The notes under the pieces: model-generated
The model's input: the letters and a program-made list of their open reading frames with translations, nothing else
Told to the model about the DNA's origin: nothing
Databases searched by the model: none
Assembly (NCBI GenBank): GCA_945835085.1
Contig: CAMAIG010000002.1
Span: 1 to 24,240 of the forward strand
Source: an uncultured Ruminococcus sp.
GTDB lineage: Bacteria > Bacillota > Clostridia > Oscillospirales > Ruminococcaceae
Direction: 5' to 3'
Length of the DNA stretch: 24,240 nt
In this document: in pieces, positions 1-24,240 of the stretch
Position numbering within the stretch: the stretch's first letter is position 1
Layout of the letters: every line of letters begins with the position of its first letter
Made by a program: the position numbers and the translations under genes

Positions 1-31
1 TCCCGATCTGGTCTTTCCAACTCTGTTAGAA

Positions 32-466
32 ATGAAAAAAAGGGGGGTATGCCCCGTGGAGAATGAGATAGTTGAAAAAGATGGTGTGCAGGAGTTCGAT
101 GTGATATATGCTGAGACTGTGAGGTCTATGCGGAATTTGGGCACATGGAAGGATGAGTTTCAGCCGAGCGTGGTTAGGTATTGCGAGATGCGGCTGCAAT
201 ATAAGATGCTCATGGAGAGATGGTATGATTGCGGGTGCGTTATTGCTGAGGAATATACTAACAAGGCGGGGGCTACCAATGTTAGGAAGACAGCGCTGTA
301 TATCTCTATCGAGACGCTTAGGCGGGAGCTGCATGAGCTGGAGACCGATCTGGGGCTTACGCCTATCGGCTTGCGGCGTATCAATGATATGCTGAAAAAT
401 GCGGGGAAAAAGACTTCTGCTTTTGGGGAGGCTATCAGGGCTTTGTCGGAGCAGTTCGAGGAGTGA
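32..466 (+). CDS. Phage terminase small subunit, P27 family
   Basis: Small terminase subunits recognise the packaging site on concatemeric phage DNA and hand it to the large subunit. The 144-residue product is helical and carries the family hallmark near its end: a helix (LRRELHELETDLGLTP) leading into GLRRIN, matching the P27 pattern of 'elGLTP-xxR-r'. The length is typical. The ATG at 32 is possible, but a GTG at 56 preceded by the AGGGGGG tract at 40-46 gives better spacing and would remove eight residues. The usual partner, the large subunit, is not adjacent but starts 2.5 kb downstream at 2938, because an accessory block lies between them. Family assignment is from recognised motifs, not a search. 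Confidence 0.8.
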   Translation: MKKRGVCPVENEIVEKDGVQEFDVIYAETVRSMRNLGTWKDEFQPSVVRYCEMRLQYKMLMERWYDCGCVIAEEYTNKAGATNVRKTALYISIETLRRELHELETDLGLTPIGLRRINDMLKNAGKKTSAFGEAIRALSEQFEE

Positions 467-473
467 TGTTACT

Positions 474-692
474 TTGAGGAGCTTAAAACGTATTTTGCGG
501 GTCAAGTGCGATTTTTGCAAGGAGTATATCGTTTGTGACGGGTCTCACACGGTTTTGGGCTTTCGCATGGAGAATGGTACACAGATAAACGCTTGCGGGG
601 ATTGTATTGCGAAGGTCGGTCGAATGAAGCTTAATAATGACAATGAGGGTATTGACAGGCTTTTTGATGAAGCGGGTATCAAGATAGAGTGA
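474..692 (+). CDS. Small Cys-rich (zinc-knuckle-like) protein, copy 1
   Basis: A 72-residue protein of unknown function. I choose the TTG at 474 because it gives a product of exactly the same length as its downstream paralogue, and a GAGGAG sequence lies 11 bases upstream. Cysteines at 12, 15, 21, 41 and 44 with His25 form two CxxC knuckles, which suggests a structural zinc site. The C-terminal third is charged and ends in the motif NDNEGIDRLFDEAG. It is followed 18 bases later by a collinear copy. It could be a small protein-binding or nucleic-acid-binding zinc protein; nothing in the sequence decides this. Confidence 0.6.
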   Translation: MRSLKRILRVKCDFCKEYIVCDGSHTVLGFRMENGTQINACGDCIAKVGRMKLNNDNEGIDRLFDEAGIKIE

Positions 693-710
693 CTTTTCGG
701 AGGGAGCGGC

Positions 711-929
711 TTGACACATACTAAAAGCGGTTTGCGGTTAAAATGCGACATTTGCAAGGGGGATATCCTTTGCGTTAGGACACATACTGTTGTCGGCTTT
801 CGGCTGGAAAGTGGAAGACAGATAAATGCTTGCGGGGTGTGCATCGGCAAGATAGGGCTTTTAAAGCTCAATAATGACAATGAGGGTATTGACAGGTTTT
901 TTGATGAAGCGGGTATCAAGATAGATTGA
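711..929 (+). CDS. Small Cys-rich (zinc-knuckle-like) protein, copy 2
   Basis: A 72-residue paralogue of the preceding gene. The TTG start at 711 is supported by the AGGGAGCGG tract just upstream. All Cys positions (12, 15, 21, 41, 44) and His25 are conserved. By my count 48 of 72 residues match copy 1. The last 21 residues differ at only two positions, and the DNA there is nearly identical. The pair is evidently a tandem duplication. Function unknown; the conserved metal-ligand pattern argues that both copies are functional. Confidence 0.65.
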   Translation: MTHTKSGLRLKCDICKGDILCVRTHTVVGFRLESGRQINACGVCIGKIGLLKLNNDNEGIDRFFDEAGIKID

Positions 930-948
930 TTTTTTCGGAGGGATATAC

Positions 949-1161
949 ATGATACATACTTACGAAATTCCCGATTGTCCTTTGTGCGGGACAGAGCTTA
1001 ACAGACGGGCTAGAATGGACCCGCCCGAAAGGCATCACCCTATCGGGAAGAAAATGAGCTGGTATGAATGCCCGAAATGCGGTTACAAGACCGCCGAATG
1101 CGACTGCTACACGGATGTGCTTGCTGTTGCTTTGAGGGAGGTCAAGGAATATGAAGGGTAA
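949..1161 (+). CDS. Zinc-ribbon-like small protein
   Basis: A 70-residue protein with a two-knuckle zinc ribbon: CPLC at residues 10-13 and CPKC at 41-44, followed by a third cluster ECDC at 50-53. The ATG at 949 is set by GGAGGGATATAC just upstream. Its end overlaps the next gene by 11 bases, so the two are probably translationally coupled. Similar 'restriction alleviation/Lar-like' zinc ribbons occur in phages, and the C-x2-C spacing with an intervening region rich in Arg/His fits that broad class. I cannot assign it specifically. Confidence 0.65.
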   Translation: MIHTYEIPDCPLCGTELNRRARMDPPERHHPIGKKMSWYECPKCGYKTAECDCYTDVLAVALREVKEYEG

Positions 1162-1441
1162 CTGCGAAAAGGTAATTGACGGGGTGCTTGTTCGAAATGC
1201 GGGCGGGGATATGCCCGATGAAGAGATCATGGAGTATATTTCAAGGGGGAGAAAAATGCACGGGTGCATTAAGGCTCTTACCGTTAAGGCTGTGGGTGAT
1301 GATGTAGACTTGCAATATTATACTGCATCGGTACAGTTTGACCGAATACGGCGCATTACGGGATATCTTGTAGGTACTCTTGACAGGTTCAACAACGGCA
1401 AGCGGGCAGAGGAACGGGACAGGGTCAAGCATGATTTGTGA
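1151..1441 (+). CDS. Small protein resembling the C-terminal part of anaerobic ribonucleotide reductase (NrdD-like)
   Basis: A 96-residue protein whose last 30 residues (RITGYLVGTLDRF at 68-80, then a KRAEERDRVKH stretch) resemble the 'RvtGYL..-drfn-aK-aE-rdRvkH' segment at the end of class III ribonucleotide reductases. Free-standing versions of this segment are widespread in phages of Clostridia and are often annotated as NrdD. The enzyme's catalytic cysteines and glycyl-radical loop are absent, so this protein cannot itself reduce ribonucleotides. The N-terminal half contains Cys5 and Cys39 and no recognised domain. It overlaps the zinc-ribbon gene upstream and a tiny hydrophobic ORF downstream. 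A regulatory or nucleotide-sensing role is speculation. Confidence 0.65.
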   Translation: MKGNCEKVIDGVLVRNAGGDMPDEEIMEYISRGRKMHGCIKALTVKAVGDDVDLQYYTASVQFDRIRRITGYLVGTLDRFNNGKRAEERDRVKHDL

Positions 1442-1511
1442 TATTTTGATTATTGTTGCCGCTTTTGCTATAGTTGCTATTGCTATAGCTTTATCGGGGC
1501 ATGATGATTAG
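1431..1511 (+). CDS. 26-residue hydrophobic (single-pass membrane) peptide
   Basis: An ORF beginning at ATG 1431, overlapping the end of the preceding gene by 11 bases, and preceded by GGGACAGGG. The product starts MICDILIIVAAFAIVAIAIA and ends LSGHDD, so almost the whole chain is one transmembrane helix with a charged C-terminal tail. Such overlapping tiny membrane ORFs are common in phage accessory blocks. It could be real or a chance hydrophobic reading. The overlap and upstream purine tract favour real. Confidence 0.45.
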   Translation: MICDILIIVAAFAIVAIAIALSGHDD

Positions 1512-1513
1512 TT

Positions 1514-1541
1514 GGCAAGTTCGGCAAGTTATCGGCAAGTT
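1514..1541 (+). repeat. Three short direct repeats GGCAAGT(T) before the XRE gene
   Basis: The core GGCAAGT begins at 1514, 1523 and 1533, about one helical turn apart, immediately upstream of the HTH regulator. The full 8-mer GGCAAGTT recurs at 2637-2644, and a related GGACAAGTT lies near 2248. A repressor-binding role is inferred from spacing and position. Confidence 0.4.
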
Positions 1542-1570
1542 TTAAAATTGCTTTTGGGCGGGTGATGTTT

Positions 1571-1765
1571 ATGACGGCTATTAAAAAATACCGCTTTCTG
1601 GCTGATATGACCCAAAAGGAGCTTGCTTTAAAAATGGGCGTTTCACAGGCTTGCATTAATATGTGGGAGCGGGGGAAAAGATATCCCGATATTGTCAGTC
1701 TTAAAAAGCTTGCTTTTATTTTGGGCTGTACTACAGATCAGCTCCTTGAAGGTATCCGAATTTAA
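1571..1765 (+). CDS. XRE-family helix-turn-helix regulator (small)
   Basis: A compact HTH_3/Cro-CI-type DNA-binding protein of about 64 residues that is nearly all DNA-binding domain. The HTH segment MTQKELALKMGVSQACINMW is followed by ERGKRYPD and a final helix pair (LKKLAFILGCTTDQLLEGI). I prefer the ATG at 1571, with GGGCGGGTGA upstream, because it places helix 1 at the N terminus; GTG 1562 or ATG 1565 would add two or three residues. It lies between two sets of direct repeats (1514-1541 and 1831-2019), which are candidate binding sites. Its target is unknown. Confidence 0.8.
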   Translation: MTAIKKYRFLADMTQKELALKMGVSQACINMWERGKRYPDIVSLKKLAFILGCTTDQLLEGIRI

Positions 1766-1830
1766 TAAAGGGGTCGAATTCGACTCCCTTGACTTAAACC
1801 TATCGATTTCGAGGGGTTTAAAATACTTAA

Positions 1831-2019
1831 CGTTATTAAACACGCAAAATGCGTTATTAAACACGCAAAATGCGTTATTAAACACGCAAAATGCGTTATT
1901 AAACACGCAAAATGCGTTATTAAACACACGAAATGTGTTGATTAACACTTGAAATGTGTTGATTAACACTTGAAATGTGTTGTATTGTTCATGTGAGTGT
2001 TGGCAATGCTCAAATGAGT
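1831..2019 (+). repeat. Tandem array of about nine 21-bp repeats (iteron-like)
   Basis: Four identical 21-bp units of the form CGTTATTAAACACGCAAAATG start at 1831, 1852, 1873 and 1894. A variant unit starts at 1915. Two identical diverged units (TGTTGATTAACACTTGAAATG) start at 1936 and 1957, and two or more degenerate units follow at 1978 and 1999. Each unit contains a small dyad: GTT-ATTA-AAC in the early type and GTGTT-GATT-AACAC in the later type. There is no spacer between units, so it is not CRISPR. The 21-bp period puts each unit on the same face of the helix, as in iterons, centromere-like sites or operator arrays. It is open in both strands only because 21 is a multiple of three. Confidence 0.85.
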
Positions 2020-2035
2020 GTTGGGAGTGTGTGTT

Positions 2036-2206
2036 GTGAGAGTGTTGGAAAAATTCGTTGAAACTATCAGACCCGAACATATCTTTCCGTTACTGCTTAT
2101 TGCTTTGGATATCGGGGCGGCGGTCATGTATGCAAAAAACGGCGATCACAAAGAAGCTGTTTATTGGGTTGCGGCGGCGGTGCTCAATATCTGCGTTACG
2201 TTTTGA
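2036..2206 (+). CDS. Small membrane protein with two predicted helices
   Basis: A 56-residue protein starting at GTG 2036, chosen because GGGAG at 2022-2026 sits 9 bases upstream. A GTG at 2018 would add six residues but lies inside the degenerate repeat array. Two hydrophobic stretches (HIFPLLLIALDIGAAVMYA and EAVYWVAAAVLNICVTF) flank a short charged loop (KNGDHK). I have the impression that this type of protein recurs among small genes near phage packaging genes, always without assigned function. Its 5' end merges with the decayed end of the repeat array. Confidence 0.6.
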   Translation: MRVLEKFVETIRPEHIFPLLLIALDIGAAVMYAKNGDHKEAVYWVAAAVLNICVTF

Positions 2207-2220
2207 CAGGTAAAGTGTTC

Positions 2221-2236
2221 CCGACATTAATGTCGG
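2221..2236. promoter_or_regulatory. Perfect 16-bp palindrome, possible operator
   Basis: CCGACATTAATGTCGG is a perfect dyad in the 67-base gap between two small genes, 38 bases upstream of the next start. Its symmetry and length suit a dimeric HTH protein; as RNA it could only form a tight hairpin. No T-tract follows, so it is not a terminator. Confidence 0.4.
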
Positions 2237-2273
2237 TGACAAGATGCGGACAAGTTAAATAGGCGGTGAAAAT

Positions 2274-2486
2274 ATGGAAACATCAATCGTTAATAATAGC
2301 GGAGATATAATTGTTGTTATAAAATTTTATAACGGTGAATTTATAAAGATCTGTTGTTCGGGATATCTGTATGACGAGCATACAGAATCGTTCCGATGTT
2401 ACGATGAAAACAAAGAATTGATCTTTATTGCACCGATAGATCGTATTTTATGCGCCTATGAAGATAAATACAGAATTTCCGAATAA
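2274..2486 (+). CDS. Hypothetical small phage protein
   Basis: A 70-residue protein with a clear ribosome-binding site (AGGCGGTGA, 5 bases before ATG 2274). The sequence looks like a small beta-rich fold: alternating hydrophobic strands (IIVVIKFYNGEFIKICC) and a final FIAPIDRILCAYED. I do not recognise a family. It is the last convincing gene before the hairpin-rich region upstream of the large terminase. Confidence 0.55.
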   Translation: METSIVNNSGDIIVVIKFYNGEFIKICCSGYLYDEHTESFRCYDENKELIFIAPIDRILCAYEDKYRISE

Positions 2487-2937
2487 ATGTACATTATGTC
2501 ACCGAAAGGGAGTGAATGCTTGAAAAAGCTTATCGAAAAGCTTATTTTAAGATATCTTTTACGGCACAATGGAATAACGTTATTTGCGGTTTTCCTGCGG
2601 ATTTGCAGATTAAATTGCACTTTTTAGCAAATTACAGGCAAGTTAATGACTTGTTCGGAAATACCGAACAAGTCGGAATTTCCGATATTTATATGCAGCT
2701 TAGAGTACATTTAGGGGTCACGCCCCGAGGCTGCACCACATGGTCTTGGAATGACTGTAAAAATCCCGTTACGCACTGACGGATAGGTGTGACTGTAAGG
2801 AAAAACAGGAAGAACTCCCATCGGGGCATCCGATGATAATAATAATCTGCAAAGCGGATGTCATCCGCTTCTTATAAATATGGCCGTGGGGAGCGGCGAA
2901 AAGCTCCGATCATAAAAGGCGGTGAAGTGGTGATAGC
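2487..2937 (+). ncRNA. Hairpin-rich region, candidate structured RNA (unidentified)
   Basis: About 450 bases without a convincing gene but with several strong inverted repeats. These are an 11-bp perfect stem with a 5-base loop at 2648-2674, a nested stem at 2695-2734 (GCAGC/GCTGC enclosing GGGG/CCCC), CATCGG/CCGATG at 2819-2835, a 19-bp near-perfect dyad AAGCGGATG-T-CATCCGCTT at 2852-2870, and GGAGC/GCTCC at 2890-2907. The density suggests a folded RNA lying directly upstream of the large terminase. I looked for group I intron, riboswitch and tRNA hallmarks and found none. The boundaries are approximate. Confidence 0.35.
2516..2779 (+). CDS. Doubtful ORF overlapping the hairpin-rich region
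   Basis: An 87-codon open frame with a purine-rich AAAGGGAG upstream, but only 3-4 bases separate it from ATG 2516. The product has no recognisable domain and unusual composition (HLGVTPRGCTTWSWNDC near the end). Several long inverted repeats sit inside it, which is easier to explain by RNA structure than by coding. Listed because it cannot be excluded. Confidence 0.25.
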   Translation: MLEKAYRKAYFKISFTAQWNNVICGFPADLQIKLHFLANYRQVNDLFGNTEQVGISDIYMQLRVHLGVTPRGCTTWSWNDCKNPVTH

Positions 2938-4719
2938 GTGAAATTCAAGCATTTTGACAGGGTAATGAATTATGCAAGGTCGGCGGTGGACGGCAGCATT
3001 GATGTTTGTCCCGAGATCAAGCAAAGCTGTGAAAGGTTTTTGCGGGACCTTGAAGATGATCGGTGGGAGTTTTTACCCAAAGATGCGGAATTTGTTATCG
3101 GTCTTATTGAAGGAACGTTATGCCATCAACAGGGGGAACAGCTTAACGGCTTGCCGCTAAGAGGTACACCGTTTATCATGATAGATTATCACTACTTTAT
3201 TGTGTATAATCTGTTGGGCTTTTACTTAAAGGGCACTATTGAGAGGCGTTTTAAAGAGGCTTTTATCATGATACCCCGAAAAAATATCAAGACTACCTTT
3301 GCGGCAAGTCTTGCATGGGCTTTGGGTATACTTAACAGGCGGTCATGTTCCAAAATTTACATTGTGGGAGCGGCGTTAAAGCAGACCCTTGAAAGCTTTA
3401 ATTTTCTCAAATACAACGTGGACAGGCTTGACCCTAATCACGAGGACTTTAGAGTTATTGACAACAACAACGAACACAGCATATCCTGTGACCTGGGTGA
3501 CGGGGCTATGTACATAAATGCGCTTGCTTCTAACCCCGACAAGCAGGACTCTTTTAACTGCAACATTGTTATTGCGGATGAGCTGCACGCTTACAAGACG
3601 CCGAAACAATACAACATATTAAAAGAGGCTACGAAGGCTTACACGAATAAGCTTGTTATCGGCATTACAACGGCGGGCGACAACAAAATATCTTTTTGTT
3701 ACCGCCGCATGGAGTACTGCAAGAAAATCCTTGACGGGACCGTTAAGGCTGAGAGCGAATTTGTATTTATTGCGAAAGCTCCGGAAGACGAACGGGGAAA
3801 TGTTGATTATACAAATCCCGCTGTACACAAAATGGCAAATCCCGCATACGGATTTTCCATCCGTCCTGCGGACATCATGAATGACAGCTTGCAGGCACAA
3901 AATGACCCGCAGCAGAGAAAAGACTTTTTGGCGAAAAGTCTTAATGTGTACACATCTGCAATTAAGTCTTACTTTGACATCAAGACTTTTCAGAACTCCG
4001 ACAGCAAGTACAATTTCACGGTGGAAGAGGCAATAAAGCTTGTTTCCCATTGGTACGGCGGTTCTGACCTTTCTAAGCTTCATGACCTTACGGCGGGGGT
4101 GCTTTGCGGGGAGATCAAGAATTACTACACCGACTCGGAGGGTAATTCACATGATATACTGCTTATCTATCCCCATTGTTGGTTTCCCGTTACGGCGGCG
4201 GCGCAAAAGGCTGATGAAGATGATATACCGCTTTTCGGTTGGCGTGATGATGGCTGGCTCACTATGTCAAATCAAGAGACTGTCAATCACAATGAAATAG
4301 TCAATTGGTTTAAGGCTCAAAGAGATGATAAAAAGTTTATCATTGACCAGGTGGGGCATGACCGCAAATTCTGCCGTGACTATTTCCTTGGTATGAAGGG
4401 CGCAAAGTTTGACATTATCGATCAGCCGCAAAACTATTGGAAAAAGTCGGAGGGCTTTAGGTACATCGAGAAAAAAGCCCGTGACGGGGATATCTATTAT
4501 TTCCACTGTGACGCTTACGAATACTGCGTTTCCAACGTGGCGGCGGTGGAGCTTACGGATGACATGATAAAGTACGAAAAGGTCATGGAACAGCACCGAA
4601 TAGATGTATTTGACGCTTCTGTGTTTGCGGTGATACGAATGCTGGAACGCCGTGAGGAAAGCAATGACATACAGAAACGTAAGGAAAAAGTAAACAAGTG
4701 GTTCGGAAAGAAGGGATAA
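2938..4719 (+). CDS. terL: Phage terminase large subunit (HK97/Terminase_1 type)
   Basis: The packaging motor ATPase and headful/cos nuclease. The 593 residues are a normal full length. The Walker A-like motif is PRKNIKTT at 113-120, and the Walker B motif with catalytic acid is VIADE at 211-215 (followed by LHAY). The C-terminal RNase H-like nuclease is marked by GSDLSKLHDLTAG around 375, a second cluster IIDQVGHDRKF around 470, and RIDVFDASVFAV around 555. Translation starts at GTG 2938 after a GGTGAAGTGGTGA tract. The stop is one base before the portal ATG, so the two are co-translated. The small subunit is 2.5 kb upstream rather than adjacent, which is unusual. Confidence 0.95.
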   Translation: MKFKHFDRVMNYARSAVDGSIDVCPEIKQSCERFLRDLEDDRWEFLPKDAEFVIGLIEGTLCHQQGEQLNGLPLRGTPFIMIDYHYFIVYNLLGFYLKGTIERRFKEAFIMIPRKNIKTTFAASLAWALGILNRRSCSKIYIVGAALKQTLESFNFLKYNVDRLDPNHEDFRVIDNNNEHSISCDLGDGAMYINALASNPDKQDSFNCNIVIADELHAYKTPKQYNILKEATKAYTNKLVIGITTAGDNKISFCYRRMEYCKKILDGTVKAESEFVFIAKAPEDERGNVDYTNPAVHKMANPAYGFSIRPADIMNDSLQAQNDPQQRKDFLAKSLNVYTSAIKSYFDIKTFQNSDSKYNFTVEEAIKLVSHWYGGSDLSKLHDLTAGVLCGEIKNYYTDSEGNSHDILLIYPHCWFPVTAAAQKADEDDIPLFGWRDDGWLTMSNQETVNHNEIVNWFKAQRDDKKFIIDQVGHDRKFCRDYFLGMKGAKFDIIDQPQNYWKKSEGFRYIEKKARDGDIYYFHCDAYEYCVSNVAAVELTDDMIKYEKVMEQHRIDVFDASVFAVIRMLERREESNDIQKRKEKVNKWFGKKG

Positions 4720-4720
4720 A

Positions 4721-5941
4721 ATGAGCAAGAGAAGGAAAAAGCCAAAGGCAAGGGCAGAGCCTAAGGGAAATATTGCGCTTTGGCTCAATGACCGTGAGGA
4801 CGGGAAAATCATCTATCCTACGGGGTACACGCCTTTATCGAAAAACGAAGATGTGCTTTTGTGCGCCGACAAGATAGCGGACATGGTATCGAGTATGACG
4901 ATCATGCTTATGGCAAACGGCGAGAACGGCGATTACCGCATAAAAAATGAGCTTTCCCGAAAGCTTGACATTTGCCCGTGTCGGGGAATGAACCGTAAGA
5001 ATTTTGTATACTGCATTGAGCGGGACATGATACTTTACGGTAATTCCGTTGCTATCCCCGAATTTACATCGGAGGGGTATCTTGACAACATAAGGCTTCT
5101 GGACGGCGGGGAATGCGAGATAGTACAGGACATTGACGGTGGAAGCTATTACATACTTTACAGAGGGGTAAAGCTTTATCCCGATGATGTTTTACATTTT
5201 GTGCTCAATCCTTCGAGGGAAAACCACTTTTGCGGGGACGGGTACAAACACATTATCCGTAAGACCGTTCAAAATCTTTTGCAAGCAAATGCTACTAAAA
5301 ATTCATTTTTGCAATCGAAGTGGCAGCCGTCTCTTATCATTTCGGTTGAATCGGATTCGGAGGAACTGATTGACCCGGAACAGAGGCAGAACATTTTAGG
5401 CTCTTACCGCACGGACGCCGAAAAGGGCGAACCCTGGCTTATCCCTGCGGGGGAAATTAAAGTTGAGAGCATAAAGCCCTTGACGCTCAATGACCTTGCA
5501 ATACAGGACAGCATTAGTCTTGACAGGCGTGTGCTTGCTGCTGCTATCGGCATACCGCCCTTTATGATGGGTGTGGGAGACTTTGACCTTAACAGCTACA
5601 ACAACTTTATAGCTACAAAGATCATGTCTCATGCTATGATAATACAGCAGGAGTTTACCGCAAAGCTTTTATACAGTCATGATATGTATTTTAAGCTCAA
5701 CCCGAAATCTCTCATGCAATACAGCATTTCGGAGAAAATGGGATATGTCAAGGACATGGTTGCGGGGGGCATGATGTGCCGCAATGAGGGACGGCAGGAA
5801 TTTGACCTTGCACCTGTGGACAGGGACGGAATGAATGACTTTATCGTGCTTGAAAACTACATACCCGTTGACAGGGTGGGCGATCAGGAAAAGCTTAAAG
5901 ACAAAGAGGTAAAGGGTGATAGTGAAAATGGAGATGAATAA
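4721..5941 (+). CDS. Phage portal protein, HK97 family
   Basis: This 406-residue protein should form the dodecameric ring at the capsid vertex through which DNA is packaged and ejected. Recognisable HK97-portal features run in order: an N-terminal basic leader, the CADKIADMVSSM helix, the DMILYGNSVAIPE strand near residues 100-112, the DVLHFVLNPSRENHFCGDG loop, and the LDRRVLAAAIGIPPFMMG segment near 270-285 followed by the long YNNFIATKIMSHAM stem helix. It starts one base after the terL stop. Its 3' end overlaps the protease gene. Confidence 0.93.
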   Translation: MSKRRKKPKARAEPKGNIALWLNDREDGKIIYPTGYTPLSKNEDVLLCADKIADMVSSMTIMLMANGENGDYRIKNELSRKLDICPCRGMNRKNFVYCIERDMILYGNSVAIPEFTSEGYLDNIRLLDGGECEIVQDIDGGSYYILYRGVKLYPDDVLHFVLNPSRENHFCGDGYKHIIRKTVQNLLQANATKNSFLQSKWQPSLIISVESDSEELIDPEQRQNILGSYRTDAEKGEPWLIPAGEIKVESIKPLTLNDLAIQDSISLDRRVLAAAIGIPPFMMGVGDFDLNSYNNFIATKIMSHAMIIQQEFTAKLLYSHDMYFKLNPKSLMQYSISEKMGYVKDMVAGGMMCRNEGRQEFDLAPVDRDGMNDFIVLENYIPVDRVGDQEKLKDKEVKGDSENGDE

Positions 5942-6527
5942 AAGGAACTCATATTCCAGGGAGCGGCTTAACGTTCGTGCGGACGAAGGCGGGGAAATGG
6001 TCATTGAGGGCTATTTTGCCGTATTCGGGCAGGAAACGAGGATATTTGACCGCTATTATGAACAGATAGGGCGGGGGGCTTTCGACAACAGCCTTAAAAA
6101 TAATGATATCCGCTGTCTGTTTAATCATGATGACGGTATTGTTTTAGGCCGCATGGGCAATGGCACGCTGTCGCTTCGGGCTGACGATCACGGGCTTTTT
6201 GGCACTGTTAAAATAAATCCCAATGACAGTGCGGCAAAGGATATCTATGAGCGTGTAAAGCGTGGGGATATCAGCGGTTGCTCCTTTGGGTTTTATCCTG
6301 TGACCGAACAGTGCGAGGAACGCATGGACGGCGCACACGTTACCGTTACCGAGGCTGACACGGCAGAGGTTTCTATCTGTACATTTCCCGCCTATGAGGG
6401 TACGGAAATTTCAGCCCGTAAGCGGGACTTTGAGGCAAATCAAAAAGAGGCGGCAAAGCGCAAAAGAGCCGCTTTAAAATCAAGATTGGAGGGCATTAAA
6501 CATGGCAGCAACGGCATTAATACTTAA
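5928..6527 (+). CDS. Prohead maturation protease (HK97-type, peptidase U35)
   Basis: A serine protease that is packaged in the prohead and removes the scaffold domain of the capsid protein. About 199 residues. The catalytic His is in LFNHDD and the Ser in ISGCSFGFYP, the hallmark of the family; the acidic third member is probably in TEADTAEVSI. The typical N-terminal strand GYFAVFGQETRIFDRYYEQI is present. Several in-frame starts exist (GTG 5916, GTG 5922, ATG 5928), all overlapping the portal gene. I use the first ATG; GTG 5922 has slightly better spacing from AAAGGG. The 3' end overlaps the capsid gene start at 6502 by 26 bases. Confidence 0.92.
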   Translation: MEMNKRNSYSRERLNVRADEGGEMVIEGYFAVFGQETRIFDRYYEQIGRGAFDNSLKNNDIRCLFNHDDGIVLGRMGNGTLSLRADDHGLFGTVKINPNDSAAKDIYERVKRGDISGCSFGFYPVTEQCEERMDGAHVTVTEADTAEVSICTFPAYEGTEISARKRDFEANQKEAAKRKRAALKSRLEGIKHGSNGINT

Positions 6528-8001
6528 GTATCAGATCAGACAGGCTAAAGCTATCCTTGCCGATATCCGTAAGGCAAAGGCAGATTTTGAGGTGAGGGAG
6601 CACACTATCTCCGAACAGCTTGACCGTGCAGACCTTTCCGATGATGAGGCGGCACAGATCGAAGCTGACATTGCCGCTTTGGAAAAGGAGACGGCGGACA
6701 ATGTTACGGCGGTAAACGGTCAGGTCAAGGCTGTTGGCATTGAGGGCTTTGACAATGCGGGCAGCTCCATTGCCGAACAGGAAACTAAGCTTACGGATAA
6801 GATATCGGAGCTGGAAGCAGAGCTTGCGGGCTGTGAGGAACGCAGCAAGGCGGCCGTTAAGGCTGACAGCAAGGGAGCGGCGGGAGAAAAGACCGAACCC
6901 GAAAAGAGAAACGGAGGTTTTGATAAAATGACACCCGAAATCAGAAAAGGCTTTTTCAAGGGATATACAAGAGACCAGGTCACGAGCCTTGTTAAGCGTG
7001 ATGATGTAAGTGCTTTCCTTGGAGCGGTAAGGAGCTGCAAGGGCAAGATCGAGACAAGAGGCGTTAACAACACGGGGCTTACTATCCCCGACATTCTTAT
7101 CGGTACACTTGCCGATAACATTGACAGGTACTCAAAGCTTCTTAGACACGTCCGTGAGGTGTCTCTGAGGGGCAAGGGCAGACAGAACATTCTGGGAGCT
7201 TTTCCCGAGGCTGTATGGGTGGAGACTACGGGCGCACTTAATGAGCTGGAGTTCGGTTTCAGTCAGGTCGAGGTAGACGGCTTTAAGGTAGGCGGCTTTA
7301 TTGCTGTACCAAATCCCACCCTTGAAGACAGTGACGAAAACCTTGTTGCGCTCATTATGGACGCTTTGGCACAGGCTATCGGCAAGGCTCTTGACAAGGC
7401 TATACTGTACGGAAACGGCAGCAAGATGCCTATCGGTATTGTGACAAGACTTGCTACTGCTTCACAGCCTGCATGGTGGGGCACTTATCAGTCGGAGTTT
7501 ACAGATCTGCACAGCTCCAACATCATAAAGTTTACATCCACACAGGCGGGGCTTGAAGGTGCAAAGTTTTTTGCGGAGCTTTGCAAGGTTTGCGGTGTTC
7601 CCAAAGAAAACTATTCGGACGGCCGTATCTTTTGGGCTATGAACCGTAAGACAAAGGCGCACATCATGGCAAAGGCTGTGACCATGAATGCGGCCGGTGC
7701 TATCACTGCACAGGTCAATGACGAAATGCCCATTGTAGGCGGCAGGGTCGAGACCCTTGACTTTATGGCTGACGGTGATATTGTGGGCGGTTTCGGCTCT
7801 CTCTTCCTGCTTATCAACCGTAAGGAGATCAAGATGGGCAGCACAGATCAGGCAAGATTTATTGAGGATCAGACGCTGTTTAAGGCTACTGCACGTTATG
7901 ACGGCAAGCCTGTTTTCGGGGAGGGCTTTGTGGCTGTAAATATCCTCGGAAATGAGGTCAAGACAACTATTGACTTTGCGGAAGATACGGCTAACACATA
8001 A
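6502..8001 (+). CDS. Major capsid protein, HK97 family, with N-terminal scaffold (delta) domain
   Basis: The shell subunit. Of 499 residues, roughly 1-140 form a charged, coiled-coil-like delta domain (ALEKETADNVTAVNGQ, SELEAELAGCEER) that acts as internal scaffold and is removed by the protease. The HK97 fold follows from about 180, with recognisable segments such as PDILIGTLADNIDRYSKLLRH, GAFPEAVWVETTGALNELEF, and the ALDKAILYGNGSKMPIGIV loop near 310. ATG 6502 follows GGAGGG. A second in-frame ATG at 6928 (residue 143) has its own strong ribosome-binding site, so a shorter form lacking the delta domain may also be made. Confidence 0.93.
   Translation: MAATALILKYQIRQAKAILADIRKAKADFEVREHTISEQLDRADLSDDEAAQIEADIAALEKETADNVTAVNGQVKAVGIEGFDNAGSSIAEQETKLTDKISELEAELAGCEERSKAAVKADSKGAAGEKTEPEKRNGGFDKMTPEIRKGFFKGYTRDQVTSLVKRDDVSAFLGAVRSCKGKIETRGVNNTGLTIPDILIGTLADNIDRYSKLLRHVREVSLRGKGRQNILGAFPEAVWVETTGALNELEFGFSQVEVDGFKVGGFIAVPNPTLEDSDENLVALIMDALAQAIGKALDKAILYGNGSKMPIGIVTRLATASQPAWWGTYQSEFTDLHSSNIIKFTSTQAGLEGAKFFAELCKVCGVPKENYSDGRIFWAMNRKTKAHIMAKAVTMNAAGAITAQVNDEMPIVGGRVETLDFMADGDIVGGFGSLFLLINRKEIKMGSTDQARFIEDQTLFKATARYDGKPVFGEGFVAVNILGNEVKTTIDFAEDTANT
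6913..6930 (+). promoter_or_regulatory. Internal ribosome-binding site and start within the capsid gene
   Basis: A GGAGG motif at 6913-6917 is followed after 10 bases by ATG 6928, in frame with the capsid protein. The ATG falls at the junction between the scaffold domain and the linker to the mature shell protein. Initiation here would give a product of about 357 residues. The motif and frame are seen; use is inferred. Confidence 0.5.
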
Positions 8002-8048
8002 AGCTAAGCAGTTAATATCAAAGCGGAAAGGGACGGGGGTGATACCTT

Positions 8049-8348
8049 TTGTACAGTGAGATATTAAAAATGGTCAAGTTTGACCTTGGTATTTCCACAA
8101 ACAAGCGTGATGATTACCTTTTAAAGTACATCGATGCGGCGGCGGGTGAGATACGCCGTAAGGGTATTACCCTTGACCTTGACAGCAGCGATGACATGAT
8201 ACTGCTTGCAGATTATACGGCGTGGGTATACCGCAAAAGGACGGAAAATGTGCCTTTATCCGCTAATCTGAGGTTAAGGCTTACAAACCGCCGTGTTAAG
8301 GAGGGTGCAGACAGATATGCTAAACAGCAGCAAGGAAACGATACTTGA
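8049..8348 (+). CDS. Head-tail connector protein (gp6-like)
   Basis: A 99-residue helical protein matching the HK97 gp6/YqbG adaptor pattern: an N-terminal helix (EILKMVKFDLGI), a central DDYLLKYIDAAAGEIRRKGI segment, and a C-terminal LADYTAWVYRKR helix before a basic tail. Adaptors of this type form the ring below the portal. It starts at TTG 8049 after GGGGGTGA with normal spacing. It opens the connector cluster and overlaps the next gene. Confidence 0.82.
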   Translation: MYSEILKMVKFDLGISTNKRDDYLLKYIDAAAGEIRRKGITLDLDSSDDMILLADYTAWVYRKRTENVPLSANLRLRLTNRRVKEGADRYAKQQQGNDT

Positions 8349-8610
8349 AAATGAATGCACCCTTATTTCGGACAACGGGGAGCGGGTCGAGATCTTTTGC
8401 GGGGAATTTCCGATTTATTCGGGGGAATTTCATGCGGCTTATCAGCAGGGCATACACGCACAGAAGGCACTGCTTATCAATTCCGATGAATACAGCTATG
8501 AAGAGCGTGTGGAATATGGGAGTGTTTTATATGCTGTGTATCGAGTTTTTGCCCGCACTGACGGGTATACAGAGCTGTATCTCAATCAGAATGCGGGAGG
8601 CGGGTATTAA
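8317..8610 (+). CDS. Head-tail joining/stopper-like protein
   Basis: A 97-residue beta-rich protein in the position of the head closure (gp7/gp16-like) component. ATG 8317 is chosen because AAGGAGGG lies at 8299-8306; an upstream in-frame start at 8293 would lack such a site. The sequence has alternating strands (GERVEIFCGEFPIYSGEF, GSVLYAVYRVFARTDGYTEL). It overlaps the previous gene by 32 bases and touches the next. Role is assigned mainly from gene order. Confidence 0.65.
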   Translation: MLNSSKETILENECTLISDNGERVEIFCGEFPIYSGEFHAAYQQGIHAQKALLINSDEYSYEERVEYGSVLYAVYRVFARTDGYTELYLNQNAGGGY

Positions 8611-8978
8611 TGGAGCTTGCCGAACAGATACTTAGGGAGCTTAAAATATACTCCGATGCCGAAAATGCTGTAATGCAGCAGGCTGCAGAGGAAGCCCTTG
8701 AAAGAGCCAATGCGGAAATTGAGCGGCATATCACGTTTAATCGGAGCAATTCGGATGATTATGTCAAGGCGTGGGCTATTGCAAAGGGTGACAGAGGCAA
8801 TACCAAAAGCGGTGCTGTTTGGTATGTTAAGCCGCCCCATTACCGCTTGACGCATCTGTTGGAACACGGTCACAGACTTAGGGACGGCAAATCGAGTTCA
8901 AAGGCATTTCCGCATATCGAGTACGGCGAGACACTTGCTGTACAGATCTATGAAGAATTGTTAAGGGAGCGGCTATGA
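8610..8978 (+). CDS. HK97 gp10-like neck/tail-completion protein
   Basis: A 122-residue protein with the gp10-type signature: an N-terminal helix (EEALERANAEIERHI), a GAVWYVKPPHYRLTHLLEHGH strand-helix, and a C-terminal KAFPHIEYGE segment. The HLLEHGH core with following basic residues is the recognisable family feature. The ATG overlaps the stop of the previous gene, and its own stop overlaps the next start by 4 bases, so the four connector genes are tightly coupled. Confidence 0.82.
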   Translation: MELAEQILRELKIYSDAENAVMQQAAEEALERANAEIERHITFNRSNSDDYVKAWAIAKGDRGNTKSGAVWYVKPPHYRLTHLLEHGHRLRDGKSSSKAFPHIEYGETLAVQIYEELLRERL

Positions 8979-9331
8979 TAAACAAGTGGAAGGATATCTT
9001 TGAGGGGTTAGGCTTTAAGGTATCGAAGTGGCGTTTGCCTAAGGGCGCAAAGGGGACCATTTTCCCCGCACCTTACATTGTCCTGCAAAAAAATCTTGAC
9101 AGCGTAAGTTGGGCTGATAACAAGCCTTACAAGGTTTGCGAGGAAATAACGGCTATCCTTGTTATGAGTGCAGATGATGAGGCAAGCGAAAAGACGGTGG
9201 TTGACTATCTTTTGGAGGGCGGCATCGGGATAAGAAAGGATGAAAATCTGTGGGACTATGACATGAATGTCCATGTGAGAATACTTACTTTTACCGATGT
9301 TGAGAGATACAGCCCCGAAAGGTCATATTGA
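8975..9331 (+). CDS. Tail terminator/neck protein (putative)
   Basis: A 118-residue protein in the slot of the tail terminator (gp11/gpU-like), between the gp10-like protein and the first tail-tube gene. Features include an N-terminal helix (KWKDIFEGLGFKV), a short strand with PAPYIVLQ, and a final MNVHVRILTFTDVERY strand, in keeping with the small alpha/beta fold of this group. It overlaps the previous gene by 4 bases (ATGA) and has AGGGAGCGG just upstream. Function assigned by order and general shape. Confidence 0.65.
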   Translation: MINKWKDIFEGLGFKVSKWRLPKGAKGTIFPAPYIVLQKNLDSVSWADNKPYKVCEEITAILVMSADDEASEKTVVDYLLEGGIGIRKDENLWDYDMNVHVRILTFTDVERYSPERSY

Positions 9332-9347
9332 AAGGAGTGGGTCATTT

Positions 9348-10199
9348 ATGGATAAAATTACATACGGACTTGAAGAGGTTTATGTACACCCTATTGTTTA
9401 TGACAGAAAGACAAAGGTGTACACTTACGGCGAGCCTATCGAATGGCCGAGTGCGGTAAGCGTTACGCTGCCGAAAAACGGCTCAATTAAGAAGATTTAC
9501 GCCGATAACGGCATCTGGTACACCATTGAGGCTAACCAGGGCTACACGGGCGGTAACTTTGTATTTTACTCTATTCCCGAGGATATCGAGACAAAGATCA
9601 TGGGTAAGCTTAAGGTCAACGGCGTTATCGTTGAGGACAGCAACACCGTGACCAAAGAATGCTGTGTTACTGCTAAGTTCAAGGGTGACGAGAGCGACAA
9701 GCGCATTGTGCTTTACCGCTGCAAGTTTGACCGTTCTGAGGTTACGGCGAAAACAAAGGAAGAGGAAATTGAGGCGCAGCAGTACACCATTCCCGTGGAG
9801 GTAATGCCCCGTGAAAATGACGGCATTGTTAAGGCTTCGGCAAGACTGCTTGATGCGCCCGACATTTACAACAACTGGAACGACACCATTTTTGAGCCGC
9901 CCGTTCCCGACATTATATCCTTTAAGTCGGCTGTTAACTCTGACGGCAGTGCTTATGTTATGGATAAGACCCAAAACACATTTGAGCTTAAGAGCGACAA
10001 GGCAGATGACAAGGTATCTGTTTCCCTGGGTAACGGCAATCTTACGGCTGAGATCAAAAACGGAGAAAGCGAATGCCCGGGCGGTGTTATTACATACCAG
10101 TCGGGGGAAAACAATATCACTGTTACTGTTAAACACACGCCCACATCTACCGAGAATGTTTACACATTCAAGGTTACTTACACGGCGTCAAGTTCATAA
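9348..10199 (+). CDS. Major tail (tube) protein, phi13-type, with C-terminal Ig-like domain
   Basis: This 283-residue protein is the likely tube subunit. ATG 9348 has AAAGGAGTG upstream; the open frame extends further 5' but that part overlaps the previous gene. The core (about 1-185) has the phi13 tube pattern: a loop with GGNFVFYSIPEDIETKIMG, then KRIVLYRCKFDRSE, KTKEEEIEAQQYTIPVEVMP and DGIVKASARLL. Residues 195-283 form a separate beta-rich domain typical of Ig-like decorations on tail tubes. A strong terminator follows directly. The next gene is a shorter homologue. Confidence 0.82.
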   Translation: MDKITYGLEEVYVHPIVYDRKTKVYTYGEPIEWPSAVSVTLPKNGSIKKIYADNGIWYTIEANQGYTGGNFVFYSIPEDIETKIMGKLKVNGVIVEDSNTVTKECCVTAKFKGDESDKRIVLYRCKFDRSEVTAKTKEEEIEAQQYTIPVEVMPRENDGIVKASARLLDAPDIYNNWNDTIFEPPVPDIISFKSAVNSDGSAYVMDKTQNTFELKSDKADDKVSVSLGNGNLTAEIKNGESECPGGVITYQSGENNITVTVKHTPTSTENVYTFKVTYTASSS

Positions 10200-10207
10200 T
10201 TCTTTTT

Positions 10208-10235
10208 CGGCGGGAAAATTCCCGCCGATTTTTTT
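10208..10235 (+). terminator. Rho-independent terminator between the two tail-tube genes
   Basis: A perfect 9-bp stem (CGGCGGGAA/TTCCCGCCG, loop AA) at 10208-10227 followed by ATTTTTTT. It lies 8 bases after the first tail-tube stop and inside the structural operon, so it should lower transcription of the genes beyond it. Confidence 0.92.
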
Positions 10236-10266
10236 AAAATGAGACCAACGGGGGGATTTTTTGCAT

Positions 10267-10272
10267 TATAAT
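10267..10272 (+). promoter_or_regulatory. Possible -10 element after the internal terminator
   Basis: TATAAT occurs 30 bases after the terminator T-tract and 30 bases before the next start. No good -35 hexamer lies 16-18 bases upstream, so promoter activity is uncertain. It might restart transcription for the downstream tail genes. Confidence 0.25.
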
Positions 10273-10301
10273 ATAAAAAACGGACGGGAGCGGAATTATA
10301 A

Positions 10302-10850
10302 ATGGCGGTCAACGGTATTAAAAATTGTTACTTTGCGATAATGGACGATGAAGCCTCCGACAGCTACAGCACACCTGTGAGCCTTTCGGGAGCGGTGAGC
10401 ATTGACCTTGCTCCCACTCTTGTACAGCGGTCACGGGCTGTTCTGGGAGGCTATGGGGGCAGAAATTACATCAATTACGTTAACGGGGCGGCGGGGACCT
10501 TATCTGTTATGGAGCTGCCTATTGATTTTTATACAAGCGTTCTGGGGTACAAATATCAAAACGGCTGTTTAAGGCGGTATGCTTTGAAAAAGCCTGTACA
10601 TTTTGCGCTTTTGTATGAGACCAACGACATTAACGGCGGGGGTGTTTCGGGGCGGCGCAAGGTTTGGTATGACTGCATTTGCAGCGGGTTTCCCGACAAT
10701 CTGGAGACCATTGCAGAGGTAATGGGGGCTACTCCCTTTGCGCTGTCTATTACGGCTTATGCGAGGCTTAAGGACGGGGCAATATCTAACAGCGTAAGGC
10801 TTATTGACGACCCCGACAAGTACAACAACTTTTTTGAGGCGGTGTTATAA
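10302..10850 (+). CDS. Second phi13-type tail-tube-like protein
   Basis: A 182-residue homologue of the preceding tube protein but lacking the C-terminal Ig-like domain. The segment AGTLSVMELPIDFYTSVLG aligns with GGNFVFYSIPEDIETKIMG of the first, and DGAISNSVRLIDDPDKYNNFF with DGIVKASARLLDAPDIYNNW. It also has the typical GAVSIDLAPT strand near the N terminus. It may be the true tube subunit, a minor tube protein, or a tip/terminal ring variant. The stop overlaps the start of the tail chaperone gene (TAATG). The gene follows a terminator, so it is expressed at a different level from its paralogue. Confidence 0.72.
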   Translation: MAVNGIKNCYFAIMDDEASDSYSTPVSLSGAVSIDLAPTLVQRSRAVLGGYGGRNYINYVNGAAGTLSVMELPIDFYTSVLGYKYQNGCLRRYALKKPVHFALLYETNDINGGGVSGRRKVWYDCICSGFPDNLETIAEVMGATPFALSITAYARLKDGAISNSVRLIDDPDKYNNFFEAVL

Positions 10851-11377
10851 TGGAGCGGGCTATAATGATAGGTGACAAGGCGGTGGTGCTGTCTAACTCT
10901 TCCCGTGCGCTTGTATATTATCGTGAGCAATTCGGACGGGAGTATTTTGACGAGCTTAAGTCCGCCGAACAGGTCGAGGGCTTTAAAAAGACTTTACGGT
11001 TGGAGTGCATAGGATATCAGATACTGTGGGCAATGGCAAAGGCGGCTGACTGCACCATATCACCGCCTAATATGTGGATGCGGGAGCTGGGGAAATTTTC
11101 GGTAAAGCGGGCTTTAGCCGAAGCTGAAAGAATGATATATGACGGCATGGAAACTCACTGCAAGAGTGAGGGCGGGGAGAAAAAGCCTTTTAAGACCGAA
11201 AATCTGATATCTGCTTGCATTGCCTGCGGGCTTTCGGTGGATTGGGCTTTGAATATGCCCCTTGGTATGCTTATTGACATACTTAATGAGTACGCAAACA
11301 GCCGAAAAACGGGAGCGGATGAAAAGGGCAAGGACACTGTGAGAGAGGCTACACAGGCTGATTATGATGATTTTTAA
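10850..11377 (+). CDS. Tail assembly chaperone (gpG-like) with T-like C-terminal part
   Basis: A 175-residue protein between tube and tape-measure genes, the standard place for the chaperone that binds the tape measure during tail assembly. The N-terminal 110 residues are a G-like helical domain (LVYYREQFGREYFDEL, LECIGYQILWAMAKAAD). The C-terminal part (SACIACGLSVDWALNMPLG and QADYDDF) looks like the portion that many phages add by a -1 frameshift. Here it is in a single frame. I saw no convincing slippery heptamer. The start overlaps the previous stop. Confidence 0.75.
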   Translation: MERAIMIGDKAVVLSNSSRALVYYREQFGREYFDELKSAEQVEGFKKTLRLECIGYQILWAMAKAADCTISPPNMWMRELGKFSVKRALAEAERMIYDGMETHCKSEGGEKKPFKTENLISACIACGLSVDWALNMPLGMLIDILNEYANSRKTGADEKGKDTVREATQADYDDF

Positions 11378-11388
11378 GGTGATGTGAC

Positions 11389-14300
11389 ATGGCTATAGAC
11401 AAGAAAATAAAGGGCATTACCATTGAGCTGGACGGCGATACGAAAAAGCTTAACGACTCTTTTTCGGAGGTCGACAAAAAGGCAAAGGACATTGGGGCAA
11501 GCTTAAAGCTTGTTAATGAGCAATTAAAGCTTGACCCCAAAAATGCAGAGGCGGCGGCGCAGAAGCTTGTACTTTTACAGCAAAAGGCGGCTAACACCTC
11601 CGAAAAGCTTGAAACGCTTAAAAGTGTACAGGGGCAGATACAGCAGCAGTATCGGGACGGGGTCATTGATGAAAGTCAGTGGGTCGCTTTTCAGACAGAG
11701 CTTGCAAAGACCGAAAATCAGCTTAACAGCACTTACAGGCAGATTGAGAGGCTTTCGGGGGCAACAAACAATGCAAAAAAGGATATTGATAATGCTACCG
11801 AATCGACATCTAATTGGGCTGATGTTCTCAAAGGCAGTTTGCTTTCGGATGCAATAACAAACGGCTTGCAAGCTATGTCACAGGCTCTTGTTGATTTTGC
11901 AAAAAGCTCTGTTGAGGTCGGCAAGAATTTTGACAGCTCAATGTCTCAGGTTGCGGCTACTATGGGTATTCTTCCTCAGGGAGAAACCTTTGAGAAGCTT
12001 ACAGCGGCAGCGGAAGAAATGGGCGCAACTACCAAATATACGGCGGCACAGGCAGGAGATGCACTTAATTATCTTGCTCTTGCGGGATATAAAGCAGATG
12101 AAAGTATAGCGGCTCTTCCTACCGTGCTTAATCTTGCACAGGCAGGCGGTATGGAGCTTGCGGCAGCTTCTGACATGGTGACTGACAGTTTATCGGCTTT
12201 GGGTCTTGAACAGTCTCAGATGACAGAGTTTACCGACAAAATGGCTGTTACGGCTCAAAAGTCGAATACGTCCGTATCGCAGCTGGGAGAAGCTATATTG
12301 ACCATGGGCGCAACCGCAAAGGATATGAAAGGCGGTGTTACGGAACTTAATACAATGCTTGGCGTTCTTGCCGATAACGGTATCAAGGGCGCAGAGGGCG
12401 GCACAAAGCTTCGTAATGCATATTTAAGCCTTACAGCTCCTACAGACAAAGCAGCAGAAACGCTTGAAAAGCTTAAGGTAAGTGCTTATGATGCCAACGG
12501 TGCTGTAAGAGCTATGCCCGATGTTCTCAATGACTTTAACAACGCTCTTGCAGGCATGGAAGACCAAGAAAGAATTGACATTATAAGCACAATTTTTAAT
12601 GCAAGAGACATTGGAGCTGTAAATGCCCTTTTAGCAACATCATCGGACAGATACGATGAACTTGCCGGGTACATTGAAAATTCTACGGGAGCGGCTGAGC
12701 AGATGGCGGCTGTCATGAATGACAATGTGGAAGGTGCATTTGCAAGCGTTAACTCTGCGGCAGAGGCTTTTGAAAAGGCTGTTTATGATAAAATAAAAGA
12801 GCCATTGAAGGACGGGGCAAATGCTGTTGCGGAGCTTCTGAGAAGCATGACGGAAGGTCTTGACCCCGATACTGCGGAACAGATCATTGCAGATCTCGGA
12901 AATGCATTGATTGACGGTCTATCCAACACAGAAGATATGATAAGGCAAGCATCGGAATTTTTGATACCCGCTTTACTGTCTGGGATAAACGAACAGCTGC
13001 CGGGTGTTTCGGAAGAGGCGGGAAAGGTCATTGAGGTTTTCGTACTTGCTCTCATAACGGCACTGCCTTATCTGGCAGAGGGTGCTTTGTTGATCGTTGA
13101 AGGGCTTGTATCGGGTATTTCGGAAAATCTCCCCGAGCTTCTGCCTGTTGCCATCAAAGCGGCGAATACTTTTGTAAACGGTGTGCTTGACAATATCTCT
13201 ACAATTATAGATTTGGCAACACAACTTATTATTGCGCTTGCAGACGGCATTATTGAGGCTTTGCCCGAGATCTTGAAGACAGGTCCCACTATAATGATAA
13301 GGCTTGCAAGTGCGCTTATAAATGCAATACCCAAATTGTTGGAGGCTATCCCGAAAATACATAGTGCTATTATTGAGGCTCTTACATCTATTGACTGGAT
13401 AGAGACGGGCAAGGAGATGATAGCAAGTCTTTTAAACGCTTTATTACAGGCGGTGGAGAGTGCTAAAAATGCGTTTTTGTCTTTGGGTCAGACTGTTTTT
13501 GGGTATCTTTTCGGTGACGGCGGTGACGGGAGCGGCGCAAGCTACAGCGGGTCTTATTCTGGCGGCGGCGGTAAGGTCGGCAAGGTGGATGTTGCTGAAA
13601 ATACTGCTGCTATGTCGGGGTACAAAGAGGCTATTGACGGGGAGATCGAGACAATTGAGGCGGCGACTGCTGACCTTGAGACGGCGGCTGAACAGGCAGA
13701 AGATACTGTTGAGGAAACCGCTGTAGGGCTTGAAGAGGCTCTTGATGATCTTGACCATAAGCTTGCCACACATAAGATATCGGAGGCTGATTACTGGAAA
13801 CGGCGCAAAGAGGTTTTGGAAAAGTTCCGTGATGAAGAGTCGGAAGAGTGGTGGAAGGAATACGACAAGGTCACGGACTACTATGACAAGCTGGCTGAGA
13901 CCGAAAAGGCGGCTGCAAAAAAAGCGGAAAAGGAACGGGCAGATCTTGCAAAAGAATTGGCTGACAAAGCCAAAAAAGACAAGGAAGATGAAATTAAAAA
14001 AATTGAGGACAGTGCAAAAAATCTGCACCATAATGCTCAAATAAAGAACATCAACGGCGAATATTCCGACAGCGAATATTACGATTACATTGAGAATGTG
14101 CTGCTCCCTATGCTTGATAAGGAAAGCACGCTTTATCAACAATATGAAAAGGAAATTGCTGAAGGTCGTAAGAAAATCCGTGAGGAACGAAAAAAGCAGG
14201 ATGACGCCGATCTAAAGGAAAGTGAGGAATATAAAAAGAAGGCTGTTAAGGCTGCCGAAAGCGAGATAGATGCCATTTATGACACCTATGAGGCTAAATA

Positions 14301-15147
14301 CAAGGAGCTTGAAAAGCTTAAAGAAAATGCTTATAAGAAGTTTATGAGCATTGGCGGGAATATCTTTAGCTACTCAAAGGACGATAACGGCAATGTCAGC
14401 ATGACCATTGAAGACATCAAGAAGCAGATGAAGCAGATGGAAGACTTCTATGCGGATGTGAAAAACCTCAAGGACAGCGGGGCGTCACAGTCGCTTATTT
14501 CGGAGATCCTTGCCATGAATGATGAAGAGGCGGCGGCGTGGGCTGATTACTTTTCGGACATGAACACGGACGAATTTGAAACGCTCAATGCTCTTTACAA
14601 GAAAAAAGATCAGTATGCGAAAGACCTTGCCGATATGCTTTATGCTGAAGATGAAAATGCTCTCGGTGAGGGGCTTAAAAAGGAGCTGGGAGAGTATTAC
14701 AGCGGGTCGGATGATGCTAACACCTATGCGGATGATTTTATTGCGGCGCTTTTAGAGCGTGACAGCGATTTTCGAAAAGCCTTTGATGATGTTCTGGGCG
14801 GGAATATTGCCGATATACTCACGAAATCGGGATATATCACACTGCCTAAAGTGGGTGATGTTTCCGTGCCTGCGGTTGCCGACACAAAAACGGCTCAAAG
14901 CACGGCGGCGGTGACTGAGACAAAGACGGCTGTTGATACTCCCAAAGCTGACACGGTTTCGACGGGGTCGGCTGACTACAATATTATTTTAGCGGATATT
15001 TATAATCTGCTTAACGATATTTACGGCAAGCTTAACAGCTTGACTATTACCGTAAACACACAGCTTACGCTTGACGGGGCTGTTGTTGCTATTGCAAAAA
15101 AGGTAACGGCCTTGCAAAACAGCGAAAAACGGATAACTAACGGGTAA
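11389..15147 (+). CDS. Tail tape measure protein
   Basis: This 1252-residue protein sets tail length; at about 0.15 nm per residue the tail would be near 190 nm. Order of domains: an N-terminal helical region (1-150), a TIGR01760-type core from about 180 to 480 (NFDSSMSQVAATMG, GDALNYLALAGYKADES, LNTMLGVLADNGIKG), a hydrophobic segment rich in Leu/Ile at about 548-671 likely to insert into the host membrane, a Gly-rich linker near 708-730, a highly charged coiled-coil region (about 785-985), and a Thr/Ala-rich stretch near 1160. The core and hydrophobic segment use codons unlike the flanks. ATG 11389 follows AAGGTGATG. Confidence 0.94.
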   Translation: MAIDKKIKGITIELDGDTKKLNDSFSEVDKKAKDIGASLKLVNEQLKLDPKNAEAAAQKLVLLQQKAANTSEKLETLKSVQGQIQQQYRDGVIDESQWVAFQTELAKTENQLNSTYRQIERLSGATNNAKKDIDNATESTSNWADVLKGSLLSDAITNGLQAMSQALVDFAKSSVEVGKNFDSSMSQVAATMGILPQGETFEKLTAAAEEMGATTKYTAAQAGDALNYLALAGYKADESIAALPTVLNLAQAGGMELAAASDMVTDSLSALGLEQSQMTEFTDKMAVTAQKSNTSVSQLGEAILTMGATAKDMKGGVTELNTMLGVLADNGIKGAEGGTKLRNAYLSLTAPTDKAAETLEKLKVSAYDANGAVRAMPDVLNDFNNALAGMEDQERIDIISTIFNARDIGAVNALLATSSDRYDELAGYIENSTGAAEQMAAVMNDNVEGAFASVNSAAEAFEKAVYDKIKEPLKDGANAVAELLRSMTEGLDPDTAEQIIADLGNALIDGLSNTEDMIRQASEFLIPALLSGINEQLPGVSEEAGKVIEVFVLALITALPYLAEGALLIVEGLVSGISENLPELLPVAIKAANTFVNGVLDNISTIIDLATQLIIALADGIIEALPEILKTGPTIMIRLASALINAIPKLLEAIPKIHSAIIEALTSIDWIETGKEMIASLLNALLQAVESAKNAFLSLGQTVFGYLFGDGGDGSGASYSGSYSGGGGKVGKVDVAENTAAMSGYKEAIDGEIETIEAATADLETAAEQAEDTVEETAVGLEEALDDLDHKLATHKISEADYWKRRKEVLEKFRDEESEEWWKEYDKVTDYYDKLAETEKAAAKKAEKERADLAKELADKAKKDKEDEIKKIEDSAKNLHHNAQIKNINGEYSDSEYYDYIENVLLPMLDKESTLYQQYEKEIAEGRKKIREERKKQDDADLKESEEYKKKAVKAAESEIDAIYDTYEAKYKELEKLKENAYKKFMSIGGNIFSYSKDDNGNVSMTIEDIKKQMKQMEDFYADVKNLKDSGASQSLISEILAMNDEEAAAWADYFSDMNTDEFETLNALYKKKDQYAKDLADMLYAEDENALGEGLKKELGEYYSGSDDANTYADDFIAALLERDSDFRKAFDDVLGGNIADILTKSGYITLPKVGDVSVPAVADTKTAQSTAAVTETKTAVDTPKADTVSTGSADYNIILADIYNLLNDIYGKLNSLTITVNTQLTLDGAVVAIAKKVTALQNSEKRITNG

Positions 15148-15161
15148 GGAGGGATATTATT

Positions 15162-15539
15162 ATGGTTTATCTTAAGGTTGGGGAGCTGGATTTATCAAAA
15201 TATTGCTCCGAGGGCAATTTGTCCATTGACAGGGAGGCGGTATTTGACAGCGAGAGCGACTTTTCCAACGTTTACGGACAGACCGAAAAAAAGCTCATTG
15301 GGCACTCGGTTAAGATCGGGCTTAATTTTGTAGGCATGGAAAGTGCCGATGCGGCGGCTTTGGAAAAGGCGGTTGCCGACAGTGCAATAGCGGTTGAATA
15401 TGAAGCTCCGAACAGGGGGAGCGGTACTTTTTATTGTCCGTCTCTTAAATTTACGCTGGAAGATGATGTTGCAGGAAAGACATACTACAGCGGCAGCTTG
15501 TCGCTTGCTTGTGATGTTATGCCCTGCGAAGGTCTTTAG
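15162..15539 (+). CDS. Small distal tail protein (putative)
   Basis: A 125-residue beta-rich protein between the tape measure and hub genes. It starts at ATG 15162 after AAGGAGGGATATT. The start (MVYLKVGELDLSKYCSEGN) and strands such as LIGHSVKIGLNFVGM suggest the N-terminal ring domain of a distal tail protein, but at about half the usual length it would lack the second domain. It overlaps the following gene by about 26 bases. Function rests mainly on position. Confidence 0.5.
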   Translation: MVYLKVGELDLSKYCSEGNLSIDREAVFDSESDFSNVYGQTEKKLIGHSVKIGLNFVGMESADAAALEKAVADSAIAVEYEAPNRGSGTFYCPSLKFTLEDDVAGKTYYSGSLSLACDVMPCEGL

Positions 15540-16818
15540 CCCGGAGGAACAGTTCAGAGAATACACTATCATTGTGGGGGGTATCAAGTTCAGCGGCAAG
15601 GAGCTGGCTAATATATCAATAGCAAAAAGCATTGCCGCCCCGGGTCTGCACGGTATTGTTACATCTTGCCTTACCTTTGATGTTATCACGGATGCGGAAT
15701 TTGACGAGGAAACCGAGATTATTACTAAAATCGGGCTTGACTTGCCTACTTTTTACCTTTCGGCGGCTACAAGGCGTGGGAATACTCTGTCTATAACCTC
15801 TTATGACAGGTGCAACGCTCTGGGGCGCACCTTTGACAGCAGCGGTATGATAGACGGTCAATCCTACGGCGGGGCTATGATAATCGCTAAAATTGCAAGT
15901 CAATGTGGGTTTGCAGACTCTTCTCCTTCCAGTGCGGCTGTTGTTTACAAAGAGGATGTGGAGGGCAAGTCTTGCCGCAATATCTTAGAGGAGATAGCTA
16001 AAGCGGATATGGCGATTGCTTTTTGCAGGTCGGACAACTCTATCGGGCTTGCCCCTTCCGAGAGCGACAACGGCGGTATCACGATATATGAGGATAAGTC
16101 GGAGGGGCTGGAGGTATCGGGTAAGAGGACTATCGGGCTTTTACAGATCGAGAACGACAAGACCTCGGAGGTGTTTTCGCTGGGTAACGGAGACCCCATG
16201 CGGGCTTTCTGTATGTCGGGCATTTTTATGACGCAGGATATTTGCAATGAGATAGCACGGCGTTTTCTTGACAAGGGCGGGACTATCGGTTATACTGCAT
16301 GGAGCTGCAGCAAGGCTGAGATCGACAGCAATGTTGATGTGGGCGGCGGGGTATATTATGGCAATAATCATTACAGGGTGCTTGATATTCGGATATCCTG
16401 CGGGGCTTATGCTATTTATGCGGCGCTTTCCGCTCCGAATTATGAGATGTCTTTGTCCGATTACACGGACAAAATTACACGTAAGGTCAATAACAAGATC
16501 GAGGTCGGGAAAAAGTACGGCTGCACTCGGATAAACAAAAACAAGGGGTATACTCTTGTTGACAACGATGCCGAACAAAAAGAATACAGCTTGATATCTT
16601 TGGGTGACGGGCTGTTTCAGAACGGCAAGACGGGGGATATTGAGTGCAAGCTTGACTGCATCGGGACGGACACTTCACAGCCGTGCAAGACGGTTTACGA
16701 TTACGGTAAATACACCGTTACCGTGGGGTGGACTGAGAATGAAAAGGGTATCAGGACTGACCCGTGGTTTAGGCGTGATTACAAGAAAGTGGGTGATGAT
16801 AATGGGGCTGATACATGA
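15514..16818 (+). CDS. Tail hub/baseplate protein (putative)
   Basis: About 434 residues from ATG 15514 (GTG 15511 is an equal alternative). The open frame extends upstream but only inside the previous gene. Hub-like features include an N-terminal beta region, ATRRGNTLSITSYDRCNALG near 90, a KSCRNILEEIAKADMAIAF segment near 155 that resembles the 'tcR-iLe-iA-a' helix of gp27/YqbQ-type hub proteins, and a later repeated strand region. A Cys-containing C-terminal domain follows. No peptidase motif is visible. It should join the tube to the receptor-binding proteins. Confidence 0.65.
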   Translation: MLCPAKVFSPEEQFREYTIIVGGIKFSGKELANISIAKSIAAPGLHGIVTSCLTFDVITDAEFDEETEIITKIGLDLPTFYLSAATRRGNTLSITSYDRCNALGRTFDSSGMIDGQSYGGAMIIAKIASQCGFADSSPSSAAVVYKEDVEGKSCRNILEEIAKADMAIAFCRSDNSIGLAPSESDNGGITIYEDKSEGLEVSGKRTIGLLQIENDKTSEVFSLGNGDPMRAFCMSGIFMTQDICNEIARRFLDKGGTIGYTAWSCSKAEIDSNVDVGGGVYYGNNHYRVLDIRISCGAYAIYAALSAPNYEMSLSDYTDKITRKVNNKIEVGKKYGCTRINKNKGYTLVDNDAEQKEYSLISLGDGLFQNGKTGDIECKLDCIGTDTSQPCKTVYDYGKYTVTVGWTENEKGIRTDPWFRRDYKKVGDDNGADT

Positions 16819-17557
16819 TGCGCTTTCGGGGCGGGGCGGGGGCATTACCAAAACTAAAGATATCACCGAAAACGGCACATACAAAGCCGTGAAGGATGAC
16901 TGTGACGGGTACAGTGAGGTTTATGTTGATGTTAAGCCTAAAATATGTGATGATACCACAATCACGGAAAACGGTATTTATTTCGTTCCCGAGGGATTTG
17001 ACGGGTTCGGGGATATTACGGTGGATGTTCAGAGTGTGGGGCTTGATGATATCGTTAAGCTGCCGACTTATGCTAACTTTAAGTTTGGCAATTTCGAATA
17101 TCTTTTTAAGGTCGGGTCTGCTATAGGCAAAAAGCGGCAATTCCTTTATGCAACATATAATAATGCGGCAGTTATGGAAAGCTACAGTATCTATGACATC
17201 ACTTATATCGTGATTTGCGAAAAAAGTGTTCCCGTTCTGGCTTATGAGCACATGGAATGGAATAAAAAAGATGAGTCGTATGACTGGAATGGGAATTTAA
17301 CCTCTACAAACATTTACAGCGGGGAGACAATAGCCAAAAATAAGCTTGACAGATACGAATGGCAATTGACTTTTGAACGCAAAAGAACTGTACAATACGC
17401 AGACGGCAGAAATCCCGATGTATATACTGTAAATGCAAGTTATTCGGCTGATACTAACCCTTTTCGATATTACAAAACTTTTTTTACATCTCTTACAGAA
17501 GCATCATTAAAAGACTTTGGTCAAAGGCTTTATATCGCATTAAATGCATTATCTTAA
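16802..17557 (+). CDS. Tail fibre-like protein with ENGTY repeats and a distinct C-terminal module
   Basis: About 251 residues from ATG 16802 (ATG 16796 possible), overlapping the hub gene end. After a short leader (GLIHDALSGRGGG) come two repeats of about 37 residues, each starting ITENG(T/I)Y and ending DGY/DGF...VYVDV/ITVDV. This repeat type is common in phage tail and surface proteins. The remaining 170 residues are rich in Tyr, Asn and Lys and more AT-rich in DNA than the flanks, as expected for an exchanged specificity module. Possible receptor-binding or minor tail protein; the receptor is unknown. Confidence 0.6.
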   Translation: MGLIHDALSGRGGGITKTKDITENGTYKAVKDDCDGYSEVYVDVKPKICDDTTITENGIYFVPEGFDGFGDITVDVQSVGLDDIVKLPTYANFKFGNFEYLFKVGSAIGKKRQFLYATYNNAAVMESYSIYDITYIVICEKSVPVLAYEHMEWNKKDESYDWNGNLTSTNIYSGETIAKNKLDRYEWQLTFERKRTVQYADGRNPDVYTVNASYSADTNPFRYYKTFFTSLTEASLKDFGQRLYIALNALS

Positions 17558-17570
17558 GGAGGATATAATC

Positions 17571-18911
17571 ATGGTAAAAACAGTGGAAACAGGTAAAAAT
17601 GTATGTACGGTCGTTCTTAATGGGGAAGAATGTGCTGTATCGTTTGCGGATGATTATCTTTATTACAGTATTTCTAATTTTTCGGATGATACTGTATACG
17701 CATCGTTTGACAGCAATGTTACGGCTGATGCCGATGGTGTTGTGTCTATCCCTTCGGGAGCGGTAAAGCAGCTTGCTGTATGCGTTAATGCTCCGATACA
17801 GCCTATGCAGGCCGTTAAGTCGGTTAACAGCATCTTTATTGTCGGTAATGGTAAGGTTATGGTTGAGGCAGACAGGAGACCTTTTTTTAACGCTTCTTTT
17901 AAGGCGGCGGGGAAGGGAGGTGAAAGCATTAATGTGTCGGGTGAGGGCAACCCTGTTACCCTTGAGGGGCTTCAGGGGGGCGTGCCGTTTGCGGATATCA
18001 CTGTGAGCGGGAAAAATTTGCTGACATATCCGTATGTTGACAATAGCAAAACAATGAACGGTATAACATATACCGTAAATTCTGACGGCAGTGTAATAGC
18101 AAACGGCACGGCTACATCTGCCAGCGTGTTTTATTTTAATGGCGCTGATTTGTTGCCAAATTGTGATTATGTATTATCGGGATGCCCAGAAGGCGGCGGA
18201 TCAAGTAAATATCGAATACAGTTTTCAAATAATTCGTGGTCAATAATTTTTGCTGATTATGGAGATGGCACTAAGGTTAGAGTTGACAAAAAAACTACAT
18301 TACAGATAATGAGGATTGTTATCGAAAAAGATACAGTTTGCGATAACATTGTTTTCCGTCCCCAGCTCGAACTCGGCTCCGCCCCTACCGAATATGAGCA
18401 GCCCATCACAGGCAGGGAGCTTACTCTTAATGCAAACGGGATAGATTACACCATAACGCCCGACAGTAATCCTTACACTATCCCCAACGATATCAGGCAG
18501 CAGGATGGACTAAATAATATCAGCGTTTCTGCGGGTGAGCTGAGTGTTGCTGGTGTGCGTAAAAATGCGGCAATCAAGCGGATTTGGGACGATATGGGCA
18601 TGGATTTGCTGTTTGACGGTCTGGCACGCAGCGACAGTCCTGCTGTGGGGCTTGATTTTTCGGGGTACAGCAAATTTGTTGTGAGCAATTATTACTATGT
18701 TAATAAGATCGATTACTCGGGTACGGTTTTGATAGAGATAGACAGGCTTGAGACACTTATCAATGATGCGGGAGCTTTGGATATACCGATATCCACACAG
18801 TATTCTGTGCTTAACTATTTTTCGGGGTCGATATCGGATGCAAGCTTTTATGCTGTGCAGAGTGCTGATGCCTCCGCACTATACGCTACCAGGATATACG
18901 GCATACGCTAA
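17571..18911 (+). CDS. Minor tail/receptor-binding protein with a carbohydrate-binding-like insert
   Basis: A 446-residue protein. ATG 17571 is set by a perfect AAGGAGGATATAATC. The N-terminal region (1-145) is beta-rich. Residues about 145-285 resemble a jelly-roll, carbohydrate-binding-type module frequent in phage minor structural proteins: it begins SGKNLLTYPY, contains NGITYTVNSDGSVIANGTA and YVLSGCPEGG, and ends DNIVFRPQLELGSAPTEYEQ. The C-terminal third (ISVSAGELSV onward) is distinct. The DNA of the module is more AT-rich than the flanks. It likely contacts the host surface. Confidence 0.65.
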   Translation: MVKTVETGKNVCTVVLNGEECAVSFADDYLYYSISNFSDDTVYASFDSNVTADADGVVSIPSGAVKQLAVCVNAPIQPMQAVKSVNSIFIVGNGKVMVEADRRPFFNASFKAAGKGGESINVSGEGNPVTLEGLQGGVPFADITVSGKNLLTYPYVDNSKTMNGITYTVNSDGSVIANGTATSASVFYFNGADLLPNCDYVLSGCPEGGGSSKYRIQFSNNSWSIIFADYGDGTKVRVDKKTTLQIMRIVIEKDTVCDNIVFRPQLELGSAPTEYEQPITGRELTLNANGIDYTITPDSNPYTIPNDIRQQDGLNNISVSAGELSVAGVRKNAAIKRIWDDMGMDLLFDGLARSDSPAVGLDFSGYSKFVVSNYYYVNKIDYSGTVLIEIDRLETLINDAGALDIPISTQYSVLNYFSGSISDASFYAVQSADASALYATRIYGIR

Positions 18912-18923
18912 GGAGGGATTTTT

Positions 18924-19307
18924 ATGCAGATCGTAATTAATTCGGAGGGCGTAATCACTGCATATGCAAAGGTAGGCAAGCTCAACGGCGGCGTTGACTA
19001 TGTCGGGGAGCTTCCTGCGGATATGCTGCCCGACAAATATAAGTGGCTTAAAGTCGTTCCCGTTGTTAACGAAGACGGGGAAGTCGTTCCCCCGTCATCC
19101 TCTATCATCATCAGGAGCGTGGAGCAGGAAAACGGCGAGGACGACATTATCGAACGTGAAACAATCGATGTCGAATATGGAGAAATAGTGCCAAATCCCG
19201 ACTACAGCCCCGCTGCAGCTGCGCCGATCGTGACGAGTGAGGAGCGGCTTTCCGCAATGGAAGATGCCGTTGCTGAAATTATCGAAATAATGATGGGAGG
19301 TGAGTAA
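18924..19307 (+). CDS. Small tail-associated protein, XkdW-like position
   Basis: A 127-residue acidic protein with a strong ribosome-binding site (AAGGAGGG) before ATG 18924. It has an N-terminal strand pair (QIVINSEGVITAYAKVG), a central NEDGEV loop, and a C-terminal helix (RLSAMEDAVAEIIEIMMGG). Proteins of this shape sit between receptor-binding and holin genes in many Gram-positive siphophages and include a coiled coil, but no specific activity is established here. Confidence 0.5.
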   Translation: MQIVINSEGVITAYAKVGKLNGGVDYVGELPADMLPDKYKWLKVVPVVNEDGEVVPPSSSIIIRSVEQENGEDDIIERETIDVEYGEIVPNPDYSPAAAAPIVTSEERLSAMEDAVAEIIEIMMGGE

Positions 19308-19308
19308 A

Positions 19309-19437
19309 ATGGCTGAGTTTTACGCATACCGCATTTTATGCGGAAAAACTACATACGCAAAGGTCCCCGCTAAGCTCAAGCCCGCTGTAAAGGTTGTTCT
19401 TACAGACATGGGGTATGAAGAGCTTTGTGAGGAGTAA
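19309..19437 (+). CDS. CD1375-family small phage protein
   Basis: A 42-residue protein with the pattern of the CD1375 family: an aromatic strand (FYAYRILCGK), then YAKVPAKLKPAVKVVLTDMG and a short acidic tail. ATG 19309 is two bases after the previous stop and has a strong GGAGGTGA site. Proteins of this family lie just before the lysis cassette in many Clostridia phages and have unknown function. A 6-bp hairpin CCGCAT/ATGCGG at 19329-19343 lies inside the gene. Confidence 0.78.
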   Translation: MAEFYAYRILCGKTTYAKVPAKLKPAVKVVLTDMGYEELCEE

Positions 19438-19454
19438 TCAAGGAGGATGTATCA

Positions 19455-19862
19455 ATGGACAGGCTTAAAATCTTTTTGGGCAGCATTATCACGGCATTAA
19501 GCGGATTTTTCGGGGGGCTTGACGGGATAATGTATGCACTGCTGCTGTGCATTACAGTCGACTACATCACGGGTGTAGCTGTGGCAATCAAGCGACATGA
19601 GCTGTCCTCCGAAATTGGCTTTTGGGGGCTTGTACGCAAGTGCTGCATCCTGCTGTTGGTGGGGGTGGGGCATTACATTGACGCCTACATAATCGGCAGC
19701 GGCGAGGTGTTTAGGGTGGCTGTGGCTCTCTATTACACGGGTAATGAGGGTGTGAGCCTCCTTGAAAACTGCGGCAATTTGGGGCTGCCTTTGCCGCCTA
19801 AGCTTATAGCGGTTATGAGGCAAATCAAGGGTAAAGGAGAGGATATTGATGGCAAAGACTAA
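19455..19862 (+). CDS. Phage holin, toxin secretion/lysis holin family
   Basis: A 135-residue membrane protein that should form the pore releasing the endolysin. It starts at ATG 19455 after AAGGAGGATG. Hydrophobic segments lie at about 9-45 (two passes, with GGLDGIMYALLLCITVDYITGVAVAI) and 65-80 (CCILLLVGVGHYIDAYI). The conserved DYITGVAVAIKRHELSSEIGF segment and the NEGVSLLENCGNLGLPLP region near 98-112 are hallmarks of the phi-LC3/Holin_4_1 type family. It overlaps the endolysin start by 14 bases. Confidence 0.93.
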   Translation: MDRLKIFLGSIITALSGFFGGLDGIMYALLLCITVDYITGVAVAIKRHELSSEIGFWGLVRKCCILLLVGVGHYIDAYIIGSGEVFRVAVALYYTGNEGVSLLENCGNLGLPLPPKLIAVMRQIKGKGEDIDGKD

Positions 19863-20544
19863 CACGGGGCTTGTAGAGTACGCTAAAGCACAGCTGGGAT
19901 TGCCGTATTGGTACGGCACGTTTGGAAACATAGGCACTGAGGCTCTTTACAAGAGCAAGAAAAAGCAGTATCCTAAGTACTACAATTGGGAGGGTACTGC
20001 CTATGATAATTTTGCATCTCAATACGGCAAGAGGGTGCATGACTGCGTTGGCTTGATTAAGGGCTATCTGTGGAGCGACAGCCCTACAGCAGTGCCAAAA
20101 TACAACGCTGCACAGGATGTATCTGCAAACGGTATGCGATCCAAATGCAAGGAGAGCGGCGTTATCAGCACTATGCCCGATATCCCCGGGGTGCTTGTTT
20201 TTATGGTGGGTCATGTGGGCGTTTACATCGGCGGCGGCTATGTCATTGAGGCACGGGGACATGAGTATGGTGTTGTAAAAACGGCTCTTAAATCCCGTCC
20301 GTGGCGGTGGTGGGGTAAGTGCCCTTACCTTGATTACGCCGATAGTGGTGCAACTGAGATCAAGCTAAAAGTTAAGAGCGGCTCATGGTATGTACGCAAT
20401 GCTCCTAACGTTGAGGGCAAGGTAATCAACGTTGTGGGCGGTGATACATATCTTTACGCCGATAGGGTTGACCCTGTCAGCGGGTGGTATCATGTGCCGA
20501 GCCTTGCGGGGTGGATATCCTGCAAGGCGGTTGACAGGGTATAA
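19849..20544 (+). CDS. Endolysin: NlpC/P60-type (C40) amidase/endopeptidase with SH3-like C-terminal domain
   Basis: A 231-residue cell-wall hydrolase. The catalytic cysteine is in HDCVGLI (Cys66) and the histidine in GHVGVYIGGG (His122), with a likely third residue in VIEARGH (Glu134). These are in the order of a C40 peptidase, cutting peptidoglycan stem peptides. Residues about 170-231 (KVKSGSWYVRNAP, WYHVPSLAGWISCKAV) form an SH3-type wall-binding domain. No signal peptide is visible, so export is through the holin. ATG 19849 follows AAAGGAGAGG. A strong terminator lies just after the stop. Confidence 0.92.
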   Translation: MAKTNTGLVEYAKAQLGLPYWYGTFGNIGTEALYKSKKKQYPKYYNWEGTAYDNFASQYGKRVHDCVGLIKGYLWSDSPTAVPKYNAAQDVSANGMRSKCKESGVISTMPDIPGVLVFMVGHVGVYIGGGYVIEARGHEYGVVKTALKSRPWRWWGKCPYLDYADSGATEIKLKVKSGSWYVRNAPNVEGKVINVVGGDTYLYADRVDPVSGWYHVPSLAGWISCKAVDRV

Positions 20545-20550
20545 AAATAA

Positions 20551-20581
20551 GGCTGTCGCAGAGATGCGGCAGCCTGTTTTT
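20551..20581. terminator. Bidirectional terminator between endolysin and the leftward HTH gene
   Basis: A 10-bp stem (GGCTGTCGCA/TGCGGCAGCC, one G-U, loop GAGA) at 20551-20574. On the + strand it is followed by TGTTTTTTATT; on the - strand by TTATTTTTAT. It ends the late operon from the left and the leftward operon from the right, so the two convergent units share it. Confidence 0.92.
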
Positions 20582-20583
20582 TA

Positions 20584-20922
20584 TTATATATCATCATCCC
20601 TTTCGCAGAATATGCTTATGCAAGCATATCCGATCAATTGCAAAGTGTATGACGGCGGTGTGCGCTTACCTCCCGCCCAATGCGCAGCGGTCTGTTTGGG
20701 GATATCAAACATCTTTGCGAAAGCGTATATGCTGAGACCTGTCTCGGCAACTATTGCGTTAAAATCCTCACGGCTTACCGCATGGATAATTCTAAACGCC
20801 TTGACAAGCCCATCGCCCGTGAACGGGCAGTCGGCGGGATAGCCATAGTCTGCAAGATGTTCTTCTGCCGTTGCGTAGGTCTTTGCATCGGCGATCATTG
20901 AAAGGTAGTTTTTGTAGGTCAT
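20584..20922 (-). CDS. Helix-turn-helix protein, last gene of the leftward operon
   Basis: A 112-residue protein with an N-terminal region (YLSMIADAKTYATAEEHLAD, YGYPADCPFTGD) of unknown role and a C-terminal HTH (DFNAIVAETGLSIYAFAKMF, then IPKQTAAHWAGGKRTPPSY). I have the impression that small HTH proteins of this build recur in Clostridia phages and mobile elements. ATG 20922 is preceded by AAAAGGAGGATAAATTA. Its place at the end of an operon of small orphan proteins resembles aca-type autoregulators. The direct repeats at the operon promoter are plausible targets. Confidence 0.75.
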   Translation of the reverse strand: MTYKNYLSMIADAKTYATAEEHLADYGYPADCPFTGDGLVKAFRIIHAVSREDFNAIVAETGLSIYAFAKMFDIPKQTAAHWAGGKRTPPSYTLQLIGYACISIFCERDDDI

Positions 20923-20948
20923 TAATTTATCCTCCTTTTAATTGTTAG

Positions 20949-20967
20949 ACGGTGCTGTCACCACCGC
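20949..20967 (-). ncRNA. Intergenic hairpin 1 of the leftward operon
   Basis: Stem GCGGTG/CACCGT with loop GTGACAG (read on the - strand), in the 54-base gap before the HTH gene. It is followed by TAACAA and then the ribosome-binding site. The loop and inner stem match hairpins 2 and 3. No T-tract follows, so it is not a terminator. Confidence 0.65.
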
Positions 20968-20976
20968 ATATTTATA

Positions 20977-21396
20977 TTAAAAATTAGAATAAAGATTAAG
21001 AGGAAAACCATCATAATCTTGTCTAAGCATTACAGTATCAAACAAACCATCTTTACCATCAACATGACAAGTTTTAGAAAGCTTAACATGAGTTTTTAAG
21101 ATACCATCTTTTGCTTGATCGAAAGTAATAATATCGGGAGATAGATATTTCTTTTCACACCAATATTCGAAGGTATATCGAACAAAGCTATCAAAATAAT
21201 CGGGATGCTGCTTAGGATTAACAGTAAAAAGATCAACAGAGATTTCACGATATTTAGAATTGGCACTTAAATCGGGACCATCTGTCTTAACCTTCAAAGC
21301 CCTTAAATAATCATAAACATCAGCTATAGGCATTGAAAGCATTTCGCTTTCGGAAATGACATCAATTTCATTTCCATGAAGAGTGTACATTTTCAT
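20977..21396 (-). CDS. Orphan small protein, third gene of the leftward operon
   Basis: A 139-residue protein from ATG 21396, chosen because AAAGGATGA lies about 8 bases upstream; ATG 21405 would overlap that site. Mixed composition, rich in Asp, Lys and Tyr, with a possible helix near 15-35 (SEMLSMPIADVYDYLRALKV) and strands later. No family is recognised. The DNA is visibly more AT-rich than the structural genes, suggesting separate acquisition. It is flanked on both sides by near-identical hairpins. An anti-defence or host-modifying role is inferred only from context. Confidence 0.6.
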   Translation of the reverse strand: MKMYTLHGNEIDVISESEMLSMPIADVYDYLRALKVKTDGPDLSANSKYREISVDLFTVNPKQHPDYFDSFVRYTFEYWCEKKYLSPDIITFDQAKDGILKTHVKLSKTCHVDGKDGLFDTVMLRQDYDGFPLNLYSNF

Positions 21397-21424
21397 TAAA
21401 ATCATCCTTTCGTTTTTTTGTTGT

Positions 21425-21449
21425 TAGGCAGTGCTGTCACCACCGCCTA
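21425..21449 (-). ncRNA. Intergenic hairpin 2 of the leftward operon
   Basis: On the - strand, TAGGCGGTG/CACTGCCTA with one G-U pair and loop GTGACAG. The stop codon of the upstream gene (21449-21447) is the first part of the stem. A run of A and a ribosome-binding site for the next gene follow. The outer stem differs from the other copies but remains paired. Confidence 0.7.
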
Positions 21450-21731
21450 TTCTGTTACCTTTAGGATTTTTACGATAAATTCATCCTCCTCCCAATTGAA
21501 AGTTAACTCGATTGTTTTAATAGGCTTATCAGCACCTTCGGTATAATACTTAACAGTGATGATATACCATACATCATCACGTCCCTTGTCAGACTCGAAG
21601 TAATCTTCAAGCCAACTTACGATGCCTTCCATGTTTTCGGTTGTGTCTATAAGCTGCTCGCTCTCAGTCCATGTCGCATCGTAACCGGATCCGATATCAT
21701 ACTTACTGATATCAATGATTTCTTTAAACAT
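21447..21731 (-). CDS. Orphan acidic small protein, second gene of the leftward operon
   Basis: A 94-residue strongly acidic protein (ESEQLIDTTENMEGIVSWLE, EDYFESDKGRDD) with beta strands in the second half (VWYIITVKYYTEG, IKTIELTFNWEEDEF). ATG 21731 follows GAAAGGAAAG. Small acidic proteins near phage anti-defence loci sometimes mimic nucleic acid; that is an analogy, not evidence of function. Its stop codon lies inside hairpin 2. Confidence 0.6.
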   Translation of the reverse strand: MFKEIIDISKYDIGSGYDATWTESEQLIDTTENMEGIVSWLEDYFESDKGRDDVWYIITVKYYTEGADKPIKTIELTFNWEEDEFIVKILKVTE

Positions 21732-21782
21732 AAATTACTTTCCTTTCTTGCGGTTTAGGTGGGTTATTATTTGTTATGTTGT

Positions 21783-21807
21783 AAAGCGGTGCTGTCACCA
21801 CCGCCTT
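21783..21807 (-). ncRNA. Intergenic hairpin 3 of the leftward operon
   Basis: On the - strand, AAGGCGGTG/CACCGCTTT (one G-U) with loop GTGACAG, just after the first gene of the operon. Same loop and inner stem as copies 1 and 2. The outer pairs differ in sequence but stay complementary, so the structure rather than only the sequence is kept. Confidence 0.7.
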
Positions 21808-21812
21808 TTAGA

Positions 21813-22016
21813 TTACTTAGCCAATACTATTTCGCTGTAAATCTTTCTGAGAGTGCCATTCTGATTCCATCTGTGACCGACCTGTTCGAAGCCTTCATTT
21901 GTAATCTTGTAAACGTAAGCACCATTCCATGAGCCTCTGTGCGCTACAGAAACTTCAATCTCTTCTCCTTTCTTAAGATGATTAGAGATCTTACCCATCA
22001 TTGCTTCTCTTGTCAT
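21813..22016 (-). CDS. Orphan small basic protein, first gene of the leftward operon
   Basis: A 67-residue protein. ATG 22016 lies 9 bases after AAAGGA; a TTG at 22025 would overlap that site. The sequence shows an N-terminal helix (MTREAMMGKISNHLKKGEEI), then short strands (VSVAHRGSW, AYVYKITNEGFEQV) and a basic tail. No family is recognised. It is first behind a consensus promoter and so should be the most strongly expressed gene of the operon. Confidence 0.6.
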   Translation of the reverse strand: MTREAMMGKISNHLKKGEEIEVSVAHRGSWNGAYVYKITNEGFEQVGHRWNQNGTLRKIYSEIVLAK

Positions 22017-22065
22017 ACCAATCAATCCTTTCTGTGTTCGGGCTTATTACCCTTTCCATGATTAT

Positions 22066-22094
22066 ATTATACCGCATTGGAGACTATATGTCAA
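22066..22094 (-). promoter_or_regulatory. Consensus sigma-A promoter of the leftward operon
   Basis: On the - strand, TTGACA (22094-22089) and TATAAT (22071-22066) are separated by exactly 17 bp. Both hexamers match the consensus perfectly. The start site should be near 22059, about 40 bases before the first gene. Such a strong promoter fits a gene set expressed at once on infection or constitutively in the prophage, subject to repression. Confidence 0.9.
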
Positions 22095-22124
22095 GTGATT
22101 TTTTAAAAATAGTCTGCATTGGAG
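22074..22124. promoter_or_regulatory. Operator-like repeats over the leftward promoter
   Basis: GCATTGGAG occurs at 22074-22082, between the -10 and -35, and again at 22116-22124. The two starts are 42 bp apart, four helical turns. AGACTAT (22081-22087) and ATAGTCT (22109-22115) form an inverted pair that brackets the -35. The layout suits binding by the operon's own HTH protein. Role inferred. Confidence 0.55.
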
Positions 22125-22174
22125 TATATTTGTATACTTGTACAAAAATTATATTTTTTGTTGGTAATATGATA

Positions 22175-22204
22175 CAAAAAATCCTGCCTTTGGTGGGGCA
22201 GGAT
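22175..22204 (-). terminator. Leftward rho-independent terminator
   Basis: A perfect 8-bp stem ATCCTGCC/GGCAGGAT (22181-22204) with an 8-base loop. Reading leftward it is followed by a T-tract (TTTTT). It would stop integrase-side transcription before the moron operon promoter. Confidence 0.85.
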
Positions 22205-22244
22205 AAACGATCATTTAATTTGCGGCAGACTATGATTAAATTTA

Positions 22245-22265
22245 TTTTGCAACTATTTTGCAACC
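22245..22265 (+). repeat. Integrase arm-type sites, left arm (candidate)
   Basis: Two copies of TTTTGCAAC at 22245-22253 and 22256-22264, 11 bp apart and in the same orientation, about 130 bp left of the att core. Identical motifs lie to the right of the core. The paired layout is typical of arm-binding sites for tyrosine integrases. Confidence 0.6.
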
Positions 22266-22330
22266 TATTTTAAAAAAATCAAGAAAAATTAGCGCAAAAA
22301 ACAAAAATATTAAGATCTACAAATATAAAT

Positions 22331-22377
22331 AAAAACCGTCTCAAACAACGCACTATAGCGGTTTGATACGGTTTTTT
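22331..22377. terminator. Bidirectional hairpin terminator beside the att core
   Basis: AAAAACCGT pairs with ACGGTTTTT, with an inner stem TCAAAC/GTTTGA, giving a long hairpin with T-tracts on both strands. It lies four bases from the CCA end of the tRNA fragment. It can end transcription of the tRNA restored by integration. Confidence 0.75.
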
Positions 22378-22380
22378 ATA

Positions 22381-22429
22381 TGGTCGAGGTGACGTGATTC
22401 GAACACGCGGCCTCTTCGTCCCGAACGAA
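22381..22429 (-). other. attP core: 3' half of a tRNA-Pro(CGG) gene
   Basis: On the - strand the sequence follows the second half of tRNA-Pro: anticodon loop TTCGGGA (anticodon CGG, G37), 3' anticodon stem CGAAG, variable AGGCC, T-arm GCGTG-TTCGAAT-CACGT, acceptor strand CACCTCG, discriminator A and CCA. The 5' anticodon stem is TTCG preceded by G where C is needed, and no D-arm or 5' acceptor follows, so this is not a functional tRNA. It is the identity block through which the adjacent integrase should recombine with a host tRNA-Pro gene, restoring it. Confidence 0.85.
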
Positions 22430-22479
22430 CAGAAAAACGGGGCGTAATCAACGTAGGCAAGCCATTTGCACACATGACA

Positions 22480-22498
22480 TTGCAACCATTTTGCAACC
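22480..22498 (+). repeat. Integrase arm-type sites, right arm (candidate)
   Basis: TTGCAACC at 22480-22487 and TTTTGCAACC at 22489-22498, with TTGCAAC starts 11 bp apart, as in the left arm. They lie between the att core and the end of the integrase gene. Confidence 0.6.
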
Positions 22499-22508
22499 AA
22501 TAATTGCA

Positions 22509-23678
22509 TTATCCCATTTTATCGAAAAATTCGTCAAGCTTGGACATCTGATTGGTTTTGTACTCATCGTCAAGATGTGTGTATATATCCATAGTAGTTT
22601 GGATATCGGCATGACCTGCTTGCTTTGATGCGGTGATAACATCAACTCCTGCCATATACATATTCGTGATAAAGGTATGTCTGAGCCAATGCGCAGTAAA
22701 GTTCGGGATAACCATTGGTATTTTTTCTCGGGCAAACCTACTTGACGGCTTTTTGTAAGATCTTTTATTGCCGTCCTTATCGGTAATAAAAATCCCGGAA
22801 AAATCACCGAATTTAAAATTAAGTTCACACATATAGCTCTCCCACAATGATCTCCAGCTGCCGCTTGACATTACAGATCCGTCGGGAGCGGGTACTACAA
22901 GCATATTGGTTGCTTTGGCCTGTTCAGCCGATAGATAATCACAAAGCACCCGAGGGATATTTACAGTCCTCATGCCCGCCTTTGTCTTGGTACGGTGCTT
23001 GATCTCGGGCTTGCCGTCAACCATAACCATAGCCTTGTTTACAGTTATACGGCGGTTTGCAAAATCTATATCACGCCAGGTAAGAGCAAGCAGCTCGCCT
23101 CTCCTCAATCCAGCATACATCATTATCATTGCGCCGATATGTGCTCTGTGATCTGTGGGAGCGGATATCCATGATTGTTCCTCTTTAGTCAAGGCTCTAC
23201 GTTCTTCCGCAGGTTCGACTTGCGGGATAATCACGCCTTTAGCCGGGTTAAAATCCATAACACGGCTTACGATCGCATAATCGCAAATCTGCGAAAAAAC
23301 TGATTTATACTCTTTCAATGTCTTTTCGGCGGCACCGTCCTCAAAGGCTTTATTAATTATATCCTGGATATCGGCAACTGTAAGCTTTGATATGGGGATA
23401 TAATGCAGATCGGACATTTTATCAATGCGATATGAGTAAGACTTATATCTGCCATCAGATACGCTAAGCTTTTTCAGAGCAAGCCAACGGTTAGCCCAAA
23501 ATAAAAAAGTCTCTTTTTCTGCGCTTACATCAATGCCCTTTCCAAGCTTTAATTTGACATCCTGCACCTTAGCGTCAAGCTCTTTAGGAGTATGTGCCGA
23601 GAGCCATTTGTATTTGCCATCACCTAGCGATATCTTTGTACGGTACAATCCGTTTGCCTGCTTAGAGTATTTTGGCAT
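22509..23678 (-). CDS. int: Tyrosine recombinase (phage integrase)
   Basis: A 389-residue integrase that catalyses site-specific recombination between attP and the host tRNA gene. An N-terminal arm-binding domain (about 1-50, LYRTKISLGDGKYKWLSAHT) precedes a core-binding SAM-like domain (55-150) and the catalytic domain. Active-site residues are visible: Arg192 in GLRRGE, a Lys in HRTKTKAG around 231-233, His330 and Arg333 in HWLRH, His356 in AGHAD, and the nucleophile Tyr366 in MDIYTHL. ATG 23678 follows AAGGGAGGAC. The gene ends about 80 bases from the att core, the usual arrangement. Confidence 0.96.
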   Translation of the reverse strand: MPKYSKQANGLYRTKISLGDGKYKWLSAHTPKELDAKVQDVKLKLGKGIDVSAEKETFLFWANRWLALKKLSVSDGRYKSYSYRIDKMSDLHYIPISKLTVADIQDIINKAFEDGAAEKTLKEYKSVFSQICDYAIVSRVMDFNPAKGVIIPQVEPAEERRALTKEEQSWISAPTDHRAHIGAMIMMYAGLRRGELLALTWRDIDFANRRITVNKAMVMVDGKPEIKHRTKTKAGMRTVNIPRVLCDYLSAEQAKATNMLVVPAPDGSVMSSGSWRSLWESYMCELNFKFGDFSGIFITDKDGNKRSYKKPSSRFAREKIPMVIPNFTAHWLRHTFITNMYMAGVDVITASKQAGHADIQTTMDIYTHLDDEYKTNQMSKLDEFFDKMG

Positions 23679-23734
23679 AATAGTCCTCCCTTATATCTTG
23701 ATTGGGGATTTTTTATATTCCTATATATCATTTT

Positions 23735-23765
23735 CGCTCCCGAATTATCGGGAGCGGTTTTTCTT
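23735..23765 (+). terminator. Rightward hairpin terminator between repressor and integrase
   Basis: A perfect 9-bp stem CGCTCCCGA/TCGGGAGCG with loop ATTA followed by GTTTTTCTTT on the + strand. On the - strand, the direction of both flanking genes, the hairpin is followed by AAAATG and lacks a T-tract. Its natural direction is therefore against the genes around it. Confidence 0.7.
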
Positions 23766-23782
23766 TACTTTGTACGATACCA

Positions 23783-24211
23783 CTATACTGCGTCTTTTTC
23801 TTGAGGTGTGCGGGCATCATCTTCAAGCTTGCCGCAATCGGTGGTTTCAATTTCCGTATCGGAGCTTTCTTCCATCGTTTCGGCAACAGCTTTATGCAGA
23901 AATTCCATGAGATCGGAGCGCATTTCCTTCGGAAGATTAACATAGCCTTCAAAAATCTTTTTTTCAAAGGCTGACATATTAAATTCCGATGCAAGCTTAT
24001 CAATGGTAGTCTGTTCTCTCTTTGACCTTCCTAGCAGATAGTCAATTGAAACAGAAAACATATCGGCAATATTACATAATAGTTCATTTTTTGGTTCGCT
24101 TACTCCCTGCTCATATGTCTGCCATGCCCTCAATGTAATACCAAGTTTGTCAGCACATTCTTTTTGTGTCATATTTGTTTTCTCACGTGCAATTTTTATG
24201 TTGTTTGTCAT
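23783..24211 (-). CDS. XRE/CI-like phage repressor
   Basis: A 142-residue DNA-binding protein. ATG 24211 has AAAGGAAGTGA upstream; a GTG at 24220 would overlap that site. The N-terminal 65 residues form a classic HTH_3 domain (NMTQKECADKLGITLRAWQT, then YEQGVSEPKNELLCNIADMF and DYLLGRSKRE). The middle has a helical region (MSAFEKKIFEGYVNLPKEMR), and the tail is acidic and probably disordered (EESSDTEIETTDCGKLEDD). There is no S24 peptidase domain, so it is not a self-cleaving LexA-type repressor. Position beside int fits a lysogeny regulator. Confidence 0.85.
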   Translation of the reverse strand: MTNNIKIAREKTNMTQKECADKLGITLRAWQTYEQGVSEPKNELLCNIADMFSVSIDYLLGRSKREQTTIDKLASEFNMSAFEKKIFEGYVNLPKEMRSDLMEFLHKAVAETMEESSDTEIETTDCGKLEDDARTPQEKDAV

Positions 24212-24240
24212 ATTAGTCACTTCCTTTCTTTTGTATAGTT

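Follow-up and report, generated by a model that had tools for sequence, protein, structure and literature searches.

A leftward operon of small orphan genes and a terminal helix-turn-helix gene in a Ruminococcus phage contig: a candidate counter-defence locus with exchangeable cargo

The stretch of DNA analysed here (the window) is an entire contig (C2, 24,240 bases) from an incomplete MAG of an uncultured Ruminococcus sp. (2.17 Mb, 420 contigs). Its rightward late genes end in a holin gene (Pfam Phage_holin_4_1, E 1e-37) and an NlpC/P60 lysin gene (19846-20544), and on the opposite side lie a leftward integrase gene (22509-23678) and a separate HTH_3 repressor gene (Pfam). Placed between the lysin and the integrase is a leftward unit of four genes. 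On the minus strand these encode, in order, orphan proteins of 67 aa (21813-22016, from the ATG), 94 aa (21447-21731) and 139 aa (20977-21396), and last a 112-aa helix-turn-helix (HTH) protein (20584-20922); the intergenic gaps measure 81, 50 and 54 bp. The third cargo protein has 139 aa when read from an ATG preceded by a Shine-Dalgarno sequence and 142 aa from the first ATG.

The operon is read from a σ70 promoter (TTGACA-17-TATAAT; 22066-22094, minus strand) that matches the consensus at 12 of 12 positions. It is the sole such site among 19 promoter-like sites in 19400-24240, a region for which shuffled sequences give 13.0 sites (sd 4.1). An operator-like palindrome with a CAATG core occupies the -35/-10 spacer (22069-22087; repeat D8; operator-like repeat at 22074-22091), and a distal copy lies about 42 bp upstream (22109-22127; repeat 22116-22133), both on the minus strand. 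Terminator-like hairpins are found on either side of the unit, one between the lysin and HTH genes (20550-20575, scored on the plus strand, 11 pairs and a T tail), which we take to serve the leftward operon, and one past the integrase gene, ahead of the cargo promoter (22181-22204, minus strand, by terminator scoring). Nine terminator-like sites were found in all, compared to 4.3 in shuffles.

Positions 22374-22429 (minus strand) probably form the att core: they match, at 91%, part of a tRNA-Pro gene, its 3' half, and the whole of that gene can be read in MT837161.1. ARAGORN detected no whole tRNA in the window, a search of the incomplete MAG found no attB copy, and the contig ends do not overlap. 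Since lysis genes and integrase share one contig with the putative att core between them, the assembly likely holds an excised or circular form of the phage. The tRNA part was the sole match of the window DNA in a phage collection, and nothing matched in a plasmid collection. Integrase relatives occur in 41 of 396 family genomes (1e-30); 20 integrase-bearing stretches were retrieved, and the 8 that were listed by gene stop short of the cargo end. Close relatives of the lysin were confined to one viral contig. Elsewhere in the window, the list of open reading frames includes a short in-frame tandem repeat (1692-1952; LLNTQNA unit, about five copies) and two adjacent frames for similar small cysteine-containing proteins (399-692 and 711-929), apparently a tandem duplication.

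The three cargo proteins show no mutual similarity (blastp, E up to 1). Searches of Pfam, PHROGs, NCBIfam, PADLOC and PDB sequences assigned none of them to an anti-CRISPR, anti-restriction or other functional family, and for the 67-aa protein no family match fell below E 0.1. A PDB sequence match of the 139-aa protein to designed PPR proteins spans 24 residues and was taken as an artefact. The 139-aa protein has one relative (P0004, 96%). Scans of viral_contigs gave no relatives of the 67-aa and 94-aa proteins. A separate search with the 94-aa protein gave P0005, which is identical and represents 5 contigs, and one non-identical relative, P0006 (87%). These results bear out a preliminary description of the window, which had reported the four minus-strand genes, three unrelated small proteins of no nameable family, a perfect promoter and repeated operator-like motifs. 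It had also placed the operon between the lysis cassette and attP; the flanking lysin and integrase agree with this, while the att core depends on the tRNA-Pro match.

The AlphaFold2 model of the 112-aa protein (mean pLDDT 93.9) combines the HTH with an additional N-terminal helical half (about residues 1-50). HTH-type PHROGs match the protein at weak E values (PHROG 25567 is a relative) and Pfam HTH_3 at E 0.074, under its curated cut-off; the HTH identity is backed instead by the model and by those PHROGs. The nearest folds, with middling Z, are Aca structures, level with HigA antitoxins (HigA2); no solved chain matched by sequence at E up to 1. The protein presumably binds DNA, and it is best read as an autorepressor of the Aca type, in control of an operon whose cargo can be swapped. 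Used alone as a query against GTDB, the protein found no relatives in a first scan. The gene is rare: across 20 genus genomes it occurred in the window only, and two scans of viral_contigs gave no relative.

Searches with an alignment of the HTH protein did give relatives. Thirty of 396 family genomes have a match at E 0.001 or better, as do 9 of 384 order genomes at 1e-7 (a set that overlaps the family set), and GTDB contigs yielded three loci, two of them L043 and L044. Most of the family-genome matches cover the HTH half only, with 26 of the 34 listed rows beginning at profile position 43 or later. The full-length relatives, by comparison, sit in short operons with other cargo. In L043 the order behind a holin gene is 66 aa, HTH and a 263-aa protein, the last an HNH endonuclease by PHROGs and related to a protein of L047. 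In L044, near cell-wall-type genes, it is 130, 172 and 97 aa, HTH and 193 aa, and in L112, behind an endolysin gene, 99 aa, 152 aa and HTH (holin, cell-wall-type and endolysin assignments by reading). The 97-aa protein of L044 is related (E 8e-5) to a 154-aa protein of L112, whose gene follows the HTH gene but lies on the other strand. None of the cargo in these three loci is similar to that of the window. The preliminary description had named recurrence of the HTH gene beside other small genes as a check on its reading, and this is what we see; the contrary outcome, an HTH gene never accompanied by small variable genes, was looked for and did not occur.

The promoter regions of the window, L112, L043 and L044 can be aligned, each with a CAATG/CATTG core in the spacer and a second core upstream. 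We scored nine HTH loci of our own choosing for a core in the promoter spacer, against a background of 5.5% per 23 nt. Six (the window, L043, L044, L112, L049 and L316) combine a strong promoter with a core in its spacer; because the motif was derived from the first three loci, the independent count is three of six. As for the other three loci, L311 has another palindrome, L045 a core-less promoter 197 nt away, and L047 none. No promoter with core was found in L312, L313 or L315, and the one in L314 overlaps the frame of the HTH gene there. A stricter scan of 37 HTH loci gave five matches, namely the window (L013), L043 (L014), L049 (L020) and two unrelated sites (L036 and the minus strand of L316). 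It missed L044 since that short locus stops ahead of the promoter, and it missed L112 and the own site of L316 since the cores there read CCATTGA and GCAATGC, respectively. In viral contigs the operator pattern matched 20 times, with none seen upstream of an HTH operon; we take these matches as chance, and the pattern alone therefore cannot find such operons.

One relative outside the family suggests what such operons may carry. In genome G713 (one contig, 4.0 Mb) the HTH protein has a relative that matches it over the full length (27% identity over 114 aa, E 9e-13). Behind a prophage amidase gene (Pfam), its leftward order is 117 aa, 57 aa, HTH, 277 aa and 172 aa (L311), and the 277-aa protein directly after the HTH is a type I-C Cas7 (G713:C1:580759-581592; L311:2760-3593; Pfam E 7e-69; PADLOC Cas7c 5e-86). 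Pfam searches of G713 found two Cas7 and one Cas8c; the other Cas7 lies together with the Cas8c, 0.95 Mb away, and is 50% identical to the prophage copy. No further cas genes were seen on reading the gene list for 565,000-600,000. AcrIB3, a Cas5 mimic, is a phage-encoded Cas homologue that acts as an anti-CRISPR (Katz et al. 2024, as summarised in the review PMC13131331). Given this precedent, and a Cas7c in an operon of like build with a regulator of the same family, the G713 operon likely carries an anti-CRISPR. It should also be noted that this is a single case, that it comes from a different family within the order, and that the palindrome at its promoter is another one.

In the window itself, three near-identical hairpins, absent from the preliminary description, stand one behind each cargo gene on the minus strand, where 100 shuffles led us to expect none. 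Their consensus, GGCGGTGGTGACAGCACCGCC, is followed by a TAACAA-like sequence. Copy 1 (20949-20967; 6-bp stem, -8.7 kcal/mol, z -1.9) lies 9 nt after the 139-aa stop codon. Copy 2 (21425-21449; 9-bp stem, -14.4 kcal/mol, z -4.4) begins within the 94-aa stop codon, and copy 3 (21783-21807; 9-bp stem, loop GUGACAG, -13.7 kcal/mol, z -3.4) lies 5 nt past the 67-aa stop. For all three, the distance from the preceding stop codon is 0-9 nt and that to the following start 26-51 nt. Folded on the opposite strand, copies 1-3 give z values of -0.6, -1.5 and -1.7. Differences between copies leave G-U pairs on the transcript strand and A-C mismatches on the other, and the outermost pair, U-A in copy 2, is A-U in copy 3, so that both of its sides have changed. 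The G-U pairing and the two-sided change favour an RNA element over a DNA operator, with three copies being too few for a test.

We considered other identities for these hairpins. As terminators they lack a T tract on the sense strand, and two of the three score weakly as plus-strand terminators. An integron attC was rejected because GCCTAAC, which we take to resemble the attC core, lies on the wrong arm as read from the sequence. Nor do we regard the hairpin as a widespread element: an exact 17-mer occurs in 8 viral contigs with flanks unlike the operon gaps, and in L008, the only one of these with open reading frames listed, it lies inside reading frames. Across 396 family genomes, the zero-mismatch matches were the three copies of the window only; 3 mismatches admitted five other places, compared to one for a reversed control. 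A fourth hairpin-like place, with 1 mismatch in the loop, lies on contig C84 of the window's own genome.

The related operons have a different element in their gaps. GCTGWCCTAWCGGCNNGACGGGGAG-like sequence occurs twice in L112 (1260-1297 and 1763-1800), twice in L044 (14150-14187 on the minus strand; one of the two weak, E 0.06) and once in L043, and there are six copies in L222. The best match in the window is chance-like (E 0.6), and even with 3 mismatches allowed no site turned up in the genome to which the window belongs. The pattern is present in at least 120 viral-contig stretches, and similar sequence occurs in the isolates Ruminococcus phage RG-TP1 and Hungatella phage CH17P1. Among the first 80 viral loci (L164-L243), with 88 sites, a start codon follows within 75 nt in 85 of 88 (median 16 nt), the frame downstream has a median of 79 aa, and the stop of a long frame lies within 150 nt upstream in 83 of 88 (median 7 nt).

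We read this element as an H-type pseudoknot upstream of the Shine-Dalgarno sequence, with apparent covariation in both helices. A relaxed pattern gave 154 sites. Loop position 5 pairs with tail position 22 in every one of them (C-G in 143, G-C in 8, U-A in 2 and U-G in 1), and for the outer stem pair the same sites have G-C in 150, C-G in 3 and A-C in 1. When 110 sites were aligned by a model of the first helix, 8 cells showed two-sided changes, compared to 0.2 in shuffles and at most 3 in slid versions. Two observations run contrary to the pairing: a +3 slide scored 0.056 in covariation against 0.045, and one second-helix cell is unpaired. Rfam 15 gave no match at E up to 1 in L112, L222 and L048 (the last not checked for the element), and none at the gathering threshold in six loci. 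Listings from literature searches did not show the pseudoknot; a catalogue with thousands of candidate RNAs (PMC8040213) might hold it.

The genes downstream of the pseudoknot are diverse. Family matches among 99 of these proteins are scattered over 52 PHROGs at 1e-5, of which the most frequent has 4 proteins, and over 22 Pfam families at 1e-4, of which the most frequent has 3; they include regulators, anti-repressors, gamma-glutamyl cyclotransferases and one DarA_C, a family named for defence against restriction. With 3 mismatches allowed, 85 of 396 family genomes matched, and a reversed control also matched in many; we therefore rely only on the viral loci and on those rows that have no more than 1 mismatch. 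A side observation concerns the family-genome loci: in five of the seven listed, the small genes with the pseudoknot adjoin an opposite-strand gene for a short, alike protein (L284:8042-8284, L285:5263-5451, L287:6877-7092, L289:4602-4946 and L290:4996-5190), perhaps a ribbon-helix-helix protein.

Aca proteins bind operators and shut their operon down. Like acr-aca operons (Aca1, Aca7, Aca10), the window has a short same-strand operon of small orphans with an HTH protein of <150 aa, palindromes at the promoter where an autorepressor would sit, and Aca structures among the nearest folds. It differs in the extra N-terminal helical half, in the RNA hairpins between genes and in that no homologue of a known Acr was found in Pfam, PHROGs, NCBIfam, PADLOC or PDB sequences. 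The description of AcaFinder in PMC9765179 defines a short-gene operon by one strand, gaps <250 bp and proteins <200 aa, limits within which all four proteins and all three gaps fall. The same description asks of the HTH protein a length of <150 aa and, at E <1e-3, a match to a Pfam HTH model that covers 40% of that model; the 112-aa protein has the length, and its HTH_3 match lies outside that range. The likeness to solitary phage Cas subunits such as AcrIB3 belongs to the G713 relative, with its lone Cas7c and a host with I-C genes of its own, whereas the window operon has no such gene. The SAS/ESAS of cluster K mycobacteriophages (PMC3203893) are a 13-nt GGGATAGGAGCCC immediately upstream of start sites. 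They resemble the hairpins as short repeats that stand in the gaps ahead of unrelated genes and almost all point the same way; the hairpins differ in sequence, have a 6- to 9-bp stem and stand behind stop codons, outside the SAS definition.

Taken together, we think it probable, though well short of certain, that the att end of this temperate tailed phage holds a self-contained accessory operon, expressed as an autorepressed burst and carrying exchangeable, most likely counter-defence, cargo. The perfect promoter would fire on entry of naked phage DNA and give a burst of the three small proteins, until the product of the last gene bound the two CAATG-core palindromes and turned the operon off. 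The cargo would be a set of counter-defence proteins swapped gene by gene between phages, with the hairpins behind each gene marking the joints and probably acting on the mRNA, in its processing or in translation of the next gene. We are fairly sure of an autorepressed, swappable cargo operon as the mechanism. That the cargo serves counter-defence is the likelier case by association with the related operons, and inhibitor activity of the window proteins themselves is plausible. The acr-aca-like reading of the preliminary description is upheld in part: homologous operons support the layout, the regulator and swappable cargo, and one of them has the solitary Cas7c, but its candidate inhibitors match no inhibitor family in the databases searched.

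The same architecture could serve other ends. Any 'moron' unit could lie at the att end and have a promoter of its own, flanked by terminator-like sites, and a lysogenic-conversion or superinfection-exclusion operon, whose proteins act on the cell or on incoming related phages while the HTH sets a low steady level, would agree with the absence of anti-defence homology in the window. We consider this unlikely, since a perfect promoter under autorepression would suit burst-then-off over steady expression, and the Cas7c-bearing relative and the HNH-endonuclease-like gene of L043 point to DNA-conflict cargo. More improbable still is a toxin-antitoxin module in which one small protein is the toxin and the last gene supplies a HigA-like antitoxin that also represses its own operon. 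HigBA operons do share the HTH-last order, operator-like palindromes and a similar HTH fold, the model being as near to HigA2 as to Aca proteins. However, Pfam, NCBIfam and PADLOC place no toxin family in the cargo, no HigB-family toxin adjoins the HTH gene, and the HTH is kept while the window cargo is unlike that of relatives; an antitoxin must match its toxin.

We give an equally small chance to the HTH protein being a general small regulator of Clostridia mobile elements, whose position would say nothing of cargo function. The preponderance of HTH-half-only matches fits this, as do L312, L313 and L315, order-level matches that adjoin genes read as serine recombinases, and L045 and L046, where the HTH genes stand alone among chromosomal genes. 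The full-length relatives argue against it: L043, L044, L112 and L311 are short operons with varied cargo, and L043, L112 and L311 lie directly behind holin or endolysin genes (by reading; the L311 amidase by Pfam).

A broader version of the counter-defence reading can be put forward tentatively, and we regard it as possible rather than probable: that in Clostridia phages each joint between the genes of a counter-defence cargo operon is provided with a dedicated RNA element. In the relatives, as in many other phages, this would be the pseudoknot, about 16 nt before the start codon, and in the phage of the window an unrelated hairpin in the equivalent gap. Such elements might let new small genes plug in with correct, possibly co-regulated translation, while the HTH protein would control transcription. 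If this is true, the pseudoknot would represent a new family of RNAs, and its sequence could serve to locate accessory and anti-defence genes in many phages. If the counter-defence reading is right, the HTH family would mark counter-defence islands in gut Clostridia phages, and the three new orphan proteins, plus those of the related operons, would be candidates. The repeated intergenic elements, both the hairpins and the covarying pseudoknot, would give a second handle on such genes, by sequence, and suggest how phages may keep a cargo operon open to new genes.
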